Shown here: positions 1-64,000 of the stretch, in pieces
How the letters are laid out: each line of letters begins with the position of its first letter
Position numbering within the stretch: position 1 is the first letter of the stretch
From: Gemmatimonadaceae bacterium
Lineage (GTDB): Bacteria; Gemmatimonadota; Gemmatimonadetes; Gemmatimonadales; Gemmatimonadaceae
Assembly (NCBI GenBank): GCA_036496605.1
Contig: DASXKV010000004.1
Coordinates: forward strand, 124,001-188,000
Reading direction: 5' to 3'
Length of the DNA stretch: 64,000 bases
Notes under the pieces: generated by a model
The model's input: the letters and a program-made list of their open reading frames with translations, nothing else
The model's database searches: none
What the model was told of the DNA's origin: nothing
Made by a program: the position numbers and the translations under genes

Positions 1-798
1 CGTTGGAGTCGACTGCTGACGCGTAGAGACGCGTTCGATCAATTCGCGCGCGACACTCATGTATGCCTGCGCACCAACCGAGGCGACGTCATAAAGGATG
101 ATTGGCTTCCCGAAGCTGGGCGCCTCAGCGAGACGAACGTTTCGCGGAATGACTGTCTCGAACACCTTACCGCCGAAGTATTCGCGGGCTTCGGCCGCGA
201 CTTGCCGGGATAGATTGAGCCGAGCGTCGTACATTGTGAGGAGCACGCCATCGATCGCCAGAGAGTCGTTAACGCTCCGCTGAACGAGGTGAACGGTATT
301 CAAGAGCTGCGACAAACCCTCGAGCGCGTAGTACTCGCACTGAACGGGAATGAGCAGCGCGTCGGCCGCGGCGAGCATGTTGACGGTAATGAGGCTCAGT
401 GACGGCGGACAGTCGATCAGGATGTAATCGTAGTCGCTCACTATTTCAGCGAGCGCATTACGCATTGCCCTATCCCTGCTCGGATGGTCAACGAGCTCGA
501 CCTCCGCACCTGCAAGCTCTGGCGTTGCCGGAAGCAGATCAAGGTGACGGAACTGTACTTCCTTCATGATTGCGTTGCGAGCCGTCGCGCTACCGATGAG
601 GACGTCGTAGACGGTCGCGGCAATCGTCTCGCGGGAAGTGCCAAGCCCGCTCGTCGCATTCCCCTGTGGATCGCCATCCACCAGCAGCGTGCGTTGCTCT
701 GCGGCGGCCAGGCTTGCGGCGAGATTCACAGCGGTGGTGGTCTTCCCAACGCCACCCTTCTGATTTGCAACGGCAATAATTCGGGCCACGGGGCTCAT
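1..798 (-). CDS. parA: ParA/Soj chromosome-partitioning ATPase (3' end outside window)
   Basis: This is a deviant Walker-type ATPase that, with ParB bound at parS, segregates the newly replicated origin. The visible 266 codons begin MSPVARIIAVANQKGGVGKT. The deviant Walker A (KGGVGKTT) lies near residues 14-21 and DGDPQGN near 41-47. A Walker B-like stretch, DYDYILIDCPP, and the ParA/Soj motif VIPRNVRLAEAPS follow, so most of the usual length is present. The ATG at 796-798 is chosen because it puts the P-loop at the normal distance from the N-terminus. A perfect parS palindrome lies about 50 bp upstream. parB is expected just beyond position 1 but cannot be seen. Confidence 0.96.
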   Translation of the reverse strand, partial: MSPVARIIAVANQKGGVGKTTTAVNLAASLAAAEQRTLLVDGDPQGNATSGLGTSRETIAATVYDVLIGSATARNAIMKEVQFRHLDLLPATPELAGAEVELVDHPSRDRAMRNALAEIVSDYDYILIDCPPSLSLITVNMLAAADALLIPVQCEYYALEGLSQLLNTVHLVQRSVNDSLAIDGVLLTMYDARLNLSRQVAAEAREYFGGKVFETVIPRNVRLAEAPSFGKPIILYDVASVGAQAYMSVARELIERVSTRQQSTPT

Positions 799-846
799 GC
801 GCGTCGGAGGTCCCCCAATATAGGCGCCGTGACGCGGGCACGCGTA

Positions 847-866
847 GATGTTTCACGTGAAACATC
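847..866. promoter_or_regulatory. parS: parS centromere site
   Basis: A 20-bp perfect palindrome has the core TGTTTCACGTGAAACA at 849-864, which matches the universal bacterial parS consensus bound by ParB. It lies in the 177-bp gap upstream of parA. In many bacteria this sequence sits inside the start of rsmG; here no rsmG frame is present around it. Confidence 0.95.
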
Positions 867-975
867 TCCAACGGCAGCCTAAACAAAGCGGAGGCTAAAG
901 CAGCACAGCAAGAGGATCCGCATTGGCTTGTCCCCTGGACCATTGTGGCGTCATCATAGCGCCTTAATGTCGTTA

Positions 976-1710
976 TTAGCGCGGCACAAACTGCCATTTC
1001 GCCGTAACGCTGACCTGAACTTTCTGTTGCCCAGCTTCAATCGGAGTTGGCGCCGCTGCCCGAACGTCCATGTTAAAGACTTGCATTCGATAAACCGGTC
1101 GTGGGCCGGCATCCGCCGTCCCCAACTCCACGAGAGGACCAAGAGAGCCACCCGCTGCACGCGCCATTGCCTCGGCGTCGCTTCGTGCGCGCGACACCGC
1201 CTGGGCAAGTGCCTCGTGCCGCGCCGAATCAGCGTTCGACGCGAACAAATCCAACGAGTTGATTTGGTTGGCTCCTCTCGAGAGCGCGGTGTCGAGAACC
1301 GATGCAATCTGATCGATCCGTCGGACCTCGACCCTAACGACGTTGCTGACGACGTAGCCAACTATTGTCGTGCGCTGTGTTGCCTGATCATACCGCGTGT
1401 CAGGAGACACGCTGTAGTTCTCCGTCGACACCTGCTCGCGCGAAATGCCCAACGCAACGATTGCGTCGATGATTGCTCGCTGTCGTTGCGCATTGTCGCG
1501 CGCCGCGGCGTTCGCCGTCGAGGCACGCGTTTGGACGCCGACGTACACAGCGGCTCGATCCGGCGTGAGCTGCGCTTCGCCAGTCGCCGCCGCCACGATC
1601 TCCGGGTGCGGCGGATTAGCGATGCTCGCCTGCGCGAGCGTTCGCTGCGCCGAGACCGAACCGACCAATAGCGTAGTACAAAGCAACAACATGGTGGGGC
1701 GCCGCATCAC
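976..1710 (-). CDS. SIMPL-domain (DUF541/YggE-like) periplasmic protein
   Basis: The 244-residue protein has a hydrophobic signal peptide (about residues 4-26, ending SVSAQRTLA). A SIMPL/DUF541 domain follows, with the typical start IVAAATGEAQLTPDRAAVYVGVQ, then GISREQVSTENYSVSP and the late VSVTAKWQFVPR strand. Family members such as YggE and BP26 are periplasmic, oligomeric and linked to oxidative stress, but no enzyme reaction is established. It sits between mnmG and parA, where rsmG is found in many genomes, and is probably co-transcribed with its minus-strand neighbours. Confidence 0.88.
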   Translation of the reverse strand: MMRRPTMLLLCTTLLVGSVSAQRTLAQASIANPPHPEIVAAATGEAQLTPDRAAVYVGVQTRASTANAAARDNAQRQRAIIDAIVALGISREQVSTENYSVSPDTRYDQATQRTTIVGYVVSNVVRVEVRRIDQIASVLDTALSRGANQINSLDLFASNADSARHEALAQAVSRARSDAEAMARAAGGSLGPLVELGTADAGPRPVYRMQVFNMDVRAAAPTPIEAGQQKVQVSVTAKWQFVPR

Positions 1711-1805
1711 TCCTCCGTTCTTTGGTTACGACGTGAGATACACTCGCGACCTCGATCGCGATCCCTTCGGCGCCGCTCCCAACAGACCGCCTTGCGAGTG
1801 AACGA

Positions 1806-3746
1806 TCAGATCATCGCGGTCGCTCGGCGTCGCTTCTCGATTTCGATCAGGAGATTCTGAAGATCGTTGGGACTCACGCCAGGCACGCGCGATGCCTGCG
1901 CCAGGGTTCCCGGGCGGATGGAAGCGAGCTTCTGTCGCGCTTCTACCGAAAGCGAGAGCATTGCCGTGTAAGGCAGGTCCGCATCGAGCTTGAGTTGCGC
2001 CATCCGGCGCATCTTGTCGGCCTGCTCTCGTTCGCGCTCGAAGTAGCCGGAATACTTGATCTCGAGCTCCGCGGTCACGACGGCGTCGCGATCCAGATCC
2101 GCGCCAACTCCGGCTGCGGCGAAGAGATCCGTCAGAGTCACGCCCTGACGCTTGGCCAACTCCGTGATGCGCACACGGTGGGCAAGAGGGCTCGTGCCAG
2201 CGCGCACGAGTATCGCGTCTGCGATCGTGGGCGAGATGCTGGTCTCGTTCGCAAGGCGCCTCGCAGCTGCCTCGGACTCGAGTCGCCGATCGATGATCGT
2301 CTGCTCGCGATCATCGTAAATGCCTAGCTGCTCGCCAAAGCCAGACAATCGCCGAAGAGCATTATCCTGACGAACCGTTAGGCGAAACTCCGAGCGCGAA
2401 GTGAAGAGGCGATACGGCTCATCGACTCCTCGTGTGACAAGGTCATCCACCAGAACACCGATGTACGAGCTCTCGCGTCCGAGCGTGACGCCGGGATGGC
2501 CAAGGGCGGCGCGACCGGCGTTCAGCCCGGCGAACGTTCCCTGCCCTGCCGCTTCCTCGTATCCGGTTGTGCCGTTGATCTGTCCCGCGAAGTACAATCC
2601 CGGCAGCGCTCGCACCTGCAGCATCGCATCGAGCTGCGTTGGGGGATAGTAGTCGTACTCGATCGCGTAGCCGGCGCGAGTCATGCGCGCTCGCTCGAGG
2701 CCCGGAATTGTGTGAAGAATGTCGAGCTGCACGTCGGCCGGAAGAGAGGTCGAGAGACCATTCACGTACAGCTCGGTCGTATCGTGCCCTTCAGGCTCGA
2801 GAAAGATCTGGTGCCGCTCGGCCGCTGGGAATTTGACGATCTTGTCTTCGACAGATGGACAATACCGAGGTCCACGCGAGGCAATGGCGCCGCCATACAT
2901 CGCTGACTTTTTGATGTTCTCAGCGATGATATGCTTTCCCGCTTCCCCCAGGAAGGTGATCCAGCAGGGAAGCTGAGCCGGATGCCGAATCGAGCCACCG
3001 TCTCGTCGCGCCGCAGGCCAGAAGTGCGACCACGAGTAATCGAACTGCTCGACCTCGCTCTCCTGCCGCTCGAGACGCGACAGCCCGACCGACCTCCCGT
3101 CGACGCGCGGTGGCGTTCCTGTCTTGAATCGCGCGACCTCGAGACCGATACGCTCGAGTTGTTCCGCGAGATGTGTCGCCGCGGTCTCGCCGGCACGGCC
3201 GCCAGCGAATTTCGTCTCGGTCCCTATGTGGATGCGACCGCGGAGAAAGGTTCCGGTGGTAATGACAACGCAGCGCGCGCCGAATCGCCGTCCCTCGAGC
3301 GTCTCGACGCCGAGAACACAATGATCGTCCTCATCGAGCACCAGACGCGCGACGGTTCCTTGGACTGGCGCGAGCGCTGGCTGTTGCTCGAGAAGGCTCC
3401 TGACTGCTCGGCGATAGAGGCCCCGATCACATTGCGCTCGGGGTGCCCATACTGCCGGTCCCTTGCTGCGGTTCAGCATGCGGAACTGCAACATTGCGAG
3501 ATCGGTGGCCTTGCCCATGATGCCGCCAAGAGCGTCAACCTCGCGCACCACTGTGCCTTTGGCCACTCCGCCGATCGCCGGATTGCACGACATCTGGCCG
3601 ATCGTCTCGAGCGCACTCGTTATGATGGCGACCCGTGCGCCGACGCGAGCAGCAGCAACGGCGGCCTCGGTTCCCGCATGGCCCGCACCCACGACGATGA
3701 CGTCGAAGTCGGCTTCGTTAGCTCGTGAGGTCGAAGAAGGCATCAT
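1806..3746 (-). CDS. mnmG: tRNA uridine-5-carboxymethylaminomethyl modification enzyme MnmG (GidA)
   Basis: With MnmE, this FAD enzyme installs the (carboxymethyl)aminomethyl group on wobble uridine 34 of tRNAs. The 646 residues are normal for the family. The N-terminal Rossmann motif GAGHAGTEAA starts at residue 20. A GTFLRGRIHIG segment, the conserved Cys in PRYCPSVEDK, the FAD motif GYEEAAGQGTFAGLNAG and the C-terminal helical domain ending in NLLIEIEKRRR are all visible. Its position two genes upstream of parA with a parS site is the classic origin-proximal arrangement. The first two Met codons are adjacent, so the start is uncertain by one residue. Confidence 0.97.
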   Translation of the reverse strand: MMPSSTSRANEADFDVIVVGAGHAGTEAAVAAARVGARVAIITSALETIGQMSCNPAIGGVAKGTVVREVDALGGIMGKATDLAMLQFRMLNRSKGPAVWAPRAQCDRGLYRRAVRSLLEQQPALAPVQGTVARLVLDEDDHCVLGVETLEGRRFGARCVVITTGTFLRGRIHIGTETKFAGGRAGETAATHLAEQLERIGLEVARFKTGTPPRVDGRSVGLSRLERQESEVEQFDYSWSHFWPAARRDGGSIRHPAQLPCWITFLGEAGKHIIAENIKKSAMYGGAIASRGPRYCPSVEDKIVKFPAAERHQIFLEPEGHDTTELYVNGLSTSLPADVQLDILHTIPGLERARMTRAGYAIEYDYYPPTQLDAMLQVRALPGLYFAGQINGTTGYEEAAGQGTFAGLNAGRAALGHPGVTLGRESSYIGVLVDDLVTRGVDEPYRLFTSRSEFRLTVRQDNALRRLSGFGEQLGIYDDREQTIIDRRLESEAAARRLANETSISPTIADAILVRAGTSPLAHRVRITELAKRQGVTLTDLFAAAGVGADLDRDAVVTAELEIKYSGYFEREREQADKMRRMAQLKLDADLPYTAMLSLSVEARQKLASIRPGTLAQASRVPGVSPNDLQNLLIEIEKRRRATAMI

Positions 3747-3787
3747 CCAAAGTTATACTCAGGTCCACACACGGAAACGGACCAGAA

Positions 3788-4072
3788 ATGTCAGTGCCCA
3801 TTCCGAGCGGTGGCCCAACGCTGTTCATCCGGCGCGCAGCTTATGAGCGATCGGGCCTCGACCGGGTCGCCATTGACGAGCGTTTCGGGCTCACGGCAGA
3901 TGAATTCCGCGTCGATGGGGCGCTCGTCGCGATCGGACCACTCTCTGCCGAGGACTCGCTTATCGACATCATCGCAGAGCTCGAGTCGAACGGCTTGAAT
4001 TACTTCGACGATTTCTTCGAGCTCACCGGTAATTGGCCCGAGTGGCTGACGCTGTTCGCTGCCGCTAATTGA
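3788..4072 (+). CDS. small conserved-looking protein of unknown function
   Basis: I do not recognise this 94-residue protein. It begins MSVPIPSGGPTLFIRRAAYE and ends with an acidic, aromatic helix-rich part (LNYFDDFFELTGNWPEWLTLF). It has no signal peptide, membrane segment or cysteines. The ATG at 3788 is preferred over upstream in-frame starts because those overlap the divergent mnmG start. Codon use is like its neighbours. It is a single gene facing the minus-strand zinc-ribbon/NfeD pair. Confidence 0.7.
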   Translation: MSVPIPSGGPTLFIRRAAYERSGLDRVAIDERFGLTADEFRVDGALVAIGPLSAEDSLIDIIAELESNGLNYFDDFFELTGNWPEWLTLFAAAN

Positions 4073-4078
4073 TCCGCG

Positions 4079-4363
4079 TTAGGCATTCTTACTTCCGTGT
4101 TTGGTCGGCTCACTCGCGCCCGTCGGTGGCGTGAGCGGACCTCGGCGTAAGAGGCCATGCCAGCCGCACTCGTAGCACCAACTGGTCCGGAACCACGGCA
4201 TGATCGCATTCCACCCGCGGGACTTCACGCGAAGCGTGACCGCATCGCAATTAGGGCAGCGGTCCCCATCAGGGAGGATAAAGAAGAATACGATGGTCGC
4301 CGCGATGAAACGCAGGATAAAAAAGCCGACGAAGATGAAGGCAAAAATGACCGCATCCGACAT
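4079..4363 (-). CDS. membrane-anchored zinc-ribbon protein
   Basis: The 94-residue protein has one N-terminal transmembrane helix (about residues 5-32, rich in Phe/Ile). A short zinc ribbon follows with CPNC and CYEC pairs, then a Pro-rich tail. The start at 4363 is supported by a GGAGGG ribosome-binding site eight bases upstream; a longer frame exists but is less likely. It begins 16 bp after the NfeD-like gene ends, so the two are probably one operon. The stop codon TAA is formed inside a GCCTAAC heptamer. Function unknown. Confidence 0.75.
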   Translation of the reverse strand: MSDAVIFAFIFVGFFILRFIAATIVFFFILPDGDRCPNCDAVTLRVKSRGWNAIMPWFRTSWCYECGWHGLLRRGPLTPPTGASEPTKHGSKNA

Positions 4364-4379
4364 CGTGGCGCCCTCCCTG

Positions 4380-4907
4380 CTACAGCCTCTGCTCCACTTG
4401 GAGCCACGGCTCCACATACGCCAAATCACCTTCAATTCGCTCGATGATTACTTCAGTTCCCTCGACCACCGACGTGTCGTCGAGGCTCCGAGCGCGCAGC
4501 GTACGCTTCTCCGATCCGACATCGAAGCTGATTCGTCCTTCGCTTCCCGCGTCGATGGAGGCAACGACCCTCGCAACGTGTCCTTGAAGCACGTAACGCT
4601 CATCATCGATATCGTGCTCGACCGACATGGACGCCGATTTTGCGACGAGCCATCGCGTCAACAACACGGCCGCGACACCAATTATCAGCGCCGCGAAAAA
4701 TGCCCCCCGCCCTGATAGCACGCGCAAAAGCGAATACCCAGAGGCTCCGAAAGCCACCGCGAACGCTGCAAGAAGAGGCAGAGACGTGCGGCTCGCGCTG
4801 TCGGACGAAGCCGTCGTCGACGTCGGCCGACGCTCGATGCCGAAAAGCATGATGGCGACGCCGATGAGGAGTCCAAGAATGAAGGCTCCGAGATACACAG
4901 CGGTCAT
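4380..4907 (-). CDS. NfeD-like membrane protein with C-terminal OB-fold
   Basis: The 175-residue protein has three predicted transmembrane helices (about 5-25, 43-62 and 68-90). The soluble C-terminal domain has the NfeD/YuaF pattern: GHVARVVASIDAGSEGRISF, then VEGTEVIIERIEGDLAYVEPW. NfeD-family proteins partner SPFH/flotillin proteins in membrane organisation; an SPFH gene occurs 35 kb away at 40029. This is a short NfeD without the N-terminal protease domain. The assignment rests on the shape of the C-terminal domain and topology. Confidence 0.7.
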   Translation of the reverse strand: MTAVYLGAFILGLLIGVAIMLFGIERRPTSTTASSDSASRTSLPLLAAFAVAFGASGYSLLRVLSGRGAFFAALIIGVAAVLLTRWLVAKSASMSVEHDIDDERYVLQGHVARVVASIDAGSEGRISFDVGSEKRTLRARSLDDTSVVEGTEVIIERIEGDLAYVEPWLQVEQRL

Positions 4908-5109
4908 TTGCGCCCGTTAGGCACGAGATACTTACGGAACCTACAGGTCAGGGCCACGGTTCTCCGGGCGCTCTCGAATTTGCTCCCCGTACCGTCTGCC
5001 AGTGCACGAAGAAAGCCAAGTGGTGTCGGCAAGGCCTGCCTGCTTCAACGACCGCGAGAATGTGGTGGCCCGAGACAGCAAAGGAAAGGGAGTATGCGGC
5101 TGGCCGCTA

Positions 5110-6141
5110 TCATCGCGAGGCGGACGCGTGGCGTTGCTCGACAGTGTCGTGGGCAAGTGCGTCTGCCAGGAAGTCGCTAACGCGGCGTTCGGCGTAATAC
5201 TCGGGGCGCCACGGCGGTCCCGCGACGAACCCAACATGGCCGCCGCCGTTGGTGAAGTCTGCGGTCAGACAGCGATTCTTGTTCACGATCGCCGCTACGT
5301 CGTTCAGAACATCGGCGGGCAGGAACGGATCGTCCATCGCACTCAACAGTAGTGTCGGCCTGCGGATCCGCCCGAGAAACTGCAGGGAGCTCGATCGCGC
5401 GTAATAGTCATGCGCGTCGCGAAAACCGTGAATGGGTGCCGTCACCACGTCGTCGAACTCGTACAAGCTCCGGGCGCGACGCATTGCGTCCAGATCGAAT
5501 AGTCCGGGGAAACGCCGCAGCTTCTCTTCTGCCTTGCGACGAAGCGTTCGGAGAAAGTGTCGCTCGTAGGTCCGTGAGAAACCCTTCGAGATGTATCTCG
5601 ACCCGCGCTCGAGATCGAACGGCACCGAAATAGCGGCGGCAGCCCGTACGCGATCGGGAAGCGCTTCGCCACGTTCGCCTAACCATTTGAGAAGCACGTT
5701 TCCGCCAAGAGAAACGCCGCAGAGGACCAGCGGCGCCCGGGGAAATTCCTGGAGCACGCGATCGATCGCGAAGGCCGCATCGCTGGTCTCGCCGGAGTGG
5801 TAGAATCTCGGGGCGCGATTGAGTTCGGGTCCACACCCGCGGAAGACCAGCATGTCGGCGCCCCAATTCCGTCGCTGCGCCATCTGCAACAGGCCCCCCA
5901 CGTAATGAGACCGCACCGTGCCCTCGAGGCCGTGAAGCAGGAAGAGCCGAGGACGCTCAGGGTCGGCGTCGAGCCGCAGCAGATCGATAAAATCGTTGTC
6001 GGGTGTGGACCAGCGCTCTATCCGTGTAGAGACTGCGGGAGCGCGACGAGCGAACTTACCCCAGAGCGTCTGTGCATGCGCACCAGGTACCCACCAAGCG
6101 GGGCGGTACGTATGTTCGCGGGGATGAGATTGAGATGGCAC
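5110..6141 (-). CDS. YheT-family alpha/beta hydrolase
   Basis: The 343-residue protein matches the YheT/EMB8-like hydrolase family. It has YRPAWWVPGAHAQTLWGK at the N-terminus, an oxyanion strand LFLLHGLEGT, the nucleophile elbow GVSLGGN (Ser in GxSxGG), an acid in SAMDDPF and a late His in GGGHVGFV. The family removes acyl or ester groups; the physiological substrate is not established. A TTG at 6201 would extend it but overlaps the divergent gene at 6159. The GTG at 6141 leaves 17 bp between the two starts and is preferred. Start uncertain. Confidence 0.88.
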   Translation of the reverse strand: MPSQSHPREHTYRPAWWVPGAHAQTLWGKFARRAPAVSTRIERWSTPDNDFIDLLRLDADPERPRLFLLHGLEGTVRSHYVGGLLQMAQRRNWGADMLVFRGCGPELNRAPRFYHSGETSDAAFAIDRVLQEFPRAPLVLCGVSLGGNVLLKWLGERGEALPDRVRAAAAISVPFDLERGSRYISKGFSRTYERHFLRTLRRKAEEKLRRFPGLFDLDAMRRARSLYEFDDVVTAPIHGFRDAHDYYARSSSLQFLGRIRRPTLLLSAMDDPFLPADVLNDVAAIVNKNRCLTADFTNGGGHVGFVAGPPWRPEYYAERRVSDFLADALAHDTVEQRHASASR

Positions 6142-6158
6142 TGCGAGCAAGCTAATCG

Positions 6159-6518
6159 ATGGAAGTTCAGATCTTTGGCGTGAAGAAAAGCGCGGACACA
6201 AGAAAGGCGCTCCGGTTTTTCTCGGAGCGCCGCATCAAGACACACTTTGTCGACTTCACGGAGCGGCCGGCTTCGGTGTCCGAGTTGCGCCGCTTCGCAC
6301 AAAAGTACGGCGTCGACGCACTCATCGATCGGGAAGCGAGCTCGTACTCGTCGCTAGGCATGCTCTACGCGACCCTCTCGGACGAACGGTGGCTCGACAA
6401 GCTCGCCGAAGAGCCGCTGCTTTTGCGCATGCCGCTCGTGAGACAGGTTGGTCAGAGTGTGAAAGGGCTCACGATTGGTCTCGCCGAAGAGGAGTGGCGT
6501 CGATGGACAACCCCATGA
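6159..6518 (+). CDS. ArsC/Spx-fold thioredoxin-like protein lacking the active-site cysteines
   Basis: The 119-residue protein follows the ArsC/YffB/Spx pattern: IFGVKKSADTRKALRFFSER, then FVDFTERPASVSELRRF and the conserved RMPLVR. Family members carry CxxC or a single Cys before RKA. Here that stretch reads KKSADTRKA, with Ser and Thr in place of the cysteines. Reductase activity is therefore unlikely, and a binding or regulatory role is an inference. It is directly followed by the ABC-F gene (34 bp gap) and diverges from the hydrolase at 5110-6141. Confidence 0.85.
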   Translation: MEVQIFGVKKSADTRKALRFFSERRIKTHFVDFTERPASVSELRRFAQKYGVDALIDREASSYSSLGMLYATLSDERWLDKLAEEPLLLRMPLVRQVGQSVKGLTIGLAEEEWRRWTTP

Positions 6519-6552
6519 GCCGGGGTCGACTTTTGGCGGTGTACGACGCGCG

Positions 6553-8547
6553 ATGACTCAGATTCAGGTATCGAACGTCGCCGTGGAATTCGGTGCGACG
6601 ATGCTTTTTCGCGACGTCACGTTCACTGTTTCGGCGGGCGAGCGCTGGGGCATCCTCGGCCGTAACGGAACGGGAAAGACCACACTCTTTCTGCTAATCA
6701 CAGGCGAAATCCAACCAACGCGCGGAAACGTCGTTCGCCAAGCTGCGCTGCGTATCTCTCTACTCGATCAGCACCGAGAGTTCGGATCGGCAACCACTGT
6801 GTGGGAGGCAGCGGCCGGCGGACTGGCGGATTTGCTCGCCCTCGAGCAATCACTGCTGGAGCAAGCGCATGCATTGAGTGAAGACGCCTCTGAAGAAGCG
6901 TTGTCGCGCTACGGTCATGATCTCGAGCGCTTCGAGCGCGGAGGTGGTTATGAGGCGACGGCGCGCATCGATTCGGTATTGCACGGACTTGGCTTTGAGC
7001 CACAGCAATCGCGGGCCACTCCGGTCTCACAGCTGAGCGGCGGGGAACGGGGACGACTAGGTCTTGCTCGTGAGCTGGTGCGCGGCGGCGACATTCTACT
7101 TCTCGACGAGCCAACGAATCACCTCGATCTCGAGACCACGCGCTGGCTGGAGCAATTCCTTCGGGACTCCCCGATGACAGTGCTCCTCATCAGCCATGAT
7201 CGCGCTTTCCTTCAGAACGTTGCCGATCACGTATTGCATTTCGAGGGTGGAACCGCGACGGCGTACGTTGGTGGGTATGCGTCGTTCATCACTCAGCGAG
7301 ACGAGCGGCGCCTCACTCAGCAGCGGGCATTCGACAAACAGCAGAAGAGCATCTCTCACGAGCAAGATTACATCGCCAGGAACATCGCTGGACAGAACAG
7401 CAAGCAGGCAAAGGGCCGTCGCACGCGGCTGGCGCGCTTGCCCCGGCTCAGCACGCCCGCGTCCGACGACGACGCGATGGCGATCCGGTTTGATGTTGGG
7501 CAACGAGGCGGCGACCGCGTGGCGATGGCGGAGCAGGCCGCGATCGCGGTCACCGACGCGGGGAGTGGCATTAGGCGCACGCTTATCGAAGGCTTTACGG
7601 GATCATTACGTCGTGGTGAGGTGCTGGGACTGCTCGGTCCGAACGGCGCCGGGAAGTCGACGTTTTTGAAAGCACTCGTTGGTCAGCAGCCCGTCGAATC
7701 GGGGGAGCTTCGACTCGGCAGCGGCATTGATGTGGGATACTATCGCCAGGATTTGTCGCAGGTGCCGATGGAGAAAACGCTCTACGATATCATCGCCGAG
7801 CTACGCCCATACTGGGAACGCCGCTTGGTCCAGGGGCATCTGGGACGCTTCGGGTTCTCGGGTGACGAGGTGCAACGTCGTCCGGAAACGCTTTCGGGCG
7901 GCGAGCGCGCGCGTGTCGCGTTGGCGATGTTGATGCTCTCGCGTTCGAACTTGCTCATTCTCGACGAACCGACGAACCACCTCGATGTCGAATCGATTGA
8001 AGCGCTCGAGGATGCTTTCGAACGCTACGATGGCACGGTGATTCTGGTGAGCCACGATCGCGAGCTGCTTCGCGGCTTGACGGAGAAACTCTGGGTCCTG
8101 CACGAGCGGCACATCACCGAGTTCGACGGAGGGTTCGCCGAGTGGGAATCGGTCAGCGCGGAACGAGAGCACGCCGCGTCAGTGCGGGCAAGCGAAGAGG
8201 CGGCCTTACGCCGTGTGCATGAACGACAGCGCCTCGAACGCTCGCGACGAACAGACACCGGAACGCGCACGTCGCGCGACGTCGCGCGCGAGCTCCGCCG
8301 AGCGCAGCGCGATGTCAGCGAGATCGAGCAGCGCATCGCGGTTCTCGAGAAGGAAATTGCAACTCTCGGCGCGCAGCTCGAAGACCCACAGCTTTATATC
8401 CAAGCCAAAGGGTTGAGCCAGGCAAAGACGCTTGGCTCACAGCTGGAGCAGGCCAAGCGAGAGCTGGACAGAGCCCTTGAGCGATGGGGCGCCGCGACGG
8501 GCGAGGTCGAAGAACTGAATCGCGAGCTCACTGCAACCGAAACCTGA
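6553..8547 (+). CDS. ABC-F family ribosome-associated ATPase (Uup/YfmM-like)
   Basis: The 664-residue soluble protein has two ABC domains and no membrane segment. Both Walker A motifs (GRNGTGKTT, GPNGAGKST) are seen, as are both signatures (LSGGERGRL, LSGGERARV) and both Walker B stretches with ILLLDEPTNHLD and LLILDEPTNHLD. The interdomain linker and a C-terminal coiled coil (about residues 550-660) resemble Uup. ABC-F proteins act at the ribosomal E site or, for Uup, also in transposon-excision control. The ATG at 6553 is chosen because the preceding frame overlaps the upstream gene. Confidence 0.93.
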   Translation: MTQIQVSNVAVEFGATMLFRDVTFTVSAGERWGILGRNGTGKTTLFLLITGEIQPTRGNVVRQAALRISLLDQHREFGSATTVWEAAAGGLADLLALEQSLLEQAHALSEDASEEALSRYGHDLERFERGGGYEATARIDSVLHGLGFEPQQSRATPVSQLSGGERGRLGLARELVRGGDILLLDEPTNHLDLETTRWLEQFLRDSPMTVLLISHDRAFLQNVADHVLHFEGGTATAYVGGYASFITQRDERRLTQQRAFDKQQKSISHEQDYIARNIAGQNSKQAKGRRTRLARLPRLSTPASDDDAMAIRFDVGQRGGDRVAMAEQAAIAVTDAGSGIRRTLIEGFTGSLRRGEVLGLLGPNGAGKSTFLKALVGQQPVESGELRLGSGIDVGYYRQDLSQVPMEKTLYDIIAELRPYWERRLVQGHLGRFGFSGDEVQRRPETLSGGERARVALAMLMLSRSNLLILDEPTNHLDVESIEALEDAFERYDGTVILVSHDRELLRGLTEKLWVLHERHITEFDGGFAEWESVSAEREHAASVRASEEAALRRVHERQRLERSRRTDTGTRTSRDVARELRRAQRDVSEIEQRIAVLEKEIATLGAQLEDPQLYIQAKGLSQAKTLGSQLEQAKRELDRALERWGAATGEVEELNRELTATET

Positions 8548-8572
8548 CGCGGCGACGGGTGCGTACGAGGGC

Positions 8573-10831
8573 ATGATGCTCGGACCCTTGCTTCTTCTTC
8601 AATTGGCTGTTGTTGCGCCGCACCCGGAATCGACCTACAGCACGACAGCGCTCGCGTCCTTCATTGCCGAAGCTGCGGCGAAGAACCGCGTTCCGCCGCC
8701 AGCGCTACGCGGCTATCGCGCTCGTGTGGAATCGGAGCTTTCGCTCATCGTGCGTGACACGCTCGGTCGAGAGCGGGCGGCGCAGGTGGAGCAGTTCGCG
8801 ATGAACGCGACATGGGACCGAGGTCAGCGCTATGATCTCCGCGTCGTTGGCTACCGCTCGGAGTCGGTCGGGGTTCCCTACTCCGCAATGTCGTTCGCCC
8901 GTAGCTGGACGATTCCGTACCTCTATGGCGACCGCTTGACGTTAGGCGTCGACTTCTCAACTAGCGGATCGCGGCAAAGACCTGACACAGCGGGCAGAAA
9001 GCGACAGCATGACCGAGCGGGCGACACTTTACACGCCGTTCATCCTTTGGCCCTCGATCGCGAGCGGTACTACCGCTACTCCGGCGGTGATACGATCGCG
9101 CTGCTGCGATCGCGGGAGAGGACGATACCGATCGTCCGCGTACACGTGAGACCCGTCTTCGATTCAGCTGCGCGAGAGACGAGAATCGCCGCGTTCGAGG
9201 GAGAGATCGACTTCGACGCCGTGCGATTTCAGATCGTGCGCATGCGCGGGCAGTTCGTCGCGACGCCAGGTCCAACGCGCTCGCGGCCATTCCTCGCGCG
9301 GCTCCCGGGCATCGTGGCCGTCGCCTACGTGGAGTACGTGAACGCCGAAGTGGACGGCCAATACTGGCTGCCGGCGTTCCAGCGATCGGAGTTCCAAGCT
9401 TCCATTGCACCGTTAGGCGCGCAGCGCTCGATTTTCAGGCTGGTCTCGCGATTCGCCGGTCTCGATGTCGATCAGGATCTTCGGGCGATTGCAGCCGACA
9501 GCGCGAGCGTGGTTCTCTCGGCACGGGACCAGCCCGAGGTCATCCGGCGACGGCTCACCTTTGCACCAGCGGATAGCGTGAGCCGCTTTCGAGACTGGAT
9601 TCAGCCGCTGGGCGGCGCCACCGAAAGTGTCAGCGGCTCGGATTTCGACGATCTGGCGCCCGACGCCTGGCGAGCCGACGGTCCGCCACGTTTCGACTTC
9701 ACGCCGACGAAACTCGACGAAATCTTTCGCTACAATCGTGTCGAGGGAGCGTACACCGGACTCGCCATGGGTGAACGGTTTCGCGATGCTCTGCCCGGCC
9801 TGACGGCGCACGCCTACGGTGGCTGGGCGTGGGGTGATCAGACGCCTCGAGGCGGCGCGTCGCTGATCTACGGACACGGACCCTGGACGACGGCGCTTCG
9901 CGCCGAGCGGATTCTGGCGAGCACGAATGATTTCACGCCGCCGCTCGAAGGCGGTAGCGATGCGTTTGGCGCGCTCTTCTTCGGTGTCGACGATCAGGAC
10001 TACGTGGAGCGGAACACCGCCAGCGCGAGCCTAACGCGGGCGATCGGTTCGGTGCACGGAGCGCTGATCACTCTCCAGGGTGGCGTCGCCGGCGACAGGT
10101 CGCGGTCGGCGACAATCGATCGCTCCATGCTCGGCATCGGCCACTTTCGAATCAATCGCGCGAGCGCGTTGGGCAACTACGTATTGGCGACCTCCACCCT
10201 CGAAATTCATCCGGACGTCACCGGAGTGTTTCTCGAGCCCGGAATTGGTCTCACTGCCTCCTACCAGGTCGCAAGCGGTGACCTGGCTTGGCGGCGTTCA
10301 GAACTTACCGTGGCGGCGCGCCGCAACATTAGTGACTTCGTAATCGCTGCCGTTGCACAAGGCGGCATCGTGCAGGGACGTTCCATTCCGCCACAGGCGC
10401 TCTTCGAACTTGGTGGCGAGAACGCCTTGCCTGGTTACGAGTACAAGGAATTTGCGGGGGATCGGTCTGCAACGGGCGGCATCCTTACGAGCTACACGTT
10501 TCCCGTGCTTCGCCGGCCTTGGCGGATCGTACGCTCGTTCATGCTTCCCGGGCTGAGCCCAGGCCTGGCGACCGGTGTGCAAGGAGGCTGGGCCGAGGCA
10601 TCCAACCCCGCAGTGCTCGCATCGATTCAACGCCTCGATCCAAACGCAGCACCCGACTGCGCCGCGCTCGGCAACTGCCCGGCGCCGCTATCCGTGCCGA
10701 CCAATGGAGTACGCGCTACGGTCGACGTGCGGCTGACCTTCTTCGGTGGGTTGATCGGCGTTGGCGTCGCACGCGTGGTCGACCGCGCGTCGCCGTGGCG
10801 CCTGGCGTTTCGCTTCGGCCAGGAGTACTAG
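8573..10831 (+). CDS. outer-membrane beta-barrel protein of unknown function
   Basis: The 752-residue protein starts with a short hydrophobic signal region. A periplasmic N-terminal half follows (residues about 30-370, including RGYRARVESELSLIV). A C-terminal half has alternating amphipathic strands ending FRFGQEY; the final aromatic residue is typical of barrel recognition by BamA. The plan resembles large DUF5686-like proteins of Bacteroidota, but I cannot assign a family with certainty. It lies 25 bp after the ABC-F gene and overlaps murB by four bases at the convergent ends. Confidence 0.72.
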   Translation: MMLGPLLLLQLAVVAPHPESTYSTTALASFIAEAAAKNRVPPPALRGYRARVESELSLIVRDTLGRERAAQVEQFAMNATWDRGQRYDLRVVGYRSESVGVPYSAMSFARSWTIPYLYGDRLTLGVDFSTSGSRQRPDTAGRKRQHDRAGDTLHAVHPLALDRERYYRYSGGDTIALLRSRERTIPIVRVHVRPVFDSAARETRIAAFEGEIDFDAVRFQIVRMRGQFVATPGPTRSRPFLARLPGIVAVAYVEYVNAEVDGQYWLPAFQRSEFQASIAPLGAQRSIFRLVSRFAGLDVDQDLRAIAADSASVVLSARDQPEVIRRRLTFAPADSVSRFRDWIQPLGGATESVSGSDFDDLAPDAWRADGPPRFDFTPTKLDEIFRYNRVEGAYTGLAMGERFRDALPGLTAHAYGGWAWGDQTPRGGASLIYGHGPWTTALRAERILASTNDFTPPLEGGSDAFGALFFGVDDQDYVERNTASASLTRAIGSVHGALITLQGGVAGDRSRSATIDRSMLGIGHFRINRASALGNYVLATSTLEIHPDVTGVFLEPGIGLTASYQVASGDLAWRRSELTVAARRNISDFVIAAVAQGGIVQGRSIPPQALFELGGENALPGYEYKEFAGDRSATGGILTSYTFPVLRRPWRIVRSFMLPGLSPGLATGVQGGWAEASNPAVLASIQRLDPNAAPDCAALGNCPAPLSVPTNGVRATVDVRLTFFGGLIGVGVARVVDRASPWRLAFRFGQEY

Positions 10832-11856
10832 AACTCGCCGATAAAGCCGATCTCGGGCTCGAGCTCAAGGCTGTGCTTCTCGAAGACTTGTCGCTGTGCA
10901 ATCGCGATGAGTTCGCGGACGTCTCGCGCTGTGGCGTGGCCCAGATTCACCATGATGTTCGCATGGATGTGAGAGATCTGAGCGTCGCCAACGCGGAACC
11001 CCTTGAGGCCGCACTGATCGATTAGCCGTCCCGCGCCAACCCCTTCGATTTTCTTGAAGACCGAGCCGGCGCTCGGGTGCCAATCAAGCCACGGGTGCTT
11101 GCCGCCGCGCCAGCTGAGATTCTCCTGCATGATGCGGTGAAGCGTTGCCGGGTCGCCCCTAGTTAGGCGAAAGGTTGCGGCGAGTACGATGTCCCGACGG
11201 TGGTGAAAGACCGTGTCGTCGTAAGCGAAATTCACATAATCGGGCCCGACCGTACGACGGTCATTTTCTTCGCTGAGTATCTCGCACGACTCGAAAACCT
11301 CAGCGATGAACATGGTCCGTTCGCGCTCGGGAGCGGGAGAGAGGAAATGGAGGTTCTGCCACACCGCCCCGCCAACGGTGCTGGGTATGCCGACGTAGTG
11401 CTCCAGTCCCGACCAGCCGCGGCGCACCGATTCAAGGATCAAATCCTTGACCACCGCACCGCTTTCGGTCCACAGCGTGCAATCAACGTCGTGTTCATCG
11501 AAGTTCGAGTGTCGGGCCGTGTTTCGAATTACGAGCCCGCGAAAACCCTTGTCGCCAATGAGAATGTTGGCGCCGAGGCCAAGCAGGAAATACGGCACGT
11601 CGAGCTCGCGGGCGATGAGCACAGCATTCGCAAGCTCGTCGGCCGTAGTAGCTTCGAAGTACAAGTCGGCTGGTCCGCCAATTCGGAAGGTGGTGTACGG
11701 TGCGAGAGTCTCATCACGACGCAGACGTGATGACGAGCCGTTGTCGGCGCGAGTCGCCTGGTTGGCGCTCGCGGCGATGCGTTTGGCGACGCGGTCCAAT
11801 CGACTGAGTTGTTCTTTGTCGCGGGCGTTGATCGCCGCCACCGATGAGCCAGACAT
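10828..11856 (-). CDS. murB: UDP-N-acetylenolpyruvoylglucosamine reductase MurB
   Basis: MurB reduces UDP-GlcNAc-enolpyruvate to UDP-MurNAc in peptidoglycan synthesis, using FAD and NADPH. The 342 residues include TTFRIGGPADLYFEA, the FAD motif LGLGANILIGDKGFRGLVI, and GWSGLEHYVGIPSTVGGAVWQN. The C-terminal substrate domain has WHPSAGSVFKKI (active-site Ser), LIDQCGLKGFRVGDAQISHIHAN and the final Glu-containing PEIGFIGEF. The ATG at 11856 avoids overlap with the divergent M16 peptidase. It is isolated from other mur genes. Confidence 0.96.
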   Translation of the reverse strand: MSGSSVAAINARDKEQLSRLDRVAKRIAASANQATRADNGSSSRLRRDETLAPYTTFRIGGPADLYFEATTADELANAVLIARELDVPYFLLGLGANILIGDKGFRGLVIRNTARHSNFDEHDVDCTLWTESGAVVKDLILESVRRGWSGLEHYVGIPSTVGGAVWQNLHFLSPAPERERTMFIAEVFESCEILSEENDRRTVGPDYVNFAYDDTVFHHRRDIVLAATFRLTRGDPATLHRIMQENLSWRGGKHPWLDWHPSAGSVFKKIEGVGAGRLIDQCGLKGFRVGDAQISHIHANIMVNLGHATARDVRELIAIAQRQVFEKHSLELEPEIGFIGEF

Positions 11857-11872
11857 GTCCAGAAAAGAAATA

Positions 11873-13273
11873 ATGGGGGCACGCCTCACGCCATGGCGCT
11901 GCATCTTGCTTGTCGCCCTGAGCGCAACGACGCTTGCGTCGCCAATCCTCGGCCAACGCGCGGAGTTGGAGCGGCGCATCCAGCGCCAGGTGCTACCGAA
12001 CGGACTCGAGGTGATTGTCGTCCAGAATCGCGGTGTCCCGCTCGTGACGATCGAGGTGGATGTGCGAAACGGCTCGTTCACGCAGGGTCCGCAATTCGAG
12101 GGATTGTCGCACCTTTACGAGCACATGTTCTTCAAGGCGAACACGGAATATCCGGAGCCGGACCAGTTCGTCGCCCGTGCCTCGGAGCTCGGAGCGGTGT
12201 TCAACGGACAAACCCGCGAAGAGATCGTCAACTATTACGTCACGCTCCCGGCCGATAGCCTCGAGGGCGGGATGCGTTTTCTCGCCGCGCCACTCAAGGG
12301 TCCCCTGTTTCGGCAGGACGAGTTGGAGCGCGAGCGCTCCGTTGTGATCGGCGAGTACGATCGAAACGAATCGAGTCCGTTCTACCACTTCACCACCGCG
12401 ATCGACAAGGCGCTTTGGACGACAGCGTGGAGTCGGAAGAACCCGCTGGGTGAGCGCGACGTCATTCTCCGGACGACGCCGGAGCAGATGCGCTTCATTC
12501 AGCAGCGATACTACATACCGAATAACTCGGCGATCGTCGTCACGGGTGACGTTGCCCCCGATCGCGTCTTCGCGATCGCGCGATCTGTCTTCAGTGACTG
12601 GAAACGCGGTCCGGATCCGTTCGCGGCCGATCCGATTCCACCCGTGCCGCCGCTCGAGCACACAAAGGGCGTCATCACCGAGCAGCCGGTCGGGTCCGTC
12701 GTCGTTATGCTGAAGTGGGAGGGGCCAAGCGCGGTGCAGGGTCCCGCATCAACCTACGCGGCGGACGTGTTTTCAGATGTTCTAAACCAGTCCGGCTCGC
12801 GCTTCCAGAAGCGACTCGTCGACAGCGGTCTTTTTCAGTCGATTGGCGTCAATTACTACACACTGAACCACGTTGGACCAATCACGATTGCCGGCGAGAC
12901 GACACCCGAGAAGCTTCGGGAGGCGTTGGCGGCGCTCGACGACGAGATTGGCAAGGTGACCACGCCGGACTACTTCAGTCAGGAAGAGCTGGAATTCACG
13001 AAGCAGCATCGCATCGTGGATGCGATGTTCCAACTCGAGCGTGCGTCGGGGTTCGCGCATCAAATCGGGTTCTGGTGGGCGGTGACAGGCCTCGACTATT
13101 TCTACGGCTACACCGATATGATGGCCAGGCAGACGCCCGAAGATCTGCGCAATTACGCGAAGAAGTACATCATCGGTAAACCGCACATCGTCGGTGTGCT
13201 TCTGTCGCCGGAGATGCGCCAGCGAATCGGTCTCACCGAAGCCGAGCTCGCAACGCCGCGGGGCCAACCATGA
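11873..13273 (+). CDS. M16 zinc metallopeptidase, catalytic subunit
   Basis: The 466-residue protein has a signal peptide (MGARLTPWRCILLVALS, cleaved near SPILGQ). An M16A domain pair follows with the inverted zinc motif HLYEH (HxxEH) and the downstream Glu region EEIVNYYVTLP. The zinc ligands are intact, so this is the active partner of a PqqL/insulinase-like periplasmic peptidase. An upstream ATG at 11855 is possible, but the one at 11873 has an A/G-rich leader. Its stop overlaps the start of the second M16 gene (ATGA), so translation is probably coupled. Confidence 0.92.
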   Translation: MGARLTPWRCILLVALSATTLASPILGQRAELERRIQRQVLPNGLEVIVVQNRGVPLVTIEVDVRNGSFTQGPQFEGLSHLYEHMFFKANTEYPEPDQFVARASELGAVFNGQTREEIVNYYVTLPADSLEGGMRFLAAPLKGPLFRQDELERERSVVIGEYDRNESSPFYHFTTAIDKALWTTAWSRKNPLGERDVILRTTPEQMRFIQQRYYIPNNSAIVVTGDVAPDRVFAIARSVFSDWKRGPDPFAADPIPPVPPLEHTKGVITEQPVGSVVVMLKWEGPSAVQGPASTYAADVFSDVLNQSGSRFQKRLVDSGLFQSIGVNYYTLNHVGPITIAGETTPEKLREALAALDDEIGKVTTPDYFSQEELEFTKQHRIVDAMFQLERASGFAHQIGFWWAVTGLDYFYGYTDMMARQTPEDLRNYAKKYIIGKPHIVGVLLSPEMRQRIGLTEAELATPRGQP

Positions 13274-14610
13274 TCAGGGCGATCGCACTGGCGGCCCTTC
13301 TCGCGGTCGCGCCGGGAGTCGCCAAGTCGGCAGCGCCCATTCCAGTCGCGACGGCCAACGCGTTTGCCGCCGCCGACACGTCGACATCGGAATTCGACGC
13401 CGATGGTATTCACGTCATTCTTCGCCACAACAATGCGAGCGATGTCATCGCGGCGAATCTGTACTTGTTAGGCGGCGTGCAGCAGCTGACGCCGGCGACG
13501 CAGGGTATCGAGGCATTTCTCCTCGCGGCGTCCGAGCGTGGAACCAAGCGCTATCCGAAGGACGCGCTGCGCATTGCGACGAACAAGACGGGCAGTGTCA
13601 TCACCATCGAGCCCGAAGACGACTGGACGGTCTTTGGCCTCCACGCGCTGCGCGCAACGCTCGATTCGAGCTGGTCGATCTTTGCGGACCGTGTGACGAG
13701 CCCGGCGCTCGACAGCAGCGACGTCGAGCTCGTACGAGCACAATTGCTCGCCGCGGCCAGCCAGCAGCGTCTCCATCCAGACGCGGAGCTTCGGATCGTC
13801 GCGGACAGCTTGCTGTTCGTCGGACATCCATATGCACTTTCGACGGAAGGAACCGAGCGATCGCTGGCCGGCATATCCCAGGCAGCGCTGAAGGCGTACT
13901 TCGCGACTCAATTCGTGAAGTCACGCATGTTGCTCGTCATCGTTGGCAATGTCGAGCGCCCGCGAGTCGAGGCGTTGGTGCGCGGAACGCTGGCCAAGCT
14001 TCCGGCGGGCAGCTATCGCTGGACGAGTCCGCCCACCGTGAAGAACGACAAGCGCGCACTCGTCGTCGAGTCGGCTCAGCTCCCGACGAACTACGTCATC
14101 GGCTACTACGCCGGCCCGCCGGCATCCAGCCCCGATTACAATGCGTTGCGTGTCGCCACCGCTGTACTCTCAGGCCGTTTCTTCACGGAGATTCGATCGA
14201 AGCGAAACCTGAGCTACGCGGTCGATGCACCGTTCATCGAACGCGCGGTCGCCACGGGCGGCGTGTACGTGACCACCGTGGATCCGGAGCAGACGCTTCA
14301 GCTGATGCGCGACGAGATCGATGAATTGCAGACGGAGCTCGTGGATCCCGCGGGTCTCCGGCGACTCGTGCTTCAATTCATCACCGATTACTTCCTGAAA
14401 AACGAAACGAACGCGGACCAGGCCACGTTCCTGGCACGCGCGGAGCTGTACGAGGGAGACTATCGCACGGCGGATCGGTTCGTCGACAATCTGCGTCAGG
14501 TTAGGCCCGAGGACGTCCGGCGAGCCGCTCGTGACTACATGCACAACTTCCGCTTCGTCTATATCGGCGATCCGAGCAAGCTGCCGAAGGACTATCTCAA
14601 TCGGTTTTAA
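13270..14610 (+). CDS. M16 peptidase family, non-catalytic partner subunit
   Basis: The 446-residue protein has a signal peptide (MIRAIALAALLAVAPGVAKS). An M16 fold follows in which HxxEH is absent; the equivalent stretch reads GIEAFLLAASERGT. The R/Y substrate-binding motif typical of inactive M16B subunits is kept (RSKRNLSYAV). M16B enzymes work as heterodimers of a zinc subunit and this kind of partner, and the four-base overlap with the upstream gene fits that. The stop overlaps the convergent phosphatase gene. Confidence 0.9.
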   Translation: MIRAIALAALLAVAPGVAKSAAPIPVATANAFAAADTSTSEFDADGIHVILRHNNASDVIAANLYLLGGVQQLTPATQGIEAFLLAASERGTKRYPKDALRIATNKTGSVITIEPEDDWTVFGLHALRATLDSSWSIFADRVTSPALDSSDVELVRAQLLAAASQQRLHPDAELRIVADSLLFVGHPYALSTEGTERSLAGISQAALKAYFATQFVKSRMLLVIVGNVERPRVEALVRGTLAKLPAGSYRWTSPPTVKNDKRALVVESAQLPTNYVIGYYAGPPASSPDYNALRVATAVLSGRFFTEIRSKRNLSYAVDAPFIERAVATGGVYVTTVDPEQTLQLMRDEIDELQTELVDPAGLRRLVLQFITDYFLKNETNADQATFLARAELYEGDYRTADRFVDNLRQVRPEDVRRAARDYMHNFRFVYIGDPSKLPKDYLNRF

Positions 14611-15419
14611 CCGACCGACCGTCCGCCGCCGCCGAGAAGCTCGCGTGCCGGCGCGGCAATCGCCGCGTTCGTGGCGATTATGCTACCGCCGAATGCGGTA
14701 TCCTTTCCCTGCCAGTCGCTGAACACGCCGCCTGCCTCTGTGATTGCCGGGTAAAGAGGCGCAGAGTCCCAGGGACCGACGATCCCGTCGACCATGACCT
14801 CAGCGCGTCCCGTGGCGACGAGCAGATAGCCGTAGCAATCGCCCCACGAACGACTGATAGCGGCAGAATCCGCAAGGCGACGCCATCCGTCCCGCAGGTC
14901 GAGTGTGCGCGAGAATCGCTCATCCGTCGTGAGAACGGTTGCGGCACTGATCGAGCTCGTCGCCGACACATGGGCGCGTGTTCCATTCCACCAACAGCCG
15001 AGGCCCGTCGCGGCGACGAGCATCTCGTCTAGCGCCGGAAAGAACGCCGCACCCGCGAGCACCGCATCATCCTCACAAACCGCGATGAGACTTCCCCAGA
15101 GTGGAACGCCGCGCACGAACGTCTTCGTCCCATCTATCGGGTCGATGAGCCAGCGCCGCTTCGCGGCTGGCAAATGCGTACCGAACTCCTCGCCGACGAC
15201 ACCGTCGTCCGGAAATCGCTGCGCAATCCACTCGCGGGCGGCCTGCTCCGCACTGCGATCGGCAATCGTCACTGGCGAGCCGTCGGTCTTGGACTCGATA
15301 GTCAGCGCAGAGCGAAAGTGACGCAATGCAACGCTACCCGTGCGGCGTGCGAGCTCCTGCACCGCCTCGAGGAGCAGCGTTCGGTCGGCACGTTGTGTCG
15401 AAGTCGACGGCATCCTCAC
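14607..15419 (-). CDS. hisN: inositol-monophosphatase-family phosphatase, likely histidinol-phosphatase HisN
   Basis: The 270-residue protein has the family metal-binding motifs GEEFG, WLIDPIDGTKTF and PWDSAPLYPAITEAGG. The segment RSWGDCYGYLLVATGRAEVM is characteristic of HisN-type histidinol-phosphate phosphatases rather than SuhB. The neighbouring gene upstream is HisA-like, which supports a histidine link. The GTG start overlaps the stop of that gene (GTGA); an ATG two codons later is an alternative. Other members of the family act on inositol phosphate or PAP, so the exact substrate is inferred. Confidence 0.83.
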   Translation of the reverse strand: MRMPSTSTQRADRTLLLEAVQELARRTGSVALRHFRSALTIESKTDGSPVTIADRSAEQAAREWIAQRFPDDGVVGEEFGTHLPAAKRRWLIDPIDGTKTFVRGVPLWGSLIAVCEDDAVLAGAAFFPALDEMLVAATGLGCWWNGTRAHVSATSSISAATVLTTDERFSRTLDLRDGWRRLADSAAISRSWGDCYGYLLVATGRAEVMVDGIVGPWDSAPLYPAITEAGGVFSDWQGKDTAFGGSIIATNAAIAAPARELLGGGGRSVG

Positions 15420-16105
15420 GCGCCGAACTCGTGAGCAATCTGCCGCCCGTCGAGCGCGCCGTCGAGGAAGCGCGCAGCGTCGATCACGGCGCTGGAAATG
15501 CCGCGGTGCTCCAGCGCGCGCAGGTCGTTGATGCTTCCAACGCCGCCGGCAACGGACACGCAGAAGCGCGATTGCTCCGCGACGTCCTCGAGCAGCGCGA
15601 GCTCGGTCATTCCCAGTCCCTCTTCCGAGGCACGAACGGTCACGACCAATTCGCGAAGGGGAAGGTTGTTGAGCTCATCGACCACATCGAGGATGTCGAC
15701 GGGCAGCGTCCGAACCCAACCACGCCTAACGACGCGCCTGTCGCGAACGTCGGTCGCAACCCCGAGCGACCCGGGATAAAGGTCCGCCATGTCTGCCAGC
15801 CACTCGGGCTCGTCGAGACCTCGACTTCCCACCACTACGTAATCGACGCCCACTCGTAGTAGTTGTTCAATCTCACTCGCGGAGCTCACGCCCGCGACCT
15901 GAACATTTGCACTTGTCTCACCAAGGATGTGCTCGACTGAGCTCAGGTTCGAGTTGCCGGCGTCCTCCATAACGTGAATTCGTCGAAAACCGAGATCGGA
16001 CAGACTGTGCAACACTTCATCGGAGTAACCGAACCGGACGCGCCCAACGGAACTCGAGCTAGGTCCGGCCGCGTCGTGCAAGTCAATCGCAGGAATGGCG
16101 ATCAT
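15416..16105 (-). CDS. HisA-like TIM-barrel protein with altered active site
   Basis: The 229 residues begin IPAIDLHDAAG like HisA (ProFAR isomerase) and keep QVAGVSSASEIEQLL, YVVVGSRGL and SVAGGVGSINDLRAL at the expected places. The second catalytic Asp, found in HisA within TDI-RDG, is missing; the region reads LVVTVRASEEGLG. The first phosphate-binding GGG is also altered. It may be a diverged isomerase or a non-catalytic paralogue. A strong AGGAG site precedes the ATG. It overlaps and probably couples to the HisN-type phosphatase gene. Confidence 0.75.
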   Translation of the reverse strand: MIAIPAIDLHDAAGPSSSSVGRVRFGYSDEVLHSLSDLGFRRIHVMEDAGNSNLSSVEHILGETSANVQVAGVSSASEIEQLLRVGVDYVVVGSRGLDEPEWLADMADLYPGSLGVATDVRDRRVVRRGWVRTLPVDILDVVDELNNLPLRELVVTVRASEEGLGMTELALLEDVAEQSRFCVSVAGGVGSINDLRALEHRGISSAVIDAARFLDGALDGRQIAHEFGA

Positions 16106-16114
16106 CTGCTGCTC

Positions 16115-16240
16115 CTAACGCAGTTCCTGCAGAAAATCGATGGTCGGCAAGAATAGACAATCCAGGACCGACAAGGCAGAGAGCGAAACGCGTTGCACGC
16201 GACGGCCTTTGTGAATAGTCTCACACTCCCGGCAAACCAC
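16115..16240 (-). CDS. possible 41-residue ORF leading the hisA-like operon
   Basis: A short reading frame ends nine bases before the hisA-like ATG. It would start at a GTG (VVCRECETIHKGRRV) and contains one CxxC. The peptide looks protein-like and the hisA-like Shine-Dalgarno begins at its stop codon. The start has only a weak ribosome site, and the region is also the promoter zone for the divergent cupredoxin. It could be a leader peptide, the remnant of a zinc-ribbon gene, or chance. Confidence 0.28.
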   Translation of the reverse strand: MVCRECETIHKGRRVQRVSLSALSVLDCLFLPTIDFLQELR

Positions 16241-16304
16241 GAGCTCGCCGCGCGCGCCAAGGGTATTTCCGGCTGTAGCTTGAACCGACTGAGGTATTCT
16301 ATCA

Positions 16305-16808
16305 ATGAAGCTCTGGACTCTGGCGGTGTTGGCGATTGCAGCCACCATCGCCTCATGCGGCGAAATGAAGGGTAGCTCCGACTCGACCGCCACAGCGGCC
16401 ACGCCGACCCCTGCGGCCGCGACGGCGCAGTCTGCGACCGGAGAGACGGAAGCGCCGGCGCCAATTACAGGCCAAACCGTCGAAGTGAAGATGCTACAGG
16501 ATGCGCAGGGGAATTACCGCTACGATCCCGCCGATGTAACGATTAAATCGGGCGACGGCGTGAAGTTCATCATGGTCTCGGGCGGATCACACAATGTGGC
16601 CTTCGATCCGGCGCTTATTCCCGCCAACGCCAAAGCCCAGCTGTCTGCCAACATGCCTCAGCAGGTATCTGAGCTCTCCAGTCCGATGATGATGAACCCG
16701 AACGAGACATACACCATCTCCTTCGGAAAAATGCCGCCCGGTACGTATGCGTATCACTGCACACCGCACCTGACGTTTGGCATGAAGGGCACGATCACAG
16801 TTCAGTAA
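16305..16808 (+). CDS. cupredoxin (plastocyanin/azurin-like) lipoprotein
   Basis: The 167-residue protein has a lipoprotein signal with Cys18 (TIASCGE) and a low-complexity Ala/Thr/Pro linker (about 24-52). A single blue-copper domain follows. The type-1 copper ligands are all visible: His in GGSHNV, then Cys and His in YHCTPHLTFGMKG, with the Met two residues after the Phe-Gly pair's Phe. It should be anchored in the periplasm and carry single electrons, for example to a terminal oxidase or nitrite/N2O reductase, but no partner is adjacent. Confidence 0.92.
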   Translation: MKLWTLAVLAIAATIASCGEMKGSSDSTATAATPTPAAATAQSATGETEAPAPITGQTVEVKMLQDAQGNYRYDPADVTIKSGDGVKFIMVSGGSHNVAFDPALIPANAKAQLSANMPQQVSELSSPMMMNPNETYTISFGKMPPGTYAYHCTPHLTFGMKGTITVQ

Positions 16809-16919
16809 AACCGACCAGCGTCCGCGCCGATGACCGGGAGCTATCGCCGCCGCGCCTCTCGCTTCCGGTCGCGAGCGCCTCGAGCAGGTGTACGCTTCCT
16901 GCGAAGTTAGTCCAACGTC

Positions 16920-18656
16920 ATGGCTGCCACGTCCGAGTACCGATTGGTCGTTCCGCGCGCGACATACCTCGCTGCTCGCGCTCGCAACGCGATGCATCGC
17001 CCTATCTTCATTGGCGCGGTGAGCGTCGGGACATTCATTACTGCCCTTGTTGCCCTCGTCGTGGTCCCTCAACAAGGTCGGCGCGCCGCGCAAGCGATCG
17101 CGCCAAAGCCTGGTGAGCGGCCGGACACGATGGTACTCGTGCAAGCCGTGGCGACGGCGAATGCTCGAGTGGCATCGAGCGAGCTCGCTCTCTCAGCCGC
17201 GCGCACCAAGGCGGCGATGATAGCGCAGGCACAAGCGGATACGCTGCTCGATCCGGTCCTCGCGACACGAAGAGATTCGCTCAACCAGCGGCTTGCCGCC
17301 CTCGAAGCGTTGCTCGCCCGAACCGAGACGGCTCCCCTTGCGGCCTCTTATCGCGCCCTGGGTGAATCGCGCGAGCTCGCCGCTCATCCCGCCGTGAAGG
17401 CTCTGCTGGATTCGCTCACTGATATCGAGCGAGAGCGGGACGCGTCCGCTACATCTGGCGGCGCGGACCCGGTCTTCGTTGCTCTGACTGCGCGAGCGAC
17501 AGAGATAGGGCATGCGCTGCAAACCATCGGTGTTGCGCGACGGGACAGCCTGAGCAATGCCATTGCTATACTCGCGGCTCCAGTGCGGCCAAAGGCAAGC
17601 GAGCTCGTGCAAGCCGACACCGCGCGACGAATCGTGGCACGAGACTCCGCCACAGCAGCCGTCGCGGCAGGTACGGCCCAACTGGAAGCGGCGCGACTTC
17701 GCCTCGAGGAACTGGATCGTCGCGCCGAGCGGGCGCGTGTCCTCGCTAATCCACTGAACGCGCCACCTTATGCCATGCTCGCTTCGGCAATCGTGTTCGG
17801 GATGGTACTCGGCTTCGGCGCCGCGCTGGCTCAGGAGCTGAGGCATCCGCGGATTGCGGATGCTCGTGAGGCCGAACGAGTTGGTGGTGTGCGCGTGATC
17901 TCCGTGATTCGCCCACGTCCGCCATCGCCCGAACGCGGTCGACGTATGGCTGACCGCGTTGCGCCTCCGCACATCGATCCGGGCAACGACGCGCACCAGC
18001 TCGTCTGGCTGTTCGTCGCACCGCCAGCGTCGTCGTTGCTGATGCTGACAATCTCGGGTGAGAGTTCTCTCATCGCGGCAATCGTCGCCGCGAATTTGGG
18101 AGCTGTGGCCGCCGAGGAAGCTCGCAACGTGATCGTCATTGATACCGACGAGCGACTCTCGCCGGTCTCATCGGCTCTACGGATGAACCCACGCCCCGGG
18201 CTGCAAGACATACTCGAGGGACGCGTCAGCTGGCCGGAAGCGACGCGGCATGCGACGATTGGCCGTGATCGCGTGATCGACGTCGTACCCAGTGGAGTCG
18301 GTCACACGTCGCCGGACGCCCGTCAGGTTTCCGATTTGCTGAGGCGCGACGCGGCAAGGATGGCACGGCACTATGACACCGTTCTCGTCACTGCTTCGAG
18401 GGAGCTGACCTTGAGCGGTTTGCCCGGAGCGCTGCCAATGCACGACGTCATCTACTGCGCTCGCCTCGGCTACACTCGGCACTCCGACCTCAAAGAGGCT
18501 ATGCAGGGCATTCGACTCGCCGGAGGCAATCCACTCGGTATCGTTCTCTGGGACGACTTCGATCCTGCGCCGATCGCGCCGGCCGAAATCGCCGCTGGCG
18601 TTCCGCCCCAACGAACTGCGGAGATGGAAGCACTCGTGGGCGGCCGCGCGCGGTAG
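16920..18656 (+). CDS. Wzc/chain-length-determinant-like membrane protein with degenerate BY-kinase domain
   Basis: The 578-residue protein has transmembrane helices near residues 28-48 and 283-303 flanking an Ala-rich, coiled-coil periplasmic part. A cytoplasmic CpsD/CapB-like domain follows. In that domain the Walker A equivalent reads ISGESSLIAAIV and has no GK[ST]. Walker A' survives as VIVIDTDE, and PGLQDILEGRVSWPEAT matches the family. The C-terminus (GGRAR) lacks the tyrosine cluster. It is therefore likely a non-kinase scaffold. No glycosyltransferases or Wza/Wzy genes lie nearby, so this is an orphan. The next gene starts seven bases after the stop. Confidence 0.75.
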   Translation: MAATSEYRLVVPRATYLAARARNAMHRPIFIGAVSVGTFITALVALVVVPQQGRRAAQAIAPKPGERPDTMVLVQAVATANARVASSELALSAARTKAAMIAQAQADTLLDPVLATRRDSLNQRLAALEALLARTETAPLAASYRALGESRELAAHPAVKALLDSLTDIERERDASATSGGADPVFVALTARATEIGHALQTIGVARRDSLSNAIAILAAPVRPKASELVQADTARRIVARDSATAAVAAGTAQLEAARLRLEELDRRAERARVLANPLNAPPYAMLASAIVFGMVLGFGAALAQELRHPRIADAREAERVGGVRVISVIRPRPPSPERGRRMADRVAPPHIDPGNDAHQLVWLFVAPPASSLLMLTISGESSLIAAIVAANLGAVAAEEARNVIVIDTDERLSPVSSALRMNPRPGLQDILEGRVSWPEATRHATIGRDRVIDVVPSGVGHTSPDARQVSDLLRRDAARMARHYDTVLVTASRELTLSGLPGALPMHDVIYCARLGYTRHSDLKEAMQGIRLAGGNPLGIVLWDDFDPAPIAPAEIAAGVPPQRTAEMEALVGGRAR

Positions 18657-18662
18657 CGCAAC

Positions 18663-19112
18663 GTGTGGTCGGACGTCCTGCAGCACGCGGAGCGCCTTCA
18701 TCTACTACGCCTCTGCCTCTGGGGAGCGATTGCAACGGTCGCAAGCACGGGTGTTCTGATCATCGCGCAGGCGCGCCAGGGATCGGCTCTTTTGCGCCGC
18801 TTTGCCTGGGTGTGCGGACTGCTCGGGCTCGTCGAGCTGCTGGTCGCGTCTGTCGACTATCGAAGCGTTCCTTTGCGGGATATCTCCGGCGCAACCCGCC
18901 TCGATCGACTCGCGTGGCTTCAACTTGGTCTCTATTTCGGTCTACTCGCAGTCGGGGTGACGATTGTGGCATCCTCGCGCGTTTTGAAGATGCGAACCGC
19001 CGACGCAGGCGACCGGTCTCTTCAGGCAGAAGGCGCCGGCGTCGCGATCGCGTTGCACGGTCTGGCGCTCGTCACGCTGGAGCTACTGCTCATCGGCGAT
19101 ATTTCTCGATGA
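18663..19112 (+). CDS. four-helix membrane protein of unknown function
   Basis: The 149-residue protein has four predicted transmembrane segments (about 16-35, 43-60, 86-104 and 125-145) and little else. It starts at a GTG seven bases after the Wzc-like gene, so the two are probably co-transcribed. I recognise no family. It may be an accessory membrane subunit of the upstream protein, but that is only context. Confidence 0.6.
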   Translation: MWSDVLQHAERLHLLRLCLWGAIATVASTGVLIIAQARQGSALLRRFAWVCGLLGLVELLVASVDYRSVPLRDISGATRLDRLAWLQLGLYFGLLAVGVTIVASSRVLKMRTADAGDRSLQAEGAGVAIALHGLALVTLELLLIGDISR

Positions 19113-19173
19113 GCCCACGGCCAACTGAGATGTGCTAGCTTCGAAACATTCTGAGTGAGCCAATCGGTACGTT

Positions 19174-19659
19174 GTGGCCGAACTGACCCTCGATTTGCGG
19201 AACGTCCCCAAGTCGGACGCGTACAGAGAGCTCGAGAGCCACGTCTTGGCAGTTCTCGCGGGAATCTCCGACGAGATTGCGGCAATGGCGACGATGACCG
19301 CGCTCGCGCACCAAGCGTTCGGCCACCTGTGGACGGGCTTTTACCGAGTCGTCGAGCCAGAGCTGCTTCGAGTCGGACCGTATCAGGGCTCGTTGGGATG
19401 TCTCGAGATCGAGTTTGGGAAGGGAGTTTGCGGAACGGCCGCCGCGGAACGGCGTACGATCGTTGTGCCGGATGTCCACGCTTTTCCTGGTCACATCGCC
19501 TGCGACGCGCGCTCGCGTTCGGAGATTGTGGTACCGGTTTTTGATTCGTCGGCGGAGCTCGTTGCGGTCCTCGACATCGATTCGAGTGAGGTCGCGGCTT
19601 TTGACGAACAAGATCGCACAGGTCTTGAACGGCTCGTCCGGTGGTTTGCACGCCGCTGA
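19174..19659 (+). CDS. msrC: free methionine-(R)-sulfoxide reductase (GAF domain)
   Basis: The 161-residue single GAF domain matches fRMsr (YebR/MsrC), which reduces free Met-R-sulfoxide with thioredoxin. Diagnostic segments are HLWTGFYRV, GPYQGSLGCLEIEFGKGVCGTAAAE, PDVHAFPGHIACDARSRSEIVVP and LDIDSSEVAAFDEQD. The three conserved cysteines (LGC, GVCG, HIAC) are all present, so it should be active. The start is a GTG. Confidence 0.92.
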   Translation: MAELTLDLRNVPKSDAYRELESHVLAVLAGISDEIAAMATMTALAHQAFGHLWTGFYRVVEPELLRVGPYQGSLGCLEIEFGKGVCGTAAAERRTIVVPDVHAFPGHIACDARSRSEIVVPVFDSSAELVAVLDIDSSEVAAFDEQDRTGLERLVRWFARR

Positions 19660-19741
19660 CATGAGCGTCTGTAGAGCAGCAATCGAGCGCGCTATCGAGG
19701 TCGATGCACGCTCTCTAGCGCCGCGCTAACTTTCTCTGCCG

Positions 19742-20395
19742 ATGACGATCAACGGGTACTCTGATCGAATCAACCACGCGCTTGCCTTCGCCGCGAAGCA
19801 TCACGATCGACAGGTGCGTAAAGGAACGCGTCTGCCGTATCTGACGCATCCGGCGAACGTGGCGATCGTTCTCACTCGTTATGGGCGCGATGAGGACACC
19901 GTAGTTGCCGGCATCCTGCACGACGTCATCGAAGACTGCGTGCGCGAGAATTACACGCGGGCGACGCTGGAGCAGCGCATCGGCGACAAGTTCGGCATGA
20001 CGGTTCTCGACACGGTGCTCGCGGTGACAAACCGCATCACCGATGACAGCGGCATGGAGCTGTCGAGCGAGGAACGCAAGGACGATTATCTCGAGCGGCT
20101 CGCCGATGCGAGCGAATCTGCCCGTTGGGTATGCGCGGCTGACAAGCTCCACAATGCCGGCACGATCGCCGCGGATCTGAGGCGCACGATCGATCCGGCA
20201 ACCGTGTGGGGCCGATTCAACGCTGGTCGCGAGGGAACGGTGCGATGGTATCGGCGCGTCTACGAACGGCTGCGCACGATCGGCTTTACGGCACCGATCA
20301 TGGACGAGCTGCGCCGCGTCGTCGAGAGTCTGGAGGAATTGGCCGAGAGCGGCGTCGCCGCTGAAAGCGGAGGCACCACGCCGGGGGGCCGTTAG
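19742..20395 (+). CDS. HD-domain phosphohydrolase, SpoT/MESH1-like (small alarmone hydrolase type)
   Basis: The 217-residue protein carries the RelA/SpoT hydrolase-domain pattern without synthetase, TGS or ACT domains: HALAFAAKHHDRQVRKGTRLPYLTHP, AGILHDVIEDC (HD motif) and ADKLHNAGTI. Stand-alone proteins of this type hydrolyse (p)ppGpp. That function is inferred here, since related HD proteins act on other nucleotides. It ends in a TAG that lies within a GTTAGGC heptamer. Confidence 0.82.
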   Translation: MTINGYSDRINHALAFAAKHHDRQVRKGTRLPYLTHPANVAIVLTRYGRDEDTVVAGILHDVIEDCVRENYTRATLEQRIGDKFGMTVLDTVLAVTNRITDDSGMELSSEERKDDYLERLADASESARWVCAADKLHNAGTIAADLRRTIDPATVWGRFNAGREGTVRWYRRVYERLRTIGFTAPIMDELRRVVESLEELAESGVAAESGGTTPGGR

Positions 20396-20402
20396 GCCGC
20401 TG

Positions 20403-21641
20403 TCACCGCGCCTGGAGTACGGCCTGGCTCGACGGATAGCGGGTCCGCACGTACTCCTCGAGGATCGAGAGAAACTCGGGAACGATCCCCTCGCCGCGAA
20501 GGGTCGTCAGTAGCTTGCCGTCCACGTAAACGGGGGCCTTCGGTTCCTCAAACGTGCCGGGCAGCGAGATGCCAATATTCGCGTGCTTCGATTCGCCTGG
20601 ACCGTTGACGACACAGCCCATGACGGCGACGCGCATCTCCTCGACACCCGGATGCCGCTCGCGCCACACCGGCATCTGCTCGCGGACGTAGCCCTGAATA
20701 TCCTCGGCCATCTGCTGAAAGAACGTCGACGTGGTGCGCCCGCATCCGGGACAGGCGGTGACCTGAGGCGCAAAGCTCCGCAGGCCTAACGACTGAAGGA
20801 TCTGCTGCGCAACCAACACCTCTTCCGTTCGATCGCCATTTGGGCGCGGTGTGAGCGAGACACGAATGGTGTCGCCGATTCCTTCCGCGAGCACGATCGA
20901 CAAACCGGCCGTGCTCGCGACAATTCCCTTCATCCCGAGGCCGGCTTCGGTCAGACCGAGGTGTAGAGGATAATCGCAACGGGCGGCCAGTCGTCTGTAT
21001 ACCTCGACGAGATCGGCGACGCCCGAGACTTTCGCCGAAATGAGGATGCGATCATGCGCCAATCCGACTTCCTCGGCGAGCTCCGCGGAACGGAGCGCGC
21101 TGGCAATCATCGCGTCGATGTAGACCTCATGAGAGTCACGCGGCTCCAGGGCGCGCGCGTTCTCGTCCATCATCTGCGTGAGGAGATCCTGATCGAGCGA
21201 TCCCCAGTTCACGCCGATGCGCACCGGCTTGCCGTTGTCGACTGCGATCCGAACGATCGTTCGAAAGTTCTCATCGCGGCGCTTCCCGCCAACATTACCG
21301 GGGTTGATGCGGTATTTGGCGAGGGCACGCGCACAGTCCGGATACCTGGCCAGCAACAGGTGGCCGTTGTAGTGGAAATCGCCAATGACGGGGACCTCGC
21401 ACCCCTCGTCCGTCGCACGACGCACGATCTCGGGAACCGCTGCCGCCGCCTGTTCGTTGTTCACCGTGACGCGAACGAGTTGCGAGCCAGCACGAGCCAG
21501 CGCAACGACCTGCGCCGCCGTCGCGACCGCGTCGGCGGTGTCGGTGTTCGTCATCGATTGGACGACGATGGGATAGGCGCTGCCGACCGGAACGTCGCCG
21601 ATCCAGGCGGTGGCGGTCTGTCTGCGAGTGCGAAAGGTCAC
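20403..21641 (-). CDS. ispG: 4-hydroxy-3-methylbut-2-enyl diphosphate synthase IspG (GcpE)
   Basis: This iron-sulfur enzyme converts MEcPP to HMBPP in the MEP isoprenoid pathway. The 412 residues include VQSMTNTDT, the TIM-barrel part and the C-terminal [4Fe-4S] domain with [10 protein letters not shown] and the third Cys in [23 protein letters not shown] at 21641 gives an N-terminus ([17 protein letters not shown]) that matches other IspG proteins; a longer frame runs to 21770 but reads into the promoter area. No strong ribosome site is seen, so the start is the uncertain part. Confidence 0.95.
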
Positions 21642-21781
21642 GATGGAAGGACGTTGACGGCGAATTACACCCGTAAAAGATACTCGTCGCGAGAGGGCCT
21701 GCTCAATTGCCGTTGCGCGGGCCGTAGCGGTAGCTTTGCCTCGCAACCGCGCGCGAGACCACCTCTTCAAGGATGTGGGTG

Positions 21782-22231
21782 ATGGCTACTGCTTCCGATG
21801 TCCCACCTGACGAGTCGGCACCGGCTCCGGTTCCGGAACAGACCCCGCCGAACGTGCATCGGCATCGTCGCCGCTGGCCATGGGTCCTCGCGGGCGTCAT
21901 CATCTCGCCGGCCGTGCTTCTCGCGCTATGGACCGTCGTTGCGTTGAACTACTCGTACTCGCGCGGTGATCGAGCGGGCTACGTTCAGAAGTTCTCACGA
22001 AAAGGGTGGATCTGCAAAACGTGGGAAGGCGAGTTGGCGATGGTCAACGTGCCCGGCGCGCTACAGGAGCGATGGGAGTTCACCGTTCGGGATGACAGTA
22101 TCGCGCAGATAATCACCCGATCGATGGGCCAACGGGTCTCATTGACCTACGATCAGCACCAAGGTGTCCCAACCGCCTGCTTTGGTGAGACGGAATACTT
22201 CGTCACCGGGGTCCGAGTGCTCGGGCAATAG
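21782..22231 (+). CDS. single-span membrane protein of a family often mislabelled 6-phosphogluconate dehydrogenase
   Basis: The 149-residue protein has a Pro-rich cytoplasmic start and one transmembrane helix (about residues 33-57). A conserved extracytoplasmic part follows: [43 protein letters not shown] and [12 protein letters not shown]. From memory, similar proteins occur widely in Proteobacteria and Bacteroidota under a mistaken dehydrogenase name. It has no Rossmann motif and is not a dehydrogenase. The ATG at 21782 has AAGGA nine bases upstream; an ATG at 21773 is possible. Function unknown. Confidence 0.75.
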
Positions 22232-22280
22232 TAACGATGGCTATTGACCGACTTTAGCAGTCCTCTTACTTTTTCGCCGC

Positions 22281-22322
22281 GTCTGAAGCCGGGCCCGCCG
22301 GTTCTCGGGTCCGGCTTCAGAC
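22281..22322 (+). terminator. strong hairpin between the membrane-protein gene and cspA
   Basis: Arms GTCTGAAGCCGG (22281-22292) and CCGGCTTCAGAC (22311-22322) pair perfectly. The stem extends five more pairs inward, including one G-U, leaving an eight-base loop. No T-run follows, so it may be a rho-assisted terminator or a structured 5' leader of the cold-shock gene that starts 94 bases later. Confidence 0.55.
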
Positions 22323-22416
22323 GTCTGAGGAACTGCGATCACATGGTGTGGTCGTGGACAAGGTAAATCGTCCCGCGGCGTGCCCGCGACGGCGACCGCA
22401 CATTTGAGGAGCAGGT

Positions 22417-22629
22417 ATGCGTACGACCGGCAAAGTGAAGTGGTTCAACGACGCGAAGGGTTTTGGCTTCATTACCCCCGACAGCGGTGACAAAGACTGC
22501 TTCGTGCACTACAGCGCGATCCAGGGCAACGGCTTCAAGAGTCTTGCCGAGGGAGAGCCCGTGGAGTTCGATCTCGTTCAGGGACAGAAGGGGCCAGCCG
22601 CCGAGAACGTGGTGAAGGCCGCGAACTGA
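22417..22629 (+). CDS. cspA: cold-shock domain protein CspA
   Basis: The 70-residue single cold-shock domain has RNP1 (KGFGFI, residues 14-19) and an RNP2 variant (DCFVHY; VFVHF is usual). It should bind single-stranded RNA/DNA as an RNA chaperone. The gene has its own hairpin upstream and a terminator downstream, so it is probably monocistronic. A second copy lies at 42376-42582 and shares GFKSLAEG and VQGQKGP. Confidence 0.96.
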
Positions 22630-22651
22630 GGCCGGCGTCGCGCGACAAATT

Positions 22652-22688
22652 AAGAGAGCCGGGCGATGCAACACCGCCCGGCTCTCTT
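22652..22688 (+). terminator. terminator of cspA
   Basis: A 14-bp perfect stem (AAGAGAGCCGGGCG at 22652-22665 with its complement at 22675-22688) has a nine-base loop and starts 22 bases after the cspA stop. A short T-containing tail follows. Confidence 0.85.
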
Positions 22689-22744
22689 GCGTTTCATCCG
22701 GCGTGTACCACGCGCAGCTCACCTCCTTCATCCCGGAGATGCAC

Positions 22745-23278
22745 GTGACCAGAACGAGCTATTTGCGAGCGCTCATCGTGGCCTTCATGGCCGTCGCTCT
22801 ATCGAGCGTTCGCGCAACGAGCCAATCACCGGCGCGAGTTGGTATGGCGGTCGGAGTCACCGCACCGGTCAGCGCCTATGGCAGCGACAAGAACGTCGGC
22901 TACCACGTCGAGTTGCTCGTCGACGTTCGCGTTCCGGCGACTCCGCTGGGATTTCGCATCGACGGGGCGTTTCACGACATGAAGTACACTGGCAACTCGA
23001 CGAGAGACCAGATTTTCATGGCCACCGGCGACGCGGTACTCCGGGTGCCGACGGGAACCACCCTCACGCCGTATCTGTTGGGAGGCGTCGGCATCTACAA
23101 CAGCGAGCACAACCTCTTTCTCGCGACTCACCCGGCGACGGACTTCGGTGTGAACGTGGGCGGCGGCGTCCGCATCGAGCTCAGCGAGGTGACGACGTTT
23201 GTCGAGGCACGGTACCATCGCACGAGTGGCAATGCGGCGATTCGAATGCTGCCGGTCTCGCTCGGAATCCTCTTCTGA
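22745..23278 (+). CDS. small outer-membrane beta-barrel protein
   Basis: The protein is about 177 residues long. It has a signal peptide (YLRALIVAFMAVALSSVRA) and then eight or so amphipathic strands typical of the OmpW/OmpX-like fold (GMAVGVTAPVS, YHVELLVDVRV, TLTPYLLGGVGIYNS, FVEARYHR), ending in a terminal Phe. The GTG at 22745 is preferred because GGAG sits six bases before it; an ATG at 22739 is the alternative. Ligand unknown. Confidence 0.78.
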   Translation: MTRTSYLRALIVAFMAVALSSVRATSQSPARVGMAVGVTAPVSAYGSDKNVGYHVELLVDVRVPATPLGFRIDGAFHDMKYTGNSTRDQIFMATGDAVLRVPTGTTLTPYLLGGVGIYNSEHNLFLATHPATDFGVNVGGGVRIELSEVTTFVEARYHRTSGNAAIRMLPVSLGILF

Positions 23279-23316
23279 CCCCGAGCGCCTTGCTTCGTCG
23301 TTTTGCCTAACGAGGC

Positions 23317-24735
23317 TCAGCGTGTTGCGACGTCGAGCGCGCGCTGCGCGGCCTCCAACTGGGCTCGCACGGCCGAAGGCCCAGTCCCGCCCTCGACTTC
23401 GCGGTGTTCCACCGAGCGATAAGCGGAGAGCGCATCGAAAACGTCCTCGCCGAACAAAGCGTGCGCGGCCCCGAACTCGCTGAACGGCAGCGAGTGCATT
23501 TCCGTCCCGCGCTCCTCGCATGTCCGCACGAGATGACCAACGGCCCCGTGCGCCTCACGGAACGTTGCGCCCCTGCGCACGAGATAATCGGCGAGGTCCG
23601 TCGCCATCATCGTCGACGAGAGCGCGGCCCGCATTCGGTCGCTGCGGAACGTGCATTCGGCCAGCGCACCAGCGACCGCCGGCAGCACGAGCAGCAACGT
23701 ATCGACGGCGTCGAAGACGATGCGCTTGTCGTCTTGTAGATCCTTGTTGTAGCTCGAGGGTAAGCCCTTCAGCGTCGCAAGGAGCGTCGTTAGGCCACCG
23801 AGCATGCGGGCGGCCGATCCACGGGCAAGTTCGAGTGCATCCGGGTTACGCTTCTGCGGCATCATGCTCGAACCGGATGTGAACCGATCTCCGAACTGGA
23901 CGAAGCCAAACTCGCTGGAACCGTACAGAATGAGATCTTCGGCAAGACGCGATAGATGACTGCCGATGAGCGCGGTGCCGAACAAGAGTTCGGCGACGAA
24001 ATCGCGGTCGCTGACAGCGTCGATCGAGTTAGGCGTAACCGCGTCGAATCCTAACGTACCCTGGAGCAACGTCCTCGAAATCGGGTAGGCACAGCCTGCG
24101 GCGGCGCCGGATCCAAGCGGCAGAACGGCCGCGCCCTTCGCCGCCGCGCGCAAGCGCGCACGATCCCGTTCGAGCGGCCAAAAGTGCGCAAGCAACCAGT
24201 GAGCAGCGGAGACCGGTATCGCTCGCTGCAAGTGCGTGTACGACGGCATCAATGACGTTTCGAGGCCGTGGGCCTGATCGATCATCACTTGCTGCAACTG
24301 TCGCACGGCGATATCCAGCTCTGCCGTCGCGGTCATGGCCCACATGCGGGTCGCCGTCGCAACCTGGTCATTGCGACTTCGGCCCGTGTGGAGCTTCGAG
24401 GCGACGTCGCCCACCTCGTCGTGCAGCAATCGATCGATGAACGTGTGCACGTCCTCGTCCGATGCGATTGGTTGAACGCCCGACTCGATCCTTCGCGCTG
24501 CGGCATCGAGTCCTCGCTCGATGTCGTTACATTCGCCGATCGTGAGGACTCCGGCGCCGTACAGCGCCATCGCCCACGCCTTCGACAACTCGATATCGAA
24601 GGGCCAGAGTCGTATGTCGACGCCGATCGAATTATTGAGCGCGTCGAATTGTGGCGCCGTTCCGCCTCCCGCAAAGCGACCACCCCAAAGCTTGTGCGCT
24701 TTGGCCGCGGCCTCGACGAAGGCCGCGGTCGTCAT
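23317..24735 (-). CDS. argH: argininosuccinate lyase ArgH
   Basis: ArgH splits argininosuccinate to arginine and fumarate, the last step of arginine synthesis. The 472-residue protein shows [47 protein letters not shown], the catalytic HLQRA region and the fumarase-superfamily signature [12 protein letters not shown]. The ATG overlaps the argG stop by four bases, so the two are translated together. Confidence 0.98.
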
Positions 24736-26060
24736 GCGACCGCCAGCTCCGGCGGCGGTGCTGCCTCATCGAGCGCCTGCGACTCGGTGACCGATGCGCC
24801 TTTTGTCTCGTGCCCTTGAAGGACAGCATCAGCCGTTTCCGCGCTGCTCTCAGTGCGCGCGATCTCCTGATCCTTCAGCGCGCGAACGCGGGCGGGAAGG
24901 GCGAAGAGGCGGATGAATCCCGCGGCGTCGCTTTGCTGATATACGTCGTCCTCGCCGAAGGTTACGAAACGCTCGTCGTAGAGAGCATGGGCGCTCTCGC
25001 GCCCGACAACAGCGGCAGAGCCCTTGTACAGCCGAAGCGCGACGGTGCCCGACACGCGCGTCTGGGTTGCGGTGACGAACGCGTCATACGCCTCGCGCTC
25101 GGTCGTCCACCAGCGACCCTCGTAAACGAGGTCCGCGTAACGAGGAGCAATGAGGTCTTTCGCCGCGAGTGTACGACGATCCAAAACGAGTTGCTCGAGC
25201 TCCGAATGTGCCGAGTAGAGGAGCGCACCGCCCGGCGTCTCGTAGACACCGCGCGACTTCATTCCAACGAGCCGATCCTCCACGAGATCGACGACACCGA
25301 CACCGTGCTTGCCACCGATCGCGTTGAGTGTTTCGATCAATGCTACCGCATCAAGGCGCTCGCCGTTCACCGACACCGGCGTTCCCTGCTCGAAGCCGAT
25401 AACGACCGTCTCTGGCACATCTGGAGCCTCGAATGGCGTCGCGGTGAGCTGAAGCAGGTCGTCGGGCGGCGCTGCGTTCGGATCCTCGAGGATTCCGCCC
25501 TCGTGCGAGAGGTGCCAGAGGTTGGCATCTCGGGAATAGATCTTTTCCTTGGTCGCTGCGACCGGAATCCCGCGCTCCGCGGCGTACGCGATCGCATCCT
25601 CTCGGCTGCGAATGTGCCATTCACGCCAGGGCGCGATCACCGGAAGATCCGGTGCAAACGCAGCGTAGGTGAGCTCGAAGCGGACCTGATCGTTGCCCTT
25701 TCCGGTGCAGCCGTGCGCCAGCGCATCCGCGCCAACTCGTCGCGCGACCTCGACTTGGCGACGGGCGATGAGTGGCCGCGCCATCGACGTGCCGAGGAGA
25801 TACTTGCGGTTATAGACCGCGCCCGCGCGAAGCGTCGGAAAGATGAAGTCGCAAACGAACTCCTCGCGCAGATCCTCGACGTAGCACTCGAGGGCACCCG
25901 AGGCGATGGCTTTGGCGCGGACGCCCGCCAGTTCACGCTGCCCCTGTCCGATGTCCGCGGCTACGCAGATGACCTGGGCATCATAGTGCTCGCGCAACCA
26001 GGGTACGATGATGGATGTGTCGAGGCCGCCCGAGTAGGCGAGCACGATAGTGCGAGGCAT
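24732..26060 (-). CDS. argG: argininosuccinate synthase ArgG
   Basis: ArgG joins citrulline and aspartate with ATP. The 442 residues start [22 protein letters not shown], with the P-loop-like SGGLDTS, and continue with [15 protein letters not shown] and the substrate-binding core. About 40 Ala/Glu-rich residues form a C-terminal extension beyond the usual end. The ATG at 26060 is fixed by the family N-terminus. Just upstream is a promoter whose -10 region is covered by an ArgR-type palindrome. Confidence 0.97.
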
Positions 26061-26080
26061 GTCAGCTCCGTTGCGCCAAG

Positions 26081-26128
26081 TTATGCAGTCGACTTGCATA
26101 ATTAAGCGCGTGGCTTGAGCCGAGTCAA
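26081..26128 (-). promoter_or_regulatory. argG promoter with ArgR-type box
   Basis: On the minus strand a -35 TTGACT (26123-26128) and a -10 TAATTA (26099-26104) are 18 bases apart. The inverted repeat TTATGCA-N7-TGCATAA (26081-26101) overlaps the -10 and start region. It resembles the AT-rich ARG boxes bound by ArgR and lies 20 bp from the argG start codon. Confidence 0.7.
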
Positions 26129-26180
26129 TATGGCGTTTCGCCCGCCGCATCATGCAGGGGACGAAGTCTCGTTCGAGACC

Positions 26181-26654
26181 TCACGCCCGTGCCTGAGGTC
26201 GGCGGCCGGCCATGGCCTGGAGGCGCTGAGCGAGCTCGATTCGCGCCTGCGAAGAGCGACAGACAATCAGGATCGTGTTCTCGCCCCCGATGGTGCCGAT
26301 GATTTCAGGCCAGTCCTGCGCGTCGATCGCTTCGGCGATGGGTTGAGCGCCGCCTGGGAGCGTATGCAGAACCAGGAGCTCACTCACGCCGTCGACCGCA
26401 TCGAAGAGTTGCGGTAAGAGCGCTTCGAGAGACGGCTTACCTTCGTCACCGCCGAGCGCCTCCGGCCGCATATACCGAACGCCATCGTCCGTGGGTGCGC
26501 GGACCAGCCCGAGTTCACGAAGGTCGCGAGATAAAGTGGCCTGAGTGACGCTCCACCCACGATTTTCGAGCAACTTGCGGAGCTCCTCCTGGCTGGCGAC
26601 GGCGTGGCTGCCGACCAGCTGAAGAATGGCTTCCTGTCGCTCGAATTTCTTCAT
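26181..26654 (-). CDS. argR: arginine repressor ArgR
   Basis: The 157-residue hexameric, arginine-sensing repressor has an N-terminal winged helix (KKFERQEAILQLVGSHAVASQEELRKLL and TQATLSRDLRELGLV). The C-terminal arginine-binding core has LPGGAQPIAEAID and GTIGGENTILIVC. The ATG at 26654 is fixed by the family N-terminus. It lies between argG and the divergent argC, and probably represses both directions through boxes at 26081-26101 and 26747-26773. Confidence 0.97.
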   Translation of the reverse strand: MKKFERQEAILQLVGSHAVASQEELRKLLENRGWSVTQATLSRDLRELGLVRAPTDDGVRYMRPEALGGDEGKPSLEALLPQLFDAVDGVSELLVLHTLPGGAQPIAEAIDAQDWPEIIGTIGGENTILIVCRSSQARIELAQRLQAMAGRRPQARA

Positions 26655-26729
26655 ACTCGGTTCGCGTTCCACGGACGGTAGGATAGCAGGTCCGAGCCAT
26701 AGTCGACAGCACCAGATCTCCAGCCGGCA

Positions 26730-26773
26730 TTGACTCGCCCTCGACGCATTATTATGCATTCCGGGTGAATAAA
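26730..26773 (+). promoter_or_regulatory. argC promoter with two ArgR-type boxes
   Basis: A -35 TTGACT (26730-26735) and a -10 TATGCA (26753-26758) are 17 bases apart. A palindromic GCATTATTATGCA spans the -10, and TGAATAAAATGC immediately follows, running into the argC start codon. The expected transcription start near 26765 would leave almost no leader before the ATG at 26774. Confidence 0.65.
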
Positions 26774-27739
26774 ATGCCTGTCGGAGTTCTCGGAGCGAGC
26801 GGCTATGCCGGCCGCGAGCTCTGTGCACTCATTCTCGACCACCCGGAGCTCGAGCTCGGCTTCGCGACCGCGAATGATCAGCGCGGGGCGACGGCGCGCA
26901 TTGGTCGGCACGCGATCAACTTCATCGCGACCGATGATGCGCCGCTCGGCGACGCCGCGCTCGTTTTCAGCGCGCTCCCACACGGCGCCTCGAAAGACTG
27001 GGTTGCCCGAGCTCGGGAGGCGGGCGCGCGCGCCGTCGACCTCTCTGCAGATCTTCGACCAGGAAATGGCTGCGAGGGCATTCCGTACGGCCTTACGGAA
27101 CTGATGCGCGAGCAGGTGCGCAATGCGCCACTCGTCAGCAATCCCGGGTGTTATCCGACCGCGATCCTCACCGCGCTCGCACCACTAATTCAGCAAAATC
27201 TCATTGCCGATGATTCCACGGTCGTCGTCGATGCTGCAAGCGGCGTCACCGGCGCTGGCAATTCCCTCAAGCGCGAACTGCTCTTTGGCGAAGTGTCCGA
27301 GGACTACCGTGCCTACGGTTTTGCGAATGGCCTCGGCAACGTGCATCGGCACTTGAACGAGATGCGGGCGATGACGAGTGCGTTGGGATCCCCCGCGGAT
27401 CTCGTATTCACGCCGCACTTGCTGCCCGTCGCACGGGGGATTCTCGCAACCATTACTGTGACGCTGCGAGCGCCCCTCACTGGACACGTGCTCGATCCCT
27501 GGCGCGACGCGTACGACGCCGAGCCGTTCATCGAAGTCACGGCCGAACCGCCGGCATTGCGCGACGTCATTCATCGCAACGTTGTTCGGATGTCGGCGAT
27601 ACCGCTCGCGGGCACGCGACGGCCGACGCTCCTCGTGCTGTCCGCGATCGACAATCTGATGAAGGGTGCAGCGGGACAGGCGATGCAAAACGCGAACCTC
27701 ATGCTTGGTCTGAACGAAGGCGCCGGGCTCCCCGCATGA
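26774..27739 (+). CDS. argC: N-acetyl-gamma-glutamyl-phosphate reductase ArgC
   Basis: ArgC reduces N-acetylglutamyl phosphate with NADPH. The 321 residues begin MPVGVLGASGYAGRELCALI (GASGYAG nucleotide motif). They contain the active-site Cys in LVSNPGCYPTAILTALAPL, the Ala/Gly-rich DAASGVTGAGNSLK segment and HLLPVARGILATI. A GTG at 26765 could add three residues but overlaps the operator. The stop overlaps the argB start (ATGA). Confidence 0.97.
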   Translation: MPVGVLGASGYAGRELCALILDHPELELGFATANDQRGATARIGRHAINFIATDDAPLGDAALVFSALPHGASKDWVARAREAGARAVDLSADLRPGNGCEGIPYGLTELMREQVRNAPLVSNPGCYPTAILTALAPLIQQNLIADDSTVVVDAASGVTGAGNSLKRELLFGEVSEDYRAYGFANGLGNVHRHLNEMRAMTSALGSPADLVFTPHLLPVARGILATITVTLRAPLTGHVLDPWRDAYDAEPFIEVTAEPPALRDVIHRNVVRMSAIPLAGTRRPTLLVLSAIDNLMKGAAGQAMQNANLMLGLNEGAGLPA

Positions 27740-28518
27740 CAAACGGAACACGCGTCGTCAAGATCGGCGGTCGCCCGCAAAGCGACCCTGCATTGCCAGG
27801 CTGCCTCGCGAAGCTGTGGAACGGCGGCTCGTGCCCGTTGGTCATCGTGCACGGCGGTGGCGACGAAGTCACGACGCTCCAGCGTGCTCTTGGCCTCGAG
27901 GCGCAGTTCGTTGGCGGTCGCCGAGTGACGAGCCAGGGAGACATCGATGTGGTCCGCATGGCGCTATCGGGCAGCGCCAACAAGCGACTCGTTGCTTCGC
28001 TGGTGAGCAGCGGCGTGCGAGCGCTCGGACTTTCGGGTGAGGATGCATCGCTGCTTACCGCGAGCCCGGTGGATCCCGAGCGTCTCGGCTACGTTGGCGC
28101 TCCGCATCGGGCCAACGTCGAGCTCCTGTGGCACCTGCTGGATGGCGGCTACGTGCCGGTCGTATCGCCAGTGAGTCGCAACGCGTGCGCTGGCGCCACA
28201 AGCGTGAATTCGTTAGGCAACGCCGCCGCGCTCAACGTCAATGGAGACGACGCCGCCGCGGCGCTTGCGGTGGCCCTGGCGGCCGGTGAGCTGCTGCTCG
28301 TCGCCGACGTTGAAGGTGTGATGTCCGATGGCGCGGTAATCCCACGCCTTCGAACGCCGGTTGCGCGCAATCTCATCGATGCCGGGACGGCGGCAGGCGG
28401 CATGCGCGCAAAGCTCGAGGCGGCGCTCTGCGCGATCGGCGGCGGCGTCGAGCGCGTTCGCATCGGCGATATTGCGGCGATCACCGATCCGACCCGCGGT
28501 ACGCTGCTGCTCGATTGA
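27736..28518 (+). CDS. argB: acetylglutamate kinase ArgB
   Basis: The 260-residue amino-acid kinase has VVKIGGRPQSD at the start, VIVHGGGDEVT, the Arg-containing FVGGRRVTS, the DDAAAALAVAL motif and the late TAAGGMRAKLEAA. It phosphorylates N-acetylglutamate. The short KIGGR type also occurs in LysW-linked kinases, but argC, argD and a short ArgA beside it, with no LysW gene, favour the acetylated arginine route. It is coupled to argC by a four-base overlap. Confidence 0.93.
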   Translation: MTNGTRVVKIGGRPQSDPALPGCLAKLWNGGSCPLVIVHGGGDEVTTLQRALGLEAQFVGGRRVTSQGDIDVVRMALSGSANKRLVASLVSSGVRALGLSGEDASLLTASPVDPERLGYVGAPHRANVELLWHLLDGGYVPVVSPVSRNACAGATSVNSLGNAAALNVNGDDAAAALAVALAAGELLLVADVEGVMSDGAVIPRLRTPVARNLIDAGTAAGGMRAKLEAALCAIGGGVERVRIGDIAAITDPTRGTLLLD

Positions 28519-28572
28519 CCGCGGCGATCTCCTGATTCATCGCAGTCGCAGTGAGAAACTCTCGGAGAACTC

Positions 28573-29853
28573 ATGACGGCACACGCTCCCGGTATCACGT
28601 TGAAAACAACACGGCCCATGCCGCCGACGACTTCGGGTATCGCGCCGGAGCTCTCGGTGAACCGTGAGCCGGCGGTGGATGGCATCGCGACGGCGCACAC
28701 CGCGAGCGATGCCGTGTTGTACACGTACAAGCGTGCGCCAGGCGAGTTCGTTCGCGGTGAAGGCGTGTATTTGTACGACGCCGAGGGTAAGAAGTATCTC
28801 GACTTCGTGAGCGGTATCGCCGTGAACGCGCTCGGATACGGCGATCCCGGTCTCGTCGCCGCGCTGCACGCGGCGGCAGACGGATTGGTGCATCTGTCGA
28901 ACCTGTATGAAACGGCGCCGGCCATGCGTTTGGCCGCGGCGCTCGTCGAGCGTTCTTTCGCCGACAAGGTCTTCTTTTGCAACTCCGGCGCTGAGGCGAA
29001 CGAGGGCGCGTTTAAATTCGCGCGGCGGTGGGCGCGCACCGTTGGCGAGGTGAAGCATGAAATCGTCGCGCTTCGCGGTGCCTTCCATGGCCGCCTATTC
29101 GGCACGCTCGCTGCGACCGACCGGCCGGGTTATCGCATTCCATTCCGGCCTCTCGCGGGCGGCATCTCGATCTCCGAGCGGAATCTCGAAGATTTGGCGG
29201 CGGTGCTCGACGCGGAGACGGTGGCGGCGCTGATTCTCGAGCCAGTGCAGGGCGAGGGTGGCGTACGTGTGCTCGATGGCGGATTCATTCGCGAGCTGCG
29301 CGCGCTCACGAAGGAACGCCAGATCGCTCTCGTCTTCGACGAGATTCAGTGCGGCCTGGGGCGGACCGGGACGTTGTTCGCGTATGAGAAGCTTGGCGTC
29401 CAGCCAGACATTCTCACGCTCGCGAAGCCACTCGCGGGCGGATTGCCAATGGGCGCCGTGCTCGTGACGGAGGAGATTGCGCACGCAATCAAGCCGGGGG
29501 ACCACGGCACCACGTTTGGCGGTGGACCATTCGTTTCCTCCGTGGCGCTGCACGTTCTGAATCGGCTCTCCGAACCGTCGTTACTCGAATCGGTCCGTGA
29601 GAATGGCGCATGGATCGGCCGTCAACTCGAGGAGATCGCGCGGCGGACCGGGCGTGTGCGCGCGGTTCGCGGGATCGGCTACATGTGGGGCTTCGACATC
29701 ATGGGCACGGCATCCCACGTCGTGGAAGCGACCCGCGAGGCGGGACTTCTGACCTGCACGGCGGGGGATTGCACCGTGCGACTTCTTCCGCCGCTCGTCG
29801 CCACGCGCGACGAGCTCGCCCTCGGACTGGACATCCTGGAGCAGGTGTTGTGA
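28573..29853 (+). CDS. argD: acetylornithine aminotransferase ArgD
   Basis: This class-III PLP aminotransferase of 426 residues makes N-acetylornithine. FCNSGAEANEGAFKFAR, the cofactor Asp in ALVFDEIQCGLGRTG and the Schiff-base Lys in LAKPLAGGLPMGAV are present. The first 40 residues are a Pro/Thr-rich extension before the normal family start (VLYTYKRAPGEFVRGEG), so a later start is conceivable. It starts 54 bp after argB. Confidence 0.95.
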   Translation: MTAHAPGITLKTTRPMPPTTSGIAPELSVNREPAVDGIATAHTASDAVLYTYKRAPGEFVRGEGVYLYDAEGKKYLDFVSGIAVNALGYGDPGLVAALHAAADGLVHLSNLYETAPAMRLAAALVERSFADKVFFCNSGAEANEGAFKFARRWARTVGEVKHEIVALRGAFHGRLFGTLAATDRPGYRIPFRPLAGGISISERNLEDLAAVLDAETVAALILEPVQGEGGVRVLDGGFIRELRALTKERQIALVFDEIQCGLGRTGTLFAYEKLGVQPDILTLAKPLAGGLPMGAVLVTEEIAHAIKPGDHGTTFGGGPFVSSVALHVLNRLSEPSLLESVRENGAWIGRQLEEIARRTGRVRAVRGIGYMWGFDIMGTASHVVEATREAGLLTCTAGDCTVRLLPPLVATRDELALGLDILEQVL

Positions 29854-30353
29854 GCTCGACATCAAGTGAGCATTTGCTCATTCGGCCGGCTCGTGAAGCG
29901 GAGTCGTCGGAGATCTCGCGACTGAACAACATCTTTGCCGCGGAGCATCTGATGCTCCGGCGCACGCCGGAACAGGTCGCGCTCACGATCGACGATTTCG
30001 TCGTCGCCGTCGATGCACGCGGGCGGATCATGGCCTGCGGCGCGCTGAAGGAGTACTCACCATCCGTCGCCGAGGTCGCGGCGATCGCTGTGGCGCCCGA
30101 AGCGCAGGGCAACGGGCTGGGGCGCGACATCGTCGGTGCCGTCGAAGCCCTCGCGATGAAGCGCGGCGTCATGCACGTGTTCGCGCTCACGCTGCAGCCG
30201 GCGTTCTTCGAGGCGATCGGCTATCAACGCGTCGATCGCGCACGATATCCAGAGAAGATCCGCCGCGACTGTCTCGGCTGCGCACGCCGCTTCGCTTGCA
30301 ACGAAATCTGCTTCGCGAAGATTCTGCGCGTCGCCGCAGCCCTCGCCGCCTGA
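29850..30353 (+). CDS. argA: short GNAT-type N-acetylglutamate synthase
   Basis: The 167-residue GNAT acetyltransferase starts at a GTG overlapping the argD stop. The acetyl-CoA loop AVAPEAQGNGLGRDIVGAV is clear. The C-terminus (IRRDCLGCARRFACNEICFAKIL) has the Cys-rich pattern I associate with short ArgA enzymes. Its place at the end of argC-B-D makes N-acetylglutamate formation, the first step, the likely role. argE/argJ and argF are not in the window. Confidence 0.85.
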   Translation: MSSTSSEHLLIRPAREAESSEISRLNNIFAAEHLMLRRTPEQVALTIDDFVVAVDARGRIMACGALKEYSPSVAEVAAIAVAPEAQGNGLGRDIVGAVEALAMKRGVMHVFALTLQPAFFEAIGYQRVDRARYPEKIRRDCLGCARRFACNEICFAKILRVAAALAA

Positions 30354-30558
30354 GTGGCGACAAGAAGCGAGACTCCTCCCAAGAAATTGTTGTTGGATAG
30401 CGGACAATCGCGTGCCCGTGCGCCATATTTGGTCGTGCGCAGTGGTCGATCACGCACGCGGGATTTCTACCTCGCAGAACCACAACAGGTCGGAGAAATT
30501 GATGCTGCTCGTGAGGCGCGAGTCGAGAGGTGTTGATCATTCGCTCATATGTTGTCGA

Positions 30559-32139
30559 ATGATCCGCGCGTGCCTGTGTGTCGCAACGGCGGCGTTGCTC
30601 GTGGCAATTTCGAGTGGGAGCGCGGTCGCGCAGCAAGCGAGCTCGAAGCCGCTGCTGATCGTTCACTTCACGATCGATCAGATGCGCCCGGACTATCTGT
30701 CGCGATTCGACAAGCAGCTCACGGGCGGCCTGGCGCGTCTGTATCGAAAAGGCGCCGTGTTCGAGAATGCATATCAAGATCACGCGATCACCGAGACCGC
30801 CCCCGGACACTCGGCCACGCTCTCAGGTCGTTTCCCGCGCAGCACTGGCATTACGACGAACAGCGCGGGCGTACAGGATGATCGGGCGCCGTTGCTTGGC
30901 GGCGGCGGGCCCGGGGCGTCGCCCTTCCGCTTTCGTGGAACGACCCTAATCGACTGGCTGCGCGTGGCCGACCCGCGCTCTCACGCGCTATCGATTTCGC
31001 GAAAGGATCGCGGTGCGATTCTGCCGCTCGGCCGCGCGCATGAGCAGGTCTTCTGGTACGCGCCCGATCACTTCACGACCAGTAGCTACTACCACGATAC
31101 TTTGCCCACGTGGATCGAGCGATTCAACGCGCGGCGACTTCCAGAGCGCTACGCGGGACAAAGTTGGACGCTGCTCCTTCCGGCCAGCGCGTACGCCGAA
31201 CCAGATACGGTGCTGCTCGAGAACGAGGGCCGCGGCGTCGCGTTTCCTCATCCATTCCCAGCTGACTCAGAGGCAACCGCGCGGTCGCTTCCTGCTTATC
31301 CGATGATGGACGAGGTGACGCTGCAGGCGGCGCTCGCTGGCGTCGAGGCGTTGAAGCTGGGTCGTGGACCAGAGACGGACCTGCTTGCCGTCTCGCTGTC
31401 GACGACGGATGCGGTGGGTCACGCGTTCGGGCCCGACTCCCGGGAGATTCACGATCAGATTCTCCGCCTCGATCGCTATCTCGGCACCTTCCTCGATTCA
31501 CTTTTCCGATTGCGCGATTCGACACGCATCGTCATCACGCTCACCGCGGATCACGGTATCCAGCCGTTTCCTGCGCTGCATGCCGCGCGTACGAAAGGCG
31601 CGGTCGCTCGTTATGCGGATATCGAGCCGCTGTACGCCGAGACGGTCATGCGTCTCGTCGATCGCGGCGTCGATACGTCGGCCTTCGAATTCTCAGAAGG
31701 TATGGTGATGGTCGATCGAGCCGCGTTTGCGAAAGCGCACGTCGACCCTGACTCCGTGTTGCGTCAGTTTGCGGAGCGAGCGCGCAAAGTGCCGGGCGTG
31801 GGCCGCGTCGACTTCGTTCGGTCGTTGGCGCAGGCAGATACGGTGCACGACGCGATCGCGCGGCGCTGGCTGCATATGTTATCGCCGGAGCTTCCCGTTG
31901 AATTGGTCGTGAGCCTGGAGCCGTTCGCCTACTGGGCAGGTACGCGCATCGCGACGCACGGTTCACCGAACGACGAAGACGCTCACGTCCCGCTCTTGCT
32001 GTGGGGAAGCGCGATTCGACCAGGGCACTACGACGAGTTCGCTCGTGTCGTGGATATCGCACCGACGCTCGCCAAGATCGCGGGCGTGCCGCCGCTGGAA
32101 CGTCTCGATGGACACGTGCTGTCCCGCGCCTTGAGATGA
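30559..32139 (+). CDS. secreted alkaline-phosphatase-superfamily (PafA-like) enzyme
   Basis: The 526-residue protein has a signal peptide (ACLCVATAALLVAISSGSAVAQ) and an alkaline phosphatase/nucleotide pyrophosphatase fold. Visible motifs are VHFTIDQMRPDYL (metal Asp), the nucleophile Thr in AITETAPGHSATLSG, DAVGHAFGPDS and LTADHGIQ, with a late His in ATHGSPNDED. Thr as nucleophile is typical of PafA-like phosphomonoesterases and diesterases. The ATG at 30559 gives the signal peptide; earlier starts do not. Confidence 0.9.
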   Translation: MIRACLCVATAALLVAISSGSAVAQQASSKPLLIVHFTIDQMRPDYLSRFDKQLTGGLARLYRKGAVFENAYQDHAITETAPGHSATLSGRFPRSTGITTNSAGVQDDRAPLLGGGGPGASPFRFRGTTLIDWLRVADPRSHALSISRKDRGAILPLGRAHEQVFWYAPDHFTTSSYYHDTLPTWIERFNARRLPERYAGQSWTLLLPASAYAEPDTVLLENEGRGVAFPHPFPADSEATARSLPAYPMMDEVTLQAALAGVEALKLGRGPETDLLAVSLSTTDAVGHAFGPDSREIHDQILRLDRYLGTFLDSLFRLRDSTRIVITLTADHGIQPFPALHAARTKGAVARYADIEPLYAETVMRLVDRGVDTSAFEFSEGMVMVDRAAFAKAHVDPDSVLRQFAERARKVPGVGRVDFVRSLAQADTVHDAIARRWLHMLSPELPVELVVSLEPFAYWAGTRIATHGSPNDEDAHVPLLLWGSAIRPGHYDEFARVVDIAPTLAKIAGVPPLERLDGHVLSRALR

Positions 32140-32184
32140 CCATTGTCGTATCGGAACACAAAGGGCTCTGAGCTGCTTTAGATC

Positions 32185-32811
32185 ATGGCTCGATCGCGTC
32201 GCGGAGCGTCGCTCTCCGGTCTTCGTCAGGCATTCGATGAAGCGCGCTTCGGTAACGGACGCACGCTGAATTTGCGAGACGCGCTGCCGACAGCCGCCGA
32301 AGCGGTTGCGCGAGCAGAAGCATGGTTACGCCAGCAGCAGGTTCAGCTGTCGAGCGGGGAGGGCGAACGCGAGGTGCTGATCATCACCGGCCGCGGCAAC
32401 AACAGCGCCGGTGGCGTGTCGGTCGTTCGGAGCGCGATCGAGGGTTTGATTCATCGCCTGAAACAGAAGGGCGTCGTCGCGAATCATCTCGAGCACACAC
32501 CGGGATCGTTCGTCGTCGTTCTTGCACCAGTGCACGCGCTCTGGAGCGCGCCGACGCGAGCGGCCGAGATCACGCCTCCACACGCCGATCCGCCATCACT
32601 CGAACCGCTCGACCGAGAAACACGAGCCCTGCTTCGCCAACTTGCTGAACGCTCCCTCGAGCAGTTAGGCGTCCGCGGCGACCGCGATCGGTTCATCGAT
32701 GCTGAAATGCTCAGACAGTTCAGTGCGCTCGCGGCCACCGTTGCGGCAGACCATCAAAGAGAAGGCAGTCTCCAGGCGGCGATCCGCCGAGCGCTCGAGG
32801 AGTATGATTGA
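32185..32811 (+). CDS. Smr-domain protein
   Basis: The 208-residue protein has an Smr (small MutS-related) domain in its first 115 residues: TLNLRDALPTAAEAVARAEAW, then VLIITGRGNNSAGGVSVVRSAI and HTPGSFVVVLAP. Smr domains are nucleases acting on RNA or branched DNA. The usual LDLHG reads LNLRD here, so a key acidic/His pair is altered. The C-terminal half is an uncharacterised helical region. The next gene begins 13 bp later. Confidence 0.85.
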   Translation: MARSRRGASLSGLRQAFDEARFGNGRTLNLRDALPTAAEAVARAEAWLRQQQVQLSSGEGEREVLIITGRGNNSAGGVSVVRSAIEGLIHRLKQKGVVANHLEHTPGSFVVVLAPVHALWSAPTRAAEITPPHADPPSLEPLDRETRALLRQLAERSLEQLGVRGDRDRFIDAEMLRQFSALAATVAADHQREGSLQAAIRRALEEYD

Positions 32812-32824
32812 TCGGGAGCGCTCG

Positions 32825-33616
32825 ATGGCCGGCGACGCGTCAGCGAAAGAGTGGGATGCCGGGGCGTATCACGCCGTCTCCGATCCGCAATTCGCCTGGG
32901 GACTTCGCGTTCTCGGGCGCGTCTCACTCACTGGCGATGAGCAAGCCCTCGACGCCGGATGCGGCTCGGGCCGGCTGACGAAAGAGCTGGCGGCGAGAAT
33001 TCCGGCAGGACACCTGGTAGGCTGCGATCTGTCGGAAAACATGACGCGTGCGGCCAGACAGACGTTAGGCGGCACGCGCGTCGCGTCCGTTGCTTGCGCG
33101 GATCTCTCGCTACTGCCATTTCGCGAGGCCTTCGATCTCATCTTCAGCACCGCGACCTTCCATTGGATCAGGGATCACGACCGCTTGTTCTCCGAGTTGA
33201 GGCAAGCGCTGCGCGCTGGCGGTCGACTGGAGGCCCAATGCGGTGGCGGGCCGAATCTCGCGCTTATCCACGCCCGAGCCGACGCGCTTGCCGCCGTGGC
33301 TGCCTTTCGACCCCACTTCACGGGCTGGCGGGAGCCTTGGCACTTCGCCGCGCCGAAAGAGACCGTAGCGCGTCTCCGGCGCGCCGGATTCCGCAAGGCG
33401 CATTGCTGGCTGGAGCATGCACCAACGAGATTTCCAGACGCCAAGCGTTTTCGGGCCTTCGTCGAGGCGGTCGTGTTGCGGCCCTATCTCGCGAAGCTGT
33501 CGAAAGCTGATCTGCGAACACGATTTGTAGAGACGCTGGTCGACAAGGCGAGTGAGGATGATCCTCCATTCACGCTCGACTATTGGCGGCTGAACATGAG
33601 TGCCACAACCAAGTGA
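32825..33616 (+). CDS. class I SAM-dependent methyltransferase, trans-aconitate-methyltransferase-like
   Basis: The 263-residue protein has the SAM-binding motif I ALDAGCGSGRLTKEL, an acidic motif II (LVGCDLSENMTRAA) and motif IV FSTATFHWIRDHDRLF, which closely resembles Tam. The C-terminus also fits the Tam/Tam-like group. The substrate is not certain. The ATG at 32825 has GGGAG seven bases upstream; an ATG at 32804 would overlap the Smr gene. Confidence 0.85.
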   Translation: MAGDASAKEWDAGAYHAVSDPQFAWGLRVLGRVSLTGDEQALDAGCGSGRLTKELAARIPAGHLVGCDLSENMTRAARQTLGGTRVASVACADLSLLPFREAFDLIFSTATFHWIRDHDRLFSELRQALRAGGRLEAQCGGGPNLALIHARADALAAVAAFRPHFTGWREPWHFAAPKETVARLRRAGFRKAHCWLEHAPTRFPDAKRFRAFVEAVVLRPYLAKLSKADLRTRFVETLVDKASEDDPPFTLDYWRLNMSATTK

Positions 33617-33664
33617 ACGCGAACCGGCGTTGACGAACGACTTCAATCGAACTGAACATCCAAA

Positions 33665-35818
33665 ATGAGCAAGTCATCATTCCTCGTTTGTGCGGCCGCC
33701 CTGGCCATCATGCCGAGCTCTCGCGCCAGAGCGCAACAGAATCTGATCGGGTACACGGCCGTCAGCGCCGCGCACGAACGTCAAGTCGAGGCCGATGCGA
33801 TCCAGCGACCAAATCCCGTGAGCGCCGCGGGACATTCTCGCGCACTATCGCGAGAAGTGCACGTCGCGGGAACCGCGGCGCAGGCGCGCACGCGCGACTA
33901 CGTCATCGCGCAGATGAAGTCCTGGGGCCTCGAAACGGAGGTCCGGAGCTACGACATCTGGATGCCACATGCCACGGACGTTCGCGTGTGGCGCGTCGCT
34001 CCCGATACGCTCCGGCTCAATCTGAGCGAGCCGGCCGTGCCTAACGATCCGGCGTCATCGTTGCCACAATACCCAACGGTGAACGGCTACAGCGGTCAAG
34101 GCGACGTCACGGGCGACGTCGTTTACGTGAACTACGGCCTGATCGAAGACTATGCGCAGCTCGATTCGCTCGGTGTCTCGGTGCGCGGCAAGATTGCGAT
34201 CGCTCGCTACGGCCGATCGTTCCGTGGCATCAAGGCGCGTGAGGCCGAACGTCATGGCGCCGTCGCTCTGATCATTTATAGCGATCCGCAAGATGACGGC
34301 TTTGTTCGGGGCGACGTGCATCCCGAAGGGCCGATGCGGCCGTCGGCTGGCGTGCAGCGAGGCAGCGTGTTGAATACCGACGGCGATCCCTCCACGCCCT
34401 CCTACCCGAGCACTCACAATGCAAAGCGGCTCCCTGAGTCCGACATGGAGATTCCGCACATTCCCGTTGTGCCGATGAGTTACGGCAACGCAGCCGAGCT
34501 GCTGCGGAGTGTGCGCGGACGGAACGTGCCGCAGACCTGGCAAGGCGGACTGCCGTTTCGCTATCACGTGGGTCCAGGCCCCGTAAGGGCGAGAGTCGTC
34601 GTGCACGACGACCGCGCGTCGCATGCGCTCAAGCCGATCTACGACACATTTGGAATCATCCGCGGCACTGAGTACCCCGACGAGCTCGTGATTGTCGGCG
34701 GCCATCGCGATGCGTGGGGCCCAGGCACTGCCGATAATGTCAGCGGCACCGTGAGCGTGCTCGAAGCGGCGCGCGCCGTCGCCGAACAGGTCAAACAGGG
34801 CATGCGGCCAAAGCGCACGATCGTGTTCGCGACGTGGGATGCCGAAGAATGGGGCCTGATTGGCTCCGTGGAGTATGTCGAAGACGATTCGCTCCGCCTA
34901 ACGAAGAACGCCGTCGCTTATTTCAATCAGGATGTTGCGGCACAGGGTCCGCGCTTCAACGGCGGCGGCTCACCCTCGCTACGCGCAACGATTCGCGCGA
35001 TCGCCAGCGTGGTGCCTGATCCAGATGGTCATGGAAGTGTGTATTCGGAATGGCGCCGCGCGACCGCTGTGGCCGATTCGCTCGAGCCGGCGATGGGTGA
35101 CCCAGGTGGCGGATCGGACTTCGCGCCATTCTATAACCACCTGGGGATTCCGATTGGCGAGTGGGGATTCGGTGGCGCTGGCGGCGTGTATCACTCGCAG
35201 TACGACGATTACAACTGGATGTCCAGGTTCGGCGATCCTGGATTTCTCTATCATGCCGCAGCCGCCCGCATCGCCGCGGGAATGGTGCTCCGCATCGCCA
35301 ACGCAGATGTGCTGCCTTACGACTACGCCGAGTTCGCGCGCACCATGCGCACCTATCTGACGTCGATCGATCGCGACTTCTCGGCGCGCCGATGGGATGC
35401 TGCGTCGCCAACCGGTCCCCTTCGCGCCTCCATCGACCGGATGGAAGAGATGGCGATTGGATTCGCGACATCGCGCGATGCCGCCCTGGCAGCGGGAACC
35501 GCTTCGCAGGGCCCGCTGGAAGAGACCAATCGCGCATTGATGCGCGTTGAGCGCGCACTGACGCGGCCGGAAGGACTGCGTGGCCGCTCCTGGTTCCGCA
35601 ACCTCATCTACGTGGCGGACGAGGATAACGGCTACGCCAATATGTCCCTTCCAACCATCAGGGAAGCGATCCGTCGAGGCGATTCGACGCTCGCCAAACG
35701 CGAGATCACGGATCTCGCCGCGCGCTTCGACGAGGCGACACGCGCGCTCGGCGACGCTCGGCGAGCAATCAGCGCTGCGTCATCCAACGGCCAACAAGAA
35801 CGCCGACCGCCACGCTGA
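33665..35818 (+). CDS. secreted M28 peptidase, glutamate-carboxypeptidase-II-like
   Basis: The 717-residue protein has a signal peptide (residues 1-24), a PA domain inserted near 110-340, the M28 zinc peptidase core and a C-terminal TFR-like dimerisation domain. Zinc ligands are seen in GGHRDAWGPGTADNVSG (His, Asp), WDAEEWGL (Glu pair), GGGSDFAPF (Asp) and YHSQYDDY (His). Plant and animal homologues trim C-terminal Glu/Asp; here nutrient peptide breakdown is likely. The last 50 bases overlap the convergent hydrogenase-like gene. Confidence 0.94.
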   Translation: MSKSSFLVCAAALAIMPSSRARAQQNLIGYTAVSAAHERQVEADAIQRPNPVSAAGHSRALSREVHVAGTAAQARTRDYVIAQMKSWGLETEVRSYDIWMPHATDVRVWRVAPDTLRLNLSEPAVPNDPASSLPQYPTVNGYSGQGDVTGDVVYVNYGLIEDYAQLDSLGVSVRGKIAIARYGRSFRGIKAREAERHGAVALIIYSDPQDDGFVRGDVHPEGPMRPSAGVQRGSVLNTDGDPSTPSYPSTHNAKRLPESDMEIPHIPVVPMSYGNAAELLRSVRGRNVPQTWQGGLPFRYHVGPGPVRARVVVHDDRASHALKPIYDTFGIIRGTEYPDELVIVGGHRDAWGPGTADNVSGTVSVLEAARAVAEQVKQGMRPKRTIVFATWDAEEWGLIGSVEYVEDDSLRLTKNAVAYFNQDVAAQGPRFNGGGSPSLRATIRAIASVVPDPDGHGSVYSEWRRATAVADSLEPAMGDPGGGSDFAPFYNHLGIPIGEWGFGGAGGVYHSQYDDYNWMSRFGDPGFLYHAAAARIAAGMVLRIANADVLPYDYAEFARTMRTYLTSIDRDFSARRWDAASPTGPLRASIDRMEEMAIGFATSRDAALAAGTASQGPLEETNRALMRVERALTRPEGLRGRSWFRNLIYVADEDNGYANMSLPTIREAIRRGDSTLAKREITDLAARFDEATRALGDARRAISAASSNGQQERRPPR

Positions 35819-37394
35819 CGAGGACGATCATCGAGATCAAGAGACCGCGTGTGAGAAGTTGCATAACGGGTCGCTCTCCTGCCTGGTGAGGAGGCGTCTC
35901 TTCGCGCGGTCGGGCATCGGAGAGTCGCGTCACCGGGAGTGCCACGGCACGTTCGGCGAAGCGCGAGCTGGTGTCTTGTCCCTCGTCCACGGCCGGCGCT
36001 GGCGCACGTCGCGGTGCGATCACCTCGACGACCTCAGCCCCAATCGCGACGACTGTGCGTGGCAGCACCTCCAGGGGCGTTCCTGCCACCGGTGCCAGCG
36101 TCTGTCCTCCGGTGCCGATGTCCGTATCGACGGCGGCCGTTGACTGAGGAGAGGATTGCTGCGGCTCGTCCGACCCTGCAGATGCCCGCGTGTTCGATGA
36201 CGCCTCCGTACTCGAGGCGATCGGAGTTTCGAGCTCGGCCGTGGGGGCTCGTCCGAGCCGCGTTGGCGCTCGGCGACGTGCGACATACGTGCGAGGCAGC
36301 TGGCGTCCATCGGAATCGCGCGCCGTCGGAAGGCCGGCACCGGTCAACCGCGCCACACCACGCGCCGGCGAATATCGGCGCGTGCCCGGCGACGCATGCG
36401 TCGGTTGTGCGCTCTCGCCCTCCTGTCGAGGGGTGCGCGACGGCAGCGGACTCTCGTCAACGAGTGACGGATCGTTAGGCGCGACGAGATCGATCGTCGG
36501 CGTGGTCGCGATGCTCGCCGATGTCGAGACCAGGTCGATGGCACTGCGCGGGCTCACCGGAAGCGAAAGCGACGTCTCCGTAACCAGGCTCTCGTCGACG
36601 ATTGCGTGCGCCGCGCGCGGCGGCTCGATCTCGGCGACGCGCACGCGCGCGTGCATTGGATCGACGGCCGTAGCGGCACCACTGCACACGCAGCCGAGTT
36701 TTGGCGCAACGTCGATGAGCGTCGGTTTGCCACTGAGAAGATGCTGCGCCAGTTCAACCGGCAGATCATCGCCGAATAACTCGACCAACGAGCGCGCGCC
36801 GACTGTCCCGTTGCTATCACCGGACCAGAGCATTTCGGCCGTTGGAAGGCCACCAGGCTGCGAACGATAGCGCCGCCGATCGGGAGGAATCACCGAGTCG
36901 AAGACATCTGGCTGTTGCTCGACGGCGATCTGATGATCGGCGAAAATTGCGAGCAACTCCTCCGGAGTGAGACGCGCATCGATGACTTCATCCGCCGCCG
37001 CCGGACACCGGCCAACGTACGTGATGCGTAGCTTGCGCGGTGCGTGCATCGTGCGGAGATAACGCGCAAGCGCGACGGGTGGCGCAACCAGCGAGACGAG
37101 AAACGGACGAAGATCAGCGCCGACGGCGAGCAGTCGATGCGCTACGTGCGGACAACTACACTGAATGGCGGGAAGCCGATCGTGCTGTCGTAATGCGCGC
37201 AGCGAGGCGACGGCGATGAGCTCGTCTCCCCAACTCGCTGGTACGACGGTCTGATATCCGGCAAGCATGCATGCGTGCGCAAGCTGAATCGGCGTCGCCG
37301 GAAGCGCGCCGAGAAGCGCATCCGCGCCGAGAATGACAATCGACGGAATGCGCACATTGTTCGATGTTCCGCTTTCGAGCGCGCCGAACGTCAT
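35769..37394 (-). CDS. tail-anchored protein with FeFe-hydrogenase-like large-subunit domain
   Basis: The protein is about 541 residues. The N-terminal 240 resemble the C-terminal domain of FeFe-hydrogenase/Nar1 proteins: AIQCSCPHVAHRLL at the P1 place, ITYVGRCPAAADEVID at the P2 place, LTPEELLAIFADHQI and a GGLPTAEML stretch. A Cys pair follows in LGCVCSGAA. A disordered Ser/Pro/Thr-rich region (about 250-510) leads to a C-terminal transmembrane helix (LLISMIVLVSVAVGVLVG). No ferredoxin domain is present and cysteines are fewer than in true hydrogenases, so H2 catalysis is unlikely. Start: the ATG at 37394 follows GGGAGGA; an upstream start at 37439 would add another CxC. It diverges from a CRP/FNR gene. 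Confidence 0.65.
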   Translation of the reverse strand: MTFGALESGTSNNVRIPSIVILGADALLGALPATPIQLAHACMLAGYQTVVPASWGDELIAVASLRALRQHDRLPAIQCSCPHVAHRLLAVGADLRPFLVSLVAPPVALARYLRTMHAPRKLRITYVGRCPAAADEVIDARLTPEELLAIFADHQIAVEQQPDVFDSVIPPDRRRYRSQPGGLPTAEMLWSGDSNGTVGARSLVELFGDDLPVELAQHLLSGKPTLIDVAPKLGCVCSGAATAVDPMHARVRVAEIEPPRAAHAIVDESLVTETSLSLPVSPRSAIDLVSTSASIATTPTIDLVAPNDPSLVDESPLPSRTPRQEGESAQPTHASPGTRRYSPARGVARLTGAGLPTARDSDGRQLPRTYVARRRAPTRLGRAPTAELETPIASSTEASSNTRASAGSDEPQQSSPQSTAAVDTDIGTGGQTLAPVAGTPLEVLPRTVVAIGAEVVEVIAPRRAPAPAVDEGQDTSSRFAERAVALPVTRLSDARPREETPPHQAGERPVMQLLTRGLLISMIVLVSVAVGVLVGRWMTQR

Positions 37395-37436
37395 GAGCTT
37401 CGAAAATCCTCCCGGCGCGCAAACGCAATCGACGAA

Positions 37437-37455
37437 CATCGACCATGTGTCGATG
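37437..37455. promoter_or_regulatory. inverted repeat between hydrogenase-like gene and CRP/FNR gene
   Basis: CATCGAC and GTCGATG are separated by five bases in the divergent promoter zone. A protein-binding operator, perhaps for the adjacent CRP/FNR-type regulator, is an inference from position and symmetry. Confidence 0.4.
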
Positions 37456-37500
37456 TCGGTGCGGCCTCATGCGCGGGGTGTGCGCACCCTGCAAAACAGG

Positions 37501-38304
37501 ATGGAAACGTCGGCCTGTCAAGAGCGGCCCAGACATTGCAACCTGCAATACCGTTGGCCGGAAGCGAGGGTGGTCGTGGGTGAGACGTTGACGGGGGGAC
37601 CTGCGAGGCTGTCGGCGCAGGAACGCGAGGCACTTGGTGCGTACGCCGCGCGGGCATCATGGCCGGCGGGTTTCGCAATCTATCAGCGCGGTACTGCAGC
37701 CGACGGTGTATTTGTCGTCACGCGTGGACGTGTCGTTCTGCGCAGCCGTGTGCGAGCCGGACGTGGGTTCGTTCCTTGGATTGCGACGCCTGGCGAGTCG
37801 TTTGGCTCGGAAGGCTTGGCACCGAATGCGAAATACGCGACAGATGCGCGAGCCGATGACGAAAGCGAGACGCTATTCCTCAGCGCGACACGCTTCCGGG
37901 CGTTCGTGCGGGAACAGCCGCAACATGCGCTCGTACTCGTCTCGCAGCTTATGGCGGAGCGTGCGGCACTGCTCGACAAGCTTCGCGAGCTCACGACGCT
38001 AAGCGTCGAGCAGCGCATGGTGTCAACGCTGCTTCGCATGGCGAATAACGCGACGTTCACGCGCGAAGACGGTAAGATCGTCCTGTGCACGGCGCGTTAT
38101 CGTCTGCTCTGCGAGCTGGTCGGAGCGACGCGCGAGTCAGTCTCACTCGTGTTGAGTCGGCTCACCGGCGAAGGTCTCGTCGAGCGCAAGGGAAGTACCT
38201 TGATCATCGCGCCGCCCACGCAGCTCGCCGAGCGCGTCGACACTTCCGATAGCGAATTGCTCATCGCCACCTTTGCCGATCGCGCGGAGCAGACTTTTCA
38301 ATAA
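37501..38304 (+). CDS. CRP/FNR-family transcriptional regulator
   Basis: The protein is about 267 residues. It has a cyclic-nucleotide-binding-like beta-barrel (AIYQRGTAADGVFVVTRGRVVL and ATPGESFGSEGL), a dimer helix and a C-terminal winged helix (CTARYRLLCELVGATRESVSLVLSRLTGEGLV). The cAMP-contacting Arg-Ser of CRP is not evident. If the ATG at 37501 is right, the N-terminus carries two Cys (SACQERPRHC), which could suggest redox sensing. A GTG at 37570 behind GCGAGG is an alternative that removes both. A rho-independent terminator follows. It is divergent from the hydrogenase-like gene and may control it. Confidence 0.9.
   Translation: METSACQERPRHCNLQYRWPEARVVVGETLTGGPARLSAQEREALGAYAARASWPAGFAIYQRGTAADGVFVVTRGRVVLRSRVRAGRGFVPWIATPGESFGSEGLAPNAKYATDARADDESETLFLSATRFRAFVREQPQHALVLVSQLMAERAALLDKLRELTTLSVEQRMVSTLLRMANNATFTREDGKIVLCTARYRLLCELVGATRESVSLVLSRLTGEGLVERKGSTLIIAPPTQLAERVDTSDSELLIATFADRAEQTFQ
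37535..37549. promoter_or_regulatory. ATTGCA-N3-TGCAAT palindrome at the start of the CRP/FNR gene
   Basis: A 15-bp perfect inverted repeat with a three-base centre lies between the two candidate start codons of the regulator. If the GTG at 37570 is the true start, it sits in the promoter and could be an autoregulatory site. If the ATG at 37501 is used, it is coding. Confidence 0.35.
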
Positions 38305-38329
38305 GCGACGTTGCTGTGGCTCGAATAGT

Positions 38330-38362
38330 GGGGCGAGGAGTGTATCCTCGCCCCGTTTTTTT
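38330..38362 (+). terminator. rho-independent terminator of the CRP/FNR gene
   Basis: A ten-base perfect stem (GGGGCGAGGA / TCCTCGCCCC) has a five-base loop and is followed by G and seven T, 25 bases after the stop codon. This is a classic intrinsic terminator. Confidence 0.95.
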
Positions 38363-38442
38363 CCTTTCACTAGATTCGCCGCGTGCCTTTGCGCTGACAC
38401 CGCTCGTCCTGCCCACGTCATTCCCTCGGCGTTAGTCTGACG

Positions 38443-39360
38443 ATGCTCGCACTGGTTCTGTCGGCAGTACTGATTTCGCTGGTACTCGCGATCGCGTCGT
38501 CACGACGCGCGGCGTTGCGGCTGCGTGACGAGACACTGAAGCGATTGTCGGTCGATACCGACGGCTTCATCGCTGGCGCGCAGGGCTTCGACCTGGTACG
38601 TGGGGCCGACGCTCCCGCGGTTCTGCTCGTCCATGGTGGGGGCGATACGCCGCAAACGCTTCGATACCTCGGCGAGTACCTTCACGACCGAGGCTACCAT
38701 GTCCGGGTACCGCTCCTTCCTGGGCATGGTCGAACACTTCGCGAGTTCTCAAATGCTCATGCAGATGAGTGGATGAGATCAGTGCGAAGCGCGCATCGAG
38801 AGCTCGCAAGCGAGCACACCTGGGTTGCTGTCGCCGGACTATCCATGGGCGGCGCTCTCGTCGCACAGCTGACCGCGGAAAATCATTCGATACCGGCAAT
38901 AGTCCTCTTGGCACCGTACCTCGCCATGCCGGCACGCATCGAATTGGCGGCCCGCTACTCGTGGTTGTGGGGCTTTGCCGTGCCGTACGTGCGTGCCCTC
39001 GATCCGGGAGCGCAGCGATCCATTCACGACCGGGTGGAAGCCGCGCGAAGCCTCGCCTACGGCGTTTTTACGCCAGCTGCCTTACGAGCGCTTCGCGTCA
39101 CGGTCGCGCGAGCGATTCGGGCACTTCCGCGCGTCGCGTCGCCAACATTGATGGTGCAATCGCGCGAGGACAATCGAATTCCACCGAACGCAGCGCAGAG
39201 CGCCTTCGATCGAATCGGCGCGGTCGACAAGGAGCTCGTGTGGGTGACCGGAGCGGGACACGTGATCACCGTCGATTATGGCCGAGATCACGTCTTTGCG
39301 CTCGTCAGCGATTGGCTCGAGCGACACCGCTCCCGTATCAGGCGCGAGCGCCGAGCGTAG
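38443..39360 (+). CDS. membrane-anchored alpha/beta hydrolase (monoacylglycerol-lipase/Est30-like)
   Basis: The 305-residue protein has an N-terminal transmembrane helix (about 2-20). The hydrolase fold has VLLVHGGGDTPQTLRYL, PLLPGHGRTLREF, nucleophile Ser in VAGLSMGGAL, the acid in QSREDNRIPPN and His in TGAGHVITVD. The triad is complete. The closest pattern is the carboxylesterase/monoacylglycerol lipase group. It stands alone between two terminators. Confidence 0.9.
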   Translation: MLALVLSAVLISLVLAIASSRRAALRLRDETLKRLSVDTDGFIAGAQGFDLVRGADAPAVLLVHGGGDTPQTLRYLGEYLHDRGYHVRVPLLPGHGRTLREFSNAHADEWMRSVRSAHRELASEHTWVAVAGLSMGGALVAQLTAENHSIPAIVLLAPYLAMPARIELAARYSWLWGFAVPYVRALDPGAQRSIHDRVEAARSLAYGVFTPAALRALRVTVARAIRALPRVASPTLMVQSREDNRIPPNAAQSAFDRIGAVDKELVWVTGAGHVITVDYGRDHVFALVSDWLERHRSRIRRERRA

Positions 39361-39373
39361 TTCAAAGAACGCT

Positions 39374-39410
39374 AAAAACCGAAAGGCGCCCACGAGCGGG
39401 CGCCTTTCGG
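39374..39410 (-). terminator. terminator of the H1-like gene (possibly bidirectional)
   Basis: A 13-bp perfect stem (CCGAAAGGCGCCC at 39379-39391 with 39398-39410) has a six-base loop. Read on the minus strand it ends with a run of five T (39374-39378), so it terminates the gene at 39430-39828. It may also stop the plus-strand hydrolase gene. Confidence 0.92.
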
Positions 39411-39429
39411 CATGCGAGGCCCTGGTTCG

Positions 39430-39828
39430 TTAACCGGTAACGCGCTCGACGACGCTGCTCCCCAGATCCTTGATCGCTTCCATTCCAGCGACGACCGCCG
39501 ATCCGGCTTCCTTCGCCACCTCTTGCGCAACGCGCGTGACTCGAGCAATTGGCGCCGGCACTCGCGAGCCGCTCTGGCGACTGCTACCCGACTTGGCGCT
39601 TGCTGCCTTACGAGAAGAGCTCTTCGCGGCGCTGCTCTTCGAGCTGGACCGACTCTTCGCCGACGAAGCCGGACGCGACGAAGACGCGCTTCGTGTGTTG
39701 CTCGAGGTCCCGGCGGCGGATGCGGACCGGCCGCGCGACTTCGTGCTCTTCGGTCTCTTCTTGCTGCCGCTTCGCTTTGCAGCGGTCCTGCCCGACTTCC
39801 CACGCGACTTCTTGGCCCTGGTCGCCAT
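39430..39828 (-). CDS. histone-H1-like Lys/Ser/Ala-rich protein
   Basis: The 132-residue basic protein starts MATRAKKSRGKSGRTAAKRS. About 90 residues of Ser/Lys/Arg/Ala low-complexity sequence with SKS, SRS and AKS repeats follow. A short amphipathic C-terminal helix region (VTRVAQEVAKEAGSAVVAGM) ends VVERVTG. The basic part resembles the C-terminal domain of eukaryotic H1 and bacterial nucleoid proteins of that type, so DNA compaction is the likely role. The structured tail is unusual. It has its own terminator. Confidence 0.72.
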   Translation of the reverse strand: MATRAKKSRGKSGRTAAKRSGSKKRPKSTKSRGRSASAAGTSSNTRSASSSRPASSAKSRSSSKSSAAKSSSRKAASAKSGSSRQSGSRVPAPIARVTRVAQEVAKEAGSAVVAGMEAIKDLGSSVVERVTG

Positions 39829-40028
39829 AGACGCTCTCCTCGGACTCGTTGACGGAAAAACCAACTCGACGATAGCAAGAATCAGGCACATCCGTAAGGC
39901 GTTCGGCGCGTGCTGATAGTCTCGCAATTCGCAAAGGCGGCCTGGAAGGATCGGCGGAGGCGCCTGGTCTCTCGTTGCCTCGCTCCGGTTTGGCCCGTAC
40001 AATCATCGCGGGCCCAATTGGAGTCGCT

Positions 40029-41147
40029 ATGACCTACGGTATCATCTTCGTTCTCGTCACCGCACTGTTCGCACTTTTCCTCTTCACCAGCTCGTTCAAG
40101 ATCGTCGGCCAGGCCGAGGTCATGGTAATCGAGCGGTTGGGTCGCTTTCACCGTCTCGCGCGCTCGGGCTTCAACATCCTCATCCCCTTCATCGAGCGTC
40201 CCAGGGCGATCGACGTTCGCTTCCTCGAGGCTGACGTCGGAGGCCAAAAGCGAATCGCGGCGCGTACGACAACGCGCATCGATCTACGGGAACAGGTACT
40301 CAACTTTCCCAGTCAGTCGGTCATCACCAAGGACAACGTCACGATCGACATCGACGCCGTGCTCTATTATCGGGTCGCTGATCCGCAAAAGGCGACATAC
40401 TCCATCCAGAATCTCCCCTATGCGCTCGAAACGCTCACACGGACGACGCTTCGGAACATCGTCGGCGATATCGAGCTCGATCAGACGCTGGCAAGTCGTG
40501 ACATGATCAACAAACGAATGCGCGACGTCATTGAGGAGGCCGCGGTCAGCTGGGGTGTCGACGTGACGCGCGTGGAGTTGCAGGCAATCGAGCCTCCTCG
40601 CGACATCCAGCAGTCGATGGAATTGCAGATGCGTGCCGAGCGAGAACGTCGCGCCGCGGTCACCAATGCCGAGGCGGGAAAGCGCGCTGCCATCCTCGAG
40701 TCCGAAGGTCAGCGAGAAGCGCAAGTCCGCAAGGCTGAGGGAGAGAAAGAAGCGGCGATCCTTCGCGCCCAGGGTATGGCAGAGGCTCGACTCGCGCTGG
40801 CCAATGCCGAAGCCGAAGCAATTCGGCGCGTTGCCGAATCACTTCCAGACGGCCAGGCCGCGATGTACCTGCTCGGTCTCAAGTACTTCGAGGCACTGCC
40901 GAAATTGGCGGAAGGAAAAGGGTCGACCGTTTTCCTACCTGCAGAAGCGACCGGCGTGATGGGTGCAGTCGGTGCACTTCGAGAAATGCTAAACAAGGCG
41001 TCGCCAAACGCCGAGATCTCGCCGGTTCGCAAGAACTCGGGACCGGTGTCGGGGTCGTCGGCGACATACCCATCGACACGGCCCACCGTTGCCGTACGCG
41101 CGAGCGACGCCCAGGTGCCGCTGCCTGAACATCCGACGGAGCGATAG
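40029..41147 (+). CDS. SPFH-domain (stomatin/paraslipin, QmcA-like) membrane protein
   Basis: The 372-residue protein has an N-terminal membrane helix (about 2-22) and an SPFH domain: ERLGRFHRLARSGFNILIPFIERP, FPSQSVITKDNVTIDIDAVLYYRV and LDQTLASRDMINKRM. A long coiled coil (AGKRAAILESEGQREAQVRKAEGEKEAA in segments) and a disordered tail follow. Such proteins form oligomeric membrane rings and often pair with NfeD proteases; the NfeD-like gene here is distant (4380). The ATG at 40029 begins the membrane helix. Confidence 0.93.
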   Translation: MTYGIIFVLVTALFALFLFTSSFKIVGQAEVMVIERLGRFHRLARSGFNILIPFIERPRAIDVRFLEADVGGQKRIAARTTTRIDLREQVLNFPSQSVITKDNVTIDIDAVLYYRVADPQKATYSIQNLPYALETLTRTTLRNIVGDIELDQTLASRDMINKRMRDVIEEAAVSWGVDVTRVELQAIEPPRDIQQSMELQMRAERERRAAVTNAEAGKRAAILESEGQREAQVRKAEGEKEAAILRAQGMAEARLALANAEAEAIRRVAESLPDGQAAMYLLGLKYFEALPKLAEGKGSTVFLPAEATGVMGAVGALREMLNKASPNAEISPVRKNSGPVSGSSATYPSTRPTVAVRASDAQVPLPEHPTER

Positions 41148-41176
41148 GTCGCACACGCGATCCATGGAGTCCGAGC

Positions 41177-41398
41177 TTGGCCAAGATCACACGTGAGCGC
41201 GCGGAACGCATCGCCAAGGCGCACGCCTGCGAACAGTGCGGCGAGTACAGCTACAAGCGCGTGTCAATCACGCCAGCGAGCAAGGCGCAGCAAGAAACAC
41301 TCAGGGTGACGTGGCAAGCTATCAAGGTCTGCGGCGTATGCGGGACTCAACAGGAGTTGGGCATCGCCGCAGACGGCGACATCGTCTACGTGGGTTGA
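41177..41398 (+). CDS. small zinc-ribbon protein
   Basis: The 73-residue protein starts with a basic helix (AKITRERAERIAKAHA). A zinc ribbon follows with CEQC and CGVC pairs, then a short strand ending DGDIVYVG. The start is a TTG with GGAG upstream. It lies 29 bp after the SPFH gene and may be co-transcribed. Function unknown; a nucleic-acid or protein-binding ribbon is a guess from the fold. Confidence 0.65.
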   Translation: MAKITRERAERIAKAHACEQCGEYSYKRVSITPASKAQQETLRVTWQAIKVCGVCGTQQELGIAADGDIVYVG

Positions 41399-41416
41399 AA
41401 CAGGTCGACATCGCGC

Positions 41417-41635
41417 CTAACGAGCGGCTCTAGCCGGTGCGCGGGTGGTGTCGTATCCCACCCCGACGATCTCCTCGTCGGTTGCCACTGTAAAAGGGAT
41501 TCGCGAGCCGTTGACATCGTCCTGCCATAGCAAGTGAAACGGGTCATTCCGCGCTTGGCTGAAGCACGGGTGCCCACCATTGTAATGGGAACCATTTGTC
41601 GCGCTGGACGTACGAGAGAGGCGCGAGTGCGCGAG
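41417..41635 (-). pseudogene. possible gene remnant without a start codon
   Basis: An open frame of 72 codons ending at TAG (41417-41419) reads like real protein in its middle and end (HYNGGHPCFSQARNDPFHLL, then WQDDVNGSRIPFTVATDEE). It has no ATG, GTG or TTG after the upstream stop at 41636-41638. It could be the decayed end of a gene. I do not recognise the family. The stop is again inside a GTTAGGC heptamer. Confidence 0.25.
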
Positions 41636-41778
41636 TCAGCTTGGCACCGCCATCAGAAGATCGAGCGCGCGGGCACAGTAACCGGTCGAGGGGGTATAGG
41701 TGCCACGGTCCACGCAATTGGCTAAACGGCTAGCGATGTGACGAAAACCCCGCTCAATGTGTTATCCTTATACCGCAC

Positions 41779-41804
41779 TTAGGATTAGAGAATTAGGGGG
41801 TTAG
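41779..41804 (+). repeat. cluster of four spaced TTAG repeats
   Basis: TTAG occurs at 41779, 41785, 41793 and 41801 in an AT-rich stretch upstream of the small zinc-ribbon gene. TTAG is otherwise uncommon here outside the GTTAGGC heptamer. Meaning unknown. Confidence 0.5.
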
Positions 41805-41866
41805 CAGTCGCAAGGCGAACCGGCGCCAGGCCTTCCGGGATAATCTGTTGTCGCGAGGTAGTACAT

Positions 41867-42076
41867 ATGCGAAAGCCGAGACCGGCGACGTTCAATCCGG
41901 CGCAGGCACTCCACCTGATCGCGAGCGACCGCACAGGTTCGCCGCTCAGCTGTCCTTCCTGCTCCGGCCAAATCGAACGCACCCCGAACGACTTCCCTCC
42001 TCCAGCGCGCTGCCATGTCACGCTGCGCTGTCGCGCCTGCGGCCGACTCGCGCGGTACATCGCTGGAGCTGCCTGA
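41867..42076 (+). CDS. small zinc-ribbon protein
   Basis: The 69-residue protein begins MRKPRPATFNPAQALHLIAS. It has a zinc ribbon with CPSC and CRAC pairs (about residues 29-58). The intervening loop is Pro-rich, and the end is LARYIAGAA. GAGG precedes the ATG. No family recognised. A small perfect hairpin (GAGTCGC-TC-GCGACTC, 42144-42159) follows 68 bases after the stop. Confidence 0.6.
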   Translation: MRKPRPATFNPAQALHLIASDRTGSPLSCPSCSGQIERTPNDFPPPARCHVTLRCRACGRLARYIAGAA

Positions 42077-42375
42077 CGTCCCTCCAATTCAACGCCGCGC
42101 ATACGGTGTGACTGTCGCACCGGCTGGTGTGACGCGGCGGACTGAGTCGCTCGCGACTCTCATCGCAAGCTCTGATGTTTGGCTACAGTTCCTCTTGCAG
42201 TTCTCTATTTCTGCGAGTGGCGACGGTCGACGTTGGTGTCTTGCACAAAACTTGCCCCGCGCCCCATCAGTCCCGCCGCCGAGCCGATCCCGGTGGCAGT
42301 GGACCGCCCTGTGGTGAGTGGACGCGCGAGTTGCGAGGGGAGCGGATCGGAACACAGTTCGAAGAGGTACGGTTC
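42077..42375 (+). other. long leader/promoter region of the second cold-shock gene
   Basis: Nearly 300 bases without a gene separate the small zinc-ribbon gene and the cold-shock gene. Only the 7-bp hairpin at 42144-42159 and a purine-rich ribosome site (GAAGAGG, 42361-42367) are evident. Cold-shock genes often have long structured leaders, so part of this may be transcribed 5' UTR; that is inference. Confidence 0.45.
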
Positions 42376-42582
42376 ATGGCACGACTCCAGGGTACGGTGA
42401 AGTGGTTCAACGACGCCAAAGGCTACGGCTTCATCTCGAGAGAGGGAGGGCCCGATGTCTTTGTCCACTTCAGCGCCATTCAGGGAAGCGGCTTCAAGTC
42501 GCTCGCCGAAGGCGATCACGTCGAGTTCGAGATTGTCCAAGGGCAGAAGGGTCCGCAGGCGGCTGACGTCACGAAGGCTTAG
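42376..42582 (+). CDS. cold-shock domain protein (second copy)
   Basis: The 68-residue cold-shock domain has canonical RNP1 (KGYGFI) and RNP2 (VFVHF). It is a paralogue of the protein at 22417 and shares [15 protein letters not shown]-like and [13 protein letters not shown]-like segments. Single gene with its own terminator. Likely RNA chaperone. Confidence 0.95.
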
Positions 42583-42618
42583 TTCGGCCATCCTCCGTTC
42601 CGCGCGACGGTCGAGAAC

Positions 42619-42654
42619 GATGAGCGCCCCGACGAGTCGGGGCGTTCATCTTTT
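42619..42654 (+). terminator. terminator of the second cold-shock gene
   Basis: A 14-bp stem with one G-U pair (GATGAGCGCCCCGA at 42619-42632 with 42637-42650) has a four-base loop and is followed by TTTT, 36 bases after the stop codon. Confidence 0.9.
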
Positions 42655-42738
42655 GATAGCTCGTCGACTCATGACTGTGAGCCGATGGATGCCCCGCGGC
42701 GTTCGCGTCGTTCTGTTTGACCCGAACCATCTGGTGTA

Positions 42739-44808
42739 ATGCGACGCCGGTTCACCGCTGCCACCCTCGAACCGATGTACGCGACCATCGGCACGGACGT
42801 GCCGCCTAACGGCGAGTGGAGCTTCGAGCCGAAGTACGACGGCATGCGCGCGCTGGCGTTCGTCAGTCCCACTCGCGTGCAGTTGATGACACGCAACGGC
42901 AAAGACAAGTCGGCGCAGTTTCCCGAAGTCACCAGGGCGTTGGGGAAGCTCGGCCGGCAGCTCGCGCGAAGGGTGGTTCTCGACGGAGAGGTCGTGGCGT
43001 TGGAGCGGAATCGGCCGGGGCACTTTCAGTCGCTGCAGGGCCGGTTTCATCTCAAGAGCGCCGCCGATATCGCGCACGCGGCCCGAGTCTCGCCGGCCGC
43101 GATCTTCCTGTTCGACATTCTCGCCGATGATCGCGAGGCGCTGGTCGACGTGCCGCTGACTGAACGGCGCGCCTGGCTCGAGCGGGTCCTGCGACGCGCC
43201 CCGGCTGGCGTGCGGATCAGCGAATCGTCGCCTAACGGCACTCGCATGCTGACGCGTGCGCAACGGGGACGCTGGGAAGGCGTGATCGCGAAGCGAAGTG
43301 CGTCGCTCTACGTCCCCGGCGCACGGTCGCGCGATTGGCTGAAGCTCAAGCTCCAGCATCGCGCCGAATTTGTCATCGCGGGCTTCACCGAACCGCGTCG
43401 CACCCGTCCCTTCCTCGGCGCGATCTTGTTAGGCTACTTCGACGCCAGCGATCATCTCCGTTACGTGGGTCACACCGGCGGAGGATTCGATCGCGAGAGC
43501 CTGCGCGATTTGCGAAAGCGGCTGGAACGAATCGAGCAGGACGAATCGCCATTTACCGTGACGCCACGCTCGAACGAGCGCGTGCACTGGGTGAAGCCAA
43601 GGGTGGTGGTGGAAGTGAAATTCGCCGAATGGACGTCCGATCAGCGCCTTCGCCAGCCGATCTTCCTCGGGATACGCGACGACAAGAACGCGCGAGACGT
43701 CCACCTGGAGCGGGACAGCATTCAGCGACTCGCCGGTCGCTCCACCCGCAAAGAGGCACGAGGCCGAAAGTCCACGAGTCGTGTCGTTCGGCGAGCAGCG
43801 CCGCGACAGGCCCGCGCCACCGCCAAGCGCGCTGCGAAGCGGCGGAGCAAACCTTCCGCGCTGGTCGCTCAGATCGAGCAACTGCAGCGCGCAGGTGGCG
43901 AGGGCGCCTTGAAGCTCGCGGCGCGCAAAACGCTGCATGTCTCCAGCCTCGACAAGGTCTTCTTCGAAGATTCCGGAGTCACAAAGGGAGACCTCATGCG
44001 CTATTACGCGTTGGTGGCTCCAGTACTCCTTCCGCTTCTAGAAGACCGTCCTTTGATACTGAAGCGTTACCCTAACGGGATTGGGGGCTCGTCGTTCTTC
44101 CAGCAGAATGCAGGTGAGAACCCGCCGGGTGTTCGTGTCGCCGACGTTGCGGCCGAGGATGGTAAACGGGCCAAGCGAATCATCGGCGGCGATCTACTCA
44201 CGCTTCTCCATACGGTACAGCTCGGAACGATCGCCGTGCATCCCTGGCAGTCGCGCTTGCCTATGATCGAATTCGCTGACTACAGTACGATTGATCTCGA
44301 TCCGGGCAAAGGCGTTCCGTTCGCGCGCGTCGTAGAGCTCGCGGAACGAATTCGAGACGAGCTCGAGAAACTGGAATTGAAGAGCGCCGTGAAGACATCC
44401 GGTTCCCGGGGGCTGCATATCGTGCTGCCCTTGCCCACGCGGACCAGTTACGCGCGCTCCGCGGCGCTCGCCGACGCGGTCGCGGCGAGAGTGGCGGCGA
44501 ACAATCCGACCCTCGCGACGTTGGAGCGGAGTCTGCAGCGTCGGCCGAAGGGAACGATTTATGTAGATGCTAAACAGAACGCACGGGGAAAAAGCGTTGC
44601 CAGTGCGTACTCTGTGCGCGAGCGTCCGGGGGCGCCGGTGTCGGCGCCGCTTCGATGGAACGATCTGAACCGAAACCTGCGCATTGAAGACTTCACCATT
44701 GCCACGATGCCGGATCGCCTCGATGCGGAAGGCGACCTGTGGGGTGAAGCACTCAAACGTCGCAACACGGCACGGGCGATCGATCGCGCGCTGAAGAGCG
44801 AAAGCTGA
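42739..44808 (+). CDS. ligD: bifunctional ATP-dependent DNA ligase/polymerase LigD (ligase-polymerase form)
   Basis: The 689-residue protein has an N-terminal ATP-dependent ligase domain with the adenylated Lys32 in EPKYDGMR, then EGVIAKRSASLYVPG and WLKLKLQHRAEFVIAGF. A basic linker (about 330-385, Arg/Lys/Ala-rich) follows, then a C-terminal primase-polymerase domain (FFQQNAGENPPG, the acidic DLDPG metal motif, SGSRGLHIVLPL). The 3'-phosphoesterase domain of full LigD is absent. LigD works with Ku in non-homologous end joining; no ku gene is in the window. The order ligase then polymerase is found in several phyla. Confidence 0.95.
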   Translation: MRRRFTAATLEPMYATIGTDVPPNGEWSFEPKYDGMRALAFVSPTRVQLMTRNGKDKSAQFPEVTRALGKLGRQLARRVVLDGEVVALERNRPGHFQSLQGRFHLKSAADIAHAARVSPAAIFLFDILADDREALVDVPLTERRAWLERVLRRAPAGVRISESSPNGTRMLTRAQRGRWEGVIAKRSASLYVPGARSRDWLKLKLQHRAEFVIAGFTEPRRTRPFLGAILLGYFDASDHLRYVGHTGGGFDRESLRDLRKRLERIEQDESPFTVTPRSNERVHWVKPRVVVEVKFAEWTSDQRLRQPIFLGIRDDKNARDVHLERDSIQRLAGRSTRKEARGRKSTSRVVRRAAPRQARATAKRAAKRRSKPSALVAQIEQLQRAGGEGALKLAARKTLHVSSLDKVFFEDSGVTKGDLMRYYALVAPVLLPLLEDRPLILKRYPNGIGGSSFFQQNAGENPPGVRVADVAAEDGKRAKRIIGGDLLTLLHTVQLGTIAVHPWQSRLPMIEFADYSTIDLDPGKGVPFARVVELAERIRDELEKLELKSAVKTSGSRGLHIVLPLPTRTSYARSAALADAVAARVAANNPTLATLERSLQRRPKGTIYVDAKQNARGKSVASAYSVRERPGAPVSAPLRWNDLNRNLRIEDFTIATMPDRLDAEGDLWGEALKRRNTARAIDRALKSES

Positions 44809-44822
44809 GTCAGGAGTAGTCG

Positions 44823-45158
44823 ATGGAGAGTTCAATCGAGGCCGTACAAGCGGCAACGCGCGTCTACCGTAGAGAGTTGCCCGGAGCGGGTTTCGTCGCA
44901 ATCGATGTCACACGAACGAGCGACGACGCCGCGGAAGACGGCGGCGAGTTCGAGCGTAGTCGCATTCGCGTCTACGTGGAACGCCGCGCGAGTGAAGAGC
45001 GGCGAAGCGGTCACGTGCCGCCACTTGTCGCCGAATTCGCCGGCGATGATCGCGCGCCCGAAGTCGGCGAGCTTTATCGGATGGCCGGTGACAACGCCGC
45101 CCTCGCTCGGGCGCTGCTCGAGTGGCAGGGTCGACGCCGACGTGCTACGGCCGACTGA
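44823..45158 (+). CDS. hypothetical protein
   Basis: I do not recognise this 111-residue protein. It is rich in Arg, Glu and Ala and has no Cys, signal or membrane segment. Pieces such as TRVYRRELPGAGFVAIDVT and IRVYVERRASEERRSGHVPP suggest an alpha/beta fold. It lies 14 bp after ligD and is probably co-transcribed. It overlaps the convergent GH3 gene by 14 bases. Confidence 0.6.
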   Translation: MESSIEAVQAATRVYRRELPGAGFVAIDVTRTSDDAAEDGGEFERSRIRVYVERRASEERRSGHVPPLVAEFAGDDRAPEVGELYRMAGDNAALARALLEWQGRRRRATAD

Positions 45159-47094
45159 CTCCCGTCGTAGGTGGCATTGCCGGCGAAAGCCGCGTCTCGC
45201 CAGCGCCGAACGATAGAAATGGCGGGATACTGATCGGGAGTCGACCAGTGATTGCATTCACGCCAAGCAGCGCCTGAGCTGCCGCCCGCTGTGACATCGG
45301 GAATCCGCCCCACGCGAGCAGGTACGTCGACACGCTCGGCACCTGTTGATAGAGATACGGGTTGCCGAAGTTGACGAGCACGACGCGCGTGTGGCGACGC
45401 GACACGCTGCGCATGAAGTCGAGAACGGGTGCGGCGGCGTTCGTCGAGGCGGAGGTGTAGCTCGGCGAAAGGTACGAGCAGAGGAGAACGAGATCGCTGG
45501 AATCGGCCGCGGCGAGTACCCGTGTGTAGTTCGCCCCGGCATCGTCGGGATTCAGGTATTCGGTTCGAAGACGAACACCGTTCGTGAGGCCGCGACGCAG
45601 CTCGGCGAGAAAGGCGACGTTCGCACCGAGATTGCTGCGGGACGCCAATGTTATCGCAAGCACTCTTTGCGTTGGACCGCCGCCTCGTGCAAGCGGCACC
45701 AGATGCAACGAATCTTTCGCGAGGGTGATTGACTGCTCCGCCGCTCGACGAGCGACGTCGAGATTGTTCGAATCACCGACGACTGCCTGAACCGAGTCCA
45801 GGTCGACGAGGCGATCGTGATTGAGGCGCAGCCGCTCCTTGAGAGCGAGAAGACGACGCACGGAAGAATCGACGCGAGCCGCGGTGAAACGTCCTTCCTG
45901 CACACCGGCAACAACCGCATCGATCGCCGTCGGAACGTCGGATGGCATCAGCAGGACATCGGCACCGGCTTCGAGCGCACGCTTGCACGCCTCAGCGAGA
46001 CCGATGCTGTTGATCGTGCCGTATGCTCCGGTCAGAGCCTGGCTTGGTCGTCCCGGCCGCACGTTCGCGAGCACGCCATTCATGTCCATTGCGTCCGTGA
46101 CGAGGAGACCGCCGAAGCCCAGCTCGTGTCTGAGCAGGTCGGTCATCACGCGCGGCGAGAGTGTCGCAGGCGTGCTGCTATCACCGAGTATCGCGGGAAG
46201 CGCGATGTGCGCCGTCATGATGGCGCCGAGTCCGGATGCAATCGCCGCGCGGAAGGGCACCAATTCGACGGTGTCGAGGTGTGCGCGCGAGACGGTGATC
46301 GTGGGCAGCGTTAGGTGCGAGTTCTGATCCGTGTCGCCATGACCGGGGAAATGCTTTCCGGTCGCGATCATGCCGTGCTCTTGAAGGCCGCGGACCATGG
46401 CCGCGCCCAGCGCGGCGTCCAGGTGCGGATCCTCGCCGAAGGAACGGACTCCGATGACCGGATTCGCCGGGTTGTTGTTGACGTCGAGTATTGGCGCGAA
46501 GGCGATGTGAATGCCGAGTGCGCGTCCCTCGACGGCGGTGATGCGACCTTGCTCGTATGCCAGCGATGTATCTCGCGTCGCGCCGATGCCCATCTCGGGC
46601 GGAAAGATCGTTGCGCCGCCAAGGTCGATTGCGTTAGGCAGGAAGTACCCGCCACGAGCGCGGTATCCGGCCCCGAACTCCAGGTCCGCTCCGACGAGCA
46701 GTGGCACCGTTGAAAGCCGCTGCATCACGTTCAGCTTTTCGGCAATCTCCATCGGCCCGCCGACGGACATCACGATGCCGCCCACATGATCAGTCGTCAG
46801 GTAGGTCTGCGTGCGTGCCCAACTCGCGCTCGACGTCGAGGCAAAATCACCGAATGTCATCGGCCAGACGAGCTGCGCGGCCTTGTCACGGAGCGAAAGC
46901 GACGAGAGCACGGAATCGCTCCAGCTCACCGATGGTGGCGTCGCGGTTCTTACCGGAGATGGCGTTGGAGCCGGCGCGGCAATTGGTGCTGGAGTGGAAG
47001 CGACGCAGGATACCGCTGCGGCAAGGGCAAGCAGTACGAGGGCACTGGCAAGCCTACGAAACCTCGATCTGCGCGCGCGGGACAGCGAACTCAC
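45145..47094 (-). CDS. glycoside hydrolase family 3 lipoprotein (NagZ-like beta-N-acetylhexosaminidase)
   Basis: The 649-residue protein has a lipoprotein signal with Cys30 (AAVSC) and a Pro/Thr linker. The GH3 catalytic domain carries the NagZ-type motif GKHFPGHGDTDQNSH and the nucleophile region LLVTDAMDMNGV (Asp). An alpha/beta C-terminal domain follows (about 420-640), as in longer GH3 enzymes of Bacteroidota. Cleavage of GlcNAc from muropeptides or chitin fragments outside the cytoplasm is likely. The GTG start overlaps the yggX stop (GTGA). Confidence 0.92.
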   Translation of the reverse strand: MSSLSRARRSRFRRLASALVLLALAAAVSCVASTPAPIAAPAPTPSPVRTATPPSVSWSDSVLSSLSLRDKAAQLVWPMTFGDFASTSSASWARTQTYLTTDHVGGIVMSVGGPMEIAEKLNVMQRLSTVPLLVGADLEFGAGYRARGGYFLPNAIDLGGATIFPPEMGIGATRDTSLAYEQGRITAVEGRALGIHIAFAPILDVNNNPANPVIGVRSFGEDPHLDAALGAAMVRGLQEHGMIATGKHFPGHGDTDQNSHLTLPTITVSRAHLDTVELVPFRAAIASGLGAIMTAHIALPAILGDSSTPATLSPRVMTDLLRHELGFGGLLVTDAMDMNGVLANVRPGRPSQALTGAYGTINSIGLAEACKRALEAGADVLLMPSDVPTAIDAVVAGVQEGRFTAARVDSSVRRLLALKERLRLNHDRLVDLDSVQAVVGDSNNLDVARRAAEQSITLAKDSLHLVPLARGGGPTQRVLAITLASRSNLGANVAFLAELRRGLTNGVRLRTEYLNPDDAGANYTRVLAAADSSDLVLLCSYLSPSYTSASTNAAAPVLDFMRSVSRRHTRVVLVNFGNPYLYQQVPSVSTYLLAWGGFPMSQRAAAQALLGVNAITGRLPISIPPFLSFGAGETRLSPAMPPTTGVSRP

Positions 47095-47369
47095 CACGAG
47101 ATAGTGCCTTTCTTCGTCGTGTCGACGTCCTCTTCGCCGCCAGTCTTGAAGAGGAAGGCTTCCATGTTCTTCGTGAGAAAGCTGCGCGCCTGTGGGTCCA
47201 TCAAATTCAGTCCGTAATGGTTGATGAGCATCATCTGCTGGCGAGTCCACTGGCTCCAGCAATCGGTACAGATCTCACCGAGAATTCGCGCGCCGATCGC
47301 GCCCGGAAACGGGGGCCGTTCAAATCCGGGCTTCGTCTGCCCGCAGCGAGTGCACTTTACGTCTGGCAT
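47091..47369 (-). CDS. yggX: YggX-like Fe(II)-trafficking/oxidative-protection protein with Cys pairs
   Basis: The 92-residue protein matches YggX: FERPPFPGAIGARI, WSQWTRQQMMLINHYGLNLMDPQARSFL and FLF near the end. The enterobacterial protein has one Cys (Cys7); here CTRC and CTDC form a possible zinc or iron ribbon. The ATG at 47369 follows AAAGG. It overlaps the downstream GH3 gene. Confidence 0.88.
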   Translation of the reverse strand: MPDVKCTRCGQTKPGFERPPFPGAIGARILGEICTDCWSQWTRQQMMLINHYGLNLMDPQARSFLTKNMEAFLFKTGGEEDVDTTKKGTISW

Positions 47370-47433
47370 AGCCACACCTTTCTGGCTTTACAAAGAAAGG
47401 TAACGAGGGCGTTAGGCCCTTCTGGAGCGATAC

Positions 47434-47464
47434 AAAAACGGCCGGCCGCAGAGGCGACCGGCCG
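47434..47464 (-). terminator. terminator of the desaturase gene
   Basis: On the minus strand an 11-bp GC-rich stem with one G-U pair and a four-base loop is followed by five T (47434-47438), 20 bases past the desaturase stop codon. Confidence 0.9.
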
Positions 47465-47483
47465 ATTGTCGGAGAGGCTGGGC

Positions 47484-48293
47484 TCACCCTGTAGGCTCGA
47501 GCTGTCGCTCCGCATCGGTGTCGCGCCGCGCCGCGCCGCGCGCGTAGTCGACTTTCGCCAGTCGCACGAACTGGAGCAGGCGGATGTAAATCCAGCCGAT
47601 GTCGAACTCGAACCATTTGGCTGCGAAGCGCGCCGACTTCGGATCGGCGTGGTGGTTGTTGTGCAGCTCTTCGCCACCGAGCCATATGGCGATCGGGGTG
47701 ATGTTTCTGCTCTCGTCCTTCACCTGGAAGTTCCGATAGCCAAGTGCGTGACCAATGCCGTTTACAACGCCGGCAGCCCAGAAGGGGATCCACAGCATCT
47801 GAATTCCCCACACGAGCGGACCAACGAAGAAGCCAAAGAGATAGATGTCGATGGCTAGCATGACGAGGATGCCGAGCCAATTGAGGCGCGCGAGCAAGTG
47901 CCGCTCGAGCCAGTCGTTAGGGGTGCCCTTGCCGTATTTCTCGAGAACCCCAGGCTGACGCACCGCCTTGCGATAATAGAAGGCGCCTTTCAGAAGGATG
48001 TTTCTCAAACCCTCGAGAAGAGGGCTGTGCGGATCCCCCTCCCGATCGGCGAAGGCGTGATGTTTTCGGTGGCACGCGACCCATTCCTTAGTGACTATGG
48101 CCGTGGTGAGCCAAAGCCAGAGGCGCATGGGAAGCGCCGCAATGTAATGGAGCCGCAGTCCGCGATGAGTCTGCGCGCGATGAAGGAAAAGCGTTACGCA
48201 GACGTTGGTTATGTGGCCAGCGATCACGATGAATACGATCGGCATCCACCATCGAGCGGCCAATTCCCCGAACCCTGGCATCCCAAACTCCAC
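47484..48293 (-). CDS. membrane fatty-acid desaturase (delta-9 type)
   Basis: The 269-residue protein has four or so membrane helices and the three histidine boxes of acyl-lipid/acyl-CoA desaturases: LHRAQTHRGL, HRKHH and EELHNNHH. It inserts a double bond with O2 and two iron ions, implying aerobic life and control of membrane fluidity. A GTG at 48293 or an ATG at 48281 may be the start. Single gene with its own terminator. Confidence 0.94.
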   Translation of the reverse strand: MEFGMPGFGELAARWWMPIVFIVIAGHITNVCVTLFLHRAQTHRGLRLHYIAALPMRLWLWLTTAIVTKEWVACHRKHHAFADREGDPHSPLLEGLRNILLKGAFYYRKAVRQPGVLEKYGKGTPNDWLERHLLARLNWLGILVMLAIDIYLFGFFVGPLVWGIQMLWIPFWAAGVVNGIGHALGYRNFQVKDESRNITPIAIWLGGEELHNNHHADPKSARFAAKWFEFDIGWIYIRLLQFVRLAKVDYARGAARRDTDAERQLEPTG

Positions 48294-48595
48294 GTGCTGG
48301 TAAAACCTGGATCGCGTGGCGCCATTGCACTCGCGATCCGCGATAGGAAGGACGCTCGGTGCAAACGAGCGAAGAGTATTCGGCGGCCACTAGCGTCACG
48401 GGATCCCGGACGCGCGTACCGGTGCAAATCTAACCTTGTGGCCCCAGTCACACTACCGAATTTGTCGAATAGAGGTCCATCGAGCTGAGGGACGAGTCGT
48501 GGGCGGTCTCGGAAACGAGATGCCTTCCCGGAGGCGGCGGGAGGCCGCCGGGCGGGGCTTGCCTCACTTTCCAACGGCGGATAAGGTGCGAACGG
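48294..48595. other. divergent intergenic region, desaturase / aldo-keto reductase
   Basis: I see no gene here. The only clear structure is a GC-rich hairpin (GGCGGC and GCCGCC around GGGAG, 48533-48549) about 45 bases before the aldo/keto reductase start. It should contain promoters for both directions, but no convincing -35/-10 pair stands out. Confidence 0.45.
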
Positions 48596-49750
48596 ATGCG
48601 CAAGAGAACTTCGGCCAGTGACGCGACGCGAGCAGCGTACGCGCCAGCGCAAGGCAGCGCCGACAAAGCCGCCGTCAGTGCGACGGAAGCGTATGCCGCG
48701 CAATTCGCGGAGCGCTATGCGGCACAGTTTTATCGCCCGGCTGCGGGCGGCGAATTCGTTTCGTCGGTTGGCATTGGCACGTATCTCGGCGAATGCACGG
48801 AAGCTGACGACGCCACATACACGAATGCGATCGCGACAGCGATCGTCTCTGGCGTCAATCTCATCGACACGGCGATCAACTATCGCTGTCAGCGGTCCGA
48901 GCGCGCCGTTGGCGTCGCAATCGGCCGCGTGCTGCAGCAAGGCATTGCCCGCGAGGCGATCGTCGTCTGCACCAAAGGCGGCTTCCTACCGCTCGCTGAC
49001 AGGCCTCCAGAATCACGAGAGGAATATCGAGACTACCTGAAGAGAGAGTTCTTCAGTACTGGCGTTCTGACGCCGGACGACCTGGTTGCCGGGGGCCATT
49101 CGATCGCGCCGGCTTTTGTTCGCTATTCGATCGACCGAAGCCGCAAGAATCTCGGCATCCAGAGCATCGATCTGTACTATCTACACAACCCAGAGCAGCA
49201 GCTCGCGGCCGTGTCGCCTGCGTCGTTGCGCGAACGACTGCGAGCGGCGTTCATGGTGCTCGAGGATGCCGTTACTCGGGGAGAAATTCGCGCGTACGGT
49301 TGCGCGACATGGCAAGCGCTCCGCGTCGCACCCGGATCCAAGTCCCATCTCTCGTTACAGGACCTGCAAATGATCGCGCGCGAGGTCGCCGGCGAGGGCA
49401 ATCACTTCCGCGCGGTGCAGCTGCCGGTCAACCTGGCGATGCCAGAGGCCTTTCGCGAGGCAACACAGGAAATTGGGAACAAGCGTACGCTCGTGCCCGC
49501 ACTCGAGGCGGCTCGAGAGCTCGGATTGACGGCGGTCGCCAGTGCGTCGCTCATGCAGGCCCAACTCACAAAAGACCTGCCACCATCGATACGAGAGTTG
49601 TTTCCGGGACAAAAGACTGACGCCCAACGTGCTATCGCCTTCGTGCGCTCGCTCCCTGGAGTGACCACTGCTCTCGTCGGAACGAGGAGCCTTCAACACC
49701 TCGCGGAAAATCTCGAGAGCGCGGATCGCGTGCATGCTGCCTCGTCATGA
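48596..49750 (+). CDS. aldo/keto reductase
   Basis: The 384-residue (beta/alpha)8 protein has the AKR catalytic set: Asp and Tyr in LIDTAINYRCQRSE, Lys in VVCTKGG and His in YYLHNPEQQ. The NADPH-binding end has ALVGTRSLQHLAENL. The first 45 residues are an extra Ala-rich segment. Substrate unknown. It is followed after 15 bp by a metallo-hydrolase gene. Confidence 0.9.
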   Translation: MRKRTSASDATRAAYAPAQGSADKAAVSATEAYAAQFAERYAAQFYRPAAGGEFVSSVGIGTYLGECTEADDATYTNAIATAIVSGVNLIDTAINYRCQRSERAVGVAIGRVLQQGIAREAIVVCTKGGFLPLADRPPESREEYRDYLKREFFSTGVLTPDDLVAGGHSIAPAFVRYSIDRSRKNLGIQSIDLYYLHNPEQQLAAVSPASLRERLRAAFMVLEDAVTRGEIRAYGCATWQALRVAPGSKSHLSLQDLQMIAREVAGEGNHFRAVQLPVNLAMPEAFREATQEIGNKRTLVPALEAARELGLTAVASASLMQAQLTKDLPPSIRELFPGQKTDAQRAIAFVRSLPGVTTALVGTRSLQHLAENLESADRVHAASS

Positions 49751-49765
49751 TGAGTATTCTCTGAC

Positions 49766-50767
49766 GTGACGGCAGCGCACCACACGGCGCGAGGATATCG
49801 GAATCCGTGGCCAGACTCCGAGCCGCGCGGTCTGCGGGATGTGCTGCGCTGGTACTGGCAGCGACGCCGGCGAACGCTTGCACCCGATCCGGCACCGAAG
49901 AGCATCCCGCTCGCTCAACCGCTGTTTCCTCAGCGTGGCATGAGCGGAGAGTTGCACGCGACCTGGGTTGGACATGCGACGGTGCTGCTACAGCTGGGAG
50001 GCACAAACGTTCTCGTCGATCCGATGTGGAGCGACCGGGCGTCGCCGCTCTCCTTTGCCGGCCCGCGCCGGTTCGTCGCTCCAGGAATCGCCTTCGACGC
50101 GCTTCCGCCAATCGATGTCGTTTTCGTCTCGCACAACCATTACGACCACCTGGATCGCCCCACCGTGCATGCTCTCACGCGCCGGATGCCTGGCATCGAA
50201 TGGGTGGCGCCGTTAGGTCTTGCCGGGAAGCTGCGACAGTGGGGAGCGGCGAAAACGCGCGAGCTGGATTGGTGGCAGGAGTCGACAATCCAAACCTCGA
50301 CCGGCCCGCTCAGGGCGGTGTGCGTACCAGCGCAGCATTTCAGCGCGCGCGGCTTCGGAGATCGCGGGCGCTCGCTCTGGTGCTCATGGGTGATCGCGAG
50401 TGGCGACCTGCGTGTCTTCTTCGGCGGAGACACGGCGTATCATCCCGAGTTCGTGCAGATCGGCGATCGGTACGGTCCGTTCGATGTGCTGATGTTACCG
50501 ATCGGCGCGTACGAGCCGCGTTGGTTCATGCGCACGGTGCACATGAATCCACCCGAAGCGATGCGTGCCTACGCGGAGTTGGCAGGTGAGCGAGGTTACG
50601 CGCCGATCATGCTGCCGATTCACTGGGGTACCTTCCGACTCACCGACGAATCGATGCAAGAGCCGCCCGAGTGGACGAGAAGATTGTGGCGGGAGGCCGG
50701 CTACGATCCAGCGAAGCTGTGGCTGCTGCGGCATGGAGAAACGCGGACCATCAGACGCTCGGACTGA
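49766..50767 (+). CDS. metallo-beta-lactamase-fold hydrolase, NAPE-PLD/UlaG-like
   Basis: The 333-residue protein matches the NAPE-PLD-like branch: TWVGHATVLLQLGGTNVLVDPMW, the metal motif SHNHYDHLD, PAQHFSARG, FGGDTAYHPEF and LPIHWGTFRL. Relatives cleave N-acyl phosphatidylethanolamines or phosphodiesters, so a lipid role is plausible but not shown. The start is a GTG. It is probably co-transcribed with the aldo/keto reductase. Confidence 0.9.
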   Translation: MTAAHHTARGYRNPWPDSEPRGLRDVLRWYWQRRRRTLAPDPAPKSIPLAQPLFPQRGMSGELHATWVGHATVLLQLGGTNVLVDPMWSDRASPLSFAGPRRFVAPGIAFDALPPIDVVFVSHNHYDHLDRPTVHALTRRMPGIEWVAPLGLAGKLRQWGAAKTRELDWWQESTIQTSTGPLRAVCVPAQHFSARGFGDRGRSLWCSWVIASGDLRVFFGGDTAYHPEFVQIGDRYGPFDVLMLPIGAYEPRWFMRTVHMNPPEAMRAYAELAGERGYAPIMLPIHWGTFRLTDESMQEPPEWTRRLWREAGYDPAKLWLLRHGETRTIRRSD

Positions 50768-50785
50768 GCTCTCGCCTAACGCGTC

Positions 50786-51850
50786 TCACGGCTGCCAGTC
50801 GGCGATATAAAGGTTCAATTCGTCGATCGCTGCTCCGCTTCGGTTCGCGGCCCACACCAGCTTCGTGCCGTCGGGACTGAACATCGGGAATCCGTCGAAC
50901 TCGGGATGATTCGTCACCTGCTCTAGCGCCGTGCCGTCCACGTTGATCAGATAGAGATCGAAGTTGCGGCTGTGGGGGTTCTTGTAGTTCGACGAGAAGA
51001 TGATCCGCTTGCCATCCGGAGTGTAATACGGCGCGAAATTGGCGCCGCCCAGGTTGGTGATCTGGTGCTGATGCGAGCCGTCGGCGCTCATGATCCAGAT
51101 CTCCATGCGATTCGGACGGACGAGTCGCTGGGCGAGAAGCTCCCGGTAGTTCGTGAGCGCGGTGTCGGTCGGGTGCCACGCTCGATAGACGATGTGCTTG
51201 CCGTCGGGCGAGAAAAATGGACCTCCATCGTAGCCGGGCGTATTCGTCAGGCGCCTAACGTTCGATCCGTCCGTGTTCATCGTGTAGATGTCGAGGTCGC
51301 CGTCCTTCAACGACGTGAACACGATTGTCCTTCCATCCGGAGAGAGCGTTCCCTCGGCCGTGTATACGCCATTACTCGTGAGGCGCTGGAGGTTCGAGCC
51401 GTCGGCGTCAGCCGTGTAGATGTCGTACGGGTCGAGGCCCCACACGTACCCCTTGGACGGATCTGGGCGCGGTGGGCAGGCCGTGTCGGTTGCGTGCGTC
51501 GACGCGAAGAAGACGCGCTTGTCGCCAGCGAAGAAGTATCCGCAGGTGGTTTTGCCGCCGCCTGTCGAGATGCGATGAACGTTCGAGCCGTCGACGTTCA
51601 TGATGAACTGCTGGTCGCAGCTCCGTCCGTCTCGCGTCGACTGAAAGATCAGGCGCTTGCCGTCGTGACTGAAATATGCCTCGGCATTTTGACCGCCGAA
51701 GGTGAGCTGCCGAATGTTGTGCAGGTGCGGCTCGTTAGGTGACGCCCGGCGCCGGATGGCCGCCGTCGTGAACAAGACAAAGGCCGCCGCCCCTCCGAGG
51801 GCGGCGGCCTTCATGACACTGGATTTGATTCGGGGCACGCGGCGAAGCAT
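50786..51850 (-). CDS. TolB-like WD40/PD40 beta-propeller protein
   Basis: The 354-residue protein has an N-terminal signal/anchor helix (about 13-31) and repeated PD40 motifs (YFSHDGKRLIFQS, TLSPDGRTIVFTS, FFSPDGKHIVYRA, YYTPDGKRIIFSS, MFSPDGTKLVWAA). Five to six blades form a periplasmic propeller. An insert has two close Cys (TACPPRPDPS). The gene follows the S41 protease by 26 bp and is probably co-transcribed, so it may present or shield substrates; that link is inferred. Confidence 0.88.
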   Translation of the reverse strand: MLRRVPRIKSSVMKAAALGGAAAFVLFTTAAIRRRASPNEPHLHNIRQLTFGGQNAEAYFSHDGKRLIFQSTRDGRSCDQQFIMNVDGSNVHRISTGGGKTTCGYFFAGDKRVFFASTHATDTACPPRPDPSKGYVWGLDPYDIYTADADGSNLQRLTSNGVYTAEGTLSPDGRTIVFTSLKDGDLDIYTMNTDGSNVRRLTNTPGYDGGPFFSPDGKHIVYRAWHPTDTALTNYRELLAQRLVRPNRMEIWIMSADGSHQHQITNLGGANFAPYYTPDGKRIIFSSNYKNPHSRNFDLYLINVDGTALEQVTNHPEFDGFPMFSPDGTKLVWAANRSGAAIDELNLYIADWQP

Positions 51851-51876
51851 GCCCCGAATCTAGAGCATACGCTGAT

Positions 51877-53505
51877 CTAGCGCCGCTTCGCTTGCGTGGT
51901 CGGCATGTGTGCCGCCTCGGCGGAAGCAATCGCGAACAGCTCCTTCTGCGTCGAGCCCTTATCGAGCAGATCGATCGCCTTCCGCAGTGGAGCGTCGTAT
52001 GGGAGATCGCGGCGCTTCGCGGCGGAGTCGCCAAAGGCGAAGCGAGCAACGCGCTGCTCCAGCAAACGATCGACATAGCGCGCCGATGCGTCGTAGTCCT
52101 TTCGATCGATCACGACACCCTTCGAGTCCAACCGGCGGAGCAACTCGTCACGCCACTGCGGCTGGACCGTGAAATCCTTGTTGACGGTCTTCGAGAGCTC
52201 GAGTGCGTAGTCGTAGTACGTCGTGTAGAAATCCTGCTGTTTTGCCGCGAGCGACTTCGCCAACCGTTGCTCCGCCGAGGTAAGCGTATCGTCTGCCACG
52301 ATCACGTCCGGCGTGATGCCGCCACCGCCGTAGACGAGTCGCCCGGCGTCCGACTTGTACGCCGGACGATTCTTCTTGACGCTCTCCGTCTCGGACGTGG
52401 TGTCGGGCTCCTGCTCGACGAAATGGCCATTCTCGAACTTCCGCTCCTTCTGAATGGAACGACCGCTCGGTGTGTACCATTTCGCCGTCGTCAATTTGAG
52501 CGCGTAACCGCCGTCGAGATTGAAGACGGACTGCACGAGTCCTTTGCCGAAGCTCGTCTGACCAACGATCAGGGCGCGGTCGTGATCCTGAAGAGCGCCT
52601 GCGACAATCTCCGACGCCGACGCCGTGTATTCGTCCGTGAGAACGATGAGCGGAGTCGTCGGCACCGCGGGACTTCCATGCGCAACGTATGGCTGCGTTT
52701 CGCCGTTGCGTGCCCGAATCGAGGCGATCTCCTGGCCATCCTTGAGGAACAAGTTGCTGATGACCAGGCTCTGATCGAGGATGCCACCTGGATTACCGCG
52801 GAAATCGAGAACGATGCCGCGTACGTTCTGCCTCTGCAGAGAACGCACAGCGTCCTGAACTTCCTGCGCGGCCGTCTCGTTGAATCGATCGAGCGGGATA
52901 TAACCGATCTTCTCACCGTTCGAGCCGAAGGAAATCTCGTAGCGCACCGCCGGCACATGGATGATCGCGCGAGTGAAGTGCACATCGATCGGGCCCGTGA
53001 CACCAGGACGTGCGAACTTGACGTTGACTTTCGTACCGGGCGGGCCCATCAGGGCGTCCTGCGCCTGCTGCGTCGTCCATTTGACGACGTGGATCGTGTC
53101 GATCTGGACAATTCGGTCGCCCTCACGGACGCCACCCGCCTCGGCGGGCGTGTTCGGGAAGACTTTGCTGATCACGATCTGGTCCTGCTGCGGCTCGATT
53201 TGCATTCCGATGCCGGCATAACGACCGCCGGTATTCGTCGTGAAGGCCTTCAATTCCTTGGGCGCAAACAGCTCGCTATATGGATCGTTGAGTTCTTTCA
53301 CCAAGCCTCTGGCCGCTTTCTCGTAGAGCTGGCCTGCGTCGAGGGTGTCGACATAGCGCTCGTTTACGAGTTGCAGAACCTGGTCGAGCAGGGCCTGACC
53401 GCCGCGCGTGACGCGCGACTGCAGCACGAATCCGCCAGCGAATAGCGGCACTACAACAAGGCTGGCGACGACGAATTTGCGAGAACGGATCATCCGTGAC
53501 ATCAA
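51877..53505 (-). CDS. carboxy-terminal processing protease (S41, CtpA/Prc-like)
   Basis: The 542-residue protein has an N-terminal membrane helix and a PDZ domain (about 90-165, GGVREGDRIVQIDTIHV). The S41 catalytic core has LDFRGNPGGILDQS, the nucleophile Ser in TASASEIVAGAL and the Lys in TSFGKGLVQ. A C-terminal helical extension of about 150 residues follows. It trims C-termini of periplasmic proteins, in many bacteria together with lipoprotein adaptors. Several Met codons at the start make the first residue uncertain. Confidence 0.95.
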   Translation of the reverse strand: MMSRMIRSRKFVVASLVVVPLFAGGFVLQSRVTRGGQALLDQVLQLVNERYVDTLDAGQLYEKAARGLVKELNDPYSELFAPKELKAFTTNTGGRYAGIGMQIEPQQDQIVISKVFPNTPAEAGGVREGDRIVQIDTIHVVKWTTQQAQDALMGPPGTKVNVKFARPGVTGPIDVHFTRAIIHVPAVRYEISFGSNGEKIGYIPLDRFNETAAQEVQDAVRSLQRQNVRGIVLDFRGNPGGILDQSLVISNLFLKDGQEIASIRARNGETQPYVAHGSPAVPTTPLIVLTDEYTASASEIVAGALQDHDRALIVGQTSFGKGLVQSVFNLDGGYALKLTTAKWYTPSGRSIQKERKFENGHFVEQEPDTTSETESVKKNRPAYKSDAGRLVYGGGGITPDVIVADDTLTSAEQRLAKSLAAKQQDFYTTYYDYALELSKTVNKDFTVQPQWRDELLRRLDSKGVVIDRKDYDASARYVDRLLEQRVARFAFGDSAAKRRDLPYDAPLRKAIDLLDKGSTQKELFAIASAEAAHMPTTQAKRR

Positions 53506-53555
53506 GGGTGCCCGGCTTGGGGACGAAGAATTATAGCGGACGAAGGAGAGCGAGG

Positions 53556-53750
53556 TCAGCCGCGCTCACCTTCATTGGGCGACTCGTCCCTGCTGTCGCC
53601 CTCAGTCCAGACGGCTCTCCACGACATCTCTACACCGGAGCGAAATCGCTTCCTCGTCAGTCGCAGCCCATCGGGCGAGATGCTAACGGTATACGGCTCA
53701 CCGTCGATCGTGATCTCCCGCCGGATTGTTCGTTCGAGCTTCGTGGCCAT
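53556..53750 (-). CDS. small conserved-looking hypothetical protein
   Basis: The 64-residue protein begins MATKLERTIRREITIDGEPY and has a beta-rich part, TVSISPDGLRLTRKRFRSG, then VEMSWRAVW and an acidic tail. It looks like a single small beta domain. The ATG at 53750 is preferred to a longer start. It lies between the Rep-like gene and the S41 protease on the same strand. Function unknown. Confidence 0.6.
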   Translation of the reverse strand: MATKLERTIRREITIDGEPYTVSISPDGLRLTRKRFRSGVEMSWRAVWTEGDSRDESPNEGERG

Positions 53751-53802
53751 GACCTCGTCATACCCGCCGCGAGGAAGCCTGTTCGCACCAGACTCCATTC
53801 AT

Positions 53803-54690
53803 TCAGACGCCTCGCGCCGCCAAGACGTAATCCACGAACCAGTCGCGCTGCTGTTGTCGAACGGACACGCTCCGCACTACACCGGTCGATTCTAGCATTT
53901 CATGGGCCGGTTGAAGCACTCGCTGCAAGTGTGACGGGTATCGCTGCATCAGTGGCAACAGCTCTTTGAGACGATCGAGAGACACCCGCCAAGTCAGCAC
54001 TCCGTCCGCTCGTGCGACCTCGAGCAATCGATAAAGTCGTCGAGCGACTGGAGAGGCGAGATCGAGGTAACGCGTCACCGACAACGACGACGTGAAACGG
54101 CCAGCGAGATTCTCGCGGATTGGCGGCGCGATCACGACGCGTGCGACGCCGGGTTCGCCGCTCGCGTCGCCGTCGAACAGGGCGAGCTGGTCGCGATCGG
54201 CGACGCGACGTCGTTCGATGACCACCGAGCTCAGGATCGAGAACCTTGCCTCGATCGTTTTTCCCGCGGCGTGGCTGTAATAACTCCCGGCCGATTCGAG
54301 CGTCGTCCGTTCGAGCCGAGCAAGCGCGCCGCGCAGCTGCTCGTATGTGCGGCCATCGACCTGCCTACCCATCGACCGAAGGAAGGCGTGTAACGTGAAG
54401 GTGATTGCACCGTCGGCAGGCTCGCCAGCTTCATGGAAGCGATGCATCAGCTCGACGTAGACGTCCTGGTCGAACGTCCCCGGTAGGCGGTCGCCGGGAC
54501 TCGGGAGCACACGCCAGCGCCCGCCGTCATCCGCCGAGCAACTGATAGCGGAATCTTCTGCGGAATCGCTCAGTCGGAAGAGCGGCAGCCGCTCCAGCGA
54601 CCGATCGAGCAGAACGACGCGCGCCGTGACGCGTCGCCGCGCGGCGAGGCTCATAGCCGGGAAGGTGACGCTGTACTGAGCGGTGGGCAA
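53803..54690 (-). CDS. replication initiator protein A (RepA/RPA plasmid-type) homologue
   Basis: The 295-residue protein follows the RPA family (twin winged-helix plasmid initiators). Segments are RLPGTFDQDVYVELMHRF, TFTLHAFLRSMGRQVDGRTYEQL, ALARLERTTLESAGSYY, FSILSSVVIERRR, LSVTRYLDLASPVARRLYRLLE and LKELLPLMQRYPSHLQRVL. These proteins bind iterons and open plasmid or secondary-chromosome origins. Here it is flanked by ordinary chromosomal genes and I see no iterons or partner par genes beside it, so it may be domesticated. The TTG at 54690 or the ATG at 54654 is the start. Confidence 0.82.
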   Translation of the reverse strand: MPTAQYSVTFPAMSLAARRRVTARVVLLDRSLERLPLFRLSDSAEDSAISCSADDGGRWRVLPSPGDRLPGTFDQDVYVELMHRFHEAGEPADGAITFTLHAFLRSMGRQVDGRTYEQLRGALARLERTTLESAGSYYSHAAGKTIEARFSILSSVVIERRRVADRDQLALFDGDASGEPGVARVVIAPPIRENLAGRFTSSLSVTRYLDLASPVARRLYRLLEVARADGVLTWRVSLDRLKELLPLMQRYPSHLQRVLQPAHEMLESTGVVRSVSVRQQQRDWFVDYVLAARGV

Positions 54691-54708
54691 GTCAGTCGCA
54701 CGCCAGCC

Positions 54709-55425
54709 TTACGACAGTGCGATCAGTTGTCCAGTGATCGCACTCGCGTCATCGCTGCAGAGATAGGCCGCGGCTTGTGCAACTTCCTCGCGCTCGACGT
54801 AGCGAACGTTCTCACCCATCGCCTGAACGTTCGCAGCCGTACGAATGGACGTCGGCGCCAACGCGTTCGCTCGAACTCCATTGTCGCGTTCTTCTTGCGC
54901 AACGGCCCGCATGAGCGTGACGACGCCGTTCTTCGCGGCCGCATATGCTGCGACGTTCGCGACCTTTGCACCTGGAAGCGCCGCCTCCGATGCGAAGTAA
55001 ACGATGGCGCCCCGAGCCGCGCGGACCAGCGGAAGGAAGGCATGAGTCACGAAAAAGGCCGTCGTGAGATTGATGCTCATCATCCGGTGCCATAGCTCCA
55101 CGTCGCTCTCGGCAAGCGGTCCACTCACCGCAAAGCCGCCGGCGACATGAACGAGAGCGCCGACGCGATCCCCGTGGTCGCGTCGTACGCGGCTCACGAG
55201 CTCGATGACCGACGCGTTGTCCGCGAGATCGCAGGCGAAGGCGAACGCCTGGAAGCCCGCCTTCGTCAGCGAAGTCGCGCGGTCACGGGCCTGATCGAGA
55301 TTGCGATCGACGAGCAACAGAACGGCTCCACGCTCGGCAAACGCCCGGGCAACCGCTTCGCCAACCTGGCCCTCTCGTCCGGCACCCGTGAGGAGAACGG
55401 GGCCGCGAAACTCCGTTCGAGGCAT
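54709..55425 (-). CDS. short-chain dehydrogenase/reductase
   Basis: The 238-residue Rossmann enzyme has the nucleotide motif LLTGAGREGQVGEAVA, LVHVAGGFA (NAG-like) and catalytic Ser and Tyr-x3-Lys in YFASEAALPG and AAYAAAKNGV. The late TSIRTAANVQAMG is typical of SDRs. Substrate unknown. The ATG at 55425 is 30 bp from the divergent PLD-family gene, so the two share a promoter region. Confidence 0.92.
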   Translation of the reverse strand: MPRTEFRGPVLLTGAGREGQVGEAVARAFAERGAVLLLVDRNLDQARDRATSLTKAGFQAFAFACDLADNASVIELVSRVRRDHGDRVGALVHVAGGFAVSGPLAESDVELWHRMMSINLTTAFFVTHAFLPLVRAARGAIVYFASEAALPGAKVANVAAYAAAKNGVVTLMRAVAQEERDNGVRANALAPTSIRTAANVQAMGENVRYVEREEVAQAAAYLCSDDASAITGQLIALS

Positions 55426-55455
55426 GGCACAGAGTATGTGTGACAAAGGCCCCGA

Positions 55456-56781
55456 ATGCCACCGCAACGGAGCTACAGCTTCGCCGAGCGACTCGAGCGC
55501 CTAGGCGTCGTCATTGTTGGAATCTTGCTGTGCTATCTCGCGTTCGTCGGATTGCTCTCGATTACGCGAGGCACTCCCGTGCAGACGGTGATCGCCGAGG
55601 GAGATCGGGGCGGCCCGCCGCCACCCACCGATTCGCTGTTCGCGCGTACGATGGAGATGTACACCGGCGTACACATCGAACCGGGCACGCGCGTGCAGGC
55701 AGTGAATAACGGCACCGTGTACGACTCGCTCTGGAACGACCTGCGCTCGGCGAAGCAAACGATCACCGTGCAGATGTACTACTCTCTGCCGGGAAAGGTC
55801 GCCGATACACTTGCCGCGATTCTCAAGGAACGAGCGCGCGCGAAGGTACGGGTGCTTCTTCTGCTCGACGCATTCGGCTCACAGAACCTCAAGCGCGCTT
55901 GGGCTCGTTCACTGCGAGAAGCGGGTGTCGAAGTCTCCCTGTTGCGTAAACTCCGCTGGTACTCGGTGCATAACGCGACGGATCGTTCGCATGTGCGCGT
56001 GATCGTCATTGACGGAAGAATCGGCTACACCGGTGGCTTCGGCCTCGCCGACTACTGGCAGGGCGACGGATTGCACGAGAATCAATGGCGAGAGTCGAAC
56101 GTGCGCTTCGAGGGGCCGGCCGTCATGCAACTGCAGGCGGCATTCGCGTCAGCGTGGGCCGAGTCGACCGGTGAGCTGATCACGGGCGACGTTTTTTTCC
56201 CAAGGCATGGCTTCGAAGAGCTCTCCCGTGGCGTTCAAGCCGGATTGCTCTTCACCGCACCGACCACCGGGAGTACGCCGGCGGAGCGATTTCTGGCATT
56301 GAGCATCGCTTCGGCGCACAAGTCGCTCTACATAACGAATTCCTATTTCGTACCCGACGACGACTTCCGCCGGCTTCTCGAGCGTGTCGCGAAACGCGGC
56401 GTCGACGTCCGTGTGCTCACGGTGAGCACGAAAACCGACGTGAAGACGACCTGGTATGCCGGCCGATATTGGTACGAAGACTTGCTGAGCGCCGGGGTAA
56501 GAATTTACGAGTATCAGCCAACGATGATGCACTCGAAGACGCTGGTCGTCGACGGACTGTGGTCGAGTGTCGGCTCGATGAACTTCGACAATCGATCGTT
56601 GGCGTTCAACAACGAATCCAACCTCGTCGTGCTCGACACGAAATTCGGCGCTGTAATGGATTCGGTGTTCCTGAGGGACCTTCACTACTCGAAGGAGATC
56701 AAGCTCGCCGAATTCCGGCAACGGTCCGTGTGGGAGCGTTTGCTCGAGCTCGGCGCCGTCACGCTATCGCGCCTCCTCTGA
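55456..56781 (+). CDS. phospholipase-D-family cardiolipin-synthase-like protein
   Basis: The 441-residue protein has an N-terminal membrane helix (about 17-36) and two PLD domains. The second HKD motif is canonical (MHSKTLVVDG, then GSMNFDNRS). In the first the Lys is replaced by Arg (SHVRVIVIDGRIGYTGG). Cardiolipin synthesis from two phosphatidylglycerols is the usual role of this architecture. The K-to-R change makes altered activity possible. Confidence 0.9.
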   Translation: MPPQRSYSFAERLERLGVVIVGILLCYLAFVGLLSITRGTPVQTVIAEGDRGGPPPPTDSLFARTMEMYTGVHIEPGTRVQAVNNGTVYDSLWNDLRSAKQTITVQMYYSLPGKVADTLAAILKERARAKVRVLLLLDAFGSQNLKRAWARSLREAGVEVSLLRKLRWYSVHNATDRSHVRVIVIDGRIGYTGGFGLADYWQGDGLHENQWRESNVRFEGPAVMQLQAAFASAWAESTGELITGDVFFPRHGFEELSRGVQAGLLFTAPTTGSTPAERFLALSIASAHKSLYITNSYFVPDDDFRRLLERVAKRGVDVRVLTVSTKTDVKTTWYAGRYWYEDLLSAGVRIYEYQPTMMHSKTLVVDGLWSSVGSMNFDNRSLAFNNESNLVVLDTKFGAVMDSVFLRDLHYSKEIKLAEFRQRSVWERLLELGAVTLSRLL

Positions 56782-56799
56782 GGGAACCGTTAGGCGGCG

Positions 56800-57345
56800 C
56801 TACCTGATTTCCTCTCGACCGAGCGCGGCGCGGACCGCCTCGCGCATCGCCACGACTGCTTCGTCGCGCGCCGCCGGCGAGTTGTCGCGAACATGGATCT
56901 CGATCCCATCGGCAACGGGAACGCGCCGCCAGCTCCACGGTTGGTCTTCATCCGTCTGGGCCACGGCATCGGCCCGGACACCAAGTGCCGGCGCCAACGA
57001 GGTTGCAACGCGTCGCTCGAGTGCGTCGCCGGTGAGGTCGTGCAGCTCGATCTTGATTGTCTCGAGCGTCGTGCCCTCGCGCTGCCGGATCTTGATGGCG
57101 AGGAGTTGAAGAAAGTGGCGGTAGTTGTACGTCGCCGCGGTTCCCGTTCCTTCTGGCCGGTCGAGGAGACCGTTCGCGACGTAGAAACGTATCGATCTCG
57201 CACTCGGAGCTACGCGAGCGGACGCGTTGGTGGGACGCATGCCGGTGGCGTCGACCAGGGCGGTCACGTGAGCAGCCAGGCCGCGCGCATTCCAAGGCGC
57301 GTGCCGGGAGTGAGCGCGAAGCAGCGAGATTGGCGACTCAGTCAT
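56800..57345 (-). CDS. MerR-family regulator
   Basis: The 181-residue protein has a MerR-type helix-turn-helix in its middle (SARVAPSARSIRFYVANGLL, then YNYRHFLQLLAIKIRQREG). The N-terminal extension is about 35 residues. The C-terminal part has no Cys or other obvious ligand site. Its start lies inside the end of the upstream kinase-like gene (8-base overlap), so the two are coupled and likely act together. Confidence 0.85.
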   Translation of the reverse strand: MTESPISLLRAHSRHAPWNARGLAAHVTALVDATGMRPTNASARVAPSARSIRFYVANGLLDRPEGTGTAATYNYRHFLQLLAIKIRQREGTTLETIKIELHDLTGDALERRVATSLAPALGVRADAVAQTDEDQPWSWRRVPVADGIEIHVRDNSPAARDEAVVAMREAVRAALGREEIR

Positions 57346-58528
57346 GCGCGTTGGCTGTTGCTGTTCGGTCCAGCTTTCGGTTGGGCAGCGTGATTGTCAC
57401 AGTCGTTCCAGCGTCGGCGGTGCTGTCGAGGGTGATCGCGCCGCCATGCTCGTCGAGAATGCGCTGACACAGTGCCAACCCGACACCGGAGCTGCCAGCT
57501 TTCGTGGTGAAGAACAATTCGAAGACTCGTGGCAGCAGCTCGCGCGCGATTGGTGGTCCGTCGTTGTGCAGACGACACCGCCAGCCGCCACCAGGCAGTG
57601 TCGTCGACGTCAATGTGAGATCACTGCCTTCAGGCGCGGCATCGACGGCATTCGACAAAACGTTGGCGAACACGTGAGCGATCTGCTCTGCGTCGACGTC
57701 GCATAGTGCGCGCGGTTCCGCGGGGCGATGTCGGGCCACGAGCGCCTTGCTCTCGAGCAGCCCGCGCTTGGCCGATAGCACGCTGTGCAGAACACCATCC
57801 GGATCCGTGGACGCAACGCGCAGCGGAGGCGGGCTGCCGTACTCGAGCAGCGCGCTCACGACACCATTCATCCGCTCCACTTCACGCAGGATGCGGCCCA
57901 CGTTCCTCTCGATCACCGGATCGTCGCGAACGCGAAACCGTAGTAGCTGCGCTGCCGAGGAGATTCCGAAGAGCGGATTGCGCAGCTCGCGAGCGATGCC
58001 CGCGGACACTTCACCGATCGCCTCCAACCGGCGTTTCTGAGTGAGGCGATGCACGGCCTCGGCGCGACCAATCGCCGACGCGACCTGCGAGGCGACGCTC
58101 GCAACGACTTGCTCGAGCTCCAGAATTCGGCTCGGCGAATCGACGTTGGACACGACGACGGTCACGGCACCGAAGACGTCGCCGCTCGACATCGGCACGG
58201 TGATCTCCTTCGCGCGCGCGAGATCGCGCTCGACGGGCGCCGACTCGTGGCGGGCGCGCCGCCAGCTCGGTGTGAGTGACGCGATCAACGACTCGCGTTC
58301 CTCGTCGAAACCGACGCTATGAGCAAGTTCGAACTCTCCAAGACTCGGACCGACGATTGCGATCGCGACCGCTTCGCAGATCGCGACGCGACGAATCTGT
58401 TGCGCAGCCTCGTTGAGCACTCGCTCGAGCAAGACGGTCGGCGCGAGCGCAATCGCCGCGTCGAGTACCTGGCGATCGGTGCTCGCTTGGCTTCCGCCGA
58501 CTTCTGATTGAATCGAAGGCGCGCTCAT
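57338..58528 (-). CDS. GAF-domain histidine-kinase-like protein lacking the phospho-acceptor histidine
   Basis: The 396-residue soluble protein has a GAF domain (about 30-155), a DHp/HisKA-like helix pair (about 165-235) and an HATPase_c domain (about 270-385). In the H-box the usual AHE-x-RNPL reads IARELRNPLFG, so Arg180 (codon CGC, 57989-57991) replaces His. The N box (FANVLSNAVDAA) and G2 box (SSGVGLALCQRI) look intact; the G1 box is altered to NDGPPI. It could bind ATP but not autophosphorylate on His. The only coupled gene is a MerR regulator, not a response regulator. Confidence 0.85.
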   Translation of the reverse strand: MSAPSIQSEVGGSQASTDRQVLDAAIALAPTVLLERVLNEAAQQIRRVAICEAVAIAIVGPSLGEFELAHSVGFDEERESLIASLTPSWRRARHESAPVERDLARAKEITVPMSSGDVFGAVTVVVSNVDSPSRILELEQVVASVASQVASAIGRAEAVHRLTQKRRLEAIGEVSAGIARELRNPLFGISSAAQLLRFRVRDDPVIERNVGRILREVERMNGVVSALLEYGSPPPLRVASTDPDGVLHSVLSAKRGLLESKALVARHRPAEPRALCDVDAEQIAHVFANVLSNAVDAAPEGSDLTLTSTTLPGGGWRCRLHNDGPPIARELLPRVFELFFTTKAGSSGVGLALCQRILDEHGGAITLDSTADAGTTVTITLPNRKLDRTATANAHD

Positions 58529-58560
58529 GAGTGGATATTACGAGCGCCGATATTAAAGCG

Positions 58561-58593
58561 AAACGGCGGAGCGCGTTGAGTGCGTTCCGCCGT
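58561..58593 (-). terminator. hairpin downstream of the acidic/basic H1-like gene
   Basis: A 12-bp stem with one mismatched or G-U pair (58563-58574 with 58582-58593) has a seven-base loop. It lies 24 bases past the stop at 58617 on the minus strand and is followed there by TTT and another T-rich stretch. Confidence 0.7.
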
Positions 58594-58616
58594 CCGCGAG
58601 CGATTTGGAGTTGGAG

Positions 58617-59234
58617 CTAGCGACGGCCGCGCTTCCGAGCGCCCTTCTTGGCGCCGCCTCGCTTCTTCGCACCACCACGCTTTGCCCCACCGCGCTTAGC
58701 GCCGCCACTCTTCTTGGCGCCGCCCTTCTTTGCAGTCTTGCGCGCACTCTTCTTGGCGCCGCCTTTCTTCGCGGCAGTGCGAGCACTCTTTTTCGCCCCT
58801 GCCTTCTTGGCGCCAGTCCGCTTCTTGGCGCCGCCGGATTTCTTGGCGCCTCCAGCTTTGGATGCGGTTTTCGCCGCGCCGCCGGTCGAGCCACCGCTCA
58901 TCGCCGAACCGCCACCAGAGCTCAATGTGCTGCTGCCCGCGGTACCCGAGGTCCCGCCGGTTGAGGGTCGACGACCACCAGCGGGGAAGGCTTCGCCCTC
59001 CTCTTCTTCCTCCTCGGTGAAGGTACCCTCTTCAGCTTCCTCGTCCTCATCCTCGTCGGTGCTGTCCCAGAGATCGTCGCTGCCACGAGTCCCGGACCAC
59101 CCGCCCTCCTCTTCCTCCTCCTCGTCGTAGTTCCCGCCGCCGGAACCGCCGCCGCCACCATAACCAAGATCATCCGCGTCGTCGTCGCGATCCGAGAACC
59201 GAAACTCCTCGTGCAACTCGTCACCCCGCGGCAT
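58617..59234 (-). CDS. two-part acidic/basic histone-H1-like protein
   Basis: The 205-residue protein has two opposite halves. Residues 1-80 are acidic with Gly and Glu/Asp runs (DDDADD, DEEEEEEGG, DEDEDEEAEEG). After a Ser/Gly/Thr linker (about 85-115), residues 115-205 are built from repeats of the GAKKSG/GGAKK type and end in RKRGRR. The basic tail resembles the H1 C-terminal domain and should bind DNA; the acidic half could modulate that or contact polymerase. A GGAGG ribosome site fixes the ATG at 59234. No family name can be given with confidence. Confidence 0.8.
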   Translation of the reverse strand: MPRGDELHEEFRFSDRDDDADDLGYGGGGGSGGGNYDEEEEEEGGWSGTRGSDDLWDSTDEDEDEEAEEGTFTEEEEEEGEAFPAGGRRPSTGGTSGTAGSSTLSSGGGSAMSGGSTGGAAKTASKAGGAKKSGGAKKRTGAKKAGAKKSARTAAKKGGAKKSARKTAKKGGAKKSGGAKRGGAKRGGAKKRGGAKKGARKRGRR

Positions 59235-59559
59235 GCGCGCCTCCTGAGGCAAATGTGATGTCAAACGTAATTCGTACGATTCAAGCGACCCAACGCCGCG
59301 CCCTCGGCGCACGTCGTGTGCCGATCCCGCGCGCGTGCAGCATCGCGATGCGTTCGGTGATCGCACGCATTAAAACGCGTGCAGGTACGTTGACGCAACA
59401 CCCTAGTACAATGTCATGGCGTTTCCGTCAAGTCGTGCGCGTCATTGGGTCCGTCGCGAGAACGCACGAGAGCGCGTTACGCAATCACGTAACCATCGTG
59501 TCGAGTCAATCGCCGGCGGCTGCGCGGAAAATGCTGCCATTGTTCGGCGCGCCGACTTG
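59235..59559. other. intergenic region upstream of the acidic/basic protein
   Basis: There is no credible gene in these 325 bases. A possible minus-strand promoter is TTGCGT (59393-59398) and TTTTAA (59370-59375) with a 17-base spacer, about 130 bases before the ATG at 59234. Longer open frames here have no protein-like character. Confidence 0.4.
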
Positions 59560-60687
59560 TTAAGGATCGATAAAAGTCAGCGTCTTTCGACGCGAGACGA
59601 CCCGTCGGAGCGCGTCGTACACCTCGGGATCGAGGAGTCGACCGACGTGGCCCTCCAGAAACTCGATCGTCGCTTGTTGCTCCATCGGCTCCCGATAGGC
59701 GCGCTTCGACGTGAGTGCATCGAAGGCATCGGCGGCGGCGAGAATCCGCCCTCCTATGGAAATCCGCGCACCATCCAGCGCACGCGGATAGCCCTTGCCG
59801 TCCCAGTGCTCATGATGGTCCTGGACGTAGATGAGCGCTTCGCCGAGGTGCTTGAGTGGAGCGAGGATCGCCATGCCAATGCGGACGTGCTCCTTCACAT
59901 GCTCGAACTCCTCCGGCGTTAGCGTGCCGGGCTTGTTGAGCACCGCCTCGCGTGTGCCGATCTTGCCGACGTCGTGAAGGCGCCCAGCGAGTCGGACGTG
60001 CTCGACCGCGTCAGGCCCCATGCCTAACTCCTCCGCGATTGACGCGGCAAGCTCGGCAACGCGCTGTGAGTGGCCGCGGAGGTACACGTCTTTCACTTCC
60101 ATAGCATTGATGAGCGTTTCCGCGACGCTCACCGTGAGATTGCGCAGCGCATCCTTTTCGCGCTCCAGCTCTTCGGTGCGCTGTGCTACCTCCTCCCGGA
60201 TCATGCGCTCCACGCGGCGCTGCTCGATGAGAAGTGCGCGTTTGTGCAGTGCGCGCTCGATCGCGACCTCGAGATCCGCGAGCTCCACGGGTTTCATCAG
60301 GTAGTCCATCGCGCCCTGAGAGAGCGAATCCGTCGCAGTCGGAGCGTCGTTGACCGCTGTGAGCATCATGATCGCCAGCTCACTGTCGAGTTGGAGCGCG
60401 CGCGGCACGACATCGACTCCGGAAAGGCCCGGCATGCGCACGTCGCAGAGCATGAGGACGAAGCCCTGCTGTCCCAACTGGAGGAGCGCTTCGTCTCCGG
60501 ACTCCGCGGTCACGACCTCGAAGCCACGGGTCCGGAGGAATTTGCCGATCGCGCGGCGAATGCTCTCCTCGTCGTCGACGACGAGAACGCGCCGCATGGC
60601 CGGTTCAACGGCGGAGCTCATTGGCCGAGAGCGCTCCTCAGGGCGATCGGCAAAGGCGGAGGCGGAGGCGGCGCTCTGATCGATCAT
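59560..60687 (-). CDS. response regulator with HD-GYP phosphodiesterase domain
   Basis: The protein has up to 375 residues. A receiver domain (VLVVDDEESIRRAIG, phospho-Asp in LMLCDVRMPGLSG, Lys in YLMKPVELADL) is joined by a coiled coil (about 140-180) to an HD-GYP domain (RLHDVGKIG; HHEHWDGKGYPRAL). The catalytic HD and the GYP motif are intact, so cyclic-di-GMP or a related dinucleotide is a likely substrate. The cognate kinase is not adjacent; the kinase-like gene at 57338 lacks its His. The start is uncertain over the first 30 residues. Confidence 0.93.
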   Translation of the reverse strand: MIDQSAASASAFADRPEERSRPMSSAVEPAMRRVLVVDDEESIRRAIGKFLRTRGFEVVTAESGDEALLQLGQQGFVLMLCDVRMPGLSGVDVVPRALQLDSELAIMMLTAVNDAPTATDSLSQGAMDYLMKPVELADLEVAIERALHKRALLIEQRRVERMIREEVAQRTEELEREKDALRNLTVSVAETLINAMEVKDVYLRGHSQRVAELAASIAEELGMGPDAVEHVRLAGRLHDVGKIGTREAVLNKPGTLTPEEFEHVKEHVRIGMAILAPLKHLGEALIYVQDHHEHWDGKGYPRALDGARISIGGRILAAADAFDALTSKRAYREPMEQQATIEFLEGHVGRLLDPEVYDALRRVVSRRKTLTFIDP

Positions 60688-60807
60688 CGGCAGACCAGCG
60701 TTATCAAAGGCGGATAGATGCGGGCGATGAAGGGCTCGCGTGGACGCTCTTGAGACGCATGTTCCGGTACAGCGGTAACGATGGGGAAGTCGAGCTACCC
60801 CAGCGCT

Positions 60808-61650
60808 CTAGTCGTCGATGAACTCCACCTGAACGGCCGTTGGGATGACACCGGCGTCGTGCCCTCGCTGTAGAAAGCGTCGCACGGCCTCGCGACCACG
60901 GTCGCCGTAGTCGAGGGTCCAATCGTTCACGTACATGCCCACGAAGGTGTCGGCTCGACTCCGTTCGAGGCCGCGCGCGAACTGCATCGCATGATCCAGT
61001 GCGCCCGCACGGTGTTGCAGGCCATATGCGATGCTGGCACGCAGGTGGCGGGAAATATCTCGCGTGAGCGCCTCGCCAAGGTCTTTGCGGACGACGTTGC
61101 CACCCAGCGGCAATGGCAAACCGGTCTCGGCAAACCACCACTCGCCCATGTCCGCGACGAGATGCAGGCCTCGATCGCCGAAAGTCAGCTGCCCCTCGTG
61201 AATGAGAAGTCCGAGATCAACGTCGCCACGTTCGACCGCGTCCTCGATTTGATCGAAAGGAGTTGGAACCGGCACGAAGTCCGGCTCATACAACCGCATC
61301 GCGAGGTAGGCGCTCGTCAGCGGCCCGGGAATGGCGACGCGCTTCCCGCGGATGTCGTTGCGTGACATCGGACGCCGAGCCACGAGTCGCGGGCCGTACT
61401 GGTCGCCCATCGATGCGCCGTGCGGCAGCAGAGCGTACGTGTCCGCCAGATACGCATACGCGTGAATCGAAACCGCAGTCACCTCGAGCTCACCGCGCAA
61501 CGCGCGCTGGTTGAGCGTTTCTATATCCTGCAGCTCGTGGATGTACCGGAGGCCGTTCGTCTCGACCTTGCCCTGTGCAAGGGCGTAGAACATGAACGCG
61601 TCGTCGGAGTCGGGGCTGTGTGCGACGTGAATGGTGCGAGTATCGGACAC
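60808..61650 (-). CDS. mqnD: menaquinone (futalosine pathway) enzyme, MqnD family
   Basis: The 280-residue protein has the periplasmic-binding-protein-like fold of MqnA/MqnD: IHVAHSPDSDDAFMFYAL, GELEVTAVSIHAYAYL, GPRLVARRPMS, KRVAIPGPLTSAYLAMRL and DLGLLIHEGQLTF. The DSDDAFMFYAL start and the SIHAY and IHEGQLTF stretches fit 1,4-dihydroxy-6-naphthoate synthase (MqnD) better than MqnA. The GTG at 61650 follows GAGTGA. It lies 28 bp after the zinc-ribbon gene. Confidence 0.88.
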   Translation of the reverse strand: MSDTRTIHVAHSPDSDDAFMFYALAQGKVETNGLRYIHELQDIETLNQRALRGELEVTAVSIHAYAYLADTYALLPHGASMGDQYGPRLVARRPMSRNDIRGKRVAIPGPLTSAYLAMRLYEPDFVPVPTPFDQIEDAVERGDVDLGLLIHEGQLTFGDRGLHLVADMGEWWFAETGLPLPLGGNVVRKDLGEALTRDISRHLRASIAYGLQHRAGALDHAMQFARGLERSRADTFVGMYVNDWTLDYGDRGREAVRRFLQRGHDAGVIPTAVQVEFIDD

Positions 61651-61678
61651 GAGATCACTCGTTAGGGTTGGCGCGAGC

Positions 61679-62476
61679 TCAACGGGCTCGAATCTTGGCG
61701 AGCCGCGCGTCGATCTCCGCGACGTGTTGCTGGTACTCGGGGAGCTGTTTCGGACGCTCGGCCGGCTCGGCGGCGACGAAACGGCGCAGGTAGGCGTCTT
61801 GCGCCGCCTTGTCCCCGCGTAATCCAGCAGCGTCGGCCGCGAGGAGCAGGCCGAGCAAGTGTTTCGGTTGAGTTGTGAGAATGCTATCTGCCTGCGCTCT
61901 GGCAGTCTCCTGATCGCCGGAGACGGCAGCAATTCGGCCGAGGTCGTAGCGCTGGTCGGCGTTGAGCTGGCCGAGCATGATGTAGGCTTGCATCGCCATC
62001 GGCGCGAAGAAGCGCACGCTGTCGGTGCGACCACGCTCGTTGAGCGACATCACGCGATCGTACAACCGTTCCGCGCGCTCTTCCGGCGACATCTGGCTGA
62101 TGTCGGGTGGGGCACCGGCGCTTTGCGCCGCGGCCGGCAAATCGGTTGGCGCTTCCGCGACGGACGCCGGTGCGCGCGAGAAACGCTGTCCAGCGACGAG
62201 CGCAATGAGCGCGACGAGCGCGATCGCGGCAACCGCCCAGGGAAGCGCTGAGCCGAATCCCCGCTCTGCATTGACGGTTCGCCCATCCGTCTTCGCGCCC
62301 GCCGGCGTGCCGCACCGATGACAGAATTTCGCGCCCGGCGTGAGATTCGTGCCGCACACGGCGCACTCGGCGCCCGCGAGCGGCGCTCCGCAGTTGGAGC
62401 AGAACTTACCCGAGGCGGGCGACTGACAGGTGGGACAGTTCGGCGTCGTGACAGTGGTGGAGGCGGGGCTCGTCAT
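61679..62476 (-). CDS. double-zinc-ribbon membrane protein with helical C-terminal domain
   Basis: The 265-residue protein begins with two zinc ribbons (CPTC/CSNC and CAVC/CHRC, about residues 14-56). One transmembrane helix (about 78-96) and a TPR-like helical part (about 120-262) follow. The zinc part would be cytoplasmic and the helical part outside. It precedes mqnD on the same strand by 28 bp. Function unknown; the architecture suggests an envelope scaffold or assembly factor. Confidence 0.8.
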   Translation of the reverse strand: MTSPASTTVTTPNCPTCQSPASGKFCSNCGAPLAGAECAVCGTNLTPGAKFCHRCGTPAGAKTDGRTVNAERGFGSALPWAVAAIALVALIALVAGQRFSRAPASVAEAPTDLPAAAQSAGAPPDISQMSPEERAERLYDRVMSLNERGRTDSVRFFAPMAMQAYIMLGQLNADQRYDLGRIAAVSGDQETARAQADSILTTQPKHLLGLLLAADAAGLRGDKAAQDAYLRRFVAAEPAERPKQLPEYQQHVAEIDARLAKIRAR

Positions 62477-62517
62477 GCGGGGAATAATAGTGACCGGGCG
62501 GCCCCGCCCCTATCGAG

Positions 62518-62963
62518 TCATTGCTTGTGCTTTCCCGTCGGTTCCGAGATCTGTTGCACCGTGCGCTCGGCGCGGCCGGAGTCCCGTGTCTTTCGAACGA
62601 TATCGGCCTGAGCGACGATGCCGACCAGGGAGCCGCGATCGTCGACGATTGGAATGCGGCGCACCTGCTCGCTCGCCATCGCTTCCATGACCTGACTGAC
62701 GTCGTCGTTGGCGCTGCACGTAGCGAGCGCACTCGTACTCATGATGTCGCGAACGCGGACCTGGCCGTCATGACCCTGGGCTACGGCGCGAACTGCGATG
62801 TCGCGATCGGTTATCACGCCGACGAGTCTCCTGGATCCCTTCTCCTCGACGACGGGCACGATGCCGATGTGTCCCCCCGCTGCATCAGCTGAGCGGCTTC
62901 GCGAATCGTGGATTCCGGGGTCACGCATGACGGATCCCTTGTCATCACATCCTGGACCTTCAT
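62518..62963 (-). pseudogene. tandem CBS-domain protein gene with a frameshift
   Basis: The start (MKVQDVMTRDPSCVTPESTI, with GGAGGTGGGG before its ATG) and the remainder (GIVPVVEEKGSRRLVGVITD, then RDIMSTSALATCSANDDVSQ and GSLVGIVAQADIVRKT) form one normal two-CBS protein of about 148 residues. They are in different frames. The switch falls at a run of six C (62873-62878, plus strand); one more base there would restore the frame. It may be a true mutation, a slippage site or a sequencing error. Intact CBS pairs sense adenine nucleotides. Confidence 0.82.
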
Positions 62964-63164
62964 TGCCCCACCTCCAGTTGGTCGAACGCGCGTTGCAGTC
63001 CCTCTCAGTCGCGGCAAGCGGTATGCCTCGCGCTCGCTCGGTCATTGGCGAGTCGAGATCAACCGAAGCTGCTCGAAATGCAGACGCGATTGCACGATCT
63101 GCGTACATCGACTCGCACGAGCCTGGAAATTCGCGACCAACTCTGCAGATCGAGCACGAATCCT

Positions 63165-63194
63165 TTGACACTGCTACTCATGCTCTGGTAAGTT
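63165..63194 (+). promoter_or_regulatory. candidate glnA promoter
   Basis: TTGACA (63165-63170) and TAAGTT (63189-63194) are 18 bases apart, 46 bases before the glnA ATG. The -35 is a perfect sigma-70-type hexamer. No sigma-54 element is seen. Confidence 0.6.
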
Positions 63195-63239
63195 CCGCGC
63201 CTGGACGGATTCCCGGGAAAGAGCCAAAAGCGGAACGAG

Positions 63240-64000
63240 ATGGATACTTCCAACACCGCCGGCCGCACGCTCATCGGCAACATGGCGGGCGCGACTAGGC
63301 AAGAGGTTCTCGACGCCGCGCGCAGCCTGAACGTGCGCTTCATGCGCCTGCAGTTCACCGACATCCTCGGCATCAACAAGAACGTCGAGATCCCGGCCTC
63401 ACAGTTCGAGAAGGCGTTGTCGGGCGACATCATGTTCGACGGCTCCTCGATCGAGGGATTCGTGCGCATCGAGGAGTCGGACATGCTCCTCGCCCCCGAT
63501 CTCTCGACCTTTCAGGTCTTTCCCTGGGGCGACGCCGAGAGTCGGATCTGCCGGGTGATTTGCGACATCAACACGCCGGACGGCGCGCCCTTCGCGGGCG
63601 ATCCACGTGGCGTCTTGAAGCGCGTGCTGGCGCATGCGTCGTCGCTCGGGTTCACGATGAACGCGGGCATGGAAGCGGAGTTCTTTCTCTTCCGGCCTAA
63701 CGAGGAGGGGGAAGCCACGACCGTTACGCACGACGTCGGGAGCTACTTCGACCTCGCGCCGGCGGATCTTGGCGAGGAAGCGCGGCGGTCGATGGTGGAC
63801 GTCCTCGAGCGAATGGGATTCGAGGTCGAGGCCTCGCACCACGAGGTCGCACATGGGCAGCACGAGATCGATTTTCGTTATGCAGACGCGCTCAAGACGG
63901 CCGACAACATCGCGACCTTTCGATTCGTCGTGAAGCAGGTCGCTCAGCAGTTTGGTCTGGTGGCGTCCTTCATGCCGAAGCCGATCTTCGGCCAGAACGG
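63240..64000 (+). CDS. glnA: glutamine synthetase type I (5' part; runs off the window)
   Basis: Glutamine synthetase makes glutamine from glutamate, ammonia and ATP. The visible 253 codons start [20 protein letters not shown]. They show the beta-grasp domain ([18 protein letters not shown]), [17 protein letters not shown], and the first metal-ligand region [23 protein letters not shown] follows. An ATG at 63282 is an alternative start that would remove 14 residues not usual in the family. Confidence 0.96.

Follow-up and report, generated by a model that had tools for sequence, protein, structure and literature searches.

A predicted tail-anchored protein with an [FeFe]-hydrogenase-like core beside a CRP/FNR-family regulator in Gemmatimonadaceae

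The divergent gene pair and its intergenic DNA

In the window, a stretch of 64,000 nucleotides from a soil bacterium of the Gemmatimonadaceae, a gene for a 541-residue hydrogenase-fold protein with a predicted tail anchor (35769-37394, minus strand) and a gene for a CRP/FNR-family regulator (37576-38304, plus strand) are transcribed divergently, as an earlier note on this DNA had described. The open reading frame enclosing the former spans 35769-37439 (minus strand) and includes an in-frame upstream ATG at 37439 that was not conserved when homologues were compared; since both the homologues and an alignment of starts favoured the ATG at 37394, we took the latter as the start codon. Residues 48-182 of the protein matched the Pfam family PF02906 (Fe_hyd_lg_C) at 28.4 bits, above the cut-off of 22.1, and no other Pfam domain was found in it. 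The protein was the sole PF02906 match in its own genome. Elsewhere in the window, we noted by eye a Lys/Ser/Arg/Ala-rich, histone H1-like open reading frame (39430-40002, minus strand) beside an SPFH/stomatin-like gene (40029-41147).

The regulator starts with a GTG at 37576, six bases behind a GAGG, or possibly with the GTG at 37570, and its homologues begin near these same two positions. The possible N-terminal cysteines that the earlier note attributed to the regulator fall upstream of this start; because homologues place the start at 37570/37576, where there is no cysteine, an FNR-type cysteine cluster is not supported, and the regulator differs from FNR in having none of its cysteines. 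The cNMP_binding and HTH_Crp_2 domains both exceeded their Pfam cut-offs, and the protein matched solved CRP structures with an E-value of about 1e-12. It shares the effector and HTH domains of the CRP (cAMP receptor protein) family but has other residues in place of the cAMP-pocket residues E72, R82 and S83 in a pairwise alignment to solved CRP, in which a one-residue gap adjoins the position of R82.

We then considered how firmly the two genes are associated. Among 179 Gemmatimonadaceae genomes, 26 carried both genes, 38 the regulator alone and 16 the hydrogenase-fold protein alone, and the genes were adjacent and divergent in every genome that had both (26/26), so that homologues elsewhere do lie beside a CRP/FNR gene. 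However, the order M28 peptidase, hydrogenase-like gene, CRP gene, alpha/beta hydrolase persisted even when either gene was missing. Adjacency alone therefore shows no functional link, and block synteny could account for the pairing.

The intergenic DNA bears on the same question. A 25-bp element, TGTCAAGAGCGGCCCAGACATTGCA (37516-37540, plus strand), did not vary among 8 species and had no second copy in its own genome even when 3 mismatches were allowed. Its 15-bp core, GCAATGNNYGGGCCG (37525-37539, minus strand), precedes the regulator gene across much of the family: it was exact in 23 of 24 loci where the two genes share the intergenic region, the remaining one having two mismatches, and it recurred in weaker form upstream of regulators that lack the neighbouring protein (9/11 loci at two mismatches or fewer, compared to 3% of random stretches). 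We rejected the box as an element of the hydrogenase-like gene, because its core also precedes CRP orthologues where that gene is absent, and it appears to go with the regulator gene. A reading of the box as a CRP-type palindrome also failed, the box being non-palindromic, and genome-wide counts of the core at one mismatch (33, against 27 for a reversed control) gave no support for a regulon. On the minus strand the box runs into a TTGACA, and the arrangement TTGACA, 17 bp, TNNNTT (37493-37521, minus strand), present in about ten species as read from the alignment, is a putative promoter of the hydrogenase-like gene.

Two intergenic palindromes had been proposed in the earlier note, and they fared differently. 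The first, CATCGAC-N5-GTCGATG (37437-37455), is the only perfect copy in the genome, and its arms were kept while the spacer varied in the three species of the genus. The second (37535-37549) overlaps the much more conserved box, and its right arm was not conserved outside the genus. Control of the hydrogenase-like gene by the regulator is possible, and the invariable adjacency of the two genes where they co-occur, together with a box that is longer and nearly invariant where they share the intergenic region, would fit such control. Nevertheless, we regard it as an evenly balanced question whether the pairing is plain block synteny, with the regulator controlling itself or other genes instead; this is what the persistence of gene order when either gene is missing, the 38 genomes with the regulator alone and the 16 with the protein alone, and the box upstream of CRP genes that lack the protein would lead one to expect.

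Fold and relatives of the hydrogenase-like core

The earlier note assigned a hydrogenase-type domain to the N-terminal part of the protein, and both the Pfam match and structural modelling upheld it. An AlphaFold2 model of the 263-residue core (36561-37349, minus strand), built from an alignment of 35 sequences, had a mean pLDDT of 90.7 and a pTM of 0.90. The top Foldseek matches of this model were [FeFe]-hydrogenases (E 3e-9), and VIA-align superposed it on solved [FeFe]-hydrogenases with Z from 14 to 18.8 at an rmsd of about 3.5, the best of these (Z 18.8) spanning 252 of the 263 core residues. All of the 50 VIA-align matches listed were hydrogenases, including the hydrogenase subunit of a CO2 reductase. 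When solved structures were searched with the single protein sequence there was no match, and a clade A profile (see below) reached hydrogenases only at E 0.15. Because the confident AlphaFold2 model matches hydrogenases in both Foldseek and VIA-align, we consider that structural comparison of the predicted model settles the fold as a complete, but shortened, [FeFe]-hydrogenase H-domain.

Relatives of the protein were found in 90 of 298 genomes of the phylum. In a tree that was built quickly, has long branches and includes few outgroup sequences, they formed two sister clades, A and B, with a group C/D-like protein outside. Clade A, consisting of the core and a low-complexity linker, was confined to Gemmatimonadaceae in searches that returned only Gemmatimonadota records. 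Scanning genome contigs with the whole protein as query yielded no match, and scanning them with an alignment as query yielded 35 loci, again in Gemmatimonadota records only. Clade B, from other families of the phylum, combines a ferredoxin domain, the H-domain, a Cx2Cx4Cx16C motif and a GGDEF domain; it resembles the window protein over the whole core (28% identity between clade profiles, E 6e-38) and differs in having kept its redox modules and diguanylate cyclase.

The group C/D hydrogenases share clade B's plan of ferredoxin, H-domain and Cx2Cx4Cx16C motif (PMC8163306). Since clade B and the outside protein both have ferredoxin and FeS parts, these would, most simply, have been lost in clade A. 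The ferredoxin motif CxxCxxC was absent from all 48 relatives searched for it, in line with the earlier statement that the protein has no ferredoxin domain. The window protein is like the putative sensory hydrogenases of groups C/D (TmHydS, TamHydS, HfsB) in its H-domain fold, its cubane ligands (three of the four in register), the absence of the proton-transfer cysteine and an apparent sister lineage, clade B, built on their plan. It differs from them in lacking the N-terminal ferredoxin domain with two [4Fe-4S] clusters, the C-terminal FeS motif (Cx2Cx4Cx16C) and any PAS, kinase or GGDEF part, in having no HydG in its genome, and in its CxC in loop L3 and its membrane tail. Thus, it looks like a group C/D 'sensory' hydrogenase that was stripped of inputs and outputs and tethered.

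Several neighbourhoods of related genes were also recorded. At loci L087-L096, nearly every GGDEF-class gene is followed immediately by a gene for a protein of about 220-250 residues that has no Pfam match. The paralogues L079-L081 lie near genes that, judged from sequence, are ECF sigma-factor-like and anti-sigma-factor-like. Two further paralogues, L078 and L083, carry a membrane helix in the middle of the protein, end in a coiled-coil-like tail, and adjoin a small copper-protein-like gene.

The cysteine site, linker and membrane tail

Exactly four cysteines were invariant in clade A, in alignments of 26 and then 35 sequences with identities down to about 37%. They are the second cysteine of C-S-C-P in loop L1 (37152-37154, minus strand), corresponding to C300 of CpI, a ligand of the H-cluster cubane; the cysteine of VGxCP in loop L2 (37005-37007, minus strand), equivalent to C355; and both cysteines of the C-x-C in loop L3 (GCVCSG; 36684-36692, minus strand), which replaces the hydrogenase C-x(2-3)-C. 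Three of the four are in register with C300, C355 and C503 in CpI numbering. The C499 equivalent is lost in the alignment, its place being taken by a cysteine two residues past the C503 position, and all four sit at or beside the sites where hydrogenases bind the [4Fe-4S] part of the H-cluster. Loop L2 (VGRCPAAADE) lacks the catalytic lysine of MPCxxK, loop L3 (GCVCSGAA) lacks the glycine-rich end, and the proton-transfer cysteine is missing.

The maturase HydG was not found in the protein's own genome, which is 97% complete, either by profile (best match 23.8 bits against a cut-off of 312) or in a search at 1e-30. Of 298 phylum genomes, just 3 had HydG, namely the two with true hydrogenases and one (G104) without any of the proteins described here. 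Because the catalytic residues and HydG are missing, an active [FeFe]-hydrogenase is very unlikely.

The four cysteines likely bind a single iron-sulphur cluster, most likely [4Fe-4S]. At the same four positions in clade B, all four cysteines were present in 25 of 40 proteins, and the other 15 had lost three or four of them together, as one shared cluster site would predict. The proteins with lost ligands mostly keep their ferredoxin and GGDEF parts. On the tree, such loss was seen in two groups among these ferredoxin, H-domain, FeS and GGDEF proteins (loci L087-L096 and L022-L061). A point against the cluster reading is the different register (CxC) of the L3 ligands.

Downstream of the core lies a Pro/Ala/Arg/Ser/Thr-rich low-complexity linker without cysteines (35847-36560, minus strand; 230 residues, 80% of them disorder-promoting), followed by a C-terminal transmembrane helix (35790-35846, minus strand; hydropathy 2.65, AlphaFold2 pLDDT about 90). 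As this is the single predicted hydrophobic helix, 6 residues from the C-terminus, and there is no N-terminal signal, the protein is by prediction a tail-anchored membrane protein. Of the long disordered stretch and one C-terminal helix claimed in the earlier note, the helix and the disorder-promoting composition were recovered, whereas the full-length AlphaFold2 model, built from only 7 sequences and poor apart from the confident C-terminal helix, is no proof of a disordered linker.

Amid otherwise variable linker sequence, we observed a conserved motif, LPR[AT]YVARRR (36270-36299, minus strand), which may be a docking site. Its core was present in 25 of 28 membrane-anchored relatives compared to 3 of 17 without a helix (Fisher p 2e-6, kinship ignored). 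Among 45 full-length clade A proteins, 18 ended in a C-terminal helix, 10 had a helix and a longer tail of roughly 145 to 215 residues beyond it, and 17 had no helix; the tether is therefore not essential to the family. Among the papers searched, we found no description of an architecture combining a hydrogenase-fold core, a linker and a membrane helix.

Possible function of the protein

A sensor or adaptor appears the most likely role for the protein, and an iron-sulphur carrier or metal-free scaffold less so. Specifically, the best explanation, in which we place about as much belief as doubt, is that the protein descends from the group C/D 'sensory' [FeFe]-hydrogenases, is non-catalytic and tethered to the membrane, and serves as a redox sensor or adaptor. 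The four cysteines would hold one iron-sulphur cluster, most likely [4Fe-4S], beside an empty cofactor cavity; the redox state of this cluster, or its damage by O2 or NO, would alter the domain; and a partner docking on the LPR[AT]YVARRR linker motif would receive the signal at the membrane's cytoplasmic face. The sensing function is proposed by analogy only, and we found neither an output domain in the protein nor a conserved partner gene.

Eukaryotic Nar1 is a known case of an [FeFe]-hydrogenase fold that carries out no H2 chemistry. Nar1 has the fold without the 2Fe cofactor, carries a [4Fe-4S] cluster at the same site and probably holds a labile [2Fe-2S] cluster in the cavity (PMC12621388). 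The site is reduced in the same way in the window protein, which resembles Nar1/IOP1/NARF in a hydrogenase fold that probably lacks the 2Fe cofactor and catalytic activity, with one cluster expected at the H-cluster cubane position, and a bacterial Nar1 counterpart, a membrane-docked iron-sulphur trafficking or insertion factor that hands its cluster on rather than sensing, was accordingly weighed. We consider it improbable: the window protein lacks the N-terminal [4Fe-4S] cysteine site of Nar1 and its C-terminal Trp (it ends in RWMTQR), its linker and membrane tether have no counterpart in Nar1, and none of the neighbouring genes examined was recognised as an Fe-S assembly gene. Equally poor odds attach to a degenerate, metal-free H-domain retained at the membrane to serve as a scaffold for protein binding; two tree groups of related GGDEF proteins do keep the domain after losing all or most ligands, but four cysteines invariant in 35 clade A sequences would be unexpected without a ligand. 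That the protein is an active, membrane-anchored [FeFe]-hydrogenase is scarcely credible, for although the fold and most cubane ligands are present, the L2 lysine, the glycine-rich L3, a ferredoxin domain and a genomic HydG are all absent, and the protein is the genome's only PF02906 match.

The redox sensor or adaptor reading can be taken one step further, and here we are distinctly more tentative: the protein could belong to a novel type of redox sensor or adaptor in bacterial membranes, in which an [FeFe]-hydrogenase domain free of H2 chemistry serves as a stand-alone iron-sulphur switch with a flexible tether, a docking motif and its own CRP-type regulator. Together with its relatives, it forms part of a natural series that runs from the full sensory plan through a ligand-less plan to a stripped and tethered one. 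This series would allow the role of the cubane site to be tested apart from catalysis, in a clade whose sister is coupled to c-di-GMP.

Follow-up and report, generated by a model that had tools for sequence, protein, structure and literature searches.

The window, the 64,000-nucleotide stretch of DNA analysed here, carries on its minus strand a gene for a 205-residue protein divided between an acidic head set with aromatic residues and a basic tail like that of histone H1, and the profile counts below mark it as a lineage-specific, nearly universal single-copy protein of one bacterial family. Given that one conserved copy is present in most sampled members, it is probably a chromosome-binding protein of the family's own making. 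The reading preferred here, to which we give a probability of roughly 0.55, is of a disordered nucleoid protein whose tail would lie on DNA while its acidic-aromatic head would restrain the tail and dock a partner.

The gene and its charge-divided product

The open reading frame at 58617-59234 is a real gene, as its conserved start, ribosome-binding site, purifying selection and synteny attest. Its translation begins with an ATG at 59234 and ends in a stop codon at 58619-58617. The start regions compared (n = 55) carry AGGAGG in 38 cases and GGAGG in 14, and whole-gene dN/dS against the closest complete relative (L002) is 0.17. Other frames are open across the same stretch, as GC-rich DNA allows, and might suggest functionless low-complexity sequence or a misread frame; that explanation is hardly credible and was rejected, since start and ribosome-binding site are kept among relatives, gene order is conserved, and dN/dS in the gene's own frame lies well below 1. 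The gene and its parts are as follows.

58617..59234, minus strand: complete coding sequence with its stop codon, 205 aa (P0001); homologues share start and architecture
59240..59245, minus strand: Shine-Dalgarno sequence AGGAGG, just 5' of the ATG
58992..59234, minus strand: acidic-aromatic head, residues 1-81, delimited by the charge split at 81, column counts and stronger purifying selection
58947..58991, minus strand: junction, residues 82-96 (AFPAGGRRPSTGGTS), where relatives have the AT-hook-like RGRP/RGRKP motif and the window protein a degenerate version
58620..58946, minus strand: Gly/Ser linker, then the H1-like GAKK tail with KRGRR at its end; relatives have basic Lys/Ala/Pro- or Gly/Ala/Lys-rich tails

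A sequence-only reading had described an acidic N-terminal half followed by an H1-like GAKK half with a sharp charge split between them, and this description holds, its coordinates being exact and eight GAKK units readable in the tail. Residues 1-81 carry a net charge of -32 with 44 per cent Asp/Glu, and residues 82-205 a net charge of +38 with 31 per cent Lys/Arg and 0 per cent Asp/Glu, while the whole protein nets only +6. The best-split charge difference is 70; when the residues were shuffled 20,000 times, its mean was 11.9 (sd 5.0) and its maximum 40. The kappa-like value for charge segregation is 0.51. Among the 221 open reading frames of the window of at least 100 aa, that of the gene ranks first in charge difference per residue, narrowly (0.265 vs 0.264 for a 106-aa frame); its absolute difference is 66, vs 25-39 for the next five listed.

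The same reading saw no structured domain, which the searches bear out. Against Pfam the window protein matched no family at E 0.001 or at E 0.1, and the head profile matched no solved structure at E 0.1. An AlphaFold2 model built on a 52-row alignment has a mean pLDDT of 47 and a pTM of 0.16 and shows neither helices nor strands long enough to report, so that the protein is predicted to be fully disordered. PHROGs likewise returned no family for the window protein, and a phage protein was discarded as a candidate.

AT-hooks bind DNA, and an AT-hook-like GRP stands at the junction between acid and base in 24 of 52 relatives, 16 of which flank it on either side with basic residues. When these linkers were shuffled 1,000 times, GRP turned up in 3.6 of them on average and in 9 at most; past the junction, the tails of the 52 orthologues hold just two GRP in 6,482 residues. 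Other relatives read RRRGRKP or RRRGRRP at the junction. The window protein contains no canonical AT-hook, and has GGRRPS at that place. Tails vary among relatives in length and in letters (GAKK, KPAA, APAKK, GATK) but stay basic. A second short motif, SIFET, SVFET or SIFEV, follows the junction in seven sequences (L021, L047, L051, L052, L082, L083, L099). The strong charge segregation together with the predicted disorder would also suit a condensate protein that binds RNA or ribosomes, its segregated charges making it a polyampholyte able to coacervate with RNA; this is very unlikely, as the AT-hook-like motif over-represented in the junction suggests DNA and no tie to RNA was found.

Distribution and constraint

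A search with the window protein itself gave matches in 27 of 60 genomes (its own included), all within the window's own family. When 395 genomes of the phylum were searched with an acidic-head profile (A1), 122 matched, every one of them in that family. The head of this architecture, which the sequence-only reading had proposed to seek in other Gemmatimonadota, is common close to home, in 122 of the 140 sampled genomes of the family (a count not independent of the profile, since it includes the window's genome and the genomes that supplied profile rows), but matched in 0 of the phylum's 255 other genomes (253 unlisted genomes being counted as outside the family, in a list ordered by kinship). 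Copy number is nearly always one. A second match occurs in three genomes (G001, G245, G380), and the listed rows for G001 and G245 lie at a contig end or close to one. The 18 genomes of the family that did not match include fragmented ones.

Profile A1 comprises 26 rows, two of which (L015, L017) are truncated by contig ends; the contig-edge pieces L003 and L028 and the other proteins L029 and L030 were omitted. Alignment A2 and the counts over 52 rows use 55 distinct complete sequences minus L081, whose tail is frame-shifted and open into the kinase, and L097 and L086, for which a wrong start had been picked; mean values and the charge correlation are taken over all 55. In L081:9630-12131 (G100) the tail of the orthologue stands in another frame, with QEGAGQEG replacing the AKK repeats, and the 834-aa frame runs on into a downstream PAS/GAF/histidine-kinase gene, through a frameshift, a genuine fusion or an error of assembly.

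The head of the window protein begins with MPRGDE and continues through DDDxDDxGYGGG, a Tyr followed by an Asp/Glu run and then GGW, SDDLWDS and more Asp/Glu runs. The approximate consensus of the 52 complete orthologues is MPRGDE..FSDRDDDxDDLGYxGGG..SYDDDDEEDGGW..KDxSDDLWDS..DDDxEE..EEEEExDxFG. Positions W46 and W56 are aromatic in all 52 rows, Y36 in 49, F13 in 43, Y25 in 42 and F83 in 41. Both halves are kept across the alignment, and net head charge lies between -28 and -41 in all but one of the 52 retained orthologues, the exception standing at -62. In that one (L027, from G017, genus g16) the head is about twice as long, its charge being spread over ~160 residues, and the tail is GAKK/GARK; its MerR gene is 9.3 kb off, on the opposite strand (region L076).

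Across eight chosen pairs, dN/dS is 0.05-0.17 in the head vs 0.18-0.32 in the tail and lower in the head in 8/8, these being simple Nei-Gojobori counts with synonymous sites partly saturated. By these sequence comparisons the acidic half is a conserved signature and the most constrained part of the protein. Loss of that half in relatives had been put forward as grounds for dropping the idea; the half is retained, with the lower dN/dS of the two, and this check does not refute the idea. Across the 55 sequences, head charge and tail charge are uncorrelated (Spearman 0.18, p 0.20), which leaves close matching of the two charges, or a simple charge-balance model, unsupported.

Neighbourhood and transcript

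Synteny was compared over 41 regions, namely the window's own and 40 chosen, mostly well-assembled contigs from the 122 matched genomes. The features beyond the stop codon are as follows.

58545..58612, minus strand: stable hairpin (-26.1 kcal/mol, z -3.1) immediately 3' of the stop codon, without a strong T run
57338..58528, minus strand: histidine kinase (HisKA, HATPase_c); a kinase homologue is near the gene, on either side, in 23/41 regions
56800..57345, minus strand: MerR-type regulator (PF13411), near the gene in 39/41 regions
53806-54690: replication-initiator-A-like gene (PF10134), downstream of the gene in fixed order, 32/41 regions
51880-53505: PDZ/S41 protease, downstream of the gene in fixed order, 32/41 regions

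The two regions without MerR (L091, L095) are both cut by contig ends, and in L068 and L076 MerR is on the other strand. A response regulator with an HD domain is near the gene in 25 of the 41 regions. A search of 22 chosen genomes found the MerR gene without this protein in sister families (14 regions) and in G032 of the same family, with no head match and no split-charge frame; in G032 the MerR gene lies on a long contig with no such protein upstream of it. MerR also stands without the protein in the stretch examined of G010 and G028, fragmented genomes of the same family. By eye, response-regulator-like frames lie upstream of MerR in L116 and L120. An obligate MerR partner was ruled out on the sister families and G032.

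Downstream structure with z below -2 recurs in 41 of 52 relatives (against mononucleotide shuffles), and with the hairpin 3' of the stop it suggests that the gene may be its own transcript. A consensus scan at the gene listed neither a terminator at the hairpin nor a promoter; the hairpin is a possible transcript end.

The regulators around the gene (MerR, kinase, response regulator) and their conserved order, the AT-hook-like junction, and fixed Trp, Tyr and Phe amid acid that are more specific than bulk charge would need might all be read as signs of a CarD-like transcription adapter, in which tail and junction motif would anchor to DNA and the head would recruit RNA polymerase or a regulator in the manner of acidic activation regions. 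This is an unlikely reading, as the protein has no CarD/CdnL domain, the downstream hairpins suggest a separate transcript, and the occurrence of the same MerR gene alone in sister families indicates neighbours that are independent of the gene.

Proposed role and comparison with known systems

The nucleoid reading draws together the two-part architecture, single-copy conservation, head constraint, aromatic positions, predicted disorder and synteny described above. In the manner of H1-type tails, the Lys/Ala tail would bind DNA with no marked liking for particular sequences, and in many relatives a single AT-hook-like motif at the junction may assist it. The acidic head would stay off DNA and compete with it for the tail through charge attraction, limiting or buffering DNA binding, and its fixed Tyr and Trp could form a specific docking site for a partner protein or for the tail of another copy. 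We infer DNA binding from the known behaviour of AT-hooks and of H1-like tails such as that of AlgP (PMC9239181); head-tail contact and partner docking are suggested by the constraint on the head. Against this reading, RNA, ribosomes, membranes and polyphosphate are further possible ligands of Lys-rich tails, the window copy is without a canonical AT-hook, and head and tail charges do not covary.

A bolder and rather doubtful form of the idea is an H1-like protein with a built-in chaperone, the head being a specific ligand of the tail (its own or that of another copy) or of a partner, such that one disordered molecule would compact the chromosome and control its own loading, an invention made within one family and present in nearly all its members.

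H1-like tails are already known from bacterial proteins. For a nearly family-universal protein of this kind whose conserved part, by alignment and structure prediction, is a disordered acidic-aromatic head, no earlier description was found in open-licence papers. A search of that literature by lineage, nucleoid and histone terms and architecture returned no paper apparently on this protein, which does not prove absence, least of all in subscription journals. If it does bind DNA, the protein would be a candidate for a family-specific architectural protein of the chromosome and would offer a simple bacterial model of charge-block proteins on chromosomes, which have been studied mostly in eukaryotes.

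AlgP and PhaF of Pseudomonas, the latter with a phasin as its N-terminal domain, share the Lys/Ala/Pro H1-like tail, and many relatives here are KPAA- or APAKK-like, a likeness of composition since low-complexity tails allow no meaningful homology test. Gemmatimonas accumulates polyphosphate, and it might be supposed that the protein tethers polyphosphate or other granules to the nucleoid, with the tail binding both DNA and polyphosphate and the head organising spacing. AlgP would be the precedent, having a disordered KPAA tail like that of histone H1 and being associated with polyphosphate granules, whose spacing it sets (PMC9239181). AlgP has a predicted helical N-terminal part and a net charge of +55 (PMC9239181), whereas here the head, the best-conserved region of a protein of +6, is acidic and disordered; neither a helical nor a phasin domain was found in it, as it has no predicted structure and no Pfam match. 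With no granule gene recognised among the named neighbours, a granule tether is quite unlikely.

Chlamydial Hc2 and the Burkholderia-type H1-like proteins (PF07382, NF038052, NF038053) have a comparable Lys/Ala-rich tail and are not known to carry such an acidic head. Ten of the 52 relatives matched HC2 at E up to 0.1 and 13 matched NF038053, while the window protein had no PF07382 match and scored 17.5 bits on NF038053 vs a curated cut-off of 80; the H1-like model matches are probably compositional. A GAKK tail of the same composition occurs in another protein (L030, G016:C16), where, however, the basic stretch comes first and a SWIB-like domain, recognised by eye, follows. A short frame in G002:C603 (L029) consists of little but GAKK/GGRK repeats. 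PF02201 SWIB is present in 17 of 26 related genomes and HU in 11 of 11 searched.

The suggestion of a chaperone-plus-histone fusion survives as a workable analogy only. A histone of the PF00808 type was rejected, with no Pfam match, no predicted fold and PF00808 in 0 of 26 genomes searched, and the weak Pfam matches to acidic histone binders (BKRF4 in 2/52, YL1 in 1/52), like those to HC2, are probably driven by composition.

For the companion suggestion, an HMGA- or CarD-like fusion, the enrichment of GRP at the junction in relatives speaks in favour, and the missing GRP in the window copy and the missing CarD domain against. Myxococcus xanthus CarD has an acidic stretch beside an HMGA-like DNA-binding part, and the adjoining of acid to a DNA-binding-like part is the likeness here. 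It also has an RNAP-binding N-terminal domain and binds DNA; membership was rejected for the present protein, in which Pfam found no CarD/CdnL domain at E 0.001 or 0.1 and whose relatives mostly carry no more than one AT-hook-like motif. HMGA2 is described as disordered, with AT-hooks and an acidic terminus. Several canonical AT-hooks mark HMGA, and here there are none in the window protein and a single junction GRP in 24 of 52 relatives; the acidic part comes first, aromatics stand within the acid and the H1-like tail is long, no homology having been demonstrated. The membership features tested for HC2, CarD, HMGA and histones all failed, and the best reading, by analogy, is that the protein would work like a tail protein of the H1, HMGA and AlgP kind.
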